Shown here: in pieces, positions 1 to 64,000 of the stretch
Layout: each line of letters begins with the position of its first letter
Numbering within the stretch: position 1 is the stretch's first letter
Assembly: GCA_003577165.1 (NCBI GenBank)
Contig: QEUM01000004.1
Location: 372,001-436,000, forward strand
Source: Armatimonadota bacterium
Lineage (GTDB): Bacteria; Armatimonadota; Fimbriimonadia; Fimbriimonadales; ATM1
DNA length: 64,000 nucleotides
Reading direction: 5' to 3'
Program-made: the position numbers and the translations under genes
Notes under the pieces: generated by a model
Seen by the model: the letters and a program-made list of their open reading frames with translations, nothing else
The model's database searches: none
What the model was told of the DNA's origin: nothing

Positions 1-1
1 C

Positions 2-619
2 GGCGCGCCTACACTCGAGCAGACATTGAGGCATGAACTGTATACGATGAAGGCGGCCATTCAAGCGATCCAAGATGAGTTCTTGGAGGGTGACGTCGCC
101 CTGTTCGAAAAGGCGCTCGGGGATCGAGTCTCACCGGCTGTCAAGTATCTCCGCGAACTTCGCAGCAAAGACAAGAGCGAGCAGATCGAGTACTTCCGCG
201 GCTTCGCGCGAGAGGCGGACCTCGAGTACGAGCGGCTTGTCAAGATCGCAGGGCAGCCGACTGAGACATGGACTCCTCCACCCGACCCGAGCGGAACGCG
301 CCCCTGGAAGCGCTTCGCCGCGCACTACTTCCGAAGCGGAAGGTATCTCATGGACGCCTGGCTCGCGAACGAAGCGCTCCTGCGTCTGATGGCGGTGGAC
401 GCAGCGCTGCTCGCCAGGCTGAAGGAGGGGCGCGGATTGCCGAGCGATCTTTCGGGCCTCCCCGCTTGGCTCAGGACGGACCCCTATTCCGGTCAAGACT
501 TCGCCTACACTCCGAAGGGAATCGACTACTCGCTCTACAGTTTCGGACCGGATCGAAGGGATGACGGAGGGCCCTCAGGCGTCGAGGGTCGTGAGGCCGA
601 CTTCCTGCCTCCACGGTGA
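2..619 (+). CDS. Hypothetical protein, 5' end probably cut by the window edge
   Basis: The reading frame is open from base 2, so the gene probably begins outside the window. The first in-window start candidates are a TTG at 26 and an ATG at 47. The product is soluble and largely helical. Near the C-terminus it has a DPYSGQDFAYTPKGIDYSLY stretch followed by GPDRRDDGG. This resembles the 'DPFSGKPFRYR...YSVG...DDGG' tail I associate with uncharacterised proteins of Planctomycetes and related phyla. No enzymatic motif is visible. The 3' end overlaps the upstream part of the MOSC frame but not its likely ATG. Confidence 0.6.
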   Translation, partial: GAPTLEQTLRHELYTMKAAIQAIQDEFLEGDVALFEKALGDRVSPAVKYLRELRSKDKSEQIEYFRGFAREADLEYERLVKIAGQPTETWTPPPDPSGTRPWKRFAAHYFRSGRYLMDAWLANEALLRLMAVDAALLARLKEGRGLPSDLSGLPAWLRTDPYSGQDFAYTPKGIDYSLYSFGPDRRDDGGPSGVEGREADFLPPR

Positions 620-644
620 ATTCGGGTGGGTAGACTGCCAGGCG

Positions 645-1082
645 ATGGAGGGGCGAGTCGTTTCGGTCCGTCGCAAAATCCGGCGTCAGGAAATGGAAGA
701 GGCCACCTGCCTCGAGTTGTCTCCGTCCGGTATCGAGGGTGACTATCACTACGGTCATCCGACGAGGCAAGTGCTTCTGTTAGATCAGAGAACGCTGAGC
801 GAATTCGGATATCAGCCCGGCGAACTCCGTGAGCAGATTCTCTTGGATTTCGAGAATCTGCAGACGCTCAAGCCGGGAACTCAACTGCAGGTCGGCACTT
901 CGACTCTGCAAATCACCTTCGACTGCGCGCCGTGCAAGACCATGGCAGGCTACGTGGGCGAGGAAGCGGATTCGTTTATTTCCAAGATGACGGGCCGACG
1001 CGGAATGCTCGCCCGCGTTGTTGGGCCCGGTACCGTCAAGCCGGGAGACGTAGCAAGGGTGACTTGGAATGGAGGAGAGTAG
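645..1082 (+). CDS. MOSC domain-containing protein
   Basis: A 145-residue protein read from the ATG at 645. The frame is open further upstream to 561, but that part overlaps the preceding gene and lacks family character. Features typical of MOSC (molybdenum cofactor sulfurase C-terminal) proteins are the GIEGDYHYG segment, the RQVLLLDQ strand and the single conserved cysteine region FDCAPCKTM, which in the family carries or transfers sulfur. It is a stand-alone short MOSC protein; the family binds molybdenum cofactor or moves sulfur, but the substrate here is unknown. It overlaps the next gene by 14 bases, suggesting co-translation. Confidence 0.8.
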   Translation: MEGRVVSVRRKIRRQEMEEATCLELSPSGIEGDYHYGHPTRQVLLLDQRTLSEFGYQPGELREQILLDFENLQTLKPGTQLQVGTSTLQITFDCAPCKTMAGYVGEEADSFISKMTGRRGMLARVVGPGTVKPGDVARVTWNGGE

Positions 1083-1377
1083 ACCGAAGGACCGCTTCGG
1101 TCTCATCCTGGGCGCGATCGTCTTCTTGGGTGGAATCTCGTTGCTCGGTTTGACCTTTTACAAGGCGTGGGATCTGTTTTCTCAGCCCCCCTCCACGCTC
1201 ATTGAGAGCAGCAATCCGGACGTCGCGAAGATCGGCGCCTCGATCGGCGATGTTCTCCTTCGCATCGCCTTCCTGCTCGTGATGTGCGTCGCAGGCTCGA
1301 TTATCTCGAGCCGAGGCATTCAGATGTACTTCGCCGCGTCGGGGCAAACCTCGACGAAGCAGAAGAAACTGCCTTAG
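1069..1377 (+). CDS. Small two-helix membrane protein
   Basis: A 102-residue product with a short charged N-terminus, one hydrophobic helix at about residues 11-30 and a second at about 62-80, ending in a lysine-rich tail (QTSTKQKKLP). It starts inside the end of the MOSC gene and is probably translated with it. Its last four bases overlap the convergent end of the S9 peptidase gene. I do not recognise a family, and nothing suggests an enzyme. Confidence 0.6.
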   Translation: MEESRPKDRFGLILGAIVFLGGISLLGLTFYKAWDLFSQPPSTLIESSNPDVAKIGASIGDVLLRIAFLLVMCVAGSIISSRGIQMYFAASGQTSTKQKKLP

Positions 1378-4214
1378 CCCCCGCCCTTAATCTCCAATCC
1401 GAGGGACTTGCCCTTGGCCGTTGCCGGGACTCCTTCCAGTAACCAGGCGGGCGCAGGCGCGCCCATGAGATAGTGGTCGAAGAACTGCTGCATGCGGATC
1501 GCCCAGTCTTTCTGGTTCACCCTCTTTCCGATTCCATGGTCTTCGCCGTTGTAGTTCACGAGCCAACTCGGCTTTCCGAGGCGGCGCAAGGCGGTAAACA
1601 ACTCGATGCCTTGCGTCCACGGCACGGCGCCGTCGTTGTCGTTGTGCAGGATGAGTAACGGAGTCGAGACCTTGTCCACCCAAAAGATCGGCGAGTTCTC
1701 AATGAAACGCAGCGGATAATCCCAAATCGTGCCGCCGATTCTGCTTTGCGTCTTTTCGTATTGGAACATCCGGCTCATTCCGGTGCCATACCGGATGCCA
1801 CCATAGGCGCTGATCATGTTCGAAACTGGCGCGCCGGCCTCTGCGCAGGCGAACAAGTTGGTCTGCGTCACCATATACGCGATCTGATATCCGCCCCAAC
1901 TGTGGCCCTGAATGCCGATCCGCTTGGGGTCGATGTAGCCGCGTCCCGCCACCTCTTGGATTCCGGACAGGACAGCCTTCATGCAACTGTCTCCCGGATA
2001 TCCGACGGTGTAGGGAATGTCGGGCCGGAACACAACGTAACCTCGGCTCACGTAGAAGGACGTGTTAATCGAGCTGCTTCCAGGAGCGGGAGGCGTGTAA
2101 GCATGGAGCGTGTCGCTGAGCCGCTCGTAGATGTAAACGAGAAGCGGATAGGACTTTCCTGGATCGAAGTTCTCCGGCTTATAAAGCACTCCGCTCAGCG
2201 GGACTCCGTCCGCCGATCTCCAAAAGACCAACTCCGATGTTCCCCAGTTGTAGTCTGACTGCTGTGGGTTCGCGTCGCTCACCTGCGTCTGCTGTGCGAA
2301 CGAAGTGGAGGCAACCCACAGGTTGGGGAATTCGGAGAAAGATTGTTTGGTGTAGACCACACGATCGGCGTTCTCAGCCTTCACCGGATTCGAGAACGCC
2401 TTCGGTTCGAGAACGAGTTTCTCGACCAGGGGCATCTGGCGCCACCGAACGCTGAAGAAGCCCTCATCTCGCGTTTCCAGATCTTCCGCCTTAAGGAGTA
2501 TTGGCTTTTCGACGTTCAACGCCCGTTCCGTGTCGAGGCGCACGATCCGCAGCTGCACGTTTCGGATCCTGCCATAGCCTCCCGTGAGGCACACAGGCCG
2601 ATCCTTCGCGGTGGGGTCGACAATCCAAGCGTCGAAGCGATCGTACACGACGACGGAGGCGTCATCGGTCGTCCATCCACCCAAGCCGTACGGTGGGGGG
2701 GGAGCCGGGTGATCGTCGAGTTCGTCGAACAGCGGGTGTCGGATACCGGACGTGATGGGGTACTTGTCGTGCGTCAGAACATTAAGCGCAAACCACTGCC
2801 GGACGTCGTTGTCGAACCACGTGATGAACTTCCCTTGCGGCGAGAACGAAACCGGCCCGTCGTGTTGTGTGAGGAACTGCTTCGCTTTGCCAGTGGCGAC
2901 GTCGACGAGATAGAGATCGCGATAAGTGGTATCCCAAGAGACGAGTTGGCGGTAGGGCAGGGAACTTGACCCAAGAGCGTATCTTCCGTCTCCTTCCTGC
3001 GACAGGGTCACGTCAGGCATGTCTTTCGTCGCAAGTTGCACGATCGTTCCTTCATTCAAGTGGCACACGGCGCGGAATGTGCGGTTGATTTCCGCGGAGG
3101 CCTGACGCAACTGCATTGGTTGGAGCAGCGGGTCTTTCCAGTTCCAAACGTCGAGGACGGGCTTTTCCTGTTCGTCGCCCTTCGGCTCCTCTTTGGGTTT
3201 TGCGGGCGCCGTCGAGAAATACAATCGGCTTCCGCTCTTTGAGAAGTCGAGACCCGGGTTGCTCGCGATTTCCCATCCGGCTGGAATGCCTGGCATTCCA
3301 TTCTCGATTACGTTTGAGAGTTGACCGTTTCTCCAGCAGTAGACCGCTTTTGCAGGTTCCTTCTGATCGTAAGTTTGGTGGTTGGAGGTGAACGCGATCT
3401 CCCCACCGGAATCGGACACAGTCAAATTCGCGACTGCTCCGACGCCTGCGAAAACCGTATTCGTGTCCCCGGATGAAGGGTCCAAGACAAAGACGCCGTC
3501 ATTTGCGCCCGACTTGCCGGAAACGACGTACACAAGGCTCTTTCCGTCTTCGGTCCAGGAAAAGTGAAGCACGTCTTCCAGCAGCAACCTGCGACCAGTT
3601 GCGAGTTCCTGGAGCACCAGCTTGGAGCCGAGAGGGTCAGAGGCCTTCTTCTGTGGCCCCTTCGGAGGCTGCGGAGTCTGTTTCGGCTCTTCCGCCGGAG
3701 GCGGCTTCTGACCCTCCGGTGCCGGCGCAGGGTCCTTCGTGGGCCTGAAGGCGAACCATCCTGCGTCTTTACCGGGGAAGGCAAGGGAGTCGACCCTCTC
3801 GGTCCGGACCACCTCCCCAGTCGTGAGGTTGAGAACGGCGAGCTCGTTCTTCGGCATCTCGTCCGGTTTCTTCTTCGCCTTCGTCGCCGCGTCAACATCC
3901 GCCTTCTTCGGGACGACCAGGCAGACGGCGAACTTGGAGTCGGACGAGAATCGGCCATTTGTCCCGCGCTCGATGGCCATATCCCGGCCCGTGGCCGTGT
4001 CCCGGACGATCAGTTTGGCGTCCCCCTCCGGCGGGGCCAAAACGTACTGGACGAACCGGCCGTCGGCCGAGATCGCCTGGCTCCGGAGAGACAGCCACTT
4101 GTCGTAATCCGAGTGGTCCAGCGGGCGCTCCTGGGCAAAAGCCGACAGGTGCAGGCAGACGGCAGCGAACAACAGCCCCAGGGGGCCAAGACGACCAAGA
4201 ACAGGACGCATCAA
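1374..4214 (-). CDS. Secreted prolyl oligopeptidase family (S9) serine peptidase
   Basis: A 946-residue protein with an N-terminal signal peptide ending near residue 27 (AVCLHLSAFAQ). A long beta-propeller-like region interrupted by a Pro/Lys/Glu-rich linker at about 160-190 leads into a C-terminal alpha/beta hydrolase. The nucleophile elbow is GHSWGGYQ (Ser about 772), the acid lies in HNDNDGAVPW (about 857) and the histidine in DHGIG (about 889). This is the catalytic order of dipeptidyl aminopeptidase/acylaminoacyl peptidase enzymes. It probably degrades peptides outside the inner membrane. A strong GGAGGGAGAGAG ribosome site precedes the ATG. It is divergent from motA. Confidence 0.9.
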   Translation of the reverse strand: MMRPVLGRLGPLGLLFAAVCLHLSAFAQERPLDHSDYDKWLSLRSQAISADGRFVQYVLAPPEGDAKLIVRDTATGRDMAIERGTNGRFSSDSKFAVCLVVPKKADVDAATKAKKKPDEMPKNELAVLNLTTGEVVRTERVDSLAFPGKDAGWFAFRPTKDPAPAPEGQKPPPAEEPKQTPQPPKGPQKKASDPLGSKLVLQELATGRRLLLEDVLHFSWTEDGKSLVYVVSGKSGANDGVFVLDPSSGDTNTVFAGVGAVANLTVSDSGGEIAFTSNHQTYDQKEPAKAVYCWRNGQLSNVIENGMPGIPAGWEIASNPGLDFSKSGSRLYFSTAPAKPKEEPKGDEQEKPVLDVWNWKDPLLQPMQLRQASAEINRTFRAVCHLNEGTIVQLATKDMPDVTLSQEGDGRYALGSSSLPYRQLVSWDTTYRDLYLVDVATGKAKQFLTQHDGPVSFSPQGKFITWFDNDVRQWFALNVLTHDKYPITSGIRHPLFDELDDHPAPPPPYGLGGWTTDDASVVVYDRFDAWIVDPTAKDRPVCLTGGYGRIRNVQLRIVRLDTERALNVEKPILLKAEDLETRDEGFFSVRWRQMPLVEKLVLEPKAFSNPVKAENADRVVYTKQSFSEFPNLWVASTSFAQQTQVSDANPQQSDYNWGTSELVFWRSADGVPLSGVLYKPENFDPGKSYPLLVYIYERLSDTLHAYTPPAPGSSSINTSFYVSRGYVVFRPDIPYTVGYPGDSCMKAVLSGIQEVAGRGYIDPKRIGIQGHSWGGYQIAYMVTQTNLFACAEAGAPVSNMISAYGGIRYGTGMSRMFQYEKTQSRIGGTIWDYPLRFIENSPIFWVDKVSTPLLILHNDNDGAVPWTQGIELFTALRRLGKPSWLVNYNGEDHGIGKRVNQKDWAIRMQQFFDHYLMGAPAPAWLLEGVPATAKGKSLGLEIKGGG

Positions 4215-4324
4215 CTCTCTCCCTCCAGATTCGGCCTCGAGGGGCCGAAACGAGGCAGAAGGATACTCCGCTCCGAGGGTCGCCGGGGGAGCCGGCTGGC
4301 AACCGTTTCTCGGGCGTGGCCAGG

Positions 4325-4352
4325 TTCAGTTTCAGGCGCAGGACGCCGATAT
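4325..4352 (+). promoter_or_regulatory. Sigma-28-like (FliA) promoter upstream of motA
   Basis: TTCAGTTT at 4325-4332 is followed after 12 bases by GCCGATAT at 4345-4352. The flagellar sigma-28 consensus is TAAAGTTT-N11-GCCGATAA, so the -10 matches 7 of 8 and the -35 matches 6 of 8 with one extra spacer base. It lies 53 bases before the motA ATG, where class-III flagellar promoters are expected. An anti-sigma-28 (FlgM) gene in the same window supports the reading. No transcript data are available. Confidence 0.55.
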
Positions 4353-4405
4353 GAAAGGGGGATGCTGCGGCCCCTTCCTACGAGTCTCCCCGGCGGTGAG
4401 GCCCC

Positions 4406-5260
4406 ATGATTATTGGCCTGATCGTCGTGCTCCTTGCCGTCCTCGGCGGATTCATGATCGCCGGCGGGCAGGTGGCCGTTCTCATCCAGATCTCCGAGTT
4501 CATCGTGATCGGCGGTGCGGCGATCGGCTCGATCCTGGTTTCGAATCCTCCCTCCTTCATCGGGAAGATGATCAAGGAGTGTATGACCTTGATGAAGCCG
4601 AGCCCCTACAGCAAGGACGCGTACATGTCGCTCCTGAAAATGCTGTTCAATATGTTCAACCTGGCTCGAAGGGACGGACTGCTTGCACTCGAGGGCCACG
4701 TCGAAGATCCTGAGAACAGTGAAGTCTTCAAGCAGTGTCCGCAACTTCTGGAGAACCATCACGCGCTTTCGTTCTTCGCAGACACAACGAAAGTGATTCT
4801 CACAGGCGCGGTTGCGCCACATGACTTGATGGAGATGATGGAGATTGATCTCGAAGTCTTCGATCACGAGGTGGGACACACTGCGCACGTCGTGCAAACA
4901 ACGGGAGATGCGATGCCTGGGTTTGGCATCGTCGCCGCGGTTTTGGGAGTCATCGTAACGATGGGCTCGATTGGCGGCGATCCCGCGCAGATCGGGCACC
5001 ACGTCGCCGCCGCTCTGGTGGGCACGATGCTCGGCGTGCTGATGGCCTACGGCGTTTTCGGCCCGATCGCCTCCGGACTGATGAAGCGCAACAAGCAGGC
5101 GATTCAGTACATGCACTGCGTTCGCTACGCGCTCTTTAGTTTTGCGCGGGGCGAAAGTCCCATCACGTGCATCGAATTTGCGCGAAGAAATATTGATCCG
5201 GAAATCCGTCCGAGTTTTTCCGAGATGGAGAAAGCGGTCCGCAACAAGGAAGCCGCCTAA
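4406..5260 (+). CDS. motA: Flagellar motor stator protein MotA
   Basis: A 284-residue inner-membrane protein of normal MotA length. Two N-terminal membrane helices (from MIIGLIVVLLAVLGGFMIAG) are followed by a cytoplasmic loop of about 120 residues. Two more helices carry the conserved PGFGIVAAVLGVIVTMGSIG and LVGTMLGVLMAYGVFGP segments. With MotB it forms the proton-conducting stator of the flagellar motor. motB begins three bases after its stop codon, and a sigma-28-like promoter lies upstream. No other flagellar structural genes lie in this window. Confidence 0.95.
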   Translation: MIIGLIVVLLAVLGGFMIAGGQVAVLIQISEFIVIGGAAIGSILVSNPPSFIGKMIKECMTLMKPSPYSKDAYMSLLKMLFNMFNLARRDGLLALEGHVEDPENSEVFKQCPQLLENHHALSFFADTTKVILTGAVAPHDLMEMMEIDLEVFDHEVGHTAHVVQTTGDAMPGFGIVAAVLGVIVTMGSIGGDPAQIGHHVAAALVGTMLGVLMAYGVFGPIASGLMKRNKQAIQYMHCVRYALFSFARGESPITCIEFARRNIDPEIRPSFSEMEKAVRNKEAA

Positions 5261-5263
5261 GCG

Positions 5264-6148
5264 ATGAGCAGTCAGCAGCAGCCTATCATCGTCAAGAAGA
5301 TCCGAAAGGCCGGACATGGTCACCATGGCGGGTCGTGGAAGGTCGCGTTCGCCGACTTCATGACCGCGATGATGGCCTTCTTCCTCGTCATGTGGATCAT
5401 TGGCCTCGATGAGGAGACGAGGAGCGCCATCGCCGGCTACTTCAATGACCCGCTCGACTTTGCGAAGAAGAGTCAGGGCAGCAAGCTTGAAAGCCTGATG
5501 AGCAAGGACGCCAACCAGAAGGGCAACGAGGAACCTGCGAACGACCTCGATGGCTTGCGTTGGAAAGAGGATGAGCAGAAGCGACTCGACGAACTGGGAA
5601 AGCAGATTCGCCAGGCGATCGAACAGGAAGGCGACCTAAAGGAACTTGGAAAATTCGTGCAAATCAGCGAGTCCGAAGAAGGGCTGGTTCTCGAATTCGT
5701 CGAAGGGGCGGGTTCCATGTTCTTCGAATCAGGGAGCGCCGAAGTGCGCCCTGTCGCTCGCAAGCTGTTCAATCGGCTCGGGGGCATACTCGCAAAGCAG
5801 CCGAGGAACATGACCATTGATGGCCACACCGACGCTCAACCCTTCAACTCGTCAACAGGCTACGACAACTGGAACCTTTCCAACGACCGAGCCGTAGCCG
5901 TGCTCCGGGTCCTTCAGTCCGCGGGAGTTCAAGAGAAGTACATCCTTGCCGTTCGAGGATTCGCTGACCGCAGACTCAAAGATAAGAGGAACCCGCTGAG
6001 TTTCGTCAACCGGCGCGTGACGGTGCTCCTGCCATACAAGTGGAAAGAGAGCGAAGTGCTCGGATACACAGGGGAGAAGGCTTCCAGTAAGCAGGCGGTC
6101 ATCCGCGAGTCCCTCGACATAAGAAGGGGAGAAACCGGGCCACAATAG
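5264..6148 (+). CDS. motB: Flagellar motor stator protein MotB
   Basis: A 294-residue protein with a positively charged N-terminus (KKIRKAGHGHHGG), then one membrane helix ADFMTAMMAFFLVMWIIGL. The Asp of ADFMTAMMAFF is the proton-binding residue of the family. The periplasmic part has an OmpA-like peptidoglycan-binding domain from about residue 130, with TIDGHTDAQPF and the NRRV signature (FVNRRVTVLL). It is the peptidoglycan-anchored stator partner of the upstream MotA, and the two genes form an operon. The cysteine desulfurase gene begins four bases after it. Confidence 0.95.
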   Translation: MSSQQQPIIVKKIRKAGHGHHGGSWKVAFADFMTAMMAFFLVMWIIGLDEETRSAIAGYFNDPLDFAKKSQGSKLESLMSKDANQKGNEEPANDLDGLRWKEDEQKRLDELGKQIRQAIEQEGDLKELGKFVQISESEEGLVLEFVEGAGSMFFESGSAEVRPVARKLFNRLGGILAKQPRNMTIDGHTDAQPFNSSTGYDNWNLSNDRAVAVLRVLQSAGVQEKYILAVRGFADRRLKDKRNPLSFVNRRVTVLLPYKWKESEVLGYTGEKASSKQAVIRESLDIRRGETGPQ

Positions 6149-6152
6149 GAGC

Positions 6153-7295
6153 GTGGAGAGGATCTACCTCGACTACGCGGCCACCACACCTCTCGAACCG
6201 GCAGCCATCGAAGCGATGCTGCCGTTTCTTCGCACGAGTTTTCATAATCCGTCGAGCCTCTATGAAGGCGCAAGAGAAGCACGACGCGCAGTCGACGCAG
6301 CAAGAGACAGGATCGCAGGCGTCCTCTCCTGTCATCCCGCGGAACTGATCTTCACGTCTTCCGGGACCGAGTCAGCGAATCTCGCCGTCATCGGGTCGCT
6401 GATCGCTGCGCGTGACTCCGGCCGCAAGAAAGTTCTCCTCGGTGCGACGGAACACCACGCTGTTCTCAACCTGACCGAGTGGATCTCGCGCCTCGGATTC
6501 GAACCCCGGATCTGCGATCCAAGACGGATTGTCGAAGAGATCGATGAGCAAGCGTTTCTCGCAAGCGTGATGCATGCGAACAACGAGACGGGGGAGATTT
6601 ACGACTTCGCTCGAATCGGCTCGATGTGCAGGCATCACGGAGTTCTCTACCATTGCGACGCCGTCCAGTCTTTTGGCATCCTTCCCATCGACCTAACAAC
6701 AGCTCCGATTGACTTGCTGACCTTATCTGGACACAAATGCTATGGCCCTAAGGGCGTAGGCGTCCTGTACGTGAGAGCCGGCGTACGCCTTGCGCCGCTC
6801 ATTACCGGAGGGGGGCAAGAAAGAGAGTTGCGTTCCGGAACGGAGAACGTGGCGGCCATCGTCGGCTTGGGGGCGGCGATTGAGTCAACATACAGGGACG
6901 CTTCTCGCGCCTCCAGAATACAAGCCGCGCGCGATGAATTCGAGAAGCGACTCTTTGGAGGCTGCGGCGAAGAAGGACTGCCCAGGCCGATACCCACACT
7001 CGGCGAAGGCGTTGCGAGACTGCCGCAGCACTGTCACGTCCGATTTCCGGGCGCGGACGCTCAGAGCATGTTGATCAACCTGGACTCTTTCGGCGTCGAC
7101 GCAGGTTCCGGCGCGGCTTGCAGTTCCGGAAGCGTCGAGCCATCGCACGTTTTAACGGCGATGGGTTTCAGCGCGTCAGAGGCCAAGGAGTGCCTTCGAT
7201 TTACATTTGGCAAGGACACGTCGCCTGAGGCGCCGGTGGAGGCGGCCAAGAGAGTCGTTCGTGCCTATTCGGCCGTTCTCTGCCCTCGGAAATAG
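6153..7295 (+). CDS. Cysteine desulfurase, IscS/NifS family
   Basis: A 380-residue PLP-dependent aminotransferase-fold enzyme that removes sulfur from cysteine for Fe-S clusters and thio-cofactors. The N-terminus IYLDYAATTPLEP, the cofactor lysine in LTLSGHKCYGPKGVG and the catalytic cysteine loop GSGAACSSGS are all present. The HxxRxPG-like HCHVRFPG is close to the usual form. The start is a GTG right after the motB stop. No iscU, iscR or thiI is next to it. Because the same window carries a probable selenoprotein, a role in selenium delivery is possible but only a guess. Confidence 0.92.
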   Translation: MERIYLDYAATTPLEPAAIEAMLPFLRTSFHNPSSLYEGAREARRAVDAARDRIAGVLSCHPAELIFTSSGTESANLAVIGSLIAARDSGRKKVLLGATEHHAVLNLTEWISRLGFEPRICDPRRIVEEIDEQAFLASVMHANNETGEIYDFARIGSMCRHHGVLYHCDAVQSFGILPIDLTTAPIDLLTLSGHKCYGPKGVGVLYVRAGVRLAPLITGGGQERELRSGTENVAAIVGLGAAIESTYRDASRASRIQAARDEFEKRLFGGCGEEGLPRPIPTLGEGVARLPQHCHVRFPGADAQSMLINLDSFGVDAGSGAACSSGSVEPSHVLTAMGFSASEAKECLRFTFGKDTSPEAPVEAAKRVVRAYSAVLCPRK

Positions 7296-8029
7296 GGGAT
7301 GCAGAGGTAGAGGACGCCGGCGACCGAGGGGATTGTCCAGAGCAGCGGCAGGTACTCGCCGAGAACGATGTCGGTAAAGGCGAGCCACCCGGCCAGAACC
7401 CACATCCACTTCGTCACGAAAACCGTATCGCTCTGTTCCGTCCTTTCGCTTTCCGGCGCGAGAGACGCCAATCCGACAAATCCCGCGAAGAGAGCGACCC
7501 CCCAGAGGAGCACCATGACCCATCCGGGAAGACCGAAACCCCACGACAGGGGGGGGTGATGACGAGTCGTGCCGAATAGCGGAGTCGCCGCAAGGCCATA
7601 CAGGAGCGAAGTGACGGCCATGGAGACGGGGCGAAATCGCGGGGTTCGACCCAGGCAATAGACCGGAAACGTCACGGATAACCAGAACAACGGCTCGATC
7701 ATCCTCCAGATCCAGTCGAATCCGCGCGCGAGTTCGAAGTCCGTTTGGAATAGGAACCGAGAAACGTTGATTACGGAAACGAGCAGCGCAGGAATCAACA
7801 ATGCCTGCGCGAGTTCCTTCCATGTCGACTTGTCTGCGAACCTCGTGACACAAGCGGCAAAACCGAAGAAGAGAATGGCCGCAGACCAAGCGTGCAGCGC
7901 CCTGTAGAACTCGTGCGTGAGCGGAACTCCGCCAGGCCACAGCCTCCTGCCGACGAACACGACGCCAAGAACTGCGATCAAGAAGGCGCAGCCCAGCAGG
8001 AGGGAGTCTAATTTCCGAGGTCTACCCAA
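7265..8029 (-). CDS. Polytopic membrane protein, unknown function
   Basis: A 254-residue protein with about seven hydrophobic segments spread over its length (for example SLLLGCAFLIAVLGVVFVG, LLIPALLVSVINV and VMVLLWGVALFAGFVGLA). It has no recognised catalytic motif. Its 3' end overlaps the convergent cysteine desulfurase gene by 31 bases. Its start overlaps the end of the upstream orphan gene by 22 bases, so the two are probably cotranscribed. Confidence 0.6.
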   Translation of the reverse strand: MGRPRKLDSLLLGCAFLIAVLGVVFVGRRLWPGGVPLTHEFYRALHAWSAAILFFGFAACVTRFADKSTWKELAQALLIPALLVSVINVSRFLFQTDFELARGFDWIWRMIEPLFWLSVTFPVYCLGRTPRFRPVSMAVTSLLYGLAATPLFGTTRHHPPLSWGFGLPGWVMVLLWGVALFAGFVGLASLAPESERTEQSDTVFVTKWMWVLAGWLAFTDIVLGEYLPLLWTIPSVAGVLYLCIPYFRGQRTAE

Positions 8030-8907
8030 GCCCGAACCCCCTTCGCCGCGCCGCGGCCGTCTTCATCAGTGAATTCAAGCACGGGCCGGTCGCCCCACTC
8101 GTCCGACTTCTTTGACCCAACCACGATGTAGAGCGGCGTTCCCGGAGCAAAAGCGGTCTCCCCCGCCTTCATGGGGAGCCCAAGAAGGGTTTGTTGCGCC
8201 GCTGCGATCAACATGCGTGCGGCTCCGTCTCTCAAGTCCATCGGAATGCCGAACATCTCGAATTCCGGCAGATTGAATTTTGCGAGGCCGCGCGTGCTGA
8301 TCCAGAGTCCGTCTGACAACGCCACGGCTTTGATGCTCCCAATTTCGCGGAAGTCAAGTCTGGGATCGAGCCGGCCAGGTAAACGAAATTCCTTCGGATC
8401 GCGATAGACCTCCGCCAGCGGATCTGCAATCACTCCGTTCGAGAGTTCAGCGATGCGGCTTGCAACGTCGAGAAAGAACCGCACGGACGGGAACAATTCT
8501 GGCGAGTATCCCTTGAACGTGAGGGTCATGAGATACTGCGCCCCCTTCGCTAACGCGAGTTTCTCACCGACGAGGCCGGCTTCGGCCAAAGACTTCGGAT
8601 CTTCGGGAAGGCGAAAGTGCGGGACCTGGGCCAATTCGAACAGATCGAAGAGCAGAACGGTGTCTCGGTTTTTCGTCGTAATCGCATAACTGCCGACCAG
8701 AAGTGGCTGGTTCAGCATGTCCTTCGAGACGCCTTCTGAGAGCGGCGCACCGAATCCTGCCACTGCGCCGTTGCTGCCGTCAGGGTTGACGACCTGGAGC
8801 ATCGGCGGCAGAGGTCCTGGTCCGGCGAGGATGCTCAAGTAGAAGTTCTTGTTCAGTGTAAGAGGGCTCTCTTGTTTCGCTCCCTTACGGAATGGCCACA
8901 ATCTCAT
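8008..8907 (-). CDS. Conserved-looking soluble protein of unknown function
   Basis: A 299-residue protein without signal peptide or membrane helix. It contains a long mixed alpha/beta region with LSDGLWISTRGLAKFNLPEF and DGAARMLIAAAQQTLLGLP near residues 200-240. The C-terminal half faintly recalls DUF4261-type proteins, but I cannot confirm this by eye. It overlaps the downstream membrane-protein gene and follows the ABC ATPase gene by 28 bases, so it may sit in the same transcript. Confidence 0.55.
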   Translation of the reverse strand: MRLWPFRKGAKQESPLTLNKNFYLSILAGPGPLPPMLQVVNPDGSNGAVAGFGAPLSEGVSKDMLNQPLLVGSYAITTKNRDTVLLFDLFELAQVPHFRLPEDPKSLAEAGLVGEKLALAKGAQYLMTLTFKGYSPELFPSVRFFLDVASRIAELSNGVIADPLAEVYRDPKEFRLPGRLDPRLDFREIGSIKAVALSDGLWISTRGLAKFNLPEFEMFGIPMDLRDGAARMLIAAAQQTLLGLPMKAGETAFAPGTPLYIVVGSKKSDEWGDRPVLEFTDEDGRGAAKGVRAWVDLGN

Positions 8908-8935
8908 CGTCGCAACCAGCTTCGAGTTCTTCTGC

Positions 8936-10039
8936 TTACGCCCCTTGGCGAAGTGAGCGACCCGACTCGGAATCGAACAAGTGAATGTCGGACTTTCTCA
9001 CGAAAAGTTGGATCTGCTCGCCCTCTGGTGTGGCGACGTCCGAGTCGAGTGTGCCGACGAACTGTTGGTCGCCGATTCGGAGGTACACGGTTTTGGTGGC
9101 CCCGAGCGGCTCAACGACGTCCACTTGGAAGGAGAGTCGCAGATCGCCTTCCGACGGTCGGAGCGCCTCGGGCCGTATTCCCACGGTGACGTTGCCGTTC
9201 TGAACTTGCTTCGGCAACTCGATGGAGTTGTCACCCAACTTCGCAAACCCGTTGGACGTCTGCACTTCGAGGAGGTTCATCGGCGGCATTCCGATGAACG
9301 AGGCAACGAATGTGTTTGCAGGATGGCGGTAGACCGCGTCAGGTGTGTCGTATTGCTGCAATACGCCGTCTTTCATCACGGCAATGCGATCTCCCATCGT
9401 CATCGCCTCGGTCTGATCATGCGTGACGTAGATGGTCGTGATTCCGAGCCGGCGGTGGAGCCGGATCAACTCGGCTCGCGTCTGCACGCGGAGTTTTGCA
9501 TCCAGGTTGCTCAGAGGCTCATCCATCAGGAACACCTTGGGCTCCCGAACGATGGCGCGGCCCAGGGCAACCCTTTGCCGTTGTCCGCCTGAGAGTTCGC
9601 TCGGCCTTCTCTCCAAAAGGTGCTCGAGGCCGAGCAGTTCTGCGGTCTCTTGGACTCTCCTCTCGATCTCGGCACGAACGTCTCGCGCCTTGCTGCGATT
9701 CGCAAGTTGCCAGAAAAACGACTTCAGCATGCGAACTTTCAGACCGAAGGACATGTTCTCGCGAACGTTCATGTGAGGATACAGAGCGTAACTCTGAAAG
9801 ACCATCGCGATGTCGCGATCCTTCGGCGGAACGTTGTTCACGATCTTGTCTCCGATTGCGACCTCGCCCGCCGTCAGTTCTTCGAGGCCCGCTACGATTC
9901 TCAGCGCGGTCGTCTTCCCGCAGCCGCTCGGACCGACTAAGACGACGAACTCGCCATCGTCGATGTCGAGCGTGAGGTTGTCGACGGCGACAACTTTGCC
10001 GAATCGCTTGGTGATTCCTCGAAGGGATACTCCAGCCAC
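8936..10039 (-). CDS. ABC transporter ATP-binding protein, MalK/UgpC/MsmK type
   Basis: A 367-residue ATPase for carbohydrate importers. Motifs in order: Walker A GPSGCGKTT (about 37-45), Q-loop VFQSYALYPHMNV, signature LSGGQRQRVALGRA, Walker B VFLMDEPLSNLDA and the switch histidine YVTHDQTEAMT. The C-terminal TOBE-like regulatory domain (from about 240) is that of the MalK subfamily. A basic insertion of about 25 residues after NMSFGLKV, rich in Arg/Lys/Trp, lengthens the helical domain. No permease or binding protein is adjacent, so it probably energises several importers as MsmK does. The start is GTG. Confidence 0.9.
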   Translation of the reverse strand: MAGVSLRGITKRFGKVVAVDNLTLDIDDGEFVVLVGPSGCGKTTALRIVAGLEELTAGEVAIGDKIVNNVPPKDRDIAMVFQSYALYPHMNVRENMSFGLKVRMLKSFFWQLANRSKARDVRAEIERRVQETAELLGLEHLLERRPSELSGGQRQRVALGRAIVREPKVFLMDEPLSNLDAKLRVQTRAELIRLHRRLGITTIYVTHDQTEAMTMGDRIAVMKDGVLQQYDTPDAVYRHPANTFVASFIGMPPMNLLEVQTSNGFAKLGDNSIELPKQVQNGNVTVGIRPEALRPSEGDLRLSFQVDVVEPLGATKTVYLRIGDQQFVGTLDSDVATPEGEQIQLFVRKSDIHLFDSESGRSLRQGA

Positions 10040-10054
10040 GGCGACAATGTACCC

Positions 10055-11017
10055 TTAGGTTCGCTGCGAGAGCACCTGAAGGCTCCGGGCGATGACGGCA
10101 TCTGCTTCGACCTGGTTGATATCCCCGCCGGACTCGATGACGCCTGCCCTCTGCCCGTACGGATGATACACCTCGGGATCCATGTGTCCGAACACGGTAA
10201 CGCACGGCGTCCCCCCCGCCGCCGCGAGGTGAGCCGTGCCGGTGTCGCCGCTCACGTGCAAGTCGCTCATCTGCAGTCCGGCGGCGAGCACGAGAATCGA
10301 CGTCAGTCCGACTAAATCGACACACGGACAGTGTTGAGCAAACTGATCGACCAGCGCCTGTTCTCCTGCCCCCCCCACGACGACGACCAGTTTGCCAGTT
10401 TCGGCAAGGCGGCGTCCGACCGTCGCAAACTTTTCGACCTGCCACTGTTTCTTGATGTGTGTGCTTCCGAGGTGAAACGTGACGAACGGATCCGAAGGGA
10501 AGAGCTCGACGGCAGTCTTCGCGTTGGCCTCGGAGATCGGTAGCCGAAACACAACTCCGTCGCTCCGATATCCCGCCGACGCCAGGCAGTCGAGGAATTG
10601 AAGGCTTTGGTGCTTGCGTTCAGGTAGGAAGGACTTTCCTCCCAGCGTGCGCGCCACCAAGTCCTTGGGAGCGAATGTGACTTTCCGCTTCGCTCCCGAA
10701 AACATCAGAGCGAGCGTCGTCTTCGCATGACCCTGGAGATCGATGGCCACGTCGGCTCGAAAGGCGCGAGGGGCGAGATATGACCGGAGGATCCGACGCC
10801 AATACAGAGGGTTCCAACCTTTGCCGCGCACCGCCCTCCGATCAAAAGAGAACACACGGTCAATATCCGCTTGGTAGGTGACAAGTTCGGCGAACCGCGT
10901 GTCCACCGACCAGGCAAGGGAATCGTTCGGGGATTGCGCTTTGATGGCCGCTGCACAAGGGAGCGCCATGACAATGTCTCCCATCGCGGCCCACCGAATG
11001 AGCAGGACGTTAGCCAC
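10055..11017 (-). CDS. Glycosyltransferase family 9 (heptosyltransferase-like)
   Basis: A 320-residue GT-B enzyme. The N-terminus VLLIRWAAMGDIVMALP matches the GT9 'IRLSSLGDVVLTLP' motif. The C-terminal half has FHLGSTHIKKQWQVEKFA and LHVSGDTGTAHLAAAGGTPCVTVFG, the nucleotide-sugar binding region of ADP-heptose transferases. It should extend a lipopolysaccharide core or similar surface glycan. It starts 8 bases inside the acyltransferase gene and belongs to the lpxK-acyltransferase-GT9 operon. Confidence 0.88.
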   Translation of the reverse strand: MANVLLIRWAAMGDIVMALPCAAAIKAQSPNDSLAWSVDTRFAELVTYQADIDRVFSFDRRAVRGKGWNPLYWRRILRSYLAPRAFRADVAIDLQGHAKTTLALMFSGAKRKVTFAPKDLVARTLGGKSFLPERKHQSLQFLDCLASAGYRSDGVVFRLPISEANAKTAVELFPSDPFVTFHLGSTHIKKQWQVEKFATVGRRLAETGKLVVVVGGAGEQALVDQFAQHCPCVDLVGLTSILVLAAGLQMSDLHVSGDTGTAHLAAAGGTPCVTVFGHMDPEVYHPYGQRAGVIESGGDINQVEADAVIARSLQVLSQRT

Positions 11018-11936
11018 CTGGGAGCATTCCCTTCTGGCGAGCCAACTTCCAACGATCGTGCATCCAAAGCCACTGCTCAGGATGTTCGCGAATAATGCGC
11101 TCGATCGCCGCGTTCACCTCGGTCATGATCCGCGCAGCGTCTTCCATCCGTTCTCCGACGAGGGGCGGGATCTCGATCGGAGAGACTCGGACCGTGTATC
11201 CGCCAGTCTCATTCTCGAAGCAGAAACAGGTGACCATAGGCGCGCCGGAACGAAGGTGTAAGACTGCAGGCCCTGCGACCGTGCCTGCCGGAAACCCAAA
11301 GAACGGAACGTAGAGTTCGTCGTGATTCTGATCGGGCAGTATCATTACGATCCGGTTTGCGGCAAGACTTCGCAGCACGGGCCTCGCCGCTGAGCCGCGA
11401 GGAAAGATCTCGACCCCCTCTTGGGCTCGGATCTTGTTGACCAGATTCGTGGTGGTGCGATCATTCGCGTCTCGGGCGATTGCGGACACCTCGTACCCCT
11501 TGTGGTGGAGAAACAGGCCCGCCCACTCCCAGTTCCCGAAGTGCGCCGTGATAACCAGCGCTCCTCGCCCTTGCGCAAGCGCCGCTTCGAGATGCTCGAA
11601 TCCCTCCTCACGTGTCAACTCGTCGACGTTGGATGGCCTCGTCTTGAATGCACGAAGAAAGCGCATGGTGGTGCGGCCGAAGTGCTCGAACACTTGCCTC
11701 GCCGTCTTGCGCACTTTGGCGTCGTCCCAATCCGGGAAGCACATCTTGAGATTGGAGATCGTCCTCTCCCTTTGCTTTTTCGCTACGGACATCGCGAAGC
11801 GACCGATAAACGCGCCAACTCGGTCTGCCGTCTTCGCAGGCAACCAGCCTGCGATGGGAATGAAAACTCTCAGCAGACAGCCTCCTGCAGCCGAGATCGT
11901 CTTCCGCTTTAGCGACGTCGTTCTGCGGTCAGCCAT
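11010..11936 (-). CDS. LpxL/HtrB-type lipid A acyltransferase
   Basis: A 308-residue membrane-associated lysophospholipid/lipid A acyltransferase. It shows the catalytic HX4D/E box as TAHFGNWEWAGL and the later FFGFPAGTVAGPAVLHLRSGAP, both typical of the LpxL/LpxM family. The C-terminal end is HPEQWLWMHDRWK. It likely adds a secondary acyl chain to a lipid A precursor at the cytoplasmic face of the inner membrane. It overlaps lpxK upstream by 28 bases and the GT9 gene downstream by 8. Confidence 0.9.
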   Translation of the reverse strand: MADRRTTSLKRKTISAAGGCLLRVFIPIAGWLPAKTADRVGAFIGRFAMSVAKKQRERTISNLKMCFPDWDDAKVRKTARQVFEHFGRTTMRFLRAFKTRPSNVDELTREEGFEHLEAALAQGRGALVITAHFGNWEWAGLFLHHKGYEVSAIARDANDRTTTNLVNKIRAQEGVEIFPRGSAARPVLRSLAANRIVMILPDQNHDELYVPFFGFPAGTVAGPAVLHLRSGAPMVTCFCFENETGGYTVRVSPIEIPPLVGERMEDAARIMTEVNAAIERIIREHPEQWLWMHDRWKLARQKGMLPGG

Positions 11937-12916
11937 GACAACAGCGCTTCCTCCTCACACGGATTGGTGTCCATTTCCAACACAAACCAATTGCCTCCAA
12001 TGTCGTCGCGGCGTTCGAGTTTAACCGCGTCCTTCGCCGTTACGATCCAATCGCCCTCACTCGGCATCGGTCCATCCATGGAATCGTGATCTTTCAGAGC
12101 CACAGTCGTCGCGAGTTCACATCCCAACTCCCGCAATGCGGCATAGAACCTTTCGGGCCGCGCGATTGCACAAAGCGCGTTGACTCGCCAGCCCTTCAGC
12201 GATTCGATCGTTCGATGTTCGTCCGTTTTGAGGCCGCGAACTCCCGTGAACCTGCGAACGAAAGTGAAGGTCGGCTTTTGTGAGTCGCCCTCGACCGGTT
12301 TGCATTCCGATACCCAGGTGGCAATCGCTGCTGCCCGCTTGAGACCTCCAACAGGCTCGCGAAGCGGACCTGCCGGAAGGCAGCGCTTGTTCGCCGAGTT
12401 GGGGTCCCAGATGACGAGGTCCGCGTCGCGCGCCAGGCGCAGGTGTTGGAATCCGTCGTCGAGTAGCAATATCGTCGGTTGGTAGCGCGCCGCGGTCTGG
12501 GCCGCCCACACTCGATCTCTTCCCACGAGCAGCGGCACGTCGGGGAGTTTCGTCCGGATCAGCGCGGCCTCGTCGCCCACCGCGCCCGCGTCGGCCGCCT
12601 CACGCGGCTCCACCACCACGCCGCTGTTCCACGCTGGGGACCCATATCCGCTCGCGCTGATGGCGACCCGGACGCCGGATCTTTCGAGGAGCCTCGCGCA
12701 GGCAAGCGTCAGAGGCGTCTTTCCGAGGCCGCCGACCTGAAGGTTGCCGATTGCGATCGTGCGGAACTCGGGTCGGAAAGGCCGCTTCAGTCCTAACCGG
12801 TAAATGGCTTCATACGACTCCCACCCGAACCCATACAGCCAACTGGCGGGGAGGAGAAGTGCGGAAATCAAACGATCCGTCGGGGTTCGCAACTCCCAGA
12901 CGTCCTCCAACGACAC
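11909..12916 (-). CDS. lpxK: Tetraacyldisaccharide 4'-kinase (lipid A biosynthesis)
   Basis: The chosen GTG start at 12916 gives 335 residues. The frame is open to a TTG at 12991, but that extension is Pro/Arg-rich and abuts the tRNA-Lys gene. The P-loop AIGNLQVGGLGKTPLTLA is the distinctive LpxK Walker A. It is followed by the SGYGS segment, LLLDDGFQHLRLARDADLVIWD (the DDGFQH motif) and LPAGPLREPVGGLKRA. The enzyme phosphorylates the 4' position of the lipid A disaccharide with ATP. It is first in a tight operon with an acyltransferase and a GT9 enzyme. Confidence 0.92.
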   Translation of the reverse strand: MSLEDVWELRTPTDRLISALLLPASWLYGFGWESYEAIYRLGLKRPFRPEFRTIAIGNLQVGGLGKTPLTLACARLLERSGVRVAISASGYGSPAWNSGVVVEPREAADAGAVGDEAALIRTKLPDVPLLVGRDRVWAAQTAARYQPTILLLDDGFQHLRLARDADLVIWDPNSANKRCLPAGPLREPVGGLKRAAAIATWVSECKPVEGDSQKPTFTFVRRFTGVRGLKTDEHRTIESLKGWRVNALCAIARPERFYAALRELGCELATTVALKDHDSMDGPMPSEGDWIVTAKDAVKLERRDDIGGNWFVLEMDTNPCEEEALLSWLTAERRR

Positions 12917-13007
12917 GGGGCGAGTATGCCTGATTGACGGCCCGAAATCTGAACGCGTTGGGGCGGGCGGAGGGGATCGGGTCGGGTACAACGCATCCCT
13001 TGTCGGT

Positions 13008-13082
13008 GAGCCGGTAGCTCAGGGGTAGAGCAACGGCCTTTTAAGCCGTGGGTCGTGGGTTCGATCCCCACCCGGCTCACCA
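13008..13082 (+). tRNA. trnK: tRNA-Lys (anticodon TTT)
   Basis: A full cloverleaf. The 7-bp acceptor GAGCCGG pairs with CCGGCTC (13072-13078). The D-arm contains AGCTCAGGGGTAGAGC. The anticodon stem ACGGC/GCCGT carries loop CTTTTAA with anticodon TTT at 13040-13042, and the T-arm contains GGGTTCGATCCCC. The 3' CCA is encoded. It is divergent from lpxK. Confidence 0.97.
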
Positions 13083-13289
13083 GAAACAGACTCGAATACC
13101 AACCGGAATCCTGAGCCTGCGCCAGGTTCAGTGACAGCCCACCTCCGTTGGTATGCAAATTGCAGAGCCATTGGAACTGGAACTCATAACAGGCATCCCA
13201 GTCTGAACATCAGAGGGAAGCCGGGGACGGGAAACCCGTGACGGTAGAATGGACTGTCTGTCGGCTGGCCCGTGAGAAGGAGATTCGAG

Positions 13290-14732
13290 ATGCTGCTCAA
13301 GAAGGTCGTATTGGTATTAGCCGCCATCTGCGTGGTGGCCGTGTCGCAGGCTCAGACACCCACAGAACGGCTTCAAGAAGCGATCGCTCTCTACAAGGCC
13401 GAGAAGTTGCCGGAATCGCTTGGCTTGCTGCAGGGCCTTGCGAAAGAGTTCCCACAAGACCCCGACGTTCTGCAGTGGCTTGGCTTCGTTCATCTCAAGA
13501 TGGGCAACCCCACGGAAGCCATACCGCCACTCGAAAAGGCCGCCGAGTTGCTTCCGAAGAACATCGAACTGCTCAATAATTTGGGGGGGGCCTACATGGC
13601 CGTGGAGCAGTACGACAAAGCGTTGCGCGTCTATGGCGACGCAGTGACGCTTCAGCCCAGGTTCTTTGACGGTTGGTACAACATCGGCATCATTCGCCAG
13701 AAGCAGGGCCAAAACGACTCGGCCATCGAAGCGTACACAAAAGCGCTCATCATCAGGCCTGATGAGCCTTTCACGCTCAACAACTTGGGTGCCGCTTACA
13801 CTTCGAAGGGAATGCACGAAAAGGCCGCAGAGTGCTTCGTCAAGGCAGCGAACCAACGGCGGGACAAGCCTGTGTTCGCCAAGAACGCAGGACTCGCGCT
13901 GGTGAGGCTCGGCAAAGCAGCCGAAGCCATCCCACACCTCGAAGCGGCAGAGAAGGGGCTTCCTGGCGATGTCGACACGCTCGCGGGCCTTGCGCAGGCG
14001 TATAGCGCTACCGGAAAAACCGACCGAGCGCTGCAGATGTTGGAACAAGTCGTCAAGAGCGTTCCCAACGACGCCACGCTTTGGTACAACCTCGGCGTGC
14101 TCCAAGGGAAGGTCGGCCGCGTCGCGGATTCGATTCAATCTTATCGCCGTTCGCTCGAGATTCTTCCCACGGATCAAGACTGCATGACGAATCTCGGACT
14201 CGCGCATATGCAATTGGGCGAGTTCATAGAGGCGGAATCAGTCTTCAATAGGGCAGTTGACCTGTTCCCGGGAAGCGCTGAAGCAAAACTCAATCTTGCT
14301 GCGGCCTACTCCAAGCAGGGGAAGTACGCCGAAGCCATCGCGATGTGGAAGATCGTGATTCGGTCGTATCCGGCTCGTCACGATGTTCGCCTGTCTCTCG
14401 CCAACGCTCTTTACTTGACGGGAGACAACGAGGGAGCCGCGTATCACTATCGCCAACTGCTCCTCGGCAATCCAAAGCACTTCGAGGCCATGAACGGCCT
14501 CGGTCTCATCGACTATCGGGCCAACCGGATGACGGACGCCGAGAAGAGGTTCCGCGACGCGATCAGCGCCAATCCGAAGTTCGTGCAAGCCTATAACAAC
14601 CTCGCAGTTACGCTCGAACGGCTCAATAAGAAGGAAGAGGCCATCCGCATGTTGAAAAAGGCACTGGAGATTGACCCGACGTACGGCGAGGCAAGGAAGA
14701 ACTTGGAGCGCCTTCAATCCTCGGGTCGTTAG
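13290..14732 (+). CDS. Secreted TPR-repeat protein
   Basis: A 480-residue protein. The ATG at 13290 is preferred over the GTG at 13272 because GAAGGAG lies seven bases before it. The signal peptide MLLKKVVLVLAAICVVAVSQ is cleaved near AQA. The rest is about twelve consecutive 34-residue tetratricopeptide repeats, with signatures such as WYNIGIIRQKQGQNDSAIEA, FTLNNLGAAYTSKGMHEKAA and NLAVTLERLNKKEEAIRML. Such proteins act as periplasmic scaffolds for protein complexes; no partner can be named. nadK begins eight bases after the stop codon. Confidence 0.85.
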   Translation: MLLKKVVLVLAAICVVAVSQAQTPTERLQEAIALYKAEKLPESLGLLQGLAKEFPQDPDVLQWLGFVHLKMGNPTEAIPPLEKAAELLPKNIELLNNLGGAYMAVEQYDKALRVYGDAVTLQPRFFDGWYNIGIIRQKQGQNDSAIEAYTKALIIRPDEPFTLNNLGAAYTSKGMHEKAAECFVKAANQRRDKPVFAKNAGLALVRLGKAAEAIPHLEAAEKGLPGDVDTLAGLAQAYSATGKTDRALQMLEQVVKSVPNDATLWYNLGVLQGKVGRVADSIQSYRRSLEILPTDQDCMTNLGLAHMQLGEFIEAESVFNRAVDLFPGSAEAKLNLAAAYSKQGKYAEAIAMWKIVIRSYPARHDVRLSLANALYLTGDNEGAAYHYRQLLLGNPKHFEAMNGLGLIDYRANRMTDAEKRFRDAISANPKFVQAYNNLAVTLERLNKKEEAIRMLKKALEIDPTYGEARKNLERLQSSGR

Positions 14733-14739
14733 CCCGCGG

Positions 14740-15504
14740 ATGCCGAGATTTCACTTCCTGGTCAATAGCCAGAGAACCGACGCCGTTCGCTCAGCCCGAG
14801 ACACGGCGGCGTGGCTTCGCGAACATGGAGTCGATGTTTACTTCGACTACGAATCCGGTGCGCTCCTCGACGAGGCGTCCGTTCACCTCAACGAACTCGG
14901 TAGCGCAGACCTCGTGGTTACCTTTGGCGGAGATGGCACCCTAATTCGGGCAGCAGGTTTCTGCAGCGAACGACCGACTCCCATTCTTGGCGTCTACTTC
15001 GGGCGCTTTGGATTCGTAACCCAGTGCGACCCGCAGGAAGTAAGAACGGCCTTGCGCCAATTCCTCGACGGTGAAAGCGAGTTTGACGACCGTCTCATGA
15101 TCAAAGGGGAACTCGTGCGGGGGGCGGAGTCCGTGGCGACTCTGCACGCTCTCAACGAAGTCGCCGTTCAGCGTTCCATCGCAACGCGGATGATGATCTT
15201 TCGCGTGAGCATTGACTGGGAAGACGTCACCTCGTACCCTGCGGACGGCTTGCTCGTCGCGACGCCAACCGGCTCGACCGCCTATTCTCTCAGCGCGGGC
15301 GGCCCAGTTGTCGAGCCGCGCGTCCAGGCGATGATCTTGACGCCCATCACCCCTCACTCACTAGGCGCGAGACCTTTGGTGTTGTCGCCCGACAGCCGGG
15401 TCGAAATGACGGTCGACGTCCAGGGCGATGCCGTGTTCTCCGCAGATTTACCCGGTCGGAAAGAGTCACACGCTTGGTCCAGGTGGACCGAACCGATTTC
15501 CTAA
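14740..15504 (+). CDS. nadK: NAD kinase, with a frameshifted C-terminus
   Basis: An ATP-NAD kinase (NAD to NADP). From the ATG at 14740: the nucleotide-binding GGDGT in VVTFGGDGTLIRAA (about 67-71), the NExx-type LNEVAVQR, and the substrate loop YPADGLLVATPTGSTAYSLSAGGP. After the conserved VQGDAVFSAD the frame reads LPGRKESHAWSRWTEPIS and stops. In the +2 frame the sequence continues RFTRSERVTRLVQVDRTDF, LMKLRTRLLWGARS and a stop at 15543-15545, which matches a normal NadK tail. About 10-14 family residues also seem missing at the junction (about 15440-15450). This points to a small deletion or an assembly error. Confidence 0.88.
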   Translation: MPRFHFLVNSQRTDAVRSARDTAAWLREHGVDVYFDYESGALLDEASVHLNELGSADLVVTFGGDGTLIRAAGFCSERPTPILGVYFGRFGFVTQCDPQEVRTALRQFLDGESEFDDRLMIKGELVRGAESVATLHALNEVAVQRSIATRMMIFRVSIDWEDVTSYPADGLLVATPTGSTAYSLSAGGPVVEPRVQAMILTPITPHSLGARPLVLSPDSRVEMTVDVQGDAVFSADLPGRKESHAWSRWTEPIS

Positions 15505-15593
15505 TGAAGCTCCGAACCAGGCTCCTCTGGGGCGCCCGGAGCTGAGCGCCTTGACGGGGCTCCTGCCTCCGCCCCATAATCGCCGTCTAACCC

Positions 15594-15684
15594 GGAGCGG
15601 TGTCCGAGTGGTCGAAGGAGCGCGATTGGAAATCGCGTACTCGTGAATAGCGGGTCGTGGGTTCGAATCCCACCCGCTCCGCCA
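15594..15684 (+). tRNA. trnS: tRNA-Ser (anticodon GGA)
   Basis: A class II tRNA with a long variable arm. The acceptor GGAGCGG pairs with CCGCTCC (15674-15680). The D-arm is TGTCCGAGTGGTCGAAGGA. The anticodon stem CGCGA/TCGCG holds loop TTGGAAA (anticodon GGA). The T-loop is GGGTTCGAATCCC and the CCA end is encoded. It lies between nadK and the convergent gyrB. Confidence 0.97.
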
Positions 15685-15716
15685 GAAAACTGAAAGAGAG
15701 GCGACGCGCCTAAGGG

Positions 15717-17738
15717 CTAATAATGCCAGTCGAGGTCCGTGACCTCTTTCGCGTGCTTCTCGATGTACTCCCGCCGAGGCTCGACCTTGTCGCCCATGAG
15801 CCTTGAGAAGATCATCTCCGTTTCGATCTCGTCTTCAGGCGTCAGGCGAATCTGAAGCAGAGTTCGGGTGCTGGGGTTCATTGCCGTCTCTTCGAGTTCC
15901 TCCGGATTCATCTCGCCAAGCCCCTTGAACCTCGTGATCTGCACGTCCTTCTTCTTCAGTGACCGCACGATTTCGTCGCGCTCCTGCTCGTCTTGCGCGT
16001 AATACCTCTCGTCTTTGCCCGCCTTGATCGTGAACAGCGGAGGCTTCGCCAAATACACCATGCCGTGGTCGATGATCGGCTTCATGTAGCGATAGAAGAA
16101 CGTCAGCAGCAGAGTGCGTATATGCTCGCCGTCGACGTCGGCGTCAGTCAGCAAAATGATCTTGCCGTACCGGATCTTGGAGATGTCGAATCCGTGGGCG
16201 CTGCCGTTGCCTTCCGCATCGTCATGTTCGCGCCCGACGCTGATGTCAATTCCTGTTCCGAGGCTCGAAATCAGCGCCTTGATCTCGTTGTTGTCGAGCG
16301 CCTTGTCCACTCGCGCTCTTTCGACGTTGAGAATCTTGCCCTTGATCGGAAGAACCGCCTGGAATCGCCTGTCCCTCGCCCCCTTTGCGGGCCCCGCAGC
16401 CGAGTCGCCCTCGACGATGAACAACTCCGTCTTCATCGGGTCCTTCTCGATGCAGTCGACGAGTTTGGCGGCTAAGCCGAACGAATCGAGCGCGCTGCTG
16501 CGTTTGACGGCCTCGGCGGCCTTCCTGGCTGCTTCCCTCGCCCTCTGCTCGATGATCGCCTTCTCGACGATTCGCTTCGCGATGGCCGGGTTCTCATCGA
16601 AGAACTCGCCGAGCGCTTCTCCCATGATGGAGTTGACCAACCCCTCGACTTCGCCGTTCCCCAACTTCGTTTTCGTCTGACCCTCGAACTGTGGGTGCAG
16701 CAGCTTCACGGAGATCACCATCGTCAAGCCGCCACGGACATCCTCGCCGATAAAGTTCTGTTCCTTCTCCTTGAGCAGGTTCACCTTGCGCGCGTAGTTG
16801 TTGATCACGCGAGTTAGGGCAGTCTTCGCGCCGGTCGTGTGAGTCCCGCCCTCTATCGTGTTGATGTTGTTGGCGAAGGAGAGGATGTTCTCCTTATAGC
16901 CTGTGTGATACTGCAGCGCTACCTCGACCTCGGTGTCTTCTCGAGTCTTCTTGAAGTAGATCGGCTTGTGGAGCACGTCGTGCGACTCGTTGATGTCCTG
17001 CACGAGCGCTTTGATGCCGTCCTTAAAGTGGAAAGTCTCGTTCTCGTCGGGGTTCTTCTCATTGACGAACTCGATCGAGACGTTGGGGTTCAAGTACGCC
17101 AGCTCGCGGATACGCGTCTTGAAGATGTGTGAGTCGTACTTGATGTCCTCGAAGATCTTCGAGTCGGCCATCCAGCGGGTTGCGGTTCCTTTGCCGGTGG
17201 CCTTGCCGATCTCCTTCACGTCCGCTTCCGGTACGCCTCGCTTGTACTTTTGGTAGTACTTCTTTCCATCTCGCTCAACCGTCACCTCGCACCACTCGGA
17301 GAGCGCGTTGACGCACGAAACGCCGACGCCGTGGAGCCCACCGGAAACCCGATATCCCCCGCCACCGAACTTTCCGCCCGCGTGCAAGACCGTCATCACG
17401 ACCTGCAGCGCGGAAACGCCGTACTTCTCGTGCTTGTCGACCGGAATGCCGCGGCCGTTGTCGACGACGCTCAGAGAGTTGTCCGTGTGAAGCGTGCAGA
17501 CGATCTTGTCGCAGTGCCCGGCCAGCGCCTCGTCGATCGAGTTGTCGAGCACTTCGTTGAAGAGGTGGTGCAGCCCCCTCGAACCCGTGTCTCCAATGTA
17601 CATCGCGGGCCTCTGGCGGACCGCTTCGAGCCCCTCTAAAACCGTGATGTTCTCGGCCGTGTACTCGCTGTCCACGACGCGCGATAGAGATTCTTCTTCG
17701 GGTTCCGGACGCGCCTTTTTGGTGTTGGTCTTGGCCAT
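15717..17738 (-). CDS. gyrB: DNA gyrase subunit B
   Basis: A 673-residue type IIA topoisomerase ATPase subunit. The GHKL ATPase domain has EVLDNSIDEALAG (Glu/Asn for Mg-ATP), NGRGIPV and GLHGVGVS. The transducer contains GVSCVNALS and QTKTKLGN. The TOPRIM domain has FIVEGDSAAG and LTDADVDGEHIRTLLL. The C-terminus is TDLDWHY, close to the gyrase 'LDI' end. The length is that of GyrB without the proteobacterial insertion. It supplies energy for negative supercoiling together with GyrA, which is not in this window. The ParE alternative is less likely because of the full GyrB tail. Confidence 0.95.
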   Translation of the reverse strand: MAKTNTKKARPEPEEESLSRVVDSEYTAENITVLEGLEAVRQRPAMYIGDTGSRGLHHLFNEVLDNSIDEALAGHCDKIVCTLHTDNSLSVVDNGRGIPVDKHEKYGVSALQVVMTVLHAGGKFGGGGYRVSGGLHGVGVSCVNALSEWCEVTVERDGKKYYQKYKRGVPEADVKEIGKATGKGTATRWMADSKIFEDIKYDSHIFKTRIRELAYLNPNVSIEFVNEKNPDENETFHFKDGIKALVQDINESHDVLHKPIYFKKTREDTEVEVALQYHTGYKENILSFANNINTIEGGTHTTGAKTALTRVINNYARKVNLLKEKEQNFIGEDVRGGLTMVISVKLLHPQFEGQTKTKLGNGEVEGLVNSIMGEALGEFFDENPAIAKRIVEKAIIEQRAREAARKAAEAVKRSSALDSFGLAAKLVDCIEKDPMKTELFIVEGDSAAGPAKGARDRRFQAVLPIKGKILNVERARVDKALDNNEIKALISSLGTGIDISVGREHDDAEGNGSAHGFDISKIRYGKIILLTDADVDGEHIRTLLLTFFYRYMKPIIDHGMVYLAKPPLFTIKAGKDERYYAQDEQERDEIVRSLKKKDVQITRFKGLGEMNPEELEETAMNPSTRTLLQIRLTPEDEIETEMIFSRLMGDKVEPRREYIEKHAKEVTDLDWHY

Positions 17739-17825
17739 TATCGTAAGTGAGAGAAACGTGCAGGATTCAGGAAAAAAGTGGGCACAAATGGACCCTTCCG
17801 CACCGTGAAATTATACCCGTGCGGG

Positions 17826-19376
17826 CTACGTCAAAACAGCATCGGCGGCGGGTTTTCCCCAGCCTCCTCCGCCTGGCGTCTCGATCCGAACGACATCGTC
17901 CTGAGCAAGCCGAACCACGTCGCGTGACCCAAGGGGTCGAGACTCTCCTCGACGAAGAAGTAGGTTCCTTCCGGGCGAGCCGGGCGCGCCCCCTTGCGCT
18001 CCGCACGGCCCGGATGTTCGGCGCTCCGTCATCAGGCTCAGCGTCACCTCGTCCTCAAGAACTTCGAATTCGCGGATCACTCCGTCGCCGCCGCTATGCA
18101 CTCCGTCGCCTCCGCTGCCGCGCCGCATTTCGTAGCGTGAGAACCTCACTGGCAATTCGATTTCCATCGCCTCGATGGGAGTGTTCCGGGTGTTCGTCAT
18201 GTGGGTGTGGACTGCGCTCGCACCCGCTCGATTCGGCCCCCCTCCGGCGCCTCCGGCAATCGTTTCGTAGTAAGCCCATTCGTCAGTGCCGAGGGCAAGG
18301 TTGTTCATCGTCCCCTGACTGCAAGCAGGTGCCAGGTCGGGAAGCGCCTGTTGCAGCGTTCTCAGAATTGCGTCGACTGTGCGCTGACTCGTCTCCGTGT
18401 TTCCGGCAACGACAGGCGCCGGATAGACGGCGTTGAGAATCGTGCCGGCAGGGACATTCACGGACACAGGCGCAAAACACCCATGATTCGCGGGCGCTTC
18501 AGAACAGAGGCAGCGGACAACGTAATAGCACGCCGATCGCGTTACTGCCTCGGTTGCGTTGATTCCCATCGGAGCCAGCGGACTCGTCCCGGAAAAGTCG
18601 AATGTGATCCCGCCGTTTCCATCGCACTCAATCCGTAGGCAGATATTCAGAACCTCACCGTCGTCGAGCGGATCGAGGCTCTCCCGTGCAGTCCACTCGC
18701 CTCGCGGAACGCTTCTCAGGAAGTTACGCGTGTGAGCCTCGGAGTAGGCGAGGCACTGGGCGATGCGCTCGTCGAACTCGTCGCCCCACCGGTTCGCCAG
18801 AGAGGACAGGCGATCCGCGCCGACGAGGTTCGCTGCCGCTTGCGCCTGAAGGTCGCCTATCCGCTCCTTCGGGTTCCTCATCTGGCCCGCAAGTTCGGCG
18901 ATGAGTTCGGCGGTCGCTTCCTGTGGCCGGACGAGGACGCCTTCTTCGTGCACCGACGGCGCCGGAGCAAAACTCCCCGGGCTGCTTCCGCCCACGTCGG
19001 CATGGTGAGCACGATTCGCGACATAGCCGATGATCCTCCCTCGCACTTCAACGGCGCGTAGGAATGTGATGTCCGGAAGGTGCGTCCCGGCGAAAAAGGG
19101 GTCGTTCGAGATGTACGTTCGGCCCGCCTCGATGCTGGGGCCGTCGGCAAGCCACTTTTGCAGAAGGAACTCCATCGCGCCCAAATGGACCGGGATGTGA
19201 GCCGCCTGCGCTGCCAACAGTCCCGACGACGTAAACAGCCCGCAGGAGTAGTCCCTGCGCTCTTTGATGTTCGGAGAGAAGGAGCTTCGCTCGAGTACGG
19301 TCCCCATCTCCTCCGCAATGCTGGACAACAACTGTGAGTACAGGCCAACGCTTGCGGCGTCGAATCCGGTCGTCAT
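17826..19376 (-). CDS. Hydantoinase B / oxoprolinase family protein
   Basis: A 516-residue protein of the HyuB/N-methylhydantoinase B family. It starts [20 protein letters not shown] and continues with family features [37 protein letters not shown] and the Gly-rich end [12 protein letters not shown]. HyuB works with HyuA to hydrolyse hydantoins or 5-oxoproline using ATP. No hyuA is adjacent. Its ATG overlaps the hslU stop in an ATGA arrangement, so the two are translationally coupled, an unusual pairing. Confidence 0.88.
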
Positions 19377-20815
19377 AAGATGTATTTCGAGAGGTCAACG
19401 TCTCTTACGAGGTCGCTCAATTTCTCGCGTACCGCGTCGGCATCGATTCTCACCGTCGTTCGCTTGGGGTTCGGCGCGTCGAAAAGGGCGTCTTCCAGTA
19501 AGCGCTCCATGATCGTGTGCAGCCGTCTCGCGCCGATGTTCTCGGTCTTCGAGTTCACTTCGTGAGCCATGGCCGCGATCGCATCGATCGCATCGTCGGT
19601 GAATTCGAGATTCACTCCGTCCGCTGCGAGAAGCAGTTGGTATTGCGTCGTCAGCGCGTTCTTGGGTTCTGTGAGGATTCTGCGCAAGTCCGCTTCACCG
19701 AGGTCGCTCAGTTCGACGCGAATCGGAAGCCGCCCCTGCAGTTCGGGAATCAGATCGCTCGGTTTGCTGATGTGAAACGCACCGGCGCCGATGAAGAGAA
19801 TGTGGTCGGTCCTTACCGAACCGAACTTGGTGACGACCGTCGAACCTTCAATGATGGGCAGCAGGTCTCGCTGAACGCCTTCTCGGGACACGTCCGGTCC
19901 TGCGCCCCCCTCCCGGCCGGCGATCTTGTCCAGTTCGTCTATGAAGACGATGCCAGTCTGTTCGGCCCGCTCGATCGCCTCCCGCTGAAGTGCGGACCGA
20001 TCAATCAGCTTAGCGGCCTCCTCTTCGGTGAGCAGTTCCTTCGCCTCGCGGATGGGCACTTTGCGCGACGTGTGCCGCGTCCCGAACGCGGAGTTCAACT
20101 TCGAGGACAAATCGAACCCCATCTCCTCCATCCCTTGAGGCGAAAACACTTGCAGGAACGGCGAATTGGACTCTTCCACTTCGATCTCGACCGTCTCGTC
20201 GTCTCGCAAGCCTTCGGCGATCTGCTGGCGCACTTTCTCCCGCCGCCTTTGGTAAGCCGCTTCCGCCTTCTCGTCCTCCTTGTCCTCTTGTTGAGGTTCG
20301 GACGACGGCGAATCAGATCGCGCGCGCAGCAAGTGTTCGACGGCGGCGGCGAAATTCTGCTCGTGGCTCCGAGCGCGCGCCTCGTGGGTCGGCTTAACGA
20401 TCAGGTCCGTCAGTCGTTCGATCGCCAAGTGGAGCGCCTTCGGTCGGACTTCTTCGATCTTCTCCGTTTCGACAAGCCGCACCGCGACGTTGACGAGGTC
20501 GCGAACGATGCTCTCCACGTCGCGCCCTACGTATCCGACTTCGGTGAATTTCGTCGCTTCGACCTTCACAAACGGAGCCCGCACCAACTGAGCGAGCCGT
20601 CGCGCGATTTCCGTCTTGCCGACACCCGTTGGCCCGATCATTAAGATGTTCTTCGGGATGATGTCTTCGCGCTGTCCCGGTGGAAGTTGCTGACGACGGT
20701 ACCGGTTGCGAATTGCGACCGCCACGGCTCTCTTTGCGTCGTTCTGGCCGATGATATATCGGTCCAGTTCTGCAACAATCTCTCGCGGCGTCAGATCCTC
20801 GATCGGAAGGCCCAT
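19373..20815 (-). CDS. hslU: HslU, ATPase subunit of the HslUV protease
   Basis: A 480-residue AAA+ unfoldase. The N-terminus [23 protein letters not shown], Walker [10 protein letters not shown] (about residue 60), the pore motif GYVGRD, Walker [11 protein letters not shown] and the sensor region [11 protein letters not shown] all match HslU. The variable I-domain (about 130-250) is charged. The C-terminal tail LSKYIL fits the family's HslV-activating end. The protease subunit gene hslV, normally just upstream, is not present here. It overlaps the downstream hyuB by four bases. Confidence 0.93.
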
Positions 20816-20881
20816 GGGAACCTCCGAAGTCTACCCGAGAGCTATGTGAACCACGGCGAGAATGGAGCGTCAAACCGGAAT

Positions 20882-21514
20882 ATGACGGCGCAATTCATCG
20901 CCTCGTTAGGCTGCATCTTGACTCTCCAGGTCGCCGCGCAGCGCCCGAGAGACAACTCGCCTGCGCTCGGCTCTCTTGCGCCCGAATTCACCGCGAAGTA
21001 CCTCGGCCGGGACGAGACGTTCAGCCTGCAGTCCAACTTTGGCAAGGTCCCAACGGTTCTGATATTCGGCAGTTACACCTGACCTCCATTCCGTGCGCAG
21101 GCTGCGCAACTCGAATCACTCTATAAGCGCTACAAGGATCGGGCCGACTTCAAAGTTGTCTACATTCGTGAGGCGCATCCGGAAGACGGGTGGCAAGTTC
21201 CGCAAAACAAGAACCAAGGGGTGATTTACAACGAACCCAAGACCCTGGCCGAGCGCGAATCCATCGCATCCCATTGTGCAAGGGCGCTCAACCTCTCGAT
21301 TCCGATCCTGATCGACGGCATGGACGATGGCATCGAGAAGCGATACAGCGGTTGGCCCGATCGCATCTTCATCGTAGACAAGGCGGGGAAGATCTCATAC
21401 AAGGGTGAGCCCGGACCCGCAGGTTTCAAACCTCGAGAGGCGGAAGCCGCACTAAACAGACTTCTGCTCGAAAGCGAAGCTACAGACCGATCACCATTCG
21501 CACCCAAGACTTGA
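20882..21514 (+). CDS. Iodothyronine deiodinase-like selenoprotein (Sec at in-frame TGA)
   Basis: Read through the TGA at 21080-21082 this is a 210-residue protein with selenocysteine at residue 67. A short signal-like N-terminus (FIASLGCILTLQVAAQ) precedes a thioredoxin-fold domain. The active-site context is FGSYT-U-PPFRAQ, followed by VVYIREAHPEDGW. Both closely match the deiodinase signatures FGSCT-U-PPF and EEAHPSDGW. The sequence remains coding-like for 143 residues after the TGA (IPILIDGMDDGIEKRYSGWP, then RIFIVDKAGK). A bacterial SECIS-like hairpin sits at the expected distance. Bacterial homologues may act as thiol or peroxide reductases; the true substrate is unknown. The 3' end overlaps the convergent GT2 gene by 35 bases. 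Confidence 0.87.
21080..21110 (+). promoter_or_regulatory. Putative bacterial SECIS element after the in-frame TGA
   Basis: TGA at 21080-21082 is followed 11 bases later by the hairpin TGCGC-AGGCT-GCGCA (stem 21094-21098 with 21104-21108, loop 21099-21103). The loop begins 16 bases after the TGA. In E. coli fdhF the stem-loop TGC-AGGTCT-GCA begins its loop 17 bases after the TGA, so spacing and loop sequence are both close. It would recruit SelB to insert selenocysteine. It lies inside the coding sequence, as bacterial SECIS elements do. Confidence 0.7.
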
Positions 21515-22367
21515 GTCGCAACGGATTCCGCTTCACCGATTCGAAGTACGCCCTTCTGGCATCCGCCGTCCGGCCGAGTTGAGCGTACTCCGTGCCCAAG
21601 CACGCCCACGAGTGCGCGAGCGCGCGCATCATCCGCGTTTGATCGGCGGCAAGCCGGAGCAGTTCGTCTTCGCACGCGTGAATTCGCTCCGTACGAATCA
21701 GAATTTCGTCGAGAACGACGGGCTGCTTCTTCGCAGAGGCCATTTCCTCGTGGATGCGATAGCCTGTAAGGCGTTCGGCGACGTATGCGAATTCCCAGTG
21801 CTTGGACACTCGGAGCCACATGTCCCAGTCGCCGGAACCGTATAGCCGCTCGTCGAAACCGCCCTCTCGCTCAAAAGCATCTCGCCGAAGAAGCACAGAC
21901 GAGGCAACGACGTGGTTGTGCAGGATCATCGCTTCGAGCACGCGACCAGACTCCGTGGAAGGCCACGCGAATCCGAACGGGTTCTCCTTCGTCTCCCGTC
22001 CCTCGGAGTCTACGAAGATCCCGCCTGTGTGAACTAATCCGACTTCCGGCTTGGAATTCAAGATGGCGACTTGCGCCGCCAATTTGTTCGGCATCCACAG
22101 GTCGTCCGAGTTGAGAATTGCGAGGTAGTCGCCCTTCGCTTCGCGAGCGCATCGGTTGAGCGTCGCATAAGTCCCCTGATTCTCCTGCTCGGAGAGTCGA
22201 ATTCGATCGCCGCATGCGCGGAGATACTCGACGGAACCGTCGGCGCTGCCGTCGTCGACCACGACGATCTCGTAGTCGGAAAACGTCTGTCCCCAGACAC
22301 TCTCCAGGCAGGCCGGGAGGAACCTAAGGTGGTTGTAGGAAGGGATGAGAACGCTGACCGAGGGCAA
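21480..22367 (-). CDS. Glycosyltransferase family 2
   Basis: A 295-residue GT-A fold enzyme. It begins VSVLIPSYNHLRFLPACLES and has the nucleotide-sugar motifs VVVDDGSADGS and AILNSDDLW (the DXD equivalent). The acceptor region is GGFDERLYGSGDWDMWLR with the ED/GD-type catalytic Asp. A helical C-terminal tail of about 80 residues follows. It likely transfers a sugar to a surface glycan or lipid acceptor. The start is a TTG closely preceded by GAAGG. It is convergent with the selenoprotein gene. Confidence 0.88.
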   Translation of the reverse strand: MPSVSVLIPSYNHLRFLPACLESVWGQTFSDYEIVVVDDGSADGSVEYLRACGDRIRLSEQENQGTYATLNRCAREAKGDYLAILNSDDLWMPNKLAAQVAILNSKPEVGLVHTGGIFVDSEGRETKENPFGFAWPSTESGRVLEAMILHNHVVASSVLLRRDAFEREGGFDERLYGSGDWDMWLRVSKHWEFAYVAERLTGYRIHEEMASAKKQPVVLDEILIRTERIHACEDELLRLAADQTRMMRALAHSWACLGTEYAQLGRTADARRAYFESVKRNPLRLKSWVRMVIGL

Positions 22368-22426
22368 CCTTCAGGATTATACGGCATCGGTTCGTCAGCC
22401 GAGAGCGTAGGTAGAATCCGACCGGA

Positions 22427-23752
22427 ATGCCGGAACGCAGACTGCTCCTGGAACACACCAACGATCCCGCCTATCGCACCCTCGACGGCTACCTCGCAAA
22501 GGGCGGCTACCAGGGGTTGAAGAAGGCGCTGGGACTGGACCGCCAAGCGGTGATCGACGAAATCAAGGCGAGCGGATTGAGAGGTCGGGGCGGCGCGGGA
22601 TTTCCCACTTGGATCAAATGGAACGGCATTCCGAAGGACACTTCGAAGCCTCATTACGTTCTGTGCAACGCCGACGAAGGCGAGCCCGGCACTTTCAAAG
22701 ACAAGGAACTGATGGAGAACACTCCGTTCCTCGTCATCGAAGGGATGACCATCGCAGCGCATGCGACTCAATCGAAAGTGGGCTACATCTACATTCGAGG
22801 TGAATTCGTGGATGCGGCCCGGGCGATCAAGTCGGCCATAGACGAGGCGTATGCGAACAACTACTTGGGGAAGAACATCTTAGGCTCGGGCCTCGACTTC
22901 GACCTTTACGTGCACCTCGGCGCCGGATCCTACGAATGTGGAGAAGAAAGCGCTCTGATGAGCAGCCTGATGGGCGAGCGAGGCATGCCGCGCCTCAAGT
23001 TCCCCCACGCCCCCCTCCCGACGATCGCGGGGCTCTGGGATTGCCCGACGGTGATCAACAACGTCGAGTCCTACGCCTGCGCCCCGTTGATTCTCGATAA
23101 GGGCGGCGCATGGTACGCGCAATTCGGCGCATCCACCAAGAACTCAAGGGGCACGAAGATCTTCAGCGTTTCGGGGCATGTGAACCGACCGGGGAACTAC
23201 GAGGTCGAATTCGGCACAACTCTCGGCGAACTCCTCGAACTGGCGGGCGGAATGAAGGGCGGCGCGCTCAAGGCGTGCGTTCCCGGCGGCTCGTCCGTGC
23301 CGATGCTCGACGCGAAGACGACGATGGACGCCGTCATCGGCTACGAAGAACTTGTGGAAGCCGGGAGCATGGTGGGATCCGGCGGGTGCATCTTCTTGAA
23401 CGAGCACACCTGCATCGTCACGTTCATCTGGCGGACTTCGCTTTTTTACGCGAAAGAGTCCTGTGGCAAGTGCACGCCGTGTCGAGAAGGCACGGACTGG
23501 TTGGTGAAGGCCCTCAACCGAATTCGGGAGGGTGGTGGCAAGCCGGGAGACATCGAACTGCTCGAAGAGATCTGCTCACAGATTGACGGCCGGTCGTTCT
23601 GCGCCCTCGGCGATGCGGCGGCGTGGCCCGTCGTCGGCGCGATCAAAGTTTTCCGCGATGAGTTCGAGTACTTCATCCAGAACGGGCGAAGCAAAGTCGC
23701 CACACCGCAGGCAAGAGAGATGTGGCCCGAGCAACCCTTCAGTCACGCGTGA
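22427..23752 (+). CDS. nuoF: NADH-quinone oxidoreductase subunit F
   Basis: A 441-residue complex I subunit that accepts electrons from NADH. The FMN-binding GLRGRGGAGFPTW (about 50-62), NADEGEPGTFKD, GAGSYECGEESAL and the 4Fe-4S motif ESCGKCTPCREG with a distal Cys (RSFCALGD) are present. The usual neighbours nuoE and nuoG are missing on both sides, so nuoF stands alone here. A role in a related NAD-dependent hydrogenase or formate dehydrogenase is less likely, because the protein has no extra N- or C-terminal domains. Confidence 0.92.
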   Translation: MPERRLLLEHTNDPAYRTLDGYLAKGGYQGLKKALGLDRQAVIDEIKASGLRGRGGAGFPTWIKWNGIPKDTSKPHYVLCNADEGEPGTFKDKELMENTPFLVIEGMTIAAHATQSKVGYIYIRGEFVDAARAIKSAIDEAYANNYLGKNILGSGLDFDLYVHLGAGSYECGEESALMSSLMGERGMPRLKFPHAPLPTIAGLWDCPTVINNVESYACAPLILDKGGAWYAQFGASTKNSRGTKIFSVSGHVNRPGNYEVEFGTTLGELLELAGGMKGGALKACVPGGSSVPMLDAKTTMDAVIGYEELVEAGSMVGSGGCIFLNEHTCIVTFIWRTSLFYAKESCGKCTPCREGTDWLVKALNRIREGGGKPGDIELLEEICSQIDGRSFCALGDAAAWPVVGAIKVFRDEFEYFIQNGRSKVATPQAREMWPEQPFSHA

Positions 23753-24043
23753 CCCGACAAGGAGTGCCCTGAGGGCACCGACCGAATCGGGTGGGACGGC
23801 TACACGACTCACACCGATGCTATGGATATCCAACGTATCTGATCCACCCCGTCCTGCCGCTTCGTCTTCCGCGTCCGTGTCCCACGGAGGATTCATCAGC
23901 AAGAATCGAAACGCAACCCATGCAAAAGTTCCGCCTGCTGCACCCCATGTTACTTCCGGGATCGAAGGCGGCGCACATGGATAGGCTCCGATGGTCGGTC
24001 CAAGGTGTTGACGATCTCACGCCTGACGTAATAGAATCACGTA
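23753..24043. other. Intergenic stretch, no gene recognised
   Basis: 291 bases between nuoF and the next orphan gene. The open frames in it on both strands are short and have no recognisable protein features. I see no tRNA, terminator hairpin or repeat. Confidence 0.5.
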
Positions 24044-24682
24044 ATGCCAAGTCTCAAAGTGGGCGAAATTGCTCCACCACCGTTCATGGCGAGGTGGCCG
24101 GAATACGCGATCTCAGCGATTCGACTTGACAGCCTCTTGATGGATGAGGTCTCCATAATGCTAGCCGTAAGCTCGATAGAGTCCTATTTCTCAGCCGCCC
24201 GCATCCAAAAAAAGCGTATCGGGAAGGCAATCGCCAAACTGAACCGTGGCACGGGAGTTCAAGATTCGAATCTGCATAGCGAGGTCCATTTTTACTTGGT
24301 TTGTGTGAGCAGGATTGCGTCTTTCGCGCGGTTCGTCGCGGGGTGTACGCGGTTCCCACGAGTTGCACGAGTTCTTAAGCGACACAGGAAGATTCTGGAT
24401 GCATCTGTCAAGATGCGAAACCACCTGGAGCACATTGAGGAGCGGTTTCCTGGAGGAAATAAGAGATCCAGGCTTGTTGCCCCGGGTGACCTCTTCAACA
24501 CTTGGGGAACGACAATGAGCTTCGGTGGTGAACCTCTCGAGTTCGGTCCAAGTCACACCGATGCAATTCGGACATTTGTCTCGGAGTTCAGGCGTGCACT
24601 CCTCTACGACAAGATCGAATCGATGGCCGAGGCGGACCCTGACCGCCTGGCGGTTCTGCTGAGGCGGGACGCAGGGAGGTAA
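24044..24682 (+). CDS. Orphan protein with a HEPN-like RNxxxH motif
   Basis: A 212-residue, mostly helical protein. SSIESYFSAARIQKKRIGKA near residues 48-65 is followed by VKMRNHLEHIEERF with R125-N126-x3-H130. R-N-x3-H in the last helix is the hallmark of HEPN RNase-like domains, so a HEPN fold is possible; the assignment rests on one short motif. Codon use looks less GC-biased than in its neighbours and there is no operon partner, which suggests accessory DNA. Confidence 0.55.
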   Translation: MPSLKVGEIAPPPFMARWPEYAISAIRLDSLLMDEVSIMLAVSSIESYFSAARIQKKRIGKAIAKLNRGTGVQDSNLHSEVHFYLVCVSRIASFARFVAGCTRFPRVARVLKRHRKILDASVKMRNHLEHIEERFPGGNKRSRLVAPGDLFNTWGTTMSFGGEPLEFGPSHTDAIRTFVSEFRRALLYDKIESMAEADPDRLAVLLRRDAGR

Positions 24683-25072
24683 GGAAAGCTGGTCGGATCG
24701 GAAAGCTGCCCGTCTGATCCCACGCCGGTTGAGTCTGTCCGCGGCTCGCCATGGACGGTAGGTGCACGGCAGCAAGCCTGCACCCCAATGTGTGAAGGCT
24801 CGGAATTGGTCGCAAGATCTCCCTGTACCGCAAAGCAAGTTCTGCCGGGTTGCTCCGTCCCACTAGGCGTCGCAGCGTAGACTGGAGTAGTTCTTTCGGG
24901 GGCTTTCGGACCGGGGATCCTGGGGAGAGTGTTAGCGTGCCTGGTTGTCCGATGCCGGAGTCGTGCCGCATAATGGCTACCGTAATTCGCCCATGGCGGG
25001 GGACGACCGGCCGGCCGCCCACTGCACCGCGATCTTGCTGAGTGCTTATCACGCGGAATGAGAGGAGGAGTT
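24683..25072. other. Non-coding accessory stretch between two orphan genes
   Basis: 390 bases without a credible gene. The open frames on the minus strand (for example 24588-25052) are Pro/Arg/Ser-rich and lack a ribosome site or family motif. The last bases provide the AGAGGAGGAG ribosome site of the following gene. No promoter could be fixed with confidence. Confidence 0.5.
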
Positions 25073-25588
25073 ATGACATTCAAGGAATACTACGGTGAGC
25101 CATTTCGCTCTGATCTCGGTGCCATCGTCGCCTCATGCCCGTCCCTGCATTCTGACTGGCAAGATGTCGTGGTTCAGCCCCGCACTCTATCTATTGAGAA
25201 TCCTGCCATCAACGGCCTGACCCTCGAGCGAAGAAATCTGTTTGCGACTGCCCTATTCTTTACAGTGCTAGTTGATCAAGTGTGCTACACTCATTTTCGC
25301 GCCTACTATCCGCAGTTCCGAGACCTAACGCGCTACCCCAAGTTCCGCGGCGACTGTCCAGGCGGCTGCCATTCTCACCTTCATCCGAAATCTATTTTCA
25401 ATGCAATCGGCTCACCTCACGGCCCAGCCTACAACTGGTCAGGTAGAGCAAGATTTGTTGATGATGCAATCGAAATAATGCGCGCCGAAGTACTTGATTT
25501 CTTCAACACCCACCTCAATGCAGTTGATGGAGAGGACTTTTGGCGTCGATGTGTTGAAGAGATGCCGCAGAGAACTAGAGTGAGGTGA
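25073..25588 (+). CDS. Orphan protein of unknown function
   Basis: 171 residues from the ATG at 25073, chosen because AGAGGAGGAG lies directly upstream (25061-25070). The frame also opens at 25058. The central part has ALFFTVLVDQVCYTHFRAYY, then a Cys/His-rich segment FRGDCPGGCHSHLHPK that could bind a metal. I do not recognise a family. Codon use is more AT-rich than in neighbouring housekeeping genes, fitting acquired DNA. Confidence 0.55.
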   Translation: MTFKEYYGEPFRSDLGAIVASCPSLHSDWQDVVVQPRTLSIENPAINGLTLERRNLFATALFFTVLVDQVCYTHFRAYYPQFRDLTRYPKFRGDCPGGCHSHLHPKSIFNAIGSPHGPAYNWSGRARFVDDAIEIMRAEVLDFFNTHLNAVDGEDFWRRCVEEMPQRTRVR

Positions 25589-25779
25589 ATAGTGCAGTGC
25601 AACATTTCTTAGGTATGCACCTAATCACCGGAGCCGGCAACTGGTGCCGACAGGTTCATCAAAAGCCATCCACGGCTCGCGCAAAGAGTATCCTTGTGAG
25701 CCCGGAATCGAGCCGCCACGCCAAATCGCGTTCGCACCGAAGGATGCACTTTACGTAGCGCAATCGAGTCGTTTGAGAT

Positions 25780-26715
25780 TTACCGCGCAGATCGCCGGAT
25801 CGCGCGCGCCTTGTCTCGGTTCACGAGACGAGCCTCCGCATTCGCAACCACTCGATCGAGCCATCGCAGCAGCGCGACCGGCTTGGGTGGCGACTGCGAG
25901 TCGGGCGAAACGCGCGACCCGGGAAGCGGCAACTCCTTCGGAATGAAATACGTTCGAAAGACCCAGTCCCAAACCGGAAGCGCGAACACTCCTCCGATCG
26001 CCTGATTCACTCGAATCCGAGAGTGGTGCATCAGGTGGAAAGCGTACCAAGTGCGAAAGAACCGGCTTCGCTCCACCCGCTCCTTCCAATGTTTGTCGTA
26101 ATCGAGGTGCTCGACCGCGTGTTTGATTTCATAGAGCGCAAAGGACGCAGTCACTGCGATGTAGCCTGACAGCAGAAGCGGCGCGTTGACAAACCACAAC
26201 TGCGCTGGAATGAGCGCCAAACTGAACAGCAGCCAAAAACTCAACAGTGCATAGGCCGGAAATGCGGACGACTCGATCTGCTCCGGCGAGATGATCGGGT
26301 ACTTGTTGCGCACTCGGAGTCGCCCTTCAGTGTCTTCCGTGTTCGCGAGTTCCCGCACGTGCGTGTGGGAGTGATGTTCTGTGTGCTTTCGCTTCATCGG
26401 CCGCAGCAGACTCCAGAAAGCGCTGTGCAATACGTATCGGTGAAAGAAATACTCGAAGAGCCCGAGCAAAAGGTGAATGAGTGCGAACCAGCCGACGTAG
26501 GCATACCAGGGCGCGGACAGCTGGGAGGCGAGAACATCAGGCCGTATCGCCTTCCAGATGAAGTAATTCAGGACAAGCCAAACGGCAGTTTGAGCGATGA
26601 CGAAAACTGAAAAATGCCAGAACGAGAATCCGATCGCGGACGGATCTCGGTAAATTATGAAGCGTTTCAAAATATCCTGAGCCTCTGCCTCGCGGGCGCA
26701 ACGCGCACTGTTCAA
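25780..26715 (-). CDS. Sterol desaturase / fatty acid hydroxylase family protein
   Basis: A 311-residue integral membrane di-iron enzyme. The three histidine clusters of the family are FHRYVLHSAF, KHTEHHSHTH and FHLMHHSR, with an additional KHAVEHLDYDKHW. Four to five hydrophobic segments surround them. Members hydroxylate or desaturate lipids using O2. The substrate here could be a fatty acid, carotenoid or sterol-like lipid. No other lipid gene is adjacent to help. Confidence 0.85.
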   Translation of the reverse strand: MNSARCAREAEAQDILKRFIIYRDPSAIGFSFWHFSVFVIAQTAVWLVLNYFIWKAIRPDVLASQLSAPWYAYVGWFALIHLLLGLFEYFFHRYVLHSAFWSLLRPMKRKHTEHHSHTHVRELANTEDTEGRLRVRNKYPIISPEQIESSAFPAYALLSFWLLFSLALIPAQLWFVNAPLLLSGYIAVTASFALYEIKHAVEHLDYDKHWKERVERSRFFRTWYAFHLMHHSRIRVNQAIGGVFALPVWDWVFRTYFIPKELPLPGSRVSPDSQSPPKPVALLRWLDRVVANAEARLVNRDKARAIRRSAR

Positions 26716-26772
26716 GGGTCCTCTTTGATGATTGCGCGTACGGCGAGGCTCGAATCGGAATTATACCTGGGG

Positions 26773-26813
26773 GCTCGCCGGGGGCCCACGCGTTGGACGG
26801 GCTCCCGGCGAGC
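26773..26813 (-). terminator. Probable intrinsic terminator after the SLBB gene
   Basis: Arms at 26773-26787 and 26799-26813 form a 15-bp stem with one mismatch around an 11-base loop. It lies 19 bases beyond the stop of the minus-strand SLBB gene and before the desaturase gene. No clear T-run follows, so it could also act as a processing hairpin. Confidence 0.5.
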
Positions 26814-26831
26814 GAAAGGGTGGTCGGGGGA

Positions 26832-27449
26832 TTACTTCACCAGGAGCAGAATGAGGAGGCCCACCACGATGATCGTCAGAAGTTCACGGTCGGATGCGGC
26901 CATGCTTCGGGCGTGCGGGACTTCGATGCGATCCGCGGGCTGCACGAGGAAGTCGCCTCCATCGGAGTCGTCATCCAGGTTGAGCACGTAGATCTCGGGC
27001 CCTGCGTCACCGGCGTTCCGTGTCACTTTGACGACGGAAGCGTCCGTGATCATTCCTCCTGCGCGGGAGAGCGCTTCGCGCACATTCAAGCCTCCGGCAA
27101 ACTCGACGTAGCCAGGACTTCCCACTGCGCCGGAGACGTGCACGTACTTGCCTTCGTCGCGAACGGGCACGTCGACCCTGTCACCCGGTCGAATCAGGCA
27201 GAGGGGACCCGGCAGCGTAGCGTTGTACACGGATTGATGGCCCTCCCGGAACTGAACGGCGATACGCATCGCGTCCGCATCGGGGCGCAGACCCCCTGCG
27301 GCGTGGATCGCCTCGCGGAGCGGGATCGGTTTATCGAGGGAGAGGGCCTTCGGTTCGTTGACTGCGCCGGAGACGACGACTTTGGTCGAACTCACAGGCA
27401 GGGTTCCGAGGACGATTCCGGCGAGCGCCGGAGCAAGAAGCAGTTTCAT
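26832..27449 (-). CDS. Secreted SLBB-domain protein with a C-terminal membrane anchor
   Basis: A 205-residue protein. A signal peptide (LLLAPALAGIVLGTL) precedes two SLBB/soluble-ligand-binding beta-grasp repeats: VVVSGAVNEPKALSL...REAIHAAGG at about 23-52 and VHVSGAVGSPGYVEF...REALSRAGG at about 102-132. A C-terminal hydrophobic helix LTIIVVGLLILLLVK follows. These domains occur in Wza-type polysaccharide export proteins, but the Poly_export domain is absent. AAGGAGGAAACGC precedes the ATG. It lies 115 bases downstream of lepA. A role in envelope glycan handling is only an inference. Confidence 0.75.
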   Translation of the reverse strand: MKLLLAPALAGIVLGTLPVSSTKVVVSGAVNEPKALSLDKPIPLREAIHAAGGLRPDADAMRIAVQFREGHQSVYNATLPGPLCLIRPGDRVDVPVRDEGKYVHVSGAVGSPGYVEFAGGLNVREALSRAGGMITDASVVKVTRNAGDAGPEIYVLNLDDDSDGGDFLVQPADRIEVPHARSMAASDRELLTIIVVGLLILLLVK

Positions 27450-27564
27450 GCGTTTCCTCCTTCTGTTGCTTCGCTGCCCGCAAATGTAGCGGGCACGTGA
27501 CAGAAGACGGTGCCGCCCGCGGCGAGAGTTCGGCCTTACCCCGAGGATTCAGGAGGCCAAGCCG

Positions 27565-29397
27565 TCATTCCGCGACCTTGAGTACGCTGAGGAACGCCTC
27601 TTGGGGGATTTCGACGCTGCCGATGTTCTTCATCCGCTTCTTGCCCTCTTTCTGCTTCTCCAGCAGTTTCCGCTTCCGCGTGATGTCCCCGCCGTAACAC
27701 TTCGCGATCACGTCTTTTCGGAATGGCTTCACGCTTTCTGCCGCGATGACCTTTGCGCCGATCGCCGCTTGAATCCTCACTTCGAACTGTTGGCGTGGAA
27801 TGGACTTGCGCAACTGTTCGACAACCGCGCGAGCGCGCACATACGACTCGTCACGATGAACGATGAACGACAGGGCGTCCACCGAGTCCCCGTTGAGAAG
27901 CACATCCACCTTGACGAGGTCGGCCCGCACGTAGTCCGTAAACTCGTAATCGAAACTGGCGTATCCGCGAGTCTGCGACTTTAGTTTGTCGTAGAAGTCG
28001 AGCAATATCTCAGACAGCGGCAGGATGTAATAGAGCATGACGCGCTGTGGGCTCGGATACTCCATCTTCTGAAATGCTCCCCGCCTCGCCTTGCAGAGAT
28101 TCATCACTGCCCCGACGTACTCCTGTGGCACCATCACTGTGGCTTTGACGGCCGGCTCCTCGATGTGGGCGATGTGGTGGGGGGGAGGGAACTTCGAAGG
28201 ATTCGAAACCTGCTCCACCGTTCCGTCCGTCTTGAAGATCGCGTAATTGACACTGGGCGATGTGAGGATCAGGTCGAGGCCGAACTCTCGCTCGAGCCTC
28301 TCCCTCGCGATGTCCATGTGCAGCAGTCCTAAGAAACCACAGCGGAATCCGAATCCAAGCGCATCCGATGTCTCCGGCTCGAATTGAAGGGCGGCGTCGT
28401 TGAGTTGAAGTTTCTCGATGGCATCTCGCAGCTCTTCGTATTTATCGCCGTCGGTTGGATAGAGACCGCAAAAGACCATCGGCTTTGCGCGGCGATAACC
28501 GGCAAGCGCCGAAGTCGCAGGACGACCCGCCGTCGTCACGGTGTCCCCCACGCCGGCGTCACCGATCTCCTTCATCGCAGCCGTCAGGTATCCGACTTCT
28601 CCTGCCTCCAGCAATTCCACGCGCTGCTTTTCAGGTGCGAACACGCCGACCTCGTCCACTTCGAACTCCGATCCGGTCGACATCATCCGAATTCGATCGC
28701 CTTTTTTGACCCTGCCATCGAATACCCGTATGTAGGCCACAGCGCCTTGATAGGTATCGAAGTGCGAATCGAAGATGAGCGCGCGCAAAGGGTTGTCGGC
28801 CGACGGCGTCGAGACGCCACCGACGACATCCGGCCTTGGCTTGGCAGCAGGGGGGACGCGCAACACAATCGCCTCCAGCAAATCGGGAACCCCCTCTCCT
28901 GTTTTTGCGGAAACCAGAATCGCATCGCTGGCATCAATCGCGAGCGCGGCTTCGATCTCCTCTTTCGCGCGCTGAACGTCCGCGTGAGGCAAATCGATCT
29001 TGTTGATGACGGGGATGATCTCTAAGCCTTGATTCATCGCCATCGCCGCGTTTGCGATCGTCTGTGCTTCGACGCCCTGGGTTGCGTCGACCACCAGCAG
29101 CGCTCCTTCGCACGCTGCCAGGGAACGTGAGACTTCATACGTGAAGTCCACGTGCCCCGGAGTATCAATGAGGTTGAACTCAAAGTCCTCGCCTGCCTTG
29201 GACCGATACTGCAGGCGAACCGCGGTCATCTTGATGGTGATCCCGCGCTCTCGCTCCAAGTCCATCGAATCCAGCATCTGCTCGCGGGCTTGGCCTCGCA
29301 CGGCGCCCGTGATCTCAAGGATGCGATCGGCGAGCGTCGACTTTCCGTGATCGATGTGCGCGACGATGCAGAAGTTGCGAATGTGAGCGAGGTCCAT
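27565..29397 (-). CDS. lepA: Elongation factor 4 (LepA), translational GTPase
   Basis: A 610-residue GTPase of standard length. G1 AHIDHGKST, the switch region [10 protein letters not shown]3 DTPGHVDF and G4 NKIDLP are visible near the N-terminus. Domains II, III and V follow. The C-terminal LepA-specific domain has [28 protein letters not shown] and [20 protein letters not shown]. It binds ribosomes and back-translocates or rescues stalled complexes. It is followed downstream by the SLBB gene and preceded by a response regulator gene ten bases away. Confidence 0.97.
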
Positions 29398-29407
29398 GGC
29401 CTCGTCG

Positions 29408-29842
29408 CTACTTCTTCAGGGCAACGCCGTCGAAACCGCGAACGGCTTGCATGCTTTGTCGGCGTCGGTCGAGGGCCTGTTCGAGTTTGATCGTCAGGAG
29501 TTCGTACACGTCCACCCCTGGAATGTTCTTTTCGATGTAATCGAAAGCCCCGCGCTTCATGCATTCGACCGCGTTCTTGACGTTGCCGTACGCGGTCATG
29601 ACGATGACTTCCGCGAACACGTCACGACCGAAAGCGGCCTGGAGGATCTGGATTCCCGCCTCGGGATCCTCCATGCTCATATCGGTCACGATTACGTCGA
29701 ACGGCTCTGAGGCTGTCGAGATTTTCGAAATACCTTCTTCGGCAGAAGCCGCTGTCTCGACCTGATATCCTTGCCTCTCGAGTCGTCGCTGAACGCTTTT
29801 CCTGACGTCTTCTTCGTCATCGACAATTAGAATTCGGTACAT
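29408..29842 (-). CDS. Single-domain response regulator (CheY-like receiver)
   Basis: 144 residues with one receiver domain. The acidic pocket is VDDEED, the phospho-acceptor Asp lies in [10 protein letters not shown], the Thr switch in VIVMTAYG and the Lys in YIEKNIPG. There is no DNA-binding output domain; a helical tail rich in Arg/Gln follows. It is likely a phosphate-relay or protein-interaction module. No histidine kinase is next to it. It lies just upstream of lepA on the same strand. Confidence 0.88.
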
Positions 29843-29893
29843 ACAAAAAAAGAGCCGCTTTTCGAAAGTTGCATCAATTATAGCGCGAAAGAA

Positions 29894-30871
29894 CTACTCT
29901 CTTGAGATGTCTCGAAGGATGGAGTTGGCCCATTCGACCGTCGAAGGCTGTCCGGCCGCCCCCCGAAGCGAATCCGCCGTCACTGTGCCCGCCATCACGA
30001 GCCGCCCGTCGGTAGCGATCAGTTTGAGAACCACCCGAGAGACCCCCAGATTCGACTCGATCGCCGCAGCGCCCGCCCGCGCCAACAAGATCAAGTCCCC
30101 ATCCCCGCCATCTCCGAACAGGACGCTGAGCGCTGCGTCCCCGGTGCGGGGATCGAAGTGGCACGCTGCCACCCTCGACGCCTCCGCCCCCAGCCCTGTC
30201 CGGACAGCCTCCAGGATGCGCGTTTCCGCCATAGACTGAAGGGGCTGGACCTGTGCGGCCGGAGGCTCCGGCGGTTGCAAGGATCCCTCCTCGGGCTGCT
30301 GGTCCACTCTCGGCGCCTCTCCCCCGATCGAGATCGGCTCGACATACTTGTCGAGGTCGCTGGCCTCACGCCTCCCCCTTTCGCCCCCCGCGCGGAAGGC
30401 GAACACGCCGACGATCACGATCGCCGCGATGACCAGGAGCGTCGTCCAGATGAACCCGGCCCTGGATGGATCTCCCTCGAGGCCCGCCAGCCCGGCACGA
30501 ATCTCCTCTTTCGCAACGAGGGCCCGCGCCCGGTCCAACTTGGCCCTCGTGGACGCCGACTCCGGCGCGAGGTCAACCGCCATGTCGTACCACTGCACCG
30601 CCTGCCGGGCGTCCCCTCGGTCCCAGGCGACATCGCCGAGCAGCAGATGGGCGGAGAGGTTGTTCGGAAACTGCTTGAGCACCGCGAGGCAGATCTGCTC
30701 GGCCTCGGCGTACTCGCCCTTCATCCTCTTCAGGTTGGCCCGCGCGATCTCGGGATACGCGACCGCGTCCGCAGCCTGCGGAGCCGACGCGGACTCCATG
30801 GTGGCGCCGCACTCTTGGCAGACCAGAGCAGATTCCTCCAGCATCGAGTAGCACCGATCACAGAGTTTCAT
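29894..30871 (-). CDS. Zinc-ribbon and TPR membrane protein
   Basis: 325 residues from the ATG at 30871, chosen over an upstream in-frame start because that extension lies inside dut. An N-terminal zinc ribbon (LCDRCYSML...VCQECGATM) leads into TPR-like repeats ([20 protein letters not shown]) to about residue 115. One membrane helix [20 protein letters not shown] follows at about 143-162. A Pro-rich linker and an alpha/beta C-terminal domain end the protein. It overlaps the dut stop by four bases (ATGA), so the pair is cotranslated. Function unknown. Confidence 0.7.
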
Positions 30872-31311
30872 GATTCGATCCCGGTGCTGCCGAACCCGCC
30901 GGTCCCCCGGGTGGTCTCCGGCAGTTCCTCGCAAGGCTCCCAATGCACCTTTGCAACCGGCGCGACCACGAGTTGGGCGATTCGGTCCCCCTTGCCGATA
31001 GCGACCGGTTCCGCCCCCAGGTTGATTAGGATGACCTTGACCTCTCCCCGGTAGTCAGAGTCGATGGTTCCGGGGGCATTCGGTATCGAGAGCCCCTTCT
31101 TCAGCGCCAGGCCGGACCTCGGCCTCACTTGGCCTTCATACCCATCGGGGATGGCGATTCGTATCCCCGTCGAGACGGCGTACCGTTCCATGGGCCTGAG
31201 GACGACGCTCTCGTTAGCCTTCAAGTCCATCCCCGCGGCGCTTTCAGACGCGTACGTTGGCACGAGTTCATCCGCATCCAGGACGATCGGCACGCTGATC
31301 TGCTCGCGCAT
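30868..31311 (-). CDS. dut: Deoxyuridine 5'-triphosphate nucleotidohydrolase (dUTPase)
   Basis: 147 residues from the ATG at 31311; the frame is open further but only this part matches the family. The five trimeric dUTPase motifs are visible: [50 protein letters not shown] and the C-terminal [10 protein letters not shown]. It converts dUTP to dUMP and limits uracil incorporation. It overlaps the zinc-ribbon/TPR gene downstream. Confidence 0.95.
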
Positions 31312-31369
31312 ACAGCCGATATACCCCCTCGCCGCTCCCAGGCCCGCTTTCGATGCGCCAAAATGGACT

Positions 31370-31921
31370 ATGCGAACGAAATGGACGTCCGGGGCCTTGA
31401 TTGCCCTCTGCGCTTTTGCTGCGACCACGGGCGCTGCACAAGACGGTTCGGCGCGAATCCCGATCGGCGTCGATGTCGGAATCTTCTATCCTCAGAACGA
31501 AACGGTCAAGGACACGTTTGATGACCAGTGGTTCCGAGTCGGCATCACGCCCCTCGGATTCCAAAGACCGGAACAGTGGAAGTTCACCTTCGACATCGCT
31601 TATCTGCGGAACTCGACCTCTCTGGGTCGCGCAACTCTGATGCCGATCACCTTCGGCATCACTCGGTCTTTTGGCACATCGTCGGACGTCCGACCGTACG
31701 TCGCGCTGAGGGTGGGGCCTTATTTCGGAGATGTGTTCTCGCCTCCGCTGGGCATCGACGAGAACAAAATCGGATTTGACGCGAATGCAGCACTGGGGCT
31801 CACTTTCGGCAACACCTTTTATGTGGAAGCGCGATACGATGTCTTCAGCGACTTTGAGGGGCTTGATTTCAGCGGCTTCTTCCTGTCGGCAGGCGTAAGA
31901 CTCTTCGAGATTCGCATCTAA
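31370..31921 (+). CDS. Secreted outer-membrane beta-barrel-like protein
   Basis: 183 residues from the ATG at 31370. A signal peptide ([18 protein letters not shown]) is followed by alternating hydrophobic/aromatic strands with glycine turns and a C-terminal strand [14 protein letters not shown]. Its middle reads [17 protein letters not shown] and [17 protein letters not shown], typical of small porin-like barrels. No enzymatic motif is seen. It is divergent from dut and ten bases before hflX. Confidence 0.65.
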
Positions 31922-31931
31922 CACGGACTGA

Positions 31932-33197
31932 ATGCCACGAGGACCGGTCGAGACCAAACCGCCCGCAGAGCGGGCCGTCATGGTTCTCGTCAATCCGAAT
32001 GCCGAAGACGACGAGTACGCTGAAGAGGAACTAACTTCTCTCTGTGAAGCGGCCGGCGTGGAGCCGGTGGCCGTCGTCCGCCAAAGGGTTGACCACCCGA
32101 CGACCGCTACGTACATCGGTCGAGGAAAAGTGGAAGACGTCCTTGCCGCAGTCAAGGACGAAAGAGCCGACATCGCTCTCTTCGATTGCGAACTCTCGGC
32201 AATTCAGCAGCGAAACCTATCGGACGAACTTCGCGTCAAAGTCTTAGACAGGACGCAACTCATTCTCGACATCTTCGCGCACCGCGCCCACACTCGAGAG
32301 GGCATCGTCCAAGTCGAACTTGCGCAATACACCTACTTGCTGCCGCGCATCACGTCTTTCTACACGAAGTTCGAGCGACAGAAAGGCGGCATCGGAATGC
32401 GAGGGCCAGGCGAGCAGCAACTGGAGTCGGATCGTCGTCGCATCCGGGACAGAATCACCGCACTTCGCGACGAGTTAGAGCACATCCGATCGGCCCGCGA
32501 ACGGCAGAGGAAGGGCCGCCGAAAACACCCGTTCCCATTTGCCACGATCGTTGGATACACGAGCGCAGGCAAGAGCACGCTGATGAACCGACTCGCCGGA
32601 AGCGAACTGTTCGCCGATCCGATGCTGTTCGCAACGCTCGACCCGACCACGCGCAAGGTCGATCTTCCGGACGGCTACTCGCTTTTCGTAACGGATACCG
32701 TCGGATTTGTCCGAAACCTTCCAACAAAACTCGTCGCGGCCTTCCGGGCCACATTAGAAGAGGTCACGGACGCCGACTTCTTGATTCACGTCATCGACGT
32801 CAGTCACCACAGTTGGAGAACTCAGCGAGATGCCGTCATGGAAACGTTGGAGTCTCTCGGCGCAGAGAAGAAGCCGATTCTGTCTGTCTTCAACAAGATC
32901 GATCGCCTTCATGACACTCAAGAACTGAGGCAGGCTGTCGCAGACACGCCCGATTCCGTGGACGTGTCCGCCCTCACGGGCAAGGGAATAGACGATCTGA
33001 TTCAAGCGCTGACCAAAATGATCCGCTCGCTTCTCCACCCGATCGAAGCGGTCATCCCCTATGCACAAAGCGGGCTCCTGCAAGAATGCTATGACTATGG
33101 ACGCGTGCTGTCGATCGAGCACTTAGAGGACGGAATCCACGTTCGCGCGGAAGTGACCTCGGAGATGCACGCGCGATTGTCGAGTCTCGCAAAGTGA
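31932..33197 (+). CDS. hflX: HflX ribosome-associated GTPase
   Basis: 421 residues. The N-terminal HflX domain has the characteristic ATYIGRGKVEDV and LDRTQLILDIFAHRAHTREG. The glycine-rich linker is GIGMRGPGEQQLESDRR. The G domain shows GYTSAGKST, switch region LFATLDPTTR, DTVGFVRNLP and NKIDR. It splits stalled 70S ribosomes and rescues translation under stress. It overlaps prmC by four bases (GTGA), which suggests joint translation. Confidence 0.95.
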   Translation: MPRGPVETKPPAERAVMVLVNPNAEDDEYAEEELTSLCEAAGVEPVAVVRQRVDHPTTATYIGRGKVEDVLAAVKDERADIALFDCELSAIQQRNLSDELRVKVLDRTQLILDIFAHRAHTREGIVQVELAQYTYLLPRITSFYTKFERQKGGIGMRGPGEQQLESDRRRIRDRITALRDELEHIRSARERQRKGRRKHPFPFATIVGYTSAGKSTLMNRLAGSELFADPMLFATLDPTTRKVDLPDGYSLFVTDTVGFVRNLPTKLVAAFRATLEEVTDADFLIHVIDVSHHSWRTQRDAVMETLESLGAEKKPILSVFNKIDRLHDTQELRQAVADTPDSVDVSALTGKGIDDLIQALTKMIRSLLHPIEAVIPYAQSGLLQECYDYGRVLSIEHLEDGIHVRAEVTSEMHARLSSLAK

Positions 33198-34012
33198 CGG
33201 CGGCCGAGTGGCTCCACCAGTTGGAAAGCGCGTTCACCGACGCGCATCTGGACTCGCCTCGGCTCGAAGCTGAAATGCTGGTCGCGCACGTGCTCGGCGT
33301 GTCGCGCGAGTGGCTCGTCGCTCATCCCGAAGCGATGCCGCCCAGACTCGCAGTCGCGGCCCTCGCCGAAAGGCGCCTCCGCGGGGAGCCGATGGCGTAC
33401 GTTCTTGGTAAGAAAGAGTTCTTCGGTCGGGAATTCGTAGTGCGACCGGGGGTGCTCATTCCCAGGCCGGAAACGGAAATTCTCGTCGAGTGCGCCCTAA
33501 GCCGCCTGCCCGAGAGCTCTCGCGTCGCCGACGTTGGGACCGGCTCTGGAGTGATCGGAGTGACGCTGGCCCTCGAACGGAGCGACCTGCGAGTGACTCT
33601 CAGCGACGTGAGCGCGGCAGCTCTCAAGATTGCTAAGGAGAACGCCGAACGCCACTCAGCAATCGTCTCATTCCATCAAGGTGACCTTCTCGAGGGGTTT
33701 CAGGATGGGAGTCTCGACGCGATAGTCGCCAACCTCCCTTATGTCGATCCGTCCGATCCACTGCTCGATGTCGGAGTCAAGACGTGGGAGCCCTCCGTCG
33801 CTCTGTTCGCAGAGGGGGGGGTGAAGGTCATCGAGCGTTTGGTCGCACAGTCCGTGAAGGTTCTCACAACGCCGGGACTGCTAATCCTGGAGTTCGGTCA
33901 CGGCCAGGCGATCAGCATCGAGTTGATTCTGACGAAAAACGGGTACGGCGTAGAAATCGAAAGCGACCTCGCGGGGATTCCGCGGGTCGCCGTCGGGACT
34001 CGTTCAGGCTAA
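33194..34012 (+). CDS. prmC: Release factor glutamine methyltransferase PrmC
   Basis: A 272-residue SAM-dependent methyltransferase. The helical N-terminal domain has EMLVAHVLGVSREWLV and RRLRGEPMAYVLGKKEFFG, typical of PrmC/HemK. The SAM site is VADVGTGSGVIGVTLAL. The catalytic motif appears as IVANLPYVDPSD, where family members usually have NPPY; Leu replaces the first Pro. It methylates the Gln of the GGQ motif in RF1/RF2. It begins at a GTG overlapping the hflX stop codon. Confidence 0.93.
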   Translation: MTAAEWLHQLESAFTDAHLDSPRLEAEMLVAHVLGVSREWLVAHPEAMPPRLAVAALAERRLRGEPMAYVLGKKEFFGREFVVRPGVLIPRPETEILVECALSRLPESSRVADVGTGSGVIGVTLALERSDLRVTLSDVSAAALKIAKENAERHSAIVSFHQGDLLEGFQDGSLDAIVANLPYVDPSDPLLDVGVKTWEPSVALFAEGGVKVIERLVAQSVKVLTTPGLLILEFGHGQAISIELILTKNGYGVEIESDLAGIPRVAVGTRSG

Positions 34013-34025
34013 ACCTGAGACCGCG

Positions 34026-34520
34026 CTATTCCTCTGCCCAGTGAACCTGGTCGTCGCCGTGCAGCGCCTGGAAATAGTTGAGTTGCGCGTCGTGATACCA
34101 CATGTGACCCGCGCATACGTTTGCCATGGCATAACCGGGCAGTTCCGCTCCCCACGGCGCCAGCATGGTCTCGCAAAGTCGTTCATGAGAAGCGCTCTCG
34201 ATCGCCTGGGCGAGAGCTTCGGCGCTCGCCTGCACGATTTCGCGGCTGGTCGTGGGATCGGTCAGTTCGGCCTTCATGGCTTCCTTAACTTCTGGGGTTG
34301 CCGTTCTCGCCTCCTCGCCTCGCAACGTTGCCGCCGCCAGCCGATTGTAGGCCACGACTTCAGCCGTGATATCCTGAATCGGCCGCGCCTTCCCTCCGGG
34401 AGAAACCTTGAACTTGTCCTCCGGGATGTGTCTGAGGTCCTTCGAGAACATTACGCCAACGCGCCGTGCCCAAAACGCGAGGTGCGCCTTTGTGTCGAAT
34501 CCTGTGGTTGTTTGACTCAT
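34026..34520 (-). CDS. DinB-like / YfiT family putative metal-dependent protein
   Basis: A 164-residue four-helix-bundle-like protein. It has FWARRVGVMFSKDLRHIPEDKFKVSPG, ITAEVVAYNRLAAATL and a late NVCAGHMWYHDAQLNYFQAL with histidines in the position where DinB/YfiT proteins bind a metal. The function within this very broad superfamily (thiol transferases, hydrolases) cannot be told. It is convergent with prmC. Confidence 0.7.
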   Translation of the reverse strand: MSQTTTGFDTKAHLAFWARRVGVMFSKDLRHIPEDKFKVSPGGKARPIQDITAEVVAYNRLAAATLRGEEARTATPEVKEAMKAELTDPTTSREIVQASAEALAQAIESASHERLCETMLAPWGAELPGYAMANVCAGHMWYHDAQLNYFQALHGDDQVHWAEE

Positions 34521-34578
34521 CGTTTCTCCTTCTCGATTCGAAAGTTGGAGGCCTCATGTGGCCCGCCTGGAGAACAGT

Positions 34579-35100
34579 TTATCTCGAACGCCTGCGTTCG
34601 AGCGCGGTGCGGGCGGAGAGCCCAACGATGGCGGCCAGAGTCACGGCGAACACATACATCACAACATACAGAATCGCCGTGGTCGCTGCGAACTCGGCAG
34701 GCTCCATCCCCTGCACCCCTGGCACGCCGAGAGCCTTGTCTCTCAGCCGAAGTCCGAGGAACAGCGCGGACGGAAGCATCCCCCCGACGCTGCCGCAGAA
34801 GCCTGCGATCCCGCCGGCGAGTCCGGCGATCATGCCGACAGTGCCCGACATCAGTGTGAACACGATCATCCACTTGGACAGATCGTCTGTCGTGCGCACG
34901 TCAATCGCGCTGTAGATCGCGACAACGGGAACGCACGCAAGGAGCGCAGCGGCGGACGCCGTGAAGAAACCGACCATCATCATGCCCTCGAGGTCCCGCG
35001 GCTTCCTCTTCGCGGACTCGCGAACCTCGTCCGTTGGCAGCAGTGGCGGCGCAGACTCTCGCTGCTTCGGGTCTTCGTCCACGAGCCGATTATGCGGCAC
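34579..35100 (-). CDS. Membrane protein of unknown function
   Basis: 173 residues. A charged N-terminal tail of about 38 residues precedes four hydrophobic segments: about 40-66 (MMVGFFTASAAALLACVPVV), 78-100 (MIVFTLMSGTVGMIAGLAGG), 101-120, and 135-160 (ATTAILYVVMYVFAVTLAAI). It ends in an Arg-rich tail ERRRSR. No family is recognised. Confidence 0.6.
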   Translation of the reverse strand: MPHNRLVDEDPKQRESAPPLLPTDEVRESAKRKPRDLEGMMMVGFFTASAAALLACVPVVAIYSAIDVRTTDDLSKWMIVFTLMSGTVGMIAGLAGGIAGFCGSVGGMLPSALFLGLRLRDKALGVPGVQGMEPAEFAATTAILYVVMYVFAVTLAAIVGLSARTALERRRSR

Positions 35101-35109
35101 TTTAAGAAG

Positions 35110-35142
35110 AAATACCCGGCGGGTTTCCCACGCCGGGTATTT
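35110..35142. terminator. Intrinsic terminator hairpin, probably bidirectional
   Basis: A perfect 12-bp inverted repeat AAATACCCGGCG / CGCCGGGTATTT (35110-35121 and 35131-35142) with a 9-base loop. It is flanked by A/T-rich bases on both sides. It lies 16 bases beyond the stop of the metalloprotease gene (minus strand), before the membrane-protein gene. Confidence 0.8.
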
Positions 35143-35158
35143 CGCTCCAATCCCGTGG

Positions 35159-37387
35159 CTACGGTGTCACGGTGAGTGGCGCCGACCGCGTTATGAACCG
35201 AGACGCCCGGATGGATACCAACCGAGTCGCCGTCACGGTGTACGTCGTGATCGGAACGACGATCTGCTGATCGCCGGGCTGGACCGTCACGGACATGGGA
35301 ACGGACGCGACGGATGTGTTCGACGAAGACATCGTCACGACGGTTCCGCCAGCCGGAGCCGGACCGCTCAGGATGACGATCGCCGTTGATGGCGATCCTC
35401 CCTGAACTTTCGATGGGTTGAGTTTGATCCCCTCGACGACGGGTGTCGCTACGTACAGCGTCGCGAACTTGAGCACTCCGTTGAATGTCGCGAAGATCTT
35501 CACGGATTCCGTCGCCTGCGTGGGCGTCGTGGTGATCGTAAACGTCGCAGATGTCTCACCTTCGTTCACGGTCACCGACGGCGGCACCTGTGCCCGCCAC
35601 GGCTTCTGGCTGCTCAGCGATACCGAAGATCCGCCGAACGCTGCAGGGCCGTTAAGTGTCACGCGACCCGTGGCCGTTCGACCACCAGTCACCGTGCCGG
35701 GATCAACCGTGACTCCGGTCACCGCCAGCGGGATGATCGTGATCTCGACCGAATCCTCGATGCTGTCGAGTTCGACTGTGATCGTGACTTCAGTTACGTT
35801 CACGACATTCGCGGTGTAGATCCAGAACGGCGCAGACATCTCGCCTTCTGGAACGAGAACAGTCGCCGGCACCGATGCAGAACTCGGATCGGATGAGGAG
35901 ACGCTCACCAATTCACCGTCTTTGCCGGCCGGTCGGTTGAGTTGGACAGTCCCCTGAATTCGGGTTCCGCCCGTCACCACCGTCGGATCCGCGGTCACCG
36001 AGACCAGGGGGCCGAAGGAGACCAGGATGTAGAGGTCGTCTCCGATCGTGTAGAGCGGCTTGATGCTCAACTCCGTGTAAGGATCGGTCCACACCTCGCC
36101 TGGCCGCAGAGCTCCGTTGCGCACGTCGCCGTCAGCGTAGGTGAAGTCGACGAGATTGCTTCCAGTGATGTTGTTCTGTCTCCACTCGTAATGGCAGAGC
36201 GCAGCGCCGAAGTTATATCCGCCGTAGTAATTCAGATTCGCGTCGTAGCCCTGCGGCAGCCTCTGGTGGAAATAGAGCCACTCATCCTGGTTGGTGCTCG
36301 CCGCGTGACCCCGGAATACTTTCAGCACTTTCGGTACGAAAGAGTTCGTCAGGTAGCCATCCACGACGTAGACGCCGCTTGTCGTTACAGTTTTTACGTT
36401 GTTCGTATTGAACCAGTTGAGCGCGATTTTCTGTGGAGGGGAATAACTGCCCCAGTTCCACGCGCCCATCGAACTGAACGCGTCTCCGTACTCAGTGACC
36501 GAAGCGCCCGCGCCGTTGGTGTTGAACGGCCCGATCGGCTCCCCTGGGAACGCAACGGAGTGGGCGTGCAGTAGGCCATGGTTGTGCCCACCTTCGTGCG
36601 TCGTGAGTTGAATCGCGAGGGTGAGCGAGTTGTAGTACTCTGAACGGCCCCACGAACTCGAATGATAGAAAGGTCCATCATCCGTATTCGTCGTGAATTT
36701 GCCAAGCGTGCCGAGGCCGCCCCAGCCGCATCCGCCGCCGTCCGGAACCAAGATGTACAGGCGGTCAAACTGCGAAAAGTCCACATCGGGGTCCGCCGCT
36801 TGAATGGCGAGATCATGCCATGTCCACGGGTCACAACCCACGTTGACAGGCAGCGTGTACCAACCGTGCACTTCGCCTGTGATCCACATCTTGTTGAACG
36901 ATGCCTGGCGCCACCAGACATCGGAAGAGTCGTTGGGATCGAAAAACGTCGAATAGACTTGAGAAACACTCACGTTCTCAGTCGTGTTGTCCTGGAAGTT
37001 GCAGAGCAACACGATCCACCTCTGCTCACCCGTCGAAGGGTTGCCAGGTCCGTCGTTTCCCATATTCGTGAGCGTTCTCACATAAAGGTCGTTGCCCTGC
37101 ACTCGACCGCTGACGCGAACTTCGTCTCCGGTCGTCGGCTTCTGCATGCCAGGCGGAAGGTGAATTCGGTACCTCTTCCCTGACTCCGCCATAAGGTAGT
37201 CAGCGATCTCTTCGCTTGCGCCCTGTCCGAAAGTGCAGACTACGACGCTGGTGAATTGACCGGAAAGGGCGACTTGTCCGCCGGATGACGGCTGGCCAAA
37301 TGCGCTGACAAAAATAAGCGACAACAACAGTGTCGCAGCGAGCGTGAGCGCCGCTCGGGCGCGTCCAAATTTCATGTGCTTACGCAC
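35159..37387 (-). CDS. Secreted zinc metalloprotease (M11/gametolysin-like) with Ig-like repeats
   Basis: A 742-residue protein with a signal peptide (LTLAATLLLSLIFVSAFG). The catalytic region contains TTHEGGHNHGLLHAHS, an HExxHxxGxxH-type zinc site of the metzincin group that best resembles peptidase family M11. The second half carries three repeats of about 90 residues beginning VTADPTVVTGGTRIQG, VTVDPGTVTGGRTATG and IKLNPSKVQGGSPSTA, which look like bacterial Ig-like/CalX-type domains. It is likely exported and may degrade matrix or prey protein. A strong AGAGGAGG site precedes the ATG and a hairpin terminator follows the gene. Confidence 0.85.
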   Translation of the reverse strand: MRKHMKFGRARAALTLAATLLLSLIFVSAFGQPSSGGQVALSGQFTSVVVCTFGQGASEEIADYLMAESGKRYRIHLPPGMQKPTTGDEVRVSGRVQGNDLYVRTLTNMGNDGPGNPSTGEQRWIVLLCNFQDNTTENVSVSQVYSTFFDPNDSSDVWWRQASFNKMWITGEVHGWYTLPVNVGCDPWTWHDLAIQAADPDVDFSQFDRLYILVPDGGGCGWGGLGTLGKFTTNTDDGPFYHSSSWGRSEYYNSLTLAIQLTTHEGGHNHGLLHAHSVAFPGEPIGPFNTNGAGASVTEYGDAFSSMGAWNWGSYSPPQKIALNWFNTNNVKTVTTSGVYVVDGYLTNSFVPKVLKVFRGHAASTNQDEWLYFHQRLPQGYDANLNYYGGYNFGAALCHYEWRQNNITGSNLVDFTYADGDVRNGALRPGEVWTDPYTELSIKPLYTIGDDLYILVSFGPLVSVTADPTVVTGGTRIQGTVQLNRPAGKDGELVSVSSSDPSSASVPATVLVPEGEMSAPFWIYTANVVNVTEVTITVELDSIEDSVEITIIPLAVTGVTVDPGTVTGGRTATGRVTLNGPAAFGGSSVSLSSQKPWRAQVPPSVTVNEGETSATFTITTTPTQATESVKIFATFNGVLKFATLYVATPVVEGIKLNPSKVQGGSPSTAIVILSGPAPAGGTVVTMSSSNTSVASVPMSVTVQPGDQQIVVPITTYTVTATRLVSIRASRFITRSAPLTVTP

Positions 37388-37700
37388 CTCCTCTCATCCG
37401 AAATGTCTCAAGGAGGGCGTCGGCGATCGGGCCGCCGCCCTTTGCCCGGAAGCCAAGAGACTCAATCGAAAGACATCTTATCCCATCGAGGGCGTTCGCA
37501 TCGTTCTGGCTCTCCGGCCGGCCGCAGGTATACTCAGTCCGGCGCCGGGAGAGGACTCCCGGCTGTTCCCGATGTCGAGACGACCCACCTCTCCAGCCGG
37601 AATGCGAGCCCTCGAACGCACCGCCCCGGCGGCAGTACTCGGAGCAGCCGGCCTCATTCGAGATATCGAATCCCTGAGCCCTGAGGAGGACCCACAATCC
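37388..37700. other. Divergent intergenic region between the metalloprotease and lpdA
   Basis: 313 bases. The metalloprotease ribosome site lies at its left end. An open frame on the plus strand joins lpdA but shows no family character (His/Arg/Pro-rich), so it is left out of lpdA. It must hold promoters for both genes, but none is clear enough to mark. Confidence 0.45.
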
Positions 37701-39122
37701 ATGTCCAATGGAAAATTCGATGCTGATGTTGCGGTTATCGGCGCAGGCCCCGGAGGATACGTTGCAGCCATCAAGGCTGCTCAACTCGGCGCCTCTGTAG
37801 TTTGTATCGAAAAGGCGTACCTCGGCGGCACCTGCCTCAACGTCGGGTGCATCCCATCCAAAGTTTGGATCTCATCGGTCGAGAGACTTCAGCACGTTCG
37901 CCACGCAGAACAGTTGGGCGTGAAGGTGACCGGAAGCGTCGAGCCAGACTTCGCTGCGATGAACGCCCGCGTCGAAAAGATCGTATCCACGCAGCGTGGC
38001 GGCGTCGGGATGCTGTTCAAGAAGAACAACGTCAAGCACATCGAAGGCACCGCCTCTTTCGTGGATGCAAACACGATTCAAGTAGTCAAAGACGGACAGA
38101 AACAAACTCTGAGAGCGAAGTGCACGATTATCGCCGGTGGTTCGAGTGTAATGGATTTGAAGATCCCAGGACTCGAAGGCGGAGCCGAGGCAAACGTTTG
38201 GACGAGCGACGATGCGGTCTTTCCGAAATTCATCCCGAAGAGCGTTCTCGTGATCGGAGGTGGCGCAGTCGGATGCGAATTCGGATATGTGCTGAACGGG
38301 CTGGGATCGAAGACGACCGTCGTCGAAATGATGACGTCCCTCATCCCGATGTTCGACGAGGATTTGGGCGCAGAACTTCAGCGGGCCTTCAAGAAGCAAG
38401 GCATCGAGGTTCTCACTGGCGCAATGGTCGAAAAGGCTGAGAAGACGAAAGCCGGATGGAAATGCCACGTTAAAACGCCGTCGGGCGTTCAGACGATTGA
38501 AGCCGAAGTCGTTCTCGTCGGCGTAGGCCGCAAGGCAAACGTCGAAGGGCTCAACCTGGACAAAATCGGCGTCAAACAGCACAAGCGCGGCATCGAAGTG
38601 GTCAATAACAAGATGCAAACGCACGTTCCGAACATTTACGCAGTCGGCGACGTCATCGGAAAGATCCAACTCGCCCACGTTGCCAGCATGGAAGGAATCG
38701 TCGCCGCCCACAACGCCGTTCTCAACGACGGAAAAGAGATGGACTACAAGTCTGTGCCGAACTGCGTGTACACGGTTCCGGAGGTTGCAAGCGTCGGGCT
38801 GACGGAGAGCGAGGCGAAGTCACAGGGCCACGATGTTACGATCGGCAAATACAATTTCCGCGCAAATGGCAAAGCCATGGCGATCGTGGAACAGGACGGA
38901 TTCGCCAAAGTCGTTGCGGAGAAGAAGTACGGCGAGGTCCTGGGTGTTCACATCATCGGCCCGCACGCAACCGACCTCATCCACGAGGGGGTTGCCGCGA
39001 TCAAACTCGAAGCGACTCTGGATTACATGGTGGATACGATCCACGCCCACCCGACTCTCGCGGAGCCGCTGCTGGAGGCATTCGAAGCGGCAGCGCACGG
39101 AAAGAGCATCCACACGCTGTAG
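37701..39122 (+). CDS. lpdA: Dihydrolipoamide dehydrogenase (E3)
   Basis: 473 residues from the ATG at 37701. The frame extends upstream to 37344 without similarity to the family. The FAD-binding VAVIGAGPGGYVAAIKAAQLGA and the redox disulfide GGTCLNVGCIPSK are followed by the NAD-binding VLVIGGGAVGCEFGYVLNGLG and IYAVGDVIG. The C-terminal His-Glu pair lies in HAHPTLAEPLLEAF. It reoxidises dihydrolipoamide in pyruvate, 2-oxoglutarate or glycine cleavage complexes. No E1 or E2 gene is adjacent. The convergent neighbour is feoB. Confidence 0.95.
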   Translation: MSNGKFDADVAVIGAGPGGYVAAIKAAQLGASVVCIEKAYLGGTCLNVGCIPSKVWISSVERLQHVRHAEQLGVKVTGSVEPDFAAMNARVEKIVSTQRGGVGMLFKKNNVKHIEGTASFVDANTIQVVKDGQKQTLRAKCTIIAGGSSVMDLKIPGLEGGAEANVWTSDDAVFPKFIPKSVLVIGGGAVGCEFGYVLNGLGSKTTVVEMMTSLIPMFDEDLGAELQRAFKKQGIEVLTGAMVEKAEKTKAGWKCHVKTPSGVQTIEAEVVLVGVGRKANVEGLNLDKIGVKQHKRGIEVVNNKMQTHVPNIYAVGDVIGKIQLAHVASMEGIVAAHNAVLNDGKEMDYKSVPNCVYTVPEVASVGLTESEAKSQGHDVTIGKYNFRANGKAMAIVEQDGFAKVVAEKKYGEVLGVHIIGPHATDLIHEGVAAIKLEATLDYMVDTIHAHPTLAEPLLEAFEAAAHGKSIHTL

Positions 39123-39149
39123 CCGGGAATTGCCTCACGACGAGATTCC

Positions 39150-39178
39150 CGCCTGACGGAATCCAGACGGATCAGGCG
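39150..39178. terminator. Weak hairpin between lpdA and the feo operon
   Basis: CGCCTGA (39150-39156) can pair with TCAGGCG (39172-39178) over a 15-base loop. It sits between convergent genes. It may serve as a shared terminator, but the stem is short and no T-run is present. Confidence 0.3.
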
Positions 39179-39218
39179 ACCGCGCGACCGCGTCGCCCAT
39201 TGGTGCGCCGGTACGAAC

Positions 39219-40601
39219 TTAGCCGAGCCCCAACAGCCGCGCAGTCTGGGCAACGATGAAACACACGGCGAAAGCAATCACCAGAGGTAAGAACGTGGCG
39301 AGCGCCGTCCATCGCTTGCTCCCGGTCTCCTTGAAGATCGTCCAAATCGTGGTCGAGCACGGGTTGTGCAACAGAGAGAACAGCATGAGCGAGACTGCGG
39401 TTAGAGTCGTCCAACCGTGCTCGTAGATCAGCAGGTGGCGCAATTGGGTCATGTCGTCAATCTCGATCATTCGATCCACGTTCATGTACGCCATTAGCAT
39501 CGTCGGCACGACGATCTCGTTCGCGGGAATCGCCACGATGTACGCAAGTAAGATCACGCCATCGAGCCCGATCGCTCGACCGAGCGGATCTAGGAACCCA
39601 ACGATGTGAGCCATGATCGTCGCGTCACCGATGGAGATGTTCGCGATGATCCAGGCGACAGCCCCACAAGGAATCGCCCACACGACGGCCCTCCACAACA
39701 CGAAGATCGTGCGGTCAATGAGCGAAGTGTAGAGAACTCTCAAGAGTTGCGGTTTTCGATACGGAGGCAGTTCCAGCGAAAACGCCGACGGAACTCCCTT
39801 GAGGACCGTCCGGCTGAGCAACGCGCTTACCACGAGGGTGACAAGGATCCCAAAGAGCACGAGCCCCACGAGTGAAGACGCTGCGACGACGGAACCGACG
39901 CTCGGCGGAAACGCGGCGGCCACAAACACCGTCGCCAACATGATGAGCGTCGGCCACCGCCCGTTGCACGGCACGAAGTTGTTCGTGATGATCGCGATGA
40001 GGCGCTCCCTCGGCGAATCGATGATGCGCGTGGCAATGACGCCTGCCGCGTTGCATCCGAAGCCCATGCTCATGCTCAACGCCTGCTTCCCGTGCGCGCC
40101 GGCCTTCTTGAACAGCCTGTCCATGTTGAAGGCCACTCGCGGAAGGTAGCCGAGGTCTTCCAAAAGCGTAAACGTGGGGAAGAAGATCGCCATCGGGGGC
40201 AGCATCACGGAGACGACCCAAGCGAGCGACCGGTAGACGCCGTGCACGAGCAGCCCTTCGAGCCATGCGGGAGCCGACACGGCCTGGAACGCATAGGCGA
40301 GTTGATCTTCGATCCAAAACAGCCCGCTGGCCAGCATTTGCGACGGCACGTTGGCCCCTTCGATGGTGACCCAGAACACGCCCGCAAGCAGGGCCAGCAT
40401 GATGGGAAAGCCCCAGAGTTTCGAAGTCAAGATGCGATCGAGCCGCATCTCCAGGCGGTTCCGTGAATCGGTGCCCGAAACACACGCGCCCGCGATCTTC
40501 GACGCGGTTTCGTAGACGTCCTTCGTAAGACTTTCGTGAACGCCACCGACGTCCTTGCGCAGTTCAGCGGCGCGACGGAGGAGCAATTCAGCAGAACTCA
40601 T
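39219..40601 (-). CDS. feoB: FeoB membrane (permease) part, encoded separately
   Basis: 460 residues corresponding to the C-terminal two-thirds of normal FeoB. A short helical start is followed by LDRILTSKLWGFPIMLALLAG and about eight to ten membrane helices. The 'gate' motifs are SMGFGCNAAGVIATRII and NNFVPCNGRWPTLIML, which include the conserved cysteines of the ferrous iron path. The G domain is in the preceding ORF, overlapping by ATGA (40598-40601), so FeoB is split into two polypeptides that must assemble in the inner membrane. Confidence 0.93.
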   Translation of the reverse strand: MSSAELLLRRAAELRKDVGGVHESLTKDVYETASKIAGACVSGTDSRNRLEMRLDRILTSKLWGFPIMLALLAGVFWVTIEGANVPSQMLASGLFWIEDQLAYAFQAVSAPAWLEGLLVHGVYRSLAWVVSVMLPPMAIFFPTFTLLEDLGYLPRVAFNMDRLFKKAGAHGKQALSMSMGFGCNAAGVIATRIIDSPRERLIAIITNNFVPCNGRWPTLIMLATVFVAAAFPPSVGSVVAASSLVGLVLFGILVTLVVSALLSRTVLKGVPSAFSLELPPYRKPQLLRVLYTSLIDRTIFVLWRAVVWAIPCGAVAWIIANISIGDATIMAHIVGFLDPLGRAIGLDGVILLAYIVAIPANEIVVPTMLMAYMNVDRMIEIDDMTQLRHLLIYEHGWTTLTAVSLMLFSLLHNPCSTTIWTIFKETGSKRWTALATFLPLVIAFAVCFIVAQTARLLGLG

Positions 40602-41386
40602 GCTTGTCCCTCGATCGGCCGGGCGTCGAAGTGAGCGAGATGACCGCGCTGCACTTCTTCCATGATGGTCTCGTCTCCGTCCAACAATCGCATGGCGACC
40701 CAGCGCGGGTTCGCAGCGTGCGGCAACACCTGCGCCACCTGCGGTGTCAACTCGTCGAGAGCGCGCTGAATTTCAGGGCGTGGGTTCAATCGCACGGGAC
40801 TGCACTTAACCGCCCCTGTGGCTACTGCGTGAACCTTCTCCACCAGATTCGACAAGCCGTCGCCGCGCCTCGCAGCGCAAGGAACCACTGGAACGCCGAG
40901 CATCTCCTCGAGTTTTGTCGCGTCGACTTCGATCCCACGACGCTTTGCTTCGTCCATGAGGTTGAGGCAAACCACCACGCGATCCGTGATGTCCAAGAGT
41001 TGCAGCGTGAGGTTGAGGTTTCTTTCGAGGCACGTTGCGTCAACAACGACAACGACGACATCGGGGCTTCCGAACAGGAGGAAGTCGCGCGCGATTTCCT
41101 CCTCGACGGTTCGACTCAACAATGAGTACGTCCCTGGAAGGTCTACGACTTTGTACTTCTTCCCGAAAGCGTCGAAACGGCCCTCAGCTCGCGCGACAGT
41201 CTTTCCAGGCCAGTTGCCTGTGTGCTGATTGAGGCCCGTTAGTTGATTGAAAACTGTGCTCTTTCCAGTGTTCGGGTTTCCTGCAAGGGCGACGACATAG
41301 TCGAACTTCCTGGGGTCCAACCCCATCCGTATGAGGCCGGATCGGAATTCGGCGGCCGGATTCGCAGGCGCAGGAGCGGCCTTCAA
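40598..41386 (-). CDS. feoB: FeoB GTPase domain, encoded separately
   Basis: 262 residues covering the FeoB G domain and GDI-like region. The G1 loop ALAGNPNTGKSTVFNQLTG, G2/switch TGNWPGKTV, G3 DLPGTYSL and G4 NLMDEA follow the FeoB order, then a helical region to residue 262. It lacks membrane helices. It overlaps the permease part by four bases and feoA upstream by four bases. In most bacteria this domain is fused to the permease. GTP binding regulates Fe(II) uptake. Confidence 0.93.
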   Translation of the reverse strand: MKAAPAPANPAAEFRSGLIRMGLDPRKFDYVVALAGNPNTGKSTVFNQLTGLNQHTGNWPGKTVARAEGRFDAFGKKYKVVDLPGTYSLLSRTVEEEIARDFLLFGSPDVVVVVVDATCLERNLNLTLQLLDITDRVVVCLNLMDEAKRRGIEVDATKLEEMLGVPVVPCAARRGDGLSNLVEKVHAVATGAVKCSPVRLNPRPEIQRALDELTPQVAQVLPHAANPRWVAMRLLDGDETIMEEVQRGHLAHFDARPIEGQA

Positions 41387-41616
41387 TTCACCCTCCTTAC
41401 TCGAATGAACTGCGCATCTTCATCGCGGATGGCGATCAGGGAGCCGCGAATCTCGTAGGCCGTAGGATCACCCAACGGCCCGTCGTATGCGACCCGCACC
41501 GTTGTCTCCGGCACCAACCCAAGATCGAGGAACCGCGCGCGCGTGTCGCCTTCGCATAGAAGTTCCGCGACGACCCCCGCTTCTCCGGGCTTCAGGTCCG
41601 CAAGTGTGCAGATCAC
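41383..41616 (-). CDS. feoA: FeoA, small SH3-like ferrous iron transport protein
   Basis: 77 residues. It starts MICTLADLKPGEAGVVAELL, continues with LGLVPETTVRVAYDGPLGDP and ends AYEIRGSLIAIRDEDAQFIRV, the usual FeoA SH3-like pattern. It probably interacts with FeoB. It overlaps the regulator gene upstream by four bases and feoB (G domain) downstream by four. Confidence 0.92.
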   Translation of the reverse strand: MICTLADLKPGEAGVVAELLCEGDTRARFLDLGLVPETTVRVAYDGPLGDPTAYEIRGSLIAIRDEDAQFIRVRRVN

Positions 41617-42026
41617 GCACCCCTCCTGACCTTGGGCGGGATCGGCTTGCCATGCGGGCAGGTCTCAGGATGCCCCATGAGTTCCGCGATGCGGTCTTCG
41701 AACTCCTCCGAGATGTGATGCTCGAGGATTTCCGCCTGCTCATGGACCTCGTCCTCGGAAAACCCGAGGTGCTCCATGAGGTACCGCTCGAGGAGCCTGT
41801 GGTGGCGGATGACTTCGAGGGCCATCTCGAGGCCCCGCTCCGTGAGGCTCGCCCCATAGTAGGGCGCGTGCTTCACCCAACCCCGCTCCGCCAGGAGCCG
41901 GAGCATCTTGCTGACCGCAGGCTGGCTCGTGCCCAGATACGCAGCAATCCGCTTTGTTCCGACGCCTCCCCCTTCGGCCGAGAGAAGGTGGATCGCCTTG
42001 ACGTAGTCCTGGACGGCAGCGGTCAT
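41613..42026 (-). CDS. DtxR/MntR-family iron- or manganese-responsive regulator
   Basis: 137 residues. An N-terminal winged helix-turn-helix (YVKAIHLLSAEGGGVGTKRIAAYLGTSQPAVSKMLRLLAERGWV) is followed by the metal-binding dimerisation domain (EVIRHHRLLERYLMEHLGFSEDEVHEQAEILEHHIS). It is closer in length to MntR than to full DtxR/IdeR, as no SH3 domain follows. Being first in an operon with feoA and the split feoB, it probably senses Fe2+ and represses its own operon. GTTAACC sites overlap the promoter. Confidence 0.9.
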   Translation of the reverse strand: MTAAVQDYVKAIHLLSAEGGGVGTKRIAAYLGTSQPAVSKMLRLLAERGWVKHAPYYGASLTERGLEMALEVIRHHRLLERYLMEHLGFSEDEVHEQAEILEHHISEEFEDRIAELMGHPETCPHGKPIPPKVRRGA

Positions 42027-42034
42027 GGCGAAAT

Positions 42035-42070
42035 GTTAACCATAGTTCAGAAAAATTGTCAAGGGTTAAC
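42035..42070 (-). promoter_or_regulatory. Promoter and probable operator of the regulator-feoAB operon
   Basis: On the minus strand, TTGACA and TTAACA, 17 bases apart, form good -35 and -10 boxes ahead of the regulator ATG. Inverted GTTAACC/GGTTAAC copies at 42035-42041 and 42064-42070 flank and overlap these boxes, 22 bases apart. This arrangement suits autorepression by the metal-responsive regulator. The half-sites resemble DtxR boxes (GGTTAG..CTAACC) but are not identical. Confidence 0.55.
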
Positions 42071-42093
42071 TTTCGGCCTGGGCCAAAAGAACA

Positions 42094-42123
42094 GGGCCTG
42101 CGGGACCGAAGTCCCGCAGGCCC
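42094..42123 (-). terminator. Intrinsic terminator of the subtilase gene
   Basis: A perfect 13-bp stem GGGCCTGCGGGAC / GTCCCGCAGGCCC around a 4-base loop CGAA. On the minus strand it is followed by TGTTCTTTT. It lies 19 bases beyond the subtilase stop and just upstream of the feo operon promoter. Confidence 0.85.
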
Positions 42124-42141
42124 GATAGGGTCGCCTGGCGG

Positions 42142-43872
42142 TTACCGCGACGCGAACCGGATCTGGTCGAACCTCGCGTTCCAGGTCGCAGCCACGGGAG
42201 TGGCTGCGTAGATCGAGACCCGTCCAGTCATTTCACCGGAGCCCTGGTGGACGAACCGCGACGCGTTCGACGTGACAATCGCGAATCGCGGTGTGTCCGA
42301 CGTCCCAACTGCCGACGTATGCAGGTTTTCCCAGATGCCTGCGGCGTAGTTCCACAACTCGAGGCGCACCGTGAGGCCGCTCGTGGTTGTGGAAGCCTCC
42401 GCGAGCAAGTCGACGCGAGACGGCGACAGGGTCGTCGTGAATCCGCGGACGATGACGGAAACCGGGGGATCCGATGGGCCCGTCGCAGGTCCCGGATTGA
42501 GCGTCGCACGTGAGTTGTCCGACATTCGAATCTCGTTGACTCCGCCGGTCAGCCCAACGCCGCGATACACGCTCATCGACGTCGGATAGACGAGGGGCAG
42601 GTTGGCCGCGAGAATCGCGCGGTTCGCGTTGATGCGACCGAATCCAAAGAACTGGTCCCATCCCGCGCTGCCTTTATCGTCGCACGTCGACTCGATGAGC
42701 GAGCGGACTTGCGAGTTGGAGAGTGCGGGATCGAGAGAGAAGAGAAGCGCGGCGAGTCCGGCAACGTGTGGGGTGGCCATCGAAGTCCCGGAATTGAGGC
42801 CGTACTGGTTACCGGGGTAAGTCGAGAACACATTTTCTCCAGGTGCCGTGACGTCCAAGTCGGCGCCGTAGCTTGAGAACCCAGCGCGAGCGTCGGTGTG
42901 ATTCGTCGCGCCGACCGCGATGCAGTTCACGTAGCGGGCCGGCCAGATCATGTTGTTTCCACCGCCGTTTCCTGACGCGGCACAGATGACGGCGCCTTGA
43001 CCCCAGGCGTAGTTCACGGCCGACTCCACGAATGCCGGGGGCTGGCCGCCGCCGAGGCTGACGTTGAGAACTCGAGCGCCGTGGTCGACTGCCCAAGTGA
43101 ATCCGTTTGCGACGCTTTCCCAAGTTCCGCCACCGCCATCGCTGAGCACTTTCACGGGCAGAATCGCAGCAGAGTGCGACACGCCAGCCACTCCGAGCGA
43201 GTTGTTGCCCTTCGCAGTCGTCGTTCCGCAGGTGTGCGTCCCATGGCCGTTGCCGTCCGATGTATTTCCGTTATTCGAATAGGTGTTCCATCCCGCGAGC
43301 ATTCGGCCGACGAATTCTTGGTGATTGCCGTCGACACCCGTGTCGAGAATCGCGGCGATGACGTTGTCGCTGCCGGTGAACACGTCCCACGCTTCAAAAG
43401 CGTCAATGTCTGCATCCACGATCCCGCCAGTCTGTCCCGTGTTGTTCAGGCCCCAGCACTGAGCGATCAGTGGGTCGTTCGGAACTCCCACCGTCCCGAC
43501 GACCTGGTCACGTTCGACTCGCTCGACGATCCGAGAGGCCGCGAAGGCTTGGCTCATTCGGTCGAGGTCGGCGTGCGCCACAAATCGCACGACGTAGACG
43601 CGGTCTAATCCGAGTTCCGAAGCCAGCTTCTCGTTTGCGTATCCGTGCGGCGAAAGCGGGTCCACACGCAGGACCTGCCACCGGCGGAGCGAGGTGTTCA
43701 GGGTCGGGTCCGACGTCGTGGGTCCGACGAAAGGAAGGGTCAGGATCGTGATCGGCTTCTTCGTGGTGATGAATAGGTGATCGTCGATCCTCGGCGCTTC
43801 GGACTGGGCAAGGCCCGAGGTGAGGGCCAAAGCCGACACAGCCAAGGGCGCGAGGGTTCTAAAGAATCGCAT
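42142..43872 (-). CDS. Secreted subtilisin-family (S8) serine protease
   Basis: 576 residues. Signal peptide (LAPLAVSALALTSGLAQ), then a short propeptide-like region (about 25-130). The S8 domain has catalytic Asp in IAAILDTGVDGNH, His in GNGHGTHTCGT and Ser in NSGTSMATPHVAGL, with the oxyanion Asn in ICAASGNGGG. A C-terminal beta-rich domain of about 130 residues follows, with TTLSPSRVDLLAEASTTTSG. It is probably exported and may be surface-bound. The gene ends at a strong terminator. Confidence 0.93.
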   Translation of the reverse strand: MRFFRTLAPLAVSALALTSGLAQSEAPRIDDHLFITTKKPITILTLPFVGPTTSDPTLNTSLRRWQVLRVDPLSPHGYANEKLASELGLDRVYVVRFVAHADLDRMSQAFAASRIVERVERDQVVGTVGVPNDPLIAQCWGLNNTGQTGGIVDADIDAFEAWDVFTGSDNVIAAILDTGVDGNHQEFVGRMLAGWNTYSNNGNTSDGNGHGTHTCGTTTAKGNNSLGVAGVSHSAAILPVKVLSDGGGGTWESVANGFTWAVDHGARVLNVSLGGGQPPAFVESAVNYAWGQGAVICAASGNGGGNNMIWPARYVNCIAVGATNHTDARAGFSSYGADLDVTAPGENVFSTYPGNQYGLNSGTSMATPHVAGLAALLFSLDPALSNSQVRSLIESTCDDKGSAGWDQFFGFGRINANRAILAANLPLVYPTSMSVYRGVGLTGGVNEIRMSDNSRATLNPGPATGPSDPPVSVIVRGFTTTLSPSRVDLLAEASTTTSGLTVRLELWNYAAGIWENLHTSAVGTSDTPRFAIVTSNASRFVHQGSGEMTGRVSIYAATPVAATWNARFDQIRFASR

Positions 43873-43951
43873 GCAAGTTCCTCCCGGACGCGACGTAAGC
43901 GCCGCGCTGAACGCATTTTATCAACCTTTTTCGGAGATTGAAACGTTTTGG

Positions 43952-44362
43952 CTAAATTCCCAGAATCTTCACCACCACTCGCTTCGGCCGCCTCCCGTCG
44001 AACTCAGCGTAAAACACCTGCTGCCAGGGGCCCAAGTCGAGCCTGCCTCCCGTGATGGGCAGGATGACTTGGTGGTGGAGGATCAGGTTCTTGAGGTGGG
44101 CCTCCCCGTTGTCCTCGCCCGTGCGATGATGCCGGTAATTTTTACGGGGTGCGAGTCCGTCGAGCCACTCCCGGATGTCCTCGATGAGGCCATCCTCCCA
44201 GTCGTTGACATACACCGCTGCCGTGATGTGCATTGCGCTCACGAGCGCAAATCCATCTTTAACCAGAGACCGGGAGACGATGCCGGCGACCTCGTCTGTG
44301 ATCCGGACGAACTCTTCTCGCTTCCTGGTCTCGAACGTGATGTACTCCGTATGTGCTTTCAT
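43952..44362 (-). CDS. yjbQ: YjbQ family protein (UPF0047)
   Basis: 136 residues of the YjbQ/UPF0047 family. The motifs are [61 protein letters not shown] and a C-terminal VVVKILGI. E. coli YjbQ shows secondary thiamine phosphate synthase activity; the physiological role of the family is open. It is followed by panC on the same strand upstream, with about 26 bases between. Confidence 0.9.
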
Positions 44363-44388
44363 CTCAATTCCGGCCCTATATTAGTTGT

Positions 44389-45240
44389 CTAGACAGGCAC
44401 TTCGACGTTGTCGATCAAACGGACACCTCCGATCCATGCTGCGGCAATCACTCGGGTGCCGGCCGTCGGTGAATCGGTCCGCTCGAGCGTTCTCTCATCC
44501 ACGATCGCGAAGTAGTCCACCTTCTCAAAACCTGCAACTCGAAGTGCGTGCTCTGCGCCCCGCTCGATCGTACGGAGGTCGCCTCCCGCGGCGGCGGCGC
44601 GAGCGCCTTCTCGGAGAGTTTCGTACAGCGCTGGCGCCTTCGCCCGAACTTCTGGCCGAAACCTCGCGTTTCTGGAAGACATCGCGAGCCCATCGGGCTC
44701 GCGAACGGTTTCGCAGAACTTCAGAGAGAGTGGAAAGTCGAGGTCGTCCACCATCTTCGCGATGACTCGACACTGCTGCCAGTCCTTTTCGCCAAAGTAC
44801 GCAACGGTCGGCACGACGAGGTGAAACAGCTTCGCGACGACCGTGGCGACTCCGTCGAAGTGCCCTGGCCGAAACTCGCCCTCCCACCTCTCACTAACCC
44901 CGGGCACGTGGACTCGCGTACCGCTCAAGCCCTCGCGGTAGATCGTATCAACGTCTGGCGCAAAGAACACATCACAGTGCGCAGACCTCGCCAGTTCGAT
45001 GTCGCGCGGCTCGTCTCGTGGGTATGCTTTAAGGTCACGCGGATCGTTGAATTGCGTCGGGTTGACGAAAGAAGAAACGACGACGACACCCTTCGGACGA
45101 CCGGCGTTCGCATCTCGCGCAGCGGCGCGAATGAGGGAAAGGTGACCGTCATGGAGATAGCCCATGGTCGGAACGAAGTGAACGCTCTCGTTCCTACCGA
45201 TGGCGTCGGAGAGTTCGACGGCCGTTCGAACGACCTTCAT
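44389..45240 (-). CDS. panC: Pantoate-beta-alanine ligase
   Basis: A 283-residue ATP-dependent enzyme that joins pantoate and beta-alanine to make pantothenate. Typical motifs: VPTMGYLHDGHLSLIRAA (HIGH-like HDGH), FVNPTQFNDPRDLKAYPR, GHFDGVATVVAKLFHLV, YFGEKDWQQC and the KMSKS-like MSSRNARF. The gene begins three bases after panB, so panB-panC form an operon. Confidence 0.95.
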   Translation of the reverse strand: MKVVRTAVELSDAIGRNESVHFVPTMGYLHDGHLSLIRAAARDANAGRPKGVVVVSSFVNPTQFNDPRDLKAYPRDEPRDIELARSAHCDVFFAPDVDTIYREGLSGTRVHVPGVSERWEGEFRPGHFDGVATVVAKLFHLVVPTVAYFGEKDWQQCRVIAKMVDDLDFPLSLKFCETVREPDGLAMSSRNARFRPEVRAKAPALYETLREGARAAAAGGDLRTIERGAEHALRVAGFEKVDYFAIVDERTLERTDSPTAGTRVIAAAWIGGVRLIDNVEVPV

Positions 45241-45243
45241 ATT

Positions 45244-46026
45244 TTAGAATGTGTTCTCTTCGTCGGGAAAAGTCCCAGACCGCACGGCGTCGGCATACTG
45301 CCGCATCGCTTCGACCATCATCGTTGCGCCGTTGAGGAAGCGCCGAGTGTGCTTATACGGTTCGCCCGGTGACAAACCCATGATGTCGTGGAACACCTGC
45401 ACTTCGCCATCGCAGTGCGGGCCTGCGCCGATCCCGATCGTGGGAACTGCGATCTCCGATGTGATTCGCTCTGCAACCACTGCGGGAATCACTTCGAGCA
45501 CGATGCAGAATGCGCCGGCGTCTGCAACCTTGCGCGCAGCCTCCACGACGAGTTCGGCTTGCTTGCCCCGTCCCTGAACTCGATAACCGCCGAACGCGTT
45601 GACCGACTGCGGCGTCATCCCGACGTGGCCCATGACGGGAATGCCGGTTGCGACGATGGCTGCGATCGCGTCCACGAAAGCGCCTTCGAGTTTCACGGCC
45701 TCCGCGCCGGCACGAACCAGAGCGCAGGCCGACCTAACTGCGTCTTCGGGAGAGGTTTGGTACGTCCCAAACGGCATGTCGGATACGAGCAGAGCCCGCT
45801 TGCATCCGGCCCTTGCCGCCTTCGTGTGGTGAATCATCTCTTCCAGCGAGACCGGAAGCGTGCTGTCATATCCGAGTAGCACGTTCCCAACGGAATCGCC
45901 GACGAGAACCAGGTCCACGCCGGCTTCGTCCGCAACTCGCGCCGACGGAGCATCGTAGGCCGTCACGCAAACGATCCGCTGGCCCTTCATCCCGCGGATT
46001 GAGGGCGCGGTTACCTTCTCCGACAT
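45244..46026 (-). CDS. panB: 3-methyl-2-oxobutanoate hydroxymethyltransferase
   Basis: A 260-residue TIM-barrel enzyme making ketopantoate for coenzyme A. It has CVTAYDAPSARVADEAGVDLVLVGDSVGNVLLGYDST, DMPFGTYQTS, VKLEGAFVD, MGHVGMTPQSVN and IGIGAGPHCDGEVQVFHD. It heads the panBC pair. Methylene-tetrahydrofolate is the one-carbon donor. Confidence 0.95.
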   Translation of the reverse strand: MSEKVTAPSIRGMKGQRIVCVTAYDAPSARVADEAGVDLVLVGDSVGNVLLGYDSTLPVSLEEMIHHTKAARAGCKRALLVSDMPFGTYQTSPEDAVRSACALVRAGAEAVKLEGAFVDAIAAIVATGIPVMGHVGMTPQSVNAFGGYRVQGRGKQAELVVEAARKVADAGAFCIVLEVIPAVVAERITSEIAVPTIGIGAGPHCDGEVQVFHDIMGLSPGEPYKHTRRFLNGATMMVEAMRQYADAVRSGTFPDEENTF

Positions 46027-46050
46027 CGGGGGCAGTTTACTTCCGAGAAG

Positions 46051-46089
46051 GATGAGGGGACTCCGGCGAACCGCCGGAGTCCCCTCATC
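46051..46089 (-). terminator. Intrinsic terminator between flgM and panB
   Basis: A perfect 18-bp inverted repeat GATGAGGGGACTCCGGCG / CGCCGGAGTCCCCTCATC with a 3-base loop. It lies 21 bases beyond the flgM stop and 25 bases before the panB start, so it ends flgM transcription before panBC. Confidence 0.8.
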
Positions 46090-46109
46090 TCGGAGTTGGT
46101 TCGAGTCGT

Positions 46110-46391
46110 CTACTCGATGCGATCTGCGATCGCTCTGCGGATCATCGAGTCGACGATGTCCTCGCTCGAAACTTGGTATTCGCCGCGCTCGATCCGCGCT
46201 TTCAGTTCAGCGACGAGTTCGGCCCGCACTTCGGGCATCGCCATGACCTCGTGGCGAACCTTGCGAATGAGTTTGCTTTGGTCTGAGACCTGGTGGTCCT
46301 TGTCGAGGAGGCGCGCGGCCTCGCTAAGGTCGGTCTTTGGGCGCCCATGGCGCTCCAAGACGCGCTTCACCTGTTCCATCGATACTTTCAT
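46110..46391 (-). CDS. flgM: FlgM-like anti-sigma-28 factor
   Basis: 93 residues with the FlgM C-terminal pattern VRAELVAELKARIERGEYQVSSEDIVDSMIRRA. The N-terminus is short and basic. FlgM binds FliA (sigma-28) and blocks late flagellar genes until it is exported. The nearby motAB with a sigma-28-like promoter agrees. A hairpin terminator follows the gene. Confidence 0.75.
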   Translation of the reverse strand: MKVSMEQVKRVLERHGRPKTDLSEAARLLDKDHQVSDQSKLIRKVRHEVMAMPEVRAELVAELKARIERGEYQVSSEDIVDSMIRRAIADRIE

Positions 46392-46621
46392 GTCTGTCTT
46401 TCCTCAGGCTCGATTGCCAGATTCCGGACAGGCGACCCGGCTAACCTCACGGTCCCGTGGCTTTGCGCTCCCCAACACGGGGGATTGCCTTTTTCTGTCA
46501 GTCGGCGTGGTGCCTCTGAATTGGATTGTCGGACGACGACCCGCCGCTCCTCAGGGGCATTTTGCGCTTTTTTTCTGTCCCGAGGTCGGGCTTGCCCAAA
46601 GGTATACTTCGCCCTCCCCAA

Positions 46622-46707
46622 GCGCGGGTGGTGGAATGGTAGACACGCATGCTTGAGGTGCATGTGCCCTAACGGGCGTGGAGGTTCGAGTCCTCTTCCG
46701 CGCACCA
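46622..46707 (+). tRNA. trnL: tRNA-Leu (anticodon GAG)
   Basis: A class II cloverleaf. The acceptor GCGCGGG pairs with TCCGCGC (one G-T). The anticodon stem CATGC/GCATG carries loop TTGAGGT with anticodon GAG. A long variable arm GCCCTAACGGGC and the T-arm with GAGGTTCGAGTCCTC follow. CCA is encoded. A TATACTT box lies about 20 bases upstream. Confidence 0.95.
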
Positions 46708-46756
46708 CCCTTTTCCCATATTCAGGCGTTGCCCATTTTCGCGTCAGGCCGAAGGG

Positions 46757-46788
46757 ACTAACCCCGGCCACCGCGGGCCGGGGTTAGT
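46757..46788. terminator. Hairpin terminator between the two tRNA-Leu genes
   Basis: A 13-bp stem ACTAACCCCGGCC / GGCCGGGGTTAGT with a 6-base loop, 50 bases after the first tRNA-Leu. It is probably the end of that transcript. The second tRNA has its own TATACTT box. Confidence 0.65.
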
Positions 46789-46953
46789 GGGTCGCCCACA
46801 AAGGAATCCCTCCATGGTGCGACCGCTCCTCTCCTTTCAGGCGGCTCCATGAGCCGATGGTCTTCACTGGGCAATCGCCGTGCCCAATGCGAAGGGGTCG
46901 CATCGAACCTGGTGGGACTGCGGGCCGGATTCGCCCGCTATACTTCGCGAAAG

Positions 46954-47037
46954 GCCCAGGTGGTGGAACGGTAGACACAGGGGACTTAAAATCCCCCGGG
47001 GAAACCCATGCGGGTTCGAATCCCGCCCTGGGCACCA
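46954..47037 (+). tRNA. trnL: tRNA-Leu (anticodon TAA)
   Basis: The acceptor GCCCAGG pairs with CCTGGGC. The anticodon stem GGGGA/TCCCC bears loop CTTAAAA with anticodon TAA. A class II variable arm CCCGGGGAAACCCATGCGGG region and T-arm GGGTTCGAATCCC follow. CCA is encoded. It shares TATACTTCGC upstream with the other tRNA-Leu gene. Confidence 0.95.
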
Positions 47038-47057
47038 AGCGGATGTAGAATCCTCGC

Positions 47058-47693
47058 GTGACCGAGTTAGATCTCCGCCGCGATCTGTGCCGATGGGCGA
47101 AAAGGGCATGGGATCGCGGGCTAATCGGAGCGACAGAAGGCAATCTCTCCTGCAGATTGAGCGAAGACCAAATCCTGATTACTCCCGCGGGCGCAATCAA
47201 AGCCGACGTCGAGTGTGAGGACCTCGTGGTCGCGAATCTCAACGGCGAACCGCTTGACGGCAAGGAGGCGAGTTCCGAAGTTCTCCTCCACTGCAGCGTC
47301 TACCAAGAGCGACCCGATGCGGGAGCCGTCGTTCATGCGCATCCTCCGTTCGCGACGGGAACCGCCTTGGCGGGACGGGCGATCCCGATGGGAGTTCTGC
47401 CCGAAGCCGACGTGTACCTTGGCCCGATAGCGGTCGTTCCGTTTGCGATCCCCGGCACTGAGGAAGTTGGGGCAGCGGTCAGGCCGCACCTGAAAGACCA
47501 TAAAGCGATCCTCCTGATGAACCATGGCGCGTTGACGTTTGGGCGAACTCCGGGCGACGCGTTCTGTTACATGGAAACCCTGGAGCGAGTGGCGACCATC
47601 TACTGGGTGGCCGAGACGCTTGGCAAGGCACAGGGGTTGCCGGACTTCGGCGCTGCCTGGGCTCGCGCTAGGAGTTCCGGCGGCCGGATTTAG
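47058..47693 (+). CDS. Class II aldolase/adducin family protein
   Basis: 211 residues from a GTG start. The zinc-dependent class II aldolase fold is seen in GNLSCRLSEDQILITPAG, the metal ligands in VVHAHPPFATG and LLMNHGALTFG, and the Glu region EASSEVLLH. It is close to fuculose-1-phosphate or methylthioribulose-1-phosphate type enzymes, but the substrate cannot be told from sequence alone. It stands alone after the tRNA-Leu, with no sugar kinase nearby. Confidence 0.88.
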   Translation: MTELDLRRDLCRWAKRAWDRGLIGATEGNLSCRLSEDQILITPAGAIKADVECEDLVVANLNGEPLDGKEASSEVLLHCSVYQERPDAGAVVHAHPPFATGTALAGRAIPMGVLPEADVYLGPIAVVPFAIPGTEEVGAAVRPHLKDHKAILLMNHGALTFGRTPGDAFCYMETLERVATIYWVAETLGKAQGLPDFGAAWARARSSGGRI

Positions 47694-47932
47694 CCCCGGA
47701 ACGTCAGGTCGAGGACGACGTCGCGGATGCCGGGCCTCTGCCTTAGGACCCGAGCGAACATATCCATCTCCTGCTTCGCGTCCACGTTGTGACCACGCAT
47801 GGACTTGACGGTGCCGGTCAAATAGACGACTCCGTGGGATACGCGAACGTTCATGAGGCTCGTGTCGAGCGGCCGACGCGCGATCTCCTTGCGTACTTGT
47901 TTCGACGCTTCGACGTCCTCGGGTCTTGGCAC
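47690..47932 (-). CDS. Small BON-domain protein
   Basis: 80 residues with one BON domain: VRKEIARRPLDTSLMNVRVSHGVVYLTGTVKSM with a final IRDVVLDLTF. BON domains bind membranes or other macromolecules. There is no signal peptide in this reading (GTG start). It precedes the end of secDF by 25 bases on the same strand and overlaps the convergent aldolase gene by four bases. Confidence 0.75.
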   Translation of the reverse strand: MPRPEDVEASKQVRKEIARRPLDTSLMNVRVSHGVVYLTGTVKSMRGHNVDAKQEMDMFARVLRQRPGIRDVVLDLTFRG

Positions 47933-47957
47933 GTAAGAATTATAGCCGGAGTCGAGG

Positions 47958-50609
47958 CTACTTTTTGCGTTTCGTTTGAGCGTAGCCGGAAGTGGGCGGC
48001 TCGTCGTCTTCGGATTCCCGCTTCGCTGCCTCGCGTTCGAGCGCTGCTACGTTGGCTTGATGCGCCATGACGGTCGCGCCGGCGCCCTTACGCTTCAGCA
48101 CGATCCTCTCCCAAACCACGAGGATCGGCGCGGCGTTGAAGATCGAGGAATAGGTTCCCGACAAGATGCCGACCAGCATCGCGGCGTTGAAGTGGCGCAG
48201 GTCCGGTGTCGCGCTACCGATGAACACAAGAATCGCAAGAGTTACGATGACCGTTCCGCTCGTGTTGAGCGATCTCGCGAAACTTTGAGTGATGGAGCGG
48301 TTCACAAGATGCTCGAAGTTCTCTCCGGGAAGAGGTCGCCGCAAGTTCTCGCGAATTCTGTCAAAGATGACGATGGTGTCGTGAACCGAGAACCCGATGA
48401 CGGTGAGCATCGCCGTAATCGTCAACTGGCTGATCTCCCAGTTCAGGAAGTAGCCGGTAATTGCGGCCAATCCCAGGACGACGACGACGTCGTGCAGCAT
48501 CGCGATGATTGCGCTCAAACCGAAGCGGAGCCCGACGACGAATCCACCGAGCGCGACGCCGAAGCGCATCGCAAGGTACAGAACGATGAGCACGGATGAA
48601 ACGACGCCGCCGATAATCGCGCCTCGAATCGTCTCCTCGCGCACGGTCGGGCTCGTTGATTCGAAGGAGACCTCGCCCTTGATTCCGGTCTTTTCATCCG
48701 AAACAGATGCCCCCTCGTCGCCCGTGTTTTGAACAATGGTGTCATCGCCACCGAGGGCGCGAACGATCATCTGGCGGCCACGCATCTTCTCTTCGTTCGT
48801 GCCGTCAATCACCAACTTCTTCAGTTCAGGATTCGAGTCCAGCGGGACCGTGACGAAGGCGGTGACCTGGCCCCCGCTCGCTTGATCCTGCACTCCGATC
48901 TTGACGTTGGCTCCGCGAAGGCCGGCGGATTCGAGCTTGCCGTTCAGTTCCGAAGGCTTCGTCGTCGATCCGGGGGGGAGGACGACTTGGGATTCGACGC
49001 CGTACAAAAACTCGACGTTCGGCTTAATGCCGCCCATGCCCATGAAGATGAGACCGGGCAGGATCACGATGCCGGAGATAACGAAGTAGAGCCCCATGCG
49101 CTCGATGATTCGCATCGGCTTTTCGTTCGCTCGCTGCTCCAGGCCCTCGCCGAACCAGCCGCGATTCATCGCGTACAACTTCGGGTTCTTGCCGATGCCC
49201 GAATCGAGCATGAAGACGAGAAGCGACCGGGTGACCGTGACGGCGGTGAACAGGCTCAGGAGCACGCCGATCATCAGCGTCGTCGCGAATCCCTTGACGG
49301 GGCCCGTTCCTATGTTCATGAGCACGAGGCTCGTGAGAATCGTACAGGTGTTCGAGTCGAGGATGGCGGGGAACGCGCGTTTGAAGCCGAGGTCGATGGC
49401 CGTCATGAGGCCCTTCCCCCCCCGCATCTCTTCTTTGAGCCGCTCAAAGATGAGGATGTTCGCGTCCACGGCCATGCCGATGGACAGGATGAATCCCGCG
49501 ATAGCCGCTAACGAGAACGTGACGCCGAGGAATTGGAATACTGCGAAACAGATCAGAGCGTAGATGATCAGCGCAAGCAGAGCCACGAACCCAGGGAAGG
49601 CGTAATACACCAGCAGGAACAGCACGATGACGCCGAACGCGATCAGGCCGGCAGTGATGATTTGTCCCAGGGCCTGGGTGCCGATGACTGGGTCAACGCG
49701 CAGAACGCTCTCTTCGACCAAGTCGACAGGAAGGGCGCCGGCGCGAAGCAGCCCGACGATGCGCTCGGCTTCCGACGCAGGGAAGGCGGCTTGGAGAACC
49801 GCGATTCCTTCCGGAAACGTCGCGCCGTCCTGCACAAACGCAAACGTGACGACGCGGTCGTCGAGGACCGCCGCGAGGTTCTCCTTCTTGTTGTAAACTT
49901 TCTTTGCAAATTCGTTGAGTTGTCTCGCGCCCTCGGCGTCGAAGTGCAACTCGATGTCGTAGCCCTGACCGCTCCTGGACTGGATCGGGACCGCATTAGA
50001 GAGGTGCTCACCCGACACGACGGGCTCCCAACTCGCGAGCATCTCTTTCCATTCGGGCGATCCCGGTCCGAACGCTTCTTCGTCCGGCTGCCCTCGACGC
50101 TTGAACCAGATCTCCGGTTCGCCCTGATCGTTTTGGCGAGTGACCTCTTCGTACCGGCGATTCGCGCGGAGCGCGGTTACGGTGGACTTCGCCCAATAGT
50201 AGTCGAGCCGTGCGCTCGTGCTGATGACTTGCCGAGCTTCCTGCTCATCCTTGAAGCCGGGGAGTTCGACGATGAACCTCTCGTCGCCCTTGCGATAAAC
50301 GGTGGCTTCGACGACACCAAGCGCTTTCTGCGCGCGCTTTTCGAGGATGTTGACGACTTGCGCGGCTTTCTGGTCCCAGAGTTTCAGGTCTTCGGGAGAG
50401 AGTTTCGACCGGTCCGCTCGGATCGTAAAGCGGAACCCACCATCTACGTCGAGGCCTAACTTGGGCGCGATTTCGAGGCCGAGTACGGGCTTTGCACTCG
50501 GATCCTTCTTCTTATTCGCGTAGTTAGAAAGGCCGATGTAGTTGAGCAGGCCTGAAATCGCGACCAGGCCGACCACGAGCAATAGAAAGTAAACGCCACG
50601 CTTTTGCAA
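47958..50609 (-). CDS. secDF: Fused protein translocase subunit SecDF
   Basis: 883 residues. The SecD half (about 1-490) has LGLDVDGGFRFTI (the 'GLDLxGG' motif) and the periplasmic domain, followed by AAIAGFILSIGMAVDANILIFERLKEE. The SecF half (about 520-850) repeats this with VIGFSVHDTIVIFDRIREN and ITQSFARSLNTSGTVIV. Twelve membrane helices are expected. It uses the proton motive force to pull proteins across the inner membrane. Fusion of SecD and SecF into one chain is common in several phyla. The TTG start has GGAGGA nine bases upstream. Confidence 0.95.
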   Translation of the reverse strand: MQKRGVYFLLLVVGLVAISGLLNYIGLSNYANKKKDPSAKPVLGLEIAPKLGLDVDGGFRFTIRADRSKLSPEDLKLWDQKAAQVVNILEKRAQKALGVVEATVYRKGDERFIVELPGFKDEQEARQVISTSARLDYYWAKSTVTALRANRRYEEVTRQNDQGEPEIWFKRRGQPDEEAFGPGSPEWKEMLASWEPVVSGEHLSNAVPIQSRSGQGYDIELHFDAEGARQLNEFAKKVYNKKENLAAVLDDRVVTFAFVQDGATFPEGIAVLQAAFPASEAERIVGLLRAGALPVDLVEESVLRVDPVIGTQALGQIITAGLIAFGVIVLFLLVYYAFPGFVALLALIIYALICFAVFQFLGVTFSLAAIAGFILSIGMAVDANILIFERLKEEMRGGKGLMTAIDLGFKRAFPAILDSNTCTILTSLVLMNIGTGPVKGFATTLMIGVLLSLFTAVTVTRSLLVFMLDSGIGKNPKLYAMNRGWFGEGLEQRANEKPMRIIERMGLYFVISGIVILPGLIFMGMGGIKPNVEFLYGVESQVVLPPGSTTKPSELNGKLESAGLRGANVKIGVQDQASGGQVTAFVTVPLDSNPELKKLVIDGTNEEKMRGRQMIVRALGGDDTIVQNTGDEGASVSDEKTGIKGEVSFESTSPTVREETIRGAIIGGVVSSVLIVLYLAMRFGVALGGFVVGLRFGLSAIIAMLHDVVVVLGLAAITGYFLNWEISQLTITAMLTVIGFSVHDTIVIFDRIRENLRRPLPGENFEHLVNRSITQSFARSLNTSGTVIVTLAILVFIGSATPDLRHFNAAMLVGILSGTYSSIFNAAPILVVWERIVLKRKGAGATVMAHQANVAALEREAAKRESEDDEPPTSGYAQTKRKK

Positions 50610-50706
50610 GGAATGTAGTCCTCCGGGGCAGCAAGCCCTCTGGAAACGGCGGAGATTATAACACCTGGCCTTTCCGGCCCCCCGGGCGTCTATGCTTTAG
50701 GCTCTA

Positions 50707-51588
50707 ATGGCCCTTGACTTCTCCCTCGACCGCGCGATAGACCGGTTCCTCGCTGAACTGGCCGCCGGTCGGTCCCGGCACACGGTGCGGAGTTACGGCA
50801 CGGACCTGGCCCAGTTCGCCGCCGTCTGCGAAAAGGCAGGGGTCACCGACGTTCGGAGGGTGACCGCAGCTGAGGCGCGTCGGTACTTGAGGTCGTACGG
50901 CCTTACCCCTTCGACTCGCGCCCGAAAGCTGTGCGCGATTCGGGCGTTCGCTGGGTTCCTGGTTCGGACGAAGGCGATCCGGAGTGACTTCACAGCCGGG
51001 CTCGAGGCTCCGATCCGCCGCCGCCCTCTGCCCAAGGACATCAGCCCCGAGCAGGCCGAGGCGCTGGTCACGGCGGGCCTCGGCAGGTTCCCGCTGCGCG
51101 ACCGAGCGGTGCTCGAACTGCTCTACGGAGCCGGCCTCCGGGCGTCGGAAGTCGTCAGCCTCGACGTGAAGGACGTGGACCTCGGGGAGTGCTCGGCTCG
51201 GGTGCACGGCAAGGGAAACAAGGACCGGGTGGTCCTGTTTGGCGCCCCGTGCCGCGACGCGGTCGCCGCCTACCTGGATGCGGAACGCCCGGCCGAATCG
51301 GGAGCGGCCCTGTTCGTGAACGAGGCCGGATCTCGAATCAGCCAGAGGACGATCCAGAGAATCGTGGAGAGGCGGCGGGCAGCCGTGGGGTTGGACGCGG
51401 ACGTGACTCCGCACTCGCTGCGCCACAGCTTTGCGACTCACATGCTGACGGGCGGCGCGGACCTGCGGACGGTTCAGCAACTGCTGGGCCACGAGAGCCT
51501 GCAGACGACGCAGATTTACACGCACGTTTCGATCGAGAGGCTGCGCGAGGTCGTTGCGAAGCGGCATCCGCGCGGCCGAAGGCGCTGA
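50707..51588 (+). CDS. Tyrosine site-specific recombinase, XerC/XerD family
   Basis: A 293-residue phage-integrase-fold enzyme. The N-terminal SAM-like domain is YRFLAELAAGRSRHTVRSYGTDLAQF-like. The catalytic set is R in GAGLRASEV (about 145), K in HGKGNKDR, HxxR in THSLRHSFATHML, H in LLGHES and Tyr in TTQIYTHVSIERL. It has XerC/D length and character, so chromosome dimer resolution at dif is likely. A mobile element integrase cannot be excluded, since repeats and a putative defence cassette follow downstream. Confidence 0.88.
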   Translation: MALDFSLDRAIDRFLAELAAGRSRHTVRSYGTDLAQFAAVCEKAGVTDVRRVTAAEARRYLRSYGLTPSTRARKLCAIRAFAGFLVRTKAIRSDFTAGLEAPIRRRPLPKDISPEQAEALVTAGLGRFPLRDRAVLELLYGAGLRASEVVSLDVKDVDLGECSARVHGKGNKDRVVLFGAPCRDAVAAYLDAERPAESGAALFVNEAGSRISQRTIQRIVERRRAAVGLDADVTPHSLRHSFATHMLTGGADLRTVQQLLGHESLQTTQIYTHVSIERLREVVAKRHPRGRRR

Positions 51589-51628
51589 ATCAGCGAGTTT
51601 GTTCTGCATTCGGCGTGGGGGTCGCCGA

Positions 51629-51678
51629 GTTGCACGGGTGCACGGTGCACGCTCCGCGTGTGGGAAAGCGTGCAGGTT
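51629..51678. repeat. 50-bp direct repeat, copy 1
   Basis: An exact 50-base sequence shared with 51756-51805. It starts GTTGCACGGGTGCACGGTGC and ends AAGCGTGCAGGTT. It contains tandem TGCAC units forming short palindromes. The distance between copies is 127 bases, start to start. Confidence 0.9.
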
Positions 51679-51755
51679 CGGGGTGAGTCGTACGCGGGTT
51701 GCCCCAGGGACGAAAGGGACCTAAGCGACCTAAGGGGCTTCCGGATTCGAGCGGG

Positions 51756-51805
51756 GTTGCACGGGTGCACGGTGCACGCTCCGCGTGTGGGAAAGCGTGC
51801 AGGTT
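51756..51805. repeat. 50-bp direct repeat, copy 2
   Basis: Identical to 51629-51678. Its last bases, GCGTGCAGGTT, are also the core of the 34-bp repeat that brackets the four-gene cassette, so all belong to one dispersed repeat family. Confidence 0.9.
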
Positions 51806-51949
51806 TTGTGCGTGCAGGCGGCTGTCTGCTCGCTGAGTTTTTCGGGCGGGATTACGTGGTCGGAGAGGCAGGATTTGGAGCACACGCTATTAGGTCAAGG
51901 AGGCGGGGGAAGTCAACCGAGTTCTCGGTGGAGCAGTCGGTGGGATGGA

Positions 51950-51983
51950 TGGGGCGTGCAGGTTCGACGAGGCACGGCCGCGC
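51950..51983. repeat. 34-bp direct repeat, left copy flanking the cassette
   Basis: TGGGGCGTGCAGGTTCGACG... , identical over 34 bases to 56675-56708, then similar but diverged for about 20 more. It lies 117 bases before the methylase start. Left and right copies are in the same orientation. Confidence 0.85.
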
Positions 51984-52099
51984 CGCGCTTGGCCGTTGCG
52001 CCCGCCCGACCAAAGCACTCAAGCAGAGCGCTTCGAGGTAAGGCGCATGTTCTTTGAAACCTCCGAGCGGATATGCGCTCGGCGGGGATAATGTGAGAG

Positions 52100-53272
52100 G
52101 TGAGCACTGGCCGTTCGTCCACAGCATCCGGCAACCGCACCCTCGCCCAAGCGAAGCGGGCGAAGCAGGACGAGTTCTACACTCAGCTCGCCGACATCGA
52201 AAACGAGCTGAAACACTACAGAGACCACTTCAGGGGCAAGGTCGTCCTCTGCAACTGCGACGACCCCTTCGAGAGCAACTTCTTCAAGTACTTCGCCGCC
52301 AACTTCAACGCCCTCGGACTGAAGAAGCTCGTCTGCACCAGCTACGACGGCTCGCCCATCGCCGGCCAGGGCGTCCTCTTCGCGGAATACCATGAAGGCA
52401 ACGGCAAGCGACAGAAGCCAAAGGCCGTTGTCGTCACGCTCGAACAGGTGAAAGACGAGACGGGCGACGGCGCCGCCACCCTCCACGACGTGGAACTCTT
52501 CCTCAAGCGGAACAAGGCCGTGCGAAGGGCATTGAAAGCGGACGACCAATACCCAGGAGGGGATTTCCGAAGCAAAGAGTGCGTGGAGATCCTCAAGACG
52601 GCAGACATCGTCGTCACCAACCCGCCCTTCTCCCTGTTCCGCGAGTACGTCGCCCAGCTCGTGGAGCATGGCAAGCAGTTCCTGATCATCGGAAACGTGA
52701 ACGCGATCACGTACAAGGAAGTATTCAAGCTGGTCAAGGAAAACAAGATCTGGATGGGGCCGAGCATCCACAGCGGCGACCGCGAGTTCCGCGTCCCCGA
52801 CTACTACCCGCTCGAAGCGGCCGGATTCCGGGTGGATGCGAACGGCGTGAAGTACATCCGGGTGAAGGGCGTTCGCTGGTTCACGAACATGGATCACGCG
52901 AAGCGCCACGAGTTCATCCCACTCTTCAAGAGGTACTCCCCAGAGGCGTATCCGAAATACGACAACTACGATGCGATCAACGTGAACAGGGTCGCCGACA
53001 TCCCGGTAGACTACGACGGCGCGATGGGCGTCCCCGTCACGTTTCTCGACAAATACAACCCTGAGCAGTTTCGGATTCTCGGAATCACGGATCGGGACAA
53101 CAACTCCGGCCTCAAGAGCAGGACTTACACGGAGGCGGACGTACCGAATCCGGGCGACCTGAACCGGCGAGGCGTAGTTTCGGTGGACGGCGAGCTCAAA
53201 TCGACCTATGCCCGCCTGCTCATCAAGCGCAAGAAGATGGGAGTCCCAGCCATCCAGGAGCCGCCGATTTAG
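52100..53272 (+). CDS. M.EcoRI-type adenine-specific DNA methyltransferase
   Basis: A 390-residue enzyme of the EcoRI methylase family. It has AKRAKQDEFYTQLADIENEL at the N-terminus (the 'DEFYT' family signature). The SAM-binding region VVLCNCDDPFESNFFKYFA and the catalytic NPPF in DIVVTNPPFSLFREYV (about 175) mark an N6-adenine methylase, followed by IIGNVNAITYKE and a C-terminal target-recognition region. It would protect host DNA. No EcoRI-like nuclease follows; instead three other genes do. The start is GTG. First gene of the cassette. Confidence 0.9.
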   Translation: MSTGRSSTASGNRTLAQAKRAKQDEFYTQLADIENELKHYRDHFRGKVVLCNCDDPFESNFFKYFAANFNALGLKKLVCTSYDGSPIAGQGVLFAEYHEGNGKRQKPKAVVVTLEQVKDETGDGAATLHDVELFLKRNKAVRRALKADDQYPGGDFRSKECVEILKTADIVVTNPPFSLFREYVAQLVEHGKQFLIIGNVNAITYKEVFKLVKENKIWMGPSIHSGDREFRVPDYYPLEAAGFRVDANGVKYIRVKGVRWFTNMDHAKRHEFIPLFKRYSPEAYPKYDNYDAINVNRVADIPVDYDGAMGVPVTFLDKYNPEQFRILGITDRDNNSGLKSRTYTEADVPNPGDLNRRGVVSVDGELKSTYARLLIKRKKMGVPAIQEPPI

Positions 53273-53279
53273 GAGACCC

Positions 53280-54110
53280 ATGAGCGAAAGTGGAGATCGA
53301 CATAAAGAGATCTTGCAGGAGCCGTCCTTTCCCGAGCCGTTCAAGGTTCTAAAGGAACTCTTCGAAAAGGCGCGGGCGAAGGATGAGTTTGAATTCGGTT
53401 GCACCCTCCTGCGCATCCGAGGATGCCAGGATGCAGGCTGGGATCCGCTTATTGAAAGCGATCACCTCATTCATCAGACCGTCGCTTTCTTGAACAGTCC
53501 AATTGACGAGCTTTTTCGCAGACGGTTAATGCTCTTCCTGTACTGCCACCTCTGCGAGATGGACGAAATGTACCGCATCGTCGCGAACATGATTCGCGTG
53601 TGCCAAGGCGAGCGATACCATATGGATGCCGTCAACACCGGAGGCAAACTTCCAAAGGGATGGGACAGAACCTACGACTGCATGGGTGACGCTCTTCGAG
53701 TTTCCCGCCTTGCGCGTGACGCTGGTTTTGATGCCGTGGGCGACATTTTTGAATCGGCTCTGATTCGCCCAGTACGGAACGGCTTCTTCCATTCCCAGTA
53801 CACGCTGTTCGACGACGAGTTCCGGCTCACAAACGCTCCACCCCTTTCAGGCAAGGGCCTGAAGATTGGCTATGTTGACGAAACGGGTGCTCCCTACAAC
53901 ACGCAGACATCGATCGTTCCGTTCGAGTGGCTCGTTCCGCGCATTCAGCTTGCCATTAACACCGCTCTGGCAGTGATGAACCTCGTCACGGAATCTAGGC
54001 GCAGCTACAGGGAATGCAAGAAAGTTCAAGGGCGAATGGGGCACGATGGCGGATACGTCGAGCTAACGTTACTTGCCGATGAGAACGGGCTCTATGGATT
54101 CCAAGGATGA
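53280..54110 (+). CDS. Putative HEPN-like protein of the cassette
   Basis: 276 residues from the ATG at 53280, with AGGAG just upstream and seven bases after the methylase stop. It is soluble and largely helical. The segment SALIRPVRNGFFHSQYTLFDD carries R166-N167-x3-H171, the R-N-x3-H motif of HEPN RNases. A conserved-looking helix LFRRRLMLFLYCHLCEMDEM precedes it. No other domain is recognised. Codon use is more AT-rich than in the methylase. Position suggests an effector or accessory role, but this is inference. Confidence 0.6.
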   Translation: MSESGDRHKEILQEPSFPEPFKVLKELFEKARAKDEFEFGCTLLRIRGCQDAGWDPLIESDHLIHQTVAFLNSPIDELFRRRLMLFLYCHLCEMDEMYRIVANMIRVCQGERYHMDAVNTGGKLPKGWDRTYDCMGDALRVSRLARDAGFDAVGDIFESALIRPVRNGFFHSQYTLFDDEFRLTNAPPLSGKGLKIGYVDETGAPYNTQTSIVPFEWLVPRIQLAINTALAVMNLVTESRRSYRECKKVQGRMGHDGGYVELTLLADENGLYGFQG

Positions 54111-54128
54111 GGTTAGAGGACGAGAGGT

Positions 54129-55502
54129 ATGGACTTATTTACACCCAAGGTTGACGCGACTCGCTTTCATCCGAATTTCAGGACCATTGCGGAAGATGCC
54201 CACTTTGAACCTGTCCGAACGGTAATAGGTGAGTGGGCCGACGGCTTTCCGGACCGCGATGGGAACTTTGTAATTGAATTCCAGACGAGATTTAACCAAC
54301 AGCTATGGGAGCTGTACCTGCACAAGGTCTTTAACCAGGCAGGCTTCGCGCCCAGTTATGATTTCCCGTCACCAGACTACGCGATCACCGTTGGTGGGGC
54401 CAATCTCGTCGTTGAGGCTACAACCACTCAGGCTGCTGCTGGCACCTCGCCGGAGTGGCTGCGCCACATCAGCGAAATTCGCCCCGGGCACAACGATCTG
54501 ATGTTTCACTATGCCACCGTCCGGTTTGCTAATGCCTTCTCTTCAAAGCTGGCGAAGATTCGGGAATCCTACCTCTCCCTGCCGCACGTGACGGGAAAGC
54601 CAATCATCTTGGCCATCGGGCAGTACGAGCAGCCACTGTTCTTCCTTTGTGGGCACATTCCGGCCCTCAGAGTCCTCTTCGGCTTAGACGAACCACTCTA
54701 CATATGGCACGAACGAAAAGTTGTGATAATCGGAACGGCCAGCAGAGAGCGGGAACTTAAGCGCTTTGACGCTCCGATTGACTTGGGAATCTTTAGAGAT
54801 GAACGAGCGAAGGAGGTCAGCGCTGTGCTCTGCTCTGCTCTCGTCACCACAAGCAAGTGCCAGGCGCTCAGTCCTGTCCCCAATCCGGATCTGTTCTTCT
54901 TTGCGGTCCGATTTGACTCACAGGGGAACTCTGTGTTTTGCGGGGGGCCGAAGGGAAGCTACGTCGAATCACTCGTTGACGGCCTTCACCTCTTTATTAA
55001 TCCGCATGCCGAATACCCAGTTGATCCGCAACCCTTTATTGAAGCGGGGATCGCAGTTCATACCCTCACCGCACGTCCACCAAGCTACGATTTCATTGCT
55101 CCCAAAGGAACTCTCTCGACCCGGACGGCCATTACTCTCAGGCCCTCAGATTCACCGAAGGCAATACCCCTGCCGGAGCGTCCGCCTCTGCCTGCCATTA
55201 CCCCTTGGCCCGACCGCGAGTTGGTTCGACAGCCTAGTTCGACCTTTCTTTGCGACGAGGAGTATCTGAGCCACTACAGGGGATGGACAATCCATGTTGC
55301 CCGCGACCGAGAAGATCAGGATTGGTACGGTCAGGCAGTTGAACGGCTCGTCACCTCAGTGCATGGCATCATCGAGGCGAACCGTTACGAGGTTCGGAGC
55401 ATACCTCCGGTGTCTAGCCAGCCGTCCAAGGAGACTGCCTTGAATCTGTTGGCTGGCGAAATCGACAAGTCTGTCGTCGAGCACAAGGCGTCAGAGAGTT
55501 AG
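54129..55502 (+). CDS. Putative PD-(D/E)XK-like nuclease of the cassette
   Basis: 457 residues. A candidate nuclease core near the N-terminus reads QLWELYLHKVFNQAGF with E61, then SPDYAITVGGANLVVEATTT with D83 and E96-A-T98. The order E...PD...(V)E-x-T matches a PD-(D/E)XK fold of the restriction type, though Thr stands where Lys is usual. The rest is a mixed alpha/beta region with LFFFAVRFDSQGNSVF and no known motif. It lies 18 bases after the HEPN-like gene. If the fold is correct, this could be the restriction partner of the adenine methylase. Confidence 0.55.
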   Translation: MDLFTPKVDATRFHPNFRTIAEDAHFEPVRTVIGEWADGFPDRDGNFVIEFQTRFNQQLWELYLHKVFNQAGFAPSYDFPSPDYAITVGGANLVVEATTTQAAAGTSPEWLRHISEIRPGHNDLMFHYATVRFANAFSSKLAKIRESYLSLPHVTGKPIILAIGQYEQPLFFLCGHIPALRVLFGLDEPLYIWHERKVVIIGTASRERELKRFDAPIDLGIFRDERAKEVSAVLCSALVTTSKCQALSPVPNPDLFFFAVRFDSQGNSVFCGGPKGSYVESLVDGLHLFINPHAEYPVDPQPFIEAGIAVHTLTARPPSYDFIAPKGTLSTRTAITLRPSDSPKAIPLPERPPLPAITPWPDRELVRQPSSTFLCDEEYLSHYRGWTIHVARDREDQDWYGQAVERLVTSVHGIIEANRYEVRSIPPVSSQPSKETALNLLAGEIDKSVVEHKASES

Positions 55503-55509
55503 TGAAAAT

Positions 55510-56661
55510 GTGACAGCCCAGGCAATGAAAATCGAACTCAAGAACATCACCGTCCGCGACCTGGTCGAGGGGTACGTGGACAAGCAGGAGGAGGGCGTGC
55601 GCGGCTATGCCGGCAAGCTGAACATCCGCCCCGCGTACCAGCGCGAGTTCATCTACAAGGAGAAACAGCGCAACGAGGTCATCCACACCGTCCGCAAGAA
55701 CTTCCCGCTCAACACGATGTATTGGGTCGTGGCGGGCGAGGGCTTCGAGTTGATGGACGGGCAGCAGCGCACGATCAGCATCTGCCAGTACGTTGGACAA
55801 CTGGGTCCCGATGGCACGTACATCGGCGAATTCTCGGTGGAATGGGACGACGGCAAGCCGCGCTACTTCCACAACCTCACCCCTGGGCAGCAGAACCAGA
55901 TCCTCGACTACGAGCTCTTCATCTACGTCTGCGACGGCGAGGAGAGCGAGAAACTGAAGTGGTTCGAGATCATCAACATCGCGAGCATCAAGCTGACCAA
56001 CCAGGAGCTGCGCAACGCGATCTACACGGGTCCTTGGCTCGCTGACGCCAAGCGGTGGTTCAGCAAGACCGGCTGCCCAGCCTACAGGGAGGGAGAGAAG
56101 TACGTCCGAACAGACGGTGATCACGCGGTAAATCGGCAGGGTCTGCTGGAAACGGCAATCAACTGGATCAGCGGCGGGGACATCAATGGCTACATGAGCG
56201 CGCACCAGCACGACGCCGATGCCCAAGAGCTCTGGCAGCATTTTCAAAACGTGATCAACTGGACACGGGTGGTGTTTCCAAGCTACCGGAAGGAGATGAA
56301 GGGGTTGGATTGGGGCAGGTTCTACCGCGAGCACGGCCAAAGAAGCGACTTGAACGCCGCAACTCTCGAAGCCCGAATCAAGAAACTGCTCGACGATGAT
56401 GAAGTGCAGAGCAACAAGGGAATCTATGAGTACCTGCTGACCGGCAATGAGAAGACGCTGAACCTGCGCGCCTTCGACGACAAGATGAAGCGGAAGGTTT
56501 ACGAACAGCAAGGCGGTGTTTGTCGGGCGTGCAGGAAGCCCTTCGATATCGCGCAGATGGAAGCCGACCACATCGTGCCCTGGCACAAAGGCGGAAAGAC
56601 CATCCTTGAGAATTGTCAGATTCTGTGCATGATCTGCAACCGAACCAAGGGCGGACGGTAG
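55510..56661 (+). CDS. DUF262 (ParB-like) plus HNH endonuclease protein
   Basis: 383 residues from the GTG at 55510; an ATG at 55525 is an equal option. The N-terminal DUF262 domain has RPAYQREFIYKEKQRNEVI and the diagnostic GFELMDGQQRTISIC (D-G-Q-Q-R near 83). The C-terminal HNH nuclease reads CRACRKPFDIAQMEADHIVP, WHKGGKTILENCQILCMICNRTKG with the zinc cysteines and the catalytic histidines. DUF262-nucleases include GmrSD-type enzymes acting on modified phage DNA. It starts eight bases after the preceding stop, closing the cassette. Confidence 0.85.
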   Translation: MTAQAMKIELKNITVRDLVEGYVDKQEEGVRGYAGKLNIRPAYQREFIYKEKQRNEVIHTVRKNFPLNTMYWVVAGEGFELMDGQQRTISICQYVGQLGPDGTYIGEFSVEWDDGKPRYFHNLTPGQQNQILDYELFIYVCDGEESEKLKWFEIINIASIKLTNQELRNAIYTGPWLADAKRWFSKTGCPAYREGEKYVRTDGDHAVNRQGLLETAINWISGGDINGYMSAHQHDADAQELWQHFQNVINWTRVVFPSYRKEMKGLDWGRFYREHGQRSDLNAATLEARIKKLLDDDEVQSNKGIYEYLLTGNEKTLNLRAFDDKMKRKVYEQQGGVCRACRKPFDIAQMEADHIVPWHKGGKTILENCQILCMICNRTKGGR

Positions 56662-56674
56662 CCCAGCAGCCGGG

Positions 56675-56708
56675 TGGGGCGTGCAGGTTCGACGAGGCAC
56701 GGCCGCGC
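56675..56708. repeat. 34-bp direct repeat, right copy flanking the cassette
   Basis: Identical to 51950-51983 in the same orientation, 13 bases after the last gene of the cassette. The similarity continues imperfectly to about 56730. Confidence 0.85.
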
Positions 56709-56742
56709 TTCGCTTGACCGTGGCACCCGCGCGATGAGCCGC

Positions 56743-57348
56743 TCAAAACCTGACGCCAACGAAATAGCCTGAACTCTCGAAGCTTGCCAAGTAGTAACCC
56801 ACGATTACGTTGCCGATTCTATGCGTGATGTACGGATGCACGTCATGTCCGTCTATCTGAAGGCCGAACGCCCAGGAGCCCTGAGGCTCGAACTTGATCC
56901 CCCCCACGCCGTGAACGTGGTCTTCGCTGGACCGGACCGCGATCCCGACATACACATTCAGCTTTCCTTCCGGGACGGCGAAGTTCTTCTCGCTGGTCGC
57001 GAACACGCCTGGGTTGCCTGTCGTGATGCTCTGGATGCCAAATCCAATCTTAAGGTTCGGCCGCGATGGAGCCTCCTCGATCAGCACGTAATTGCCCAAA
57101 ATGCGAACGGCGTTCTGCTTCCAGAGATACGCGAGCCCCACTTGCAGACGGGGTCCGGGGCGATGCCATAGGAAGGACTCGCCTTCCGTCAGGCTGCCAG
57201 GAACCCAAACTGTGTCCAGCGTCCACTTGCTGTCGGGGGCCGCACCGGCCCCTGCCGCTCCAGCGGGTCAAATGGGTCAGCCGGGCGACTGCGTTTGGGC
57301 TACGGCAAGGGCCGGCGCCGTCGCTAACAGCCACAAGAGCGGCCGCAT
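56743..57348 (-). pseudogene. Barrel-like secreted protein with two in-frame TGA codons
   Basis: The frame from the ATG at 57346-57348 encodes a clear signal peptide (MRPLLWLLATAPALAVAQ, then TQSPG). It meets TGA at codon 24 (57277-57279) and again at codon 27 (57268-57270). It then stays open in the same frame to 56743 and reads an outer-membrane-barrel-like chain (SKWTLDTVWVPGSL, PGPRLQVGLAYLWKQNA, a final YFVGVRF). The stops fall in a Pro/Gly/Ala linker, so two nonsense changes of Gly codons would explain them. Only a GTG at 57141 could start the rest. It begins two bases after the MerR-thioredoxin stop. Confidence 0.6.
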
Positions 57349-57350
57349 CC

Positions 57351-58007
57351 TCAGTCGATCCTCAACTTTGCGATCGCCTCTTCCAGGCTGGGAACGCCGC
57401 AAAACACGCGCTCGCCGTCCTTCCAGATGCACGGCGCTAGGTTCACCCCCCGCTCTTTCGCCTCAGGGCCGTCGGCGGTAAGGACATTAACCTCGCAGCC
57501 GCAGGTCGAAACCGCCTCATTGACGATTCGCACCGCCTCGTCGCAATTCGCGCACCCGGCGGTGAAGATTTCGATGGTGGATTTGCTCATGGTTTTCTCC
57601 TTGGATGAAGGCAGCGCGGCAGTCTCGAGGATCGCACACAGGCATTCCGATCGCGGCAACCGTCCTTCCCGCCAGGCCGCCAGTTGGGATTCCAACCGCC
57701 GACGCAGCAGGGAAAGCTCCGTAATCTCTTCGCCGATTTGCATCAGGCGCGACTCGACAATCTTCGCGACTTCCTGGCACGGCTCCGGTTTGCCCTCGAT
57801 CGCTCTCAGCAAAACCCGGATCAAGCGCAAAGGGAATCGCTGCCTCTTGGCCGCAACGATCAGCCGCAGCCGCGTGAGGTCGACTTGAGAATACTCGCGG
57901 TAGCCAGAATCACGGGTCTCGGGCTTCAGCATGAGCCCCTGGCGCTCGTAAAAGCGCAGAGTTGACACACTTACGCCAGCAGCCTTCGCCACCTCGCCGA
58001 TCTTCAT
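57351..58007 (-). CDS. MerR-family regulator fused to a thioredoxin-like domain
   Basis: 218 residues. Residues 1-70 form a MerR winged helix (MKIGEVAKAAGVSVSTLRFYERQGLM), then a dimerisation helix to about 115 and a cysteine-rich tip (EPCQEV, SECLCAIL) that could bind a metal such as mercury, zinc or copper. From residue 140 a second domain reads TIEIFTAGCANCDEAVRIV and VSTCGCEVNVL, a thioredoxin/glutaredoxin-like fold with a GC-x-x-C site. An ATG at 57588-57590 (residue 140) has AAGGAG eight bases upstream, so the C-terminal domain can also be made alone. A secreted protein gene follows at once. Confidence 0.82.
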   Translation of the reverse strand: MKIGEVAKAAGVSVSTLRFYERQGLMLKPETRDSGYREYSQVDLTRLRLIVAAKRQRFPLRLIRVLLRAIEGKPEPCQEVAKIVESRLMQIGEEITELSLLRRRLESQLAAWREGRLPRSECLCAILETAALPSSKEKTMSKSTIEIFTAGCANCDEAVRIVNEAVSTCGCEVNVLTADGPEAKERGVNLAPCIWKDGERVFCGVPSLEEAIAKLRID

Positions 58008-58292
58008 CTCCTAGCCAGTCTCCACTATGAACCATGGTGCGGAGTCAAGCCCCCAAGGCAGGTTCTTTTGCATTATCGTCAGGTTGGCGGATTCGAGTGC
58101 GTCCGAGTGTGACGCGCGCGAGTTTCAGGATCTCCTCGTAGTGCGCGGACAGATTCCGTGGGAGCAGAGCACTGTAGAAGTTTGCTCTTGAATCCGTGCG
58201 CCCCGCATTGCGGACAGCCGGGGGCACCTCGCGCGCGGGTCACAGTTGCACGATGAACCTGCTGACTGGCTTCGCGCGGCTTACTTGTCGAG

Positions 58293-58781
58293 TTATGCCT
58301 TTCGCTTCAACTTAAACGTAACCGTGCCCGCTTCTTTGCCGTCGCTGTAGCCGATCCAATCGCTCTCCATCGTGTCCTCCGAGAGAATGCGTATGCGCGC
58401 GGCGTGGATGTGCATGTCGGTGGGCTTCATGTTGGAGCCTTTCAGGAACTCGAACTCGAGCGCCTTGCCACTGCCGGGCTTGTAGATCATCGTGGGCTGA
58501 TTGCCGGCCGCGCAGTAGTGAGTCATGATGAGATTTGCGCCGTCCATGTGATAGATGCTGACCATCTCCGTCGGCGTGCCGGGCAATTGAGTTTCGATCA
58601 GGGCGGTTCCTCCACCCGTGAGGCGATAGATGACCTGATTGCCGCCGGCTTCTTTGCTCTCTTCCCAAGTGCCGACGAGTTTCTTGAGTTGCTCGAAAGC
58701 CTCTTTCGGCGTGGGGCCCTTCGGGCCCGCGAGAGCGGTGACGGCAAGCAGAAGAGCGACGGCAGAGGCGATTCGATGCAT
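58293..58781 (-). CDS. Small secreted lipocalin-like protein
   Basis: 162 residues. Signal peptide (IASAVALLLAVTALAGP), then a single small beta-rich domain with LVGTWEESKEAGGNQVIYRL, TGGGTALIETQLPGTPTEMV, YHMDGANLIMTHYCAAGNQP and TMIYKPGSGKALEFEF. The 'LTHYCAAGNQPRM' pattern is common in uncharacterised calycin-like secreted proteins of many phyla. The function is unknown. It is divergent from the large repeat-protein gene. Confidence 0.75.
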   Translation of the reverse strand: MHRIASAVALLLAVTALAGPKGPTPKEAFEQLKKLVGTWEESKEAGGNQVIYRLTGGGTALIETQLPGTPTEMVSIYHMDGANLIMTHYCAAGNQPTMIYKPGSGKALEFEFLKGSNMKPTDMHIHAARIRILSEDTMESDWIGYSDGKEAGTVTFKLKRKA

Positions 58782-59046
58782 GGCGGGAGGTTATACCAGG
58801 GGGTGGACGCGGGCGAATCCGGGCACGCGTATGGTGCTTCGGGGGCGAGAGGCCGGCATTTTTGCGGGTTCTCTATTAGCGCGTTCCCGCCGGGGCGTTC
58901 CTTTGTTGGACAATAGACTGCAGGAAGTCCCGGTAGGGAGAGGGTCGCACGGCAGTCATCAGGCAGACGAGCGGGCGCACCCCTTCTTGCGATTCGGGCC
59001 AGACTTCGCATCCACAAATCCACAAACACTCATTTGAGGGAGGGAC

Positions 59047-61031
59047 ATGATGAGATCTCTGACATCTCTTATTGCGATCGTATGCCTTGGCGTTTTGGTA
59101 CTCGTTTTCTTCCACAGTCCCGTGCGGGGCGAAGACGTCGTCGTTCTTTCGGGTCGCGTGCAGGGGGATGCGCCCGAAGGGAAATTTCCTGTGGCGTTTC
59201 ACTTTTTCGACAAGGGGAACCGCGCCCTCGTGCACCGAGTTGCCGGGGAGTTGGTGGTTCACTCCGATTCGTACGAGATTGCCTTGCGGCCTGGCCCGTT
59301 GAGCAGCGGGGGCGAGTTCTATGTGATGGCCACTTCACCAGAGGTGGAGTTGGATTGGTATCAGGGTCAACCTGCTGAGGCTTGGGGCCTCGTTCGCTTG
59401 CAGCCTACGAGCCCTGGGATTCCGCAGACTGGCCATGTGAACGTCAGCGGCACGCTGATCGCTGGCGCGATAAAAACGAATGCGTTTCAGATGGCCACGG
59501 GCGCTTCGGCGGGGCGCGTTCTCACCTCGGATGCTTCGGGGAACGGGATGTGGCAGGAGCTTCCTCCTCCGTCAGGCGCAGCGGGGGGGATTTGTTAGGG
59601 TCATATCCTAACCCGTCGGTAGATGGACTGCAGGGTCGCGCGGTCGCGAGCACGGCTCCCACCACCGGACAGGCGCTGAAATGGGACGGCAGCGCGTGGT
59701 CGCCTGGCGCTGATCTGCGAGATTCCTTTTGGCAGGCGGCGGGACTGGACATCTTCTACGCCGCGGGCGAGGTGGGGATTGGCGTCAGCCTCCCTCTTTA
59801 CCGCCTTCATGTTGAAACAAGCACCGGAAGTCGCGCCATCTTCGGAGATCATACGGGCACCACTGGCCTTAACTACGGCGGCAGGTTTGAGAGCGCCAGC
59901 ACATCGGGCCTCGGGGTCTTTGGCTGGGCAACCGCCACCACCGGCACCACCTACGGCGTGCACGGGCAAAGCGCCAGCACATCGGGCATAGGCGTTTCTG
60001 GCACGGCAACCGCCACCGGCACCGGCACCACATATGGCGGAAGGTTCCAAAGCGACAGCCAAAATGGCAGGGGCATTTACGGGGTGGCAACCGCGACCGG
60101 CGGTACCACCTACGGCGTCTATGGGTCAACCCCCAGCACATCGGGCAGTGCCGTGTTCGGCTTTGCATCAGCCACCACCGGCTTCAACTACGGCGGGAGG
60201 TTTGAAAGCGACAGCACATCAGGTCGAGCCGTCTTGGGCTGGGCAACCGCCGGAACCGGCTCCACCTTCGGCGTGTGGGGGATATGCGAGAGCACCGCGG
60301 GCATAGGCGTCCTCGGCGAGGCGAATGCCACCACCGGCACCAACTACGGCGGGAGGTTTGAAAGCGCCAGCACATCGGGCCGAGGCGTTTACGGCGCGGC
60401 AACTGCCACAAGCGGCACCACCTTCGGCGTGTATGGGGCAAGTGCCAGCCCTTCGGGCTTTGGCGTGTATTCAGTTGGAGACTTCGCTGCGACTGGCACG
60501 AAGTCGTTCCAGATCGACCACCCGCTGTGGCCGGAGACCCACTACCTCAATCACTTCTGCACGGAGGCGCCGGAACCCCTCAACGCCTACAGTGGGAACG
60601 TGGTCACCGACGCACGGGGCTATGCGACGGTGCAGTTGCCGGACTACTTCGATTCGATCAACCGTGACTTTCGCTATCAACTTACGGTGATCGACGACAG
60701 CGATGACTTCGTGTTGGCGAAGGTGGTGCGCAAGATTCAGAACAATCAGTTCGTGATTCGCACAAACAAGCCGCGTGTCGAAGTCTCGTGGGAAGTGAAG
60801 GGCATTCGCAACGATCCCTATGTTCGGAAGTACGGGTACGAGACCGAACAGGAGAAGGAGGACGAGATCAAGGGCAAGTACCTCCATCCCGAACTATACG
60901 GAATGCCGAAGCAGTACGGGATTCACTACCTGCCGGACGCGGACGATGAGAGGCTCTCCGATCAACGACGTTCGAAATCTCCGCAGACCAATCGAGGACC
61001 GAGGACGACCAAGTCGCCTAAGGCGCGCTGA
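59047..61031 (+). CDS. Secreted Gly-rich repeat protein, interrupted by a poly-G frameshift
   Basis: Frame 1 starts at 59047 (RBS GAGGGAGGG) with a signal peptide (TSLIAIVCLGVLVLVFFHSP) and reads through TSDASGNGMWQELPPPSGAA to TAG at 59596-59598. In the -1 frame the same protein continues GGDLLGSYPNPSVDGLQGRAV to 61031. The switch point is the run of seven G at 59583-59589; one more G would give a continuous 661-residue protein. The middle has eight repeats of about 26 residues, alternating GGRFES and GVxG types. The last 180 residues form a conserved tail beginning SFQIDHPLWPETHYLNHF. It may be a surface or adhesion protein, phase-variable at the G-run, or a sequencing artefact. Confidence 0.75.
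59871..60500 (+). repeat. Coding tandem repeats, about 78 bp units, eight copies
   Basis: Each unit encodes the pattern (N/T)(Y/F)G-(G/V)-...-S-x-S-T-S-G-x-G-V-x-G-x-A-x-A-T-x-G-T. Odd units carry GGRF(E/Q)S after the aromatic-Gly, even units carry GV(H/Y/W)G, so the true period is a two-unit block of about 52 residues. Confidence 0.8.
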
Positions 61032-61042
61032 CCTTCGGGTTC

Positions 61043-61073
61043 GAGGGGCCGGCGCCATCGGCGCCGGCCCCTC
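61043..61073. terminator. Intrinsic terminator after the first repeat-protein gene
   Basis: A perfect 14-bp stem GAGGGGCCGGCGCC / GGCGCCGGCCCCTC with loop ATC, 12 bases after the stop codon at 61031. No clear T-run follows on the plus strand. Confidence 0.6.
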
Positions 61074-61314
61074 GGCCGGAGGCGGCCTGAGTGCGGCTCG
61101 GCCCTGCGCCCACCAGGGTGCGGGGCCAGAATTTTTGCTGGTTCTCTTGTGAATTAATCTCGCCCGGGCCCTGTCTCGTTAAATAATTGACGGCAAGAAG
61201 TTCCGGGAGGGTGGGCTCCGATGGCAAGCCTTCAGGCAGGCTCACCTTCTCCATCCACAAGATGGCGACTTCGCATGTACAAATCCAAAAACACTCATTT
61301 GACGGAGGAATTTG

Positions 61315-64000
61315 ATGAGATCCTTGACATCTCTTCTTTCACTTGTTGTTCTTGGCGTTTTGGTACTCGTTCTTCTTCACACTCCTGGTAGAGGCGAGGA
61401 CGTCGTCGTTCTTTCGGGTCGCGTTGAGGGAGAGGCGCCTGAAGGGAAGTTTCCCGTCGGGTTCCACTTTTTCGACAAAGAGAAGCGCGATCTCGTGCAT
61501 CGAGCGGTAGGAGAGTTGGAAGTTCGCTCGGGCAAGTACACAGCCTCCTTGCCACAAGGCCCACTGCGAGATGGCGGTGAGTACTACGTGCTGGCCACTT
61601 CTCCTGAGGTGGAGATTGAGTCGTATCAGGGTCAACCTGCTGAGGCTTGGGGCCTCGTTCGCCTGCAGCCCTCGACTCCTGGGATTCAGCAGACGGGTCA
61701 CGTGAACGTGAGCGGGACTTTGATCGCAGGCGCAGTGAAGACGGATGCTCTGCAAATGGCCACGGGCGCCGCCGCGGGTAGCGTCTTGACGAGCGATGCG
61801 AGTGGCAACGCGAGTTGGCAACCGCTTCCTCCTGGCGCGTCTCTGTGGGCTCTGTCGGGCAGCCACATCTTCAACAGCAACTCGGGCTTCGTTGGGATTG
61901 GCACCACTTCGCCCGCTTATCCACTGCATGTGGTGACCAGCAGCGGCGGACGAGCGATCTATGGTGTCAATACCGGGACCACCGGAATCATGTACGGCGT
62001 GTTGGGTGAGGCGACTGCCGCCACTGGCGCCGCGTATGGCGTGGCGGGCCAAACCTCCAGCACGGGCGGAGTCGGCGTGTTCGGTTTGGCGACCGCCGCC
62101 ACCGGATCGGCATGGGGTGTGTATGGACGAAGCGAGAGCACGGGAGATGGGCGGGGAGTCGTGGGCGTCGCTATCGGCGCGAGCGGACCCACCACGGGGA
62201 CGGTTGGGGCGAGTTTGAGTCCCGATGGTCGCGGAGTGTGGGGCGTGACTTACGCCCAGACCGGAACCAACTACGGGGTCTTCGGCGAGAGCGCAAGCTC
62301 CTCGGGAAGGGGAGTGTACGGTCTAGTTACTGCCGCGAGCGGAAACACCTATGGCGTGTATGGACGAAGCGCGAGCCCATCCGGCACGGGTGTGTTCGGT
62401 GAGAACATCTCCAACACGGGCGTGACCTACGGGATGTGGGGGCAGACTTCCAGTCCCGACGGCCGAGGCGTTTACGGCGTTGCAAGCGCGACGACCGGTA
62501 CCAACTTCGGAGTGTATGGCTACACTGCGAGCACCGACGGAAGGGGCGTTGCCGGCCATGCGTCTGCCGCGACTGGCGCCACATACGGTGTAATTGGGCT
62601 GAGCGTGAGCACAAGCGGCACGGGTGTGTTCGGTGAGAATACGGCCGCTAACGGGAACACCTACGGCGTCCGAGGACACAGCGCCAGCACATCGGGTGGA
62701 GGAGTTCATGGCATCGCCTCCGCAAGCAGCGGTCTAACGTTTGGTGTCATCGGGACGAGCGTGAGTCCTGACGGTCGAGGCGTGTACGGATCGGCAACGT
62801 CGACTACCGGAGCCTCCGCTGGCGTGTCTGGTGTCACCCTTAGCTCGTCGGGTACGGGTGTGTCCGGCCAGGCAATCGCTGCCAGCGGCATCAACTTCGG
62901 CGTCCATGGCTTGACGGGCAGCACCTCTGGAAGGGGCGTGGCCGGTGAGGCATCCGCGACCAGCGGTTCGACCTACGGATTGTTCGGGCTAAGTCGAAGC
63001 ACCTCTGGCACAGGCGTGTACGGGGTAACGACCGCTACGAGCGGAACCACGTACGGGGTATTCGGACTGAACCAGAGTCCGGATGGCGCGGGAGTATATG
63101 GCGAGAACTCGAGTACTTCCGCGGTCGGCACGCGCGGCGTGTATGGACTAAGTCGTAGCCCGGACGGCATCGGCGTGTACGGCGAGGTGTCGAACATCAG
63201 CGGGATTACCCACGGTGTTTACGGAAGGAGCCTTAGTCCCTCTGGCAGGGGAGTGACCGGCGAGGCTGCTTGGGTTACGGGAACTACGTACGGAGTCTTC
63301 GGGCACAGCGTGAGTCCCGACGGAAGGGGCGTGTATGGTGTGGCGACGTCGACGAGTGGGCCATCCATCGGCGTGTTAGGCGGGTGTGATAGCCCGGTGG
63401 GCTACGGGGTCTTCGGGGTCGAGCCTTCGGGCGCAGCAGGGCATGCGGTTTACGCCCTGGGCTCCTTTGCAGCAACGGGCACGAAGTCGTTCCAGATCGA
63501 CCACCCGCTGTGGCCGGAAACCCACTACCTCAATCACTTCTGCACGGAGGCGCCGGAACCCCTCAACGCCTACAGCGGAAACGTGGTCACCGACGCACGC
63601 GGCTACGCCACCGTGCGACTGCCGGACTACTTCGATTCGATCAACCGTGACTTTCGCTACCAACTTACGGTGATCGACGACAGCGACGACTTCGTGTTGG
63701 CGAAGGTGGTGCGAGAGATTCGAGACAACGAGTTTGTGATCCGCACCAACAAGCCCCGCGTGAAAGTCTCGTGGGAAGTGAAGGGCATTCGCAACGATCC
63801 CTATGTTCGGAAGTACGGGTACGAGACCGAACAGGAGAAGGAAGACGAGATCAAGGGCAAGTACCTCCATCCCGATCTCTATGGAATGCCGAAGGAGTAC
63901 GGCATCCACTACCGCCCAGTTGACCTCTCCGGACCGCGTACGCAGAGCCGTGATCAGAAACTGTCTCAGAACAACGGAGGACCGAAGACGACCAAGTCGC
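61315..64000 (+). CDS. Paralogous secreted Gly-rich repeat protein, cut by the window edge
   Basis: The ATG at 61315 follows a CGGAGGA ribosome site. The frame stays open for 895 codons to the right edge, so the 3' end is missing. The signal peptide (TSLLSLVVLGVLVLVLLHTP) and first 170 residues closely follow the upstream gene (GEDVVVLSGRVEGEAPEGKF, then GQPAEAWGLVRLQP). About 20 repeats of the type TYGVYGRSASPSGTGVFGEN follow. The C-terminal tail SFQIDHPLWPETHYLNHF ... SWEVKGIRNDPYVRKYGYE is nearly the same as in the neighbour. It is likely exported; the role is unknown. The GGRF-type units of the neighbour are absent. Confidence 0.88.
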   Translation, partial: MRSLTSLLSLVVLGVLVLVLLHTPGRGEDVVVLSGRVEGEAPEGKFPVGFHFFDKEKRDLVHRAVGELEVRSGKYTASLPQGPLRDGGEYYVLATSPEVEIESYQGQPAEAWGLVRLQPSTPGIQQTGHVNVSGTLIAGAVKTDALQMATGAAAGSVLTSDASGNASWQPLPPGASLWALSGSHIFNSNSGFVGIGTTSPAYPLHVVTSSGGRAIYGVNTGTTGIMYGVLGEATAATGAAYGVAGQTSSTGGVGVFGLATAATGSAWGVYGRSESTGDGRGVVGVAIGASGPTTGTVGASLSPDGRGVWGVTYAQTGTNYGVFGESASSSGRGVYGLVTAASGNTYGVYGRSASPSGTGVFGENISNTGVTYGMWGQTSSPDGRGVYGVASATTGTNFGVYGYTASTDGRGVAGHASAATGATYGVIGLSVSTSGTGVFGENTAANGNTYGVRGHSASTSGGGVHGIASASSGLTFGVIGTSVSPDGRGVYGSATSTTGASAGVSGVTLSSSGTGVSGQAIAASGINFGVHGLTGSTSGRGVAGEASATSGSTYGLFGLSRSTSGTGVYGVTTATSGTTYGVFGLNQSPDGAGVYGENSSTSAVGTRGVYGLSRSPDGIGVYGEVSNISGITHGVYGRSLSPSGRGVTGEAAWVTGTTYGVFGHSVSPDGRGVYGVATSTSGPSIGVLGGCDSPVGYGVFGVEPSGAAGHAVYALGSFAATGTKSFQIDHPLWPETHYLNHFCTEAPEPLNAYSGNVVTDARGYATVRLPDYFDSINRDFRYQLTVIDDSDDFVLAKVVREIRDNEFVIRTNKPRVKVSWEVKGIRNDPYVRKYGYETEQEKEDEIKGKYLHPDLYGMPKEYGIHYRPVDLSGPRTQSRDQKLSQNNGGPKTTKS
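61986..63483 (+). repeat. Coding tandem repeats of the second paralogue, about 20 copies
   Basis: Units of about 26 residues with the consensus TYGVxGxSxSxxGxGVxGxAxAxxGx. Alternative half-units SPDGRGV and STSGTGV recur in irregular order. The units are diverged in sequence, unlike the almost identical C-terminal tail shared with the upstream gene. Confidence 0.8.

Follow-up and report, generated by a model that had tools for sequence, protein, structure and literature searches.

Background

A 2005 study of the Sargasso Sea described deiodinase-like proteins of bacteria, in both Sec and Cys forms and with the expectation that thyroid hormones do not occur in such bacteria (PMC1088965). Two reviews give the motif of the prokaryotic family as UxxC (PMC9312934, PMC13188914). 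No papers on the activity of these bacterial proteins were found in the open-access literature that we searched. The gene described here lies in a stretch of 64,000 nucleotides from an Armatimonadota genome, referred to below as the window. It shares with the bacterial deiodinase-like selenoprotein the Pfam family PF00837, the existence of Sec and Cys forms and a bacterial SECIS (PMC1088965, PMC9312934, PMC13188914), and it adds to the kind described since 2005 and is not a new kind. In contrast to the UxxC form of the reviews, the motif here is UPPF: position 70 (U+3) is Phe in every one of the 49 Sec forms aligned, and the second Cys lies distally, at residue 132 (Cys132). It may be that the reviews drew the UxxC motif from a different branch of the family. 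A conserved distal Cys together with the absence of UxxC was not found described in the open-access papers searched.

The animal enzymes Dio1–Dio3 offer the second comparison. The bacterial protein resembles them in its fold, in the position of Sec, in the stretches xT-U-PPF and EAHPxDGW, in the catalytic His and Glu and in Arg161. It is unlike them in that its SECIS adjoins the UGA rather than lying in the 3′ UTR, in having Cys132 (Leu in mouse Dio2 and Dio3), in a clamp residue that is not conserved and in having no thyroid hormone context. With the ResA/TlpA oxidoreductases and the peroxiredoxins it shares the thioredoxin fold, but it has no CxxC. The NCBIfam model NF038285 (deiodinase_rel) gives 207.4 bits, short of its cut-off of 250 bits, with only positions 174–346 of 347, the second half of the model, being matched.

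The in-frame TGA codon

The reading frame opens with an ATG at 20882 on the forward strand, is interrupted by a single in-frame TGA and is otherwise open to a terminal TGA stop at 21512–21514 (Table 1). The original prediction held that the internal TGA divides two coding parts of the same frame and that ordinary ORF calling would break the gene in two. Its coordinates proved exact, and mechanical calling does return two pieces, 20687–21082 (131 aa) and 21221–21514 (97 aa). The predicted joint, FGSYT-U-PPFRAQ and then YIREAHPEDGW, is present and aligns with FGSCT-C-PPF and YIEEAHPSDGW of mouse Dio3; mouse Dio2 aligns over the same stretches (FGSxT-C-PPF and EAHPSDGW). The Cys in these mouse entries is Sec in nature. 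When TGA is translated as U, the read-through product scores 99.6 bits against PF00837 (T4_deiodinase, curated cut-off 27), and the 3′ fragment by itself scores 31.4 bits. Matches of the read-through protein to the Redoxin and AhpC-TSA families are weaker, yet above cut-off.

Table 1. Features of the selenoprotein gene, in positions of the window
Feature	Position	Strand	Basis
Deiodinase-like selenoprotein CDS (probable), 210 aa with Sec67	20882..21514	+	Translation with TGA as U; Pfam PF00837, 99.6 bits; search of its own genome
Hydrophobic N-terminus, residues 1–19, probable signal peptide or anchor	20882..20938	+	Hydropathy; the cleavage site is a guess
Selenocysteine codon 67 (probable), in-frame TGA	21080..21082	+	Site with only TGA or Cys codons in strong homologues; Sec machinery of the genome
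Bacterial SECIS hairpin core, TGCGC-AGGCT-GCGCA	21094..21108	+	Position; kept in Sec and absent in Cys homologues; covariation
EAH motif codons, Glu97, Ala98 and His99	21170..21178	+	Invariant in 72 sequences; roles from PMC11592359
Cys132 codon, candidate resolving cysteine	21275..21277	+	Cys in 46/49 Sec forms; Leu in mouse Dio2/Dio3

A scan of named genomes yielded 53 loci, distributed over Planctomycetota, Chloroflexota, Actinomycetota, Pseudomonadota, Myxococcota, Latescibacterota and other phyla. Of the 76 strong homologue sequences that span the site, 52 have TGA there, a number that includes a few near-duplicates or paralogues, and 24 have TGC or TGT; TAA, TAG or any other codon occurs in none. 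An in-frame UGA is thus aligned with Cys or UGA codons and flanked by coding conservation on both sides, which is one criterion for a bacterial selenoprotein. Were the TGA a true stop, the gene would be a pseudogene or would carry a sequencing error from a Cys codon, and the Cys codons of homologues and the two fragments of plain ORF calling do agree with such a reading. Speaking against it are the recurrence of TGA, never TAA or TAG, at the same codon in homologues from many phyla, the invariant residues downstream, a SECIS that is conserved and covarying (see below) and the company of SelB with the Sec form. A sequencing error is unlikely because the 52 TGA records are independent or semi-independent, and with the codon conserved and no other stop found at the site we regard a true stop as scarcely credible. 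Genome-wide recoding of TGA was also rejected, given that the gene's own terminal stop is TGA and that homologues have Cys at the site.

The source genome (2.75 Mb in 23 contigs, 97.5% complete) encodes SelA (491 bits), SelB (376 bits), SelD (355 bits) and a tRNA-Sec (76.4 bits) with anticodon TCA (UCA). The original prediction had been staked on the presence of sel genes and on homologues that align across the TGA. The sel set is complete, and the alignment spans the TGA with either TGA or Cys at the site. Codon 67 is therefore almost certainly selenocysteine, judging by these comparisons of sequence, and the gene a deiodinase-like selenoprotein. The selD gene of this genome (L009 1495–2553; G000:C18 from about 275934) has an in-frame TGA of its own at the active site, MVDCAG-U-ASKL, with a GGT-loop hairpin 32 nt past it. 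This TGA would make SelD itself a selenoprotein, and its gene the second in the genome to use the same device.

Distribution of Sec and Cys forms

A survey of 291 genomes of the phylum found 24 with a homologue over the Pfam cut-off, 19 with TGA and 5 with Cys at the site. SelB passed its cut-off in 18 of the 19 Sec-form genomes versus none of the 5 Cys-form genomes (Fisher p 1.4e-4, which serves only as a guide since the genomes are related). The lone Sec-form genome that lacks SelB over the cut-off (G067, of the window's family) comes as an assembly of 320 contigs with 88% completeness. Explaining the Sec label on a tree built from 74 sequences takes 6 changes, at least 2 of them forced by well-supported branches, and the window's gene belongs to a group of 11 Sec forms that is itself supported. 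A search of plasmids for homologues gave one distant match.

Several relatives have architectures of their own. A genome of the same order carries three deiodinase-like Sec genes in tandem (L022/L108, G123:C134 at about 3160–4939); in the first two of these (L022b, L022c) the SECIS is weaker or elsewhere and the N-termini resemble lipoprotein signals. The Cys forms L037–L041 from the same phylum are without Cys132, come from genomes without SelB over the cut-off and have a long C-terminal extension with esterase-like GGGW and GGSAGG motifs, an alpha/beta hydrolase by eye. A planctomycete Cys form (L066) runs on into a long C-terminal extension that carries an AhpD-like YCxxHC motif, which suggests a fusion of two redox domains.

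The SECIS hairpin

The original prediction placed a hairpin just past the TGA that would be close to the SECIS of E. coli fdhF in distance and loop, and the likeness is real. The loop here, AGGCT on a stem of 5–6 bp, begins after 16 nt from the TGA; the fdhF loop, AGGTCT, starts after 17 nt. The bSECIS model of PMC13188914 describes a loop of 3–9 nt with G in the first two places, an upper stem of 4–16 bp, a loop 16–37 nt past the UGA and an energy of at most −7.5 kcal/mol. The hairpin conforms to this model when the energy is taken over the 45 nt after the TGA (−8.9 kcal/mol); the 15-nt core alone has −7.0 kcal/mol. Single-sequence folding was unremarkable (z 0.14, not significant) and was dropped as proof of a SECIS in favor of covariation and codon-shuffle tests. 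An Rfam search with the hairpin returned nothing relevant.

Most Sec homologues start their loop at 16–17 nt or in a second register at 20–21 nt, and most open it with AGG, GG, AGT or CGG. No comparable hairpin was found in the Cys homologues. In a test with 500 synonymous-codon shuffles, the hairpin beat the shuffled sequences at p<=0.05 in 34 of 52 Sec genes versus 0 of 24 Cys genes. Covariation was scored in the 16 sequences that share the window's register, which were sorted into loop-length groups post hoc, a choice that favors pairing somewhat: pairing cells reached 95.8% versus 71.4% when shuffled, double-change cells 30 versus 6.8 and covariation 0.756 versus 0.231, with 0 of 500 shuffles as high. 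Three adjacent stem pairs have 8–11 double changes each, and sliding the partner by 1–3 columns destroyed the covariation signal. As far as comparison of homologues can establish it, this hairpin is a conserved, covarying bacterial SECIS. The second register is found across several branches (L075, L077, L080, L082, L084, L088, L089 and others).

Fold and active site

Among solved structures, mouse Dio3 (7.7e-19) is the best match by sequence and mouse Dio2 (1.6e-16) the next. An AlphaFold2 model (mean pLDDT 91.9, pTM 0.84) has Dio2 and Dio3 as its best fold matches, followed by ResA/TlpA-like proteins (ResA and DsbE-like proteins). In an alignment of 72 sequences, F62, G63, U/C67, Y94, E97, A98, H99, R125, D145 and P159, which lie on both sides of the TGA, are invariant. 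With the substrate site of the deiodinases taken from PMC11592359, His99 is the counterpart of Dio2 His162 and Dio3 His202, Asp160-Arg161 of Dio2 Glu225-Arg226, and Pro159 of Dio1 Pro213, a position that is Phe in Dio2 and Dio3. Sec, Glu97, His99 and Asp/Glu160-Arg161 are retained in all 49 Sec forms. These comparisons support a thioredoxin fold of the deiodinase kind, with Sec67, Glu97, His99, Pro159 and Arg161 of the catalytic site retained. Where Dio3 has Arg275 and Dio2 has Lys241 to clamp the thyronine carboxylate, the residue here is Pro177, and the position varies across the family; the difference is not decisive given that Dio1 likewise lacks the clamp residue (PMC11592359). Here "deiodinase" is the name of a family, and with the clamp residue not conserved it carries no implication of thyroid hormone deiodination.

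Cys132 is located in helix 122–135 of the model and is usually the only other core Cys of the Sec forms that have it. The three Sec forms without it have Cys65 (L020, FGSCTU as in Dio3), Cys133 and Cys142 (L049) or only Cys115 (L071). A short hhalign alignment with E. coli Tpx (61.5% probability) pairs Sec67 with the Thr of TxxC and Phe70 with its Cys, which corresponds to the first Cys in CxxC; by this weak alignment the peroxidatic residue is not at the Cys position of a peroxiredoxin TxxC. A correspondence between Cys132 and the resolving Cys of Tpx, suggested by local spacing, was set aside as analogy only since hhalign covered the first 66 columns only.

Export and gene neighborhood

The N-terminus has a hydropathy of 2.01 over 14 residues, and a hydrophobic stretch there is common to most of the relatives in its family and order; a lipobox-like Cys is seen at the N-terminus in two paralogues of the genome with the tandem genes. 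The expectation of a secreted or membrane-linked enzyme fits the window's gene and these near relatives, but it does not extend to most relatives in other phyla, from which the hydrophobic stretch is missing. The protein of the window is likely exported, judging by its predicted N-terminus.

The gene stands alone. On one side an AAA ATPase gene, which we take to be hslU, runs away from it, and on the other side a family-2 glycosyltransferase gene faces it. The order gyrB, hydantoinase B, hslU recurs in one relative of the same family (G070). The hydantoinase B/oxoprolinase gene (17826–19376 of the window, reverse strand) lies between gyrB and hslU, with no partner A subunit noted alongside. 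Neighbors that would indicate a substrate or a link to halogens were not seen when gene neighborhoods were compared, including across phyla.

Possible mechanism and reaction

Sequence comparison supports a reading of the internal TGA as Sec by SelB and tRNA-Sec(UCA) by way of the hairpin just downstream. Beyond this, we propose that the protein would be exported and work outside the cytoplasm. The selenolate of Sec67 would then attack an oxidizing or halogenated substrate as the nucleophile, Cys132 would resolve the oxidized selenium and a cellular thiol system would recycle the enzyme. Its neighbors in fold belong to the redox enzymes, and thyroid hormones would not be expected in such bacteria (PMC1088965); for these reasons our first guess is peroxide-type reduction. 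The substrate of this thioredoxin-fold selenoenzyme may well be a peroxide or a related electrophile.

Two other reactions of the same selenoprotein have to be weighed. The main alternative is reductive dehalogenation of a small halogenated aromatic, with chemistry near that of the animal deiodinases. This reaction stays in consideration since the protein retains most of the deiodinase site, including a Pro159 as in Dio1, and it agrees with Dio2 and Dio3 being the best folds; the Pro at the variable clamp position (for all that Dio1 also lacks the clamp), the neighborhood without halogen-related genes and the lack of an expected thyroid hormone (PMC1088965) weigh against it, and we consider it rather unlikely. 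Less probable still is a thiol-disulfide oxidoreductase of the ResA/TlpA type that acts on exported proteins. Its case draws on the probable export and on the next-best folds, ResA and DsbE-like proteins, for which the first part of the profile gives matches as well, but with neither CxxC nor UxxC and with Phe70 constant the vicinal pair is missing, and the EAHPxDGW stretch is a deiodinase feature. Returning to the peroxide-type enzyme with dehalogenation beside it, we put forward tentatively a wider possibility: the UPPF-type bacterial proteins could form a class with a Sec67–Cys132 redox pair, exported in Armatimonadota and distinct from both the UxxC form and the animal deiodinases, whose members act as peroxidases or as dehalogenases of small halogenated aromatics.

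Significance

The analysis settles one split gene and illustrates that an entire enzyme goes missing in standard annotation. A good number of Sec forms from the phylum of the window are added as well, in which the switch between Sec and Cys follows SelB. Cys132 offers a testable redox partner for the bacterial members of the family, known since 2005, and it bears on the role that the enzyme may have where thyroid hormone is absent.
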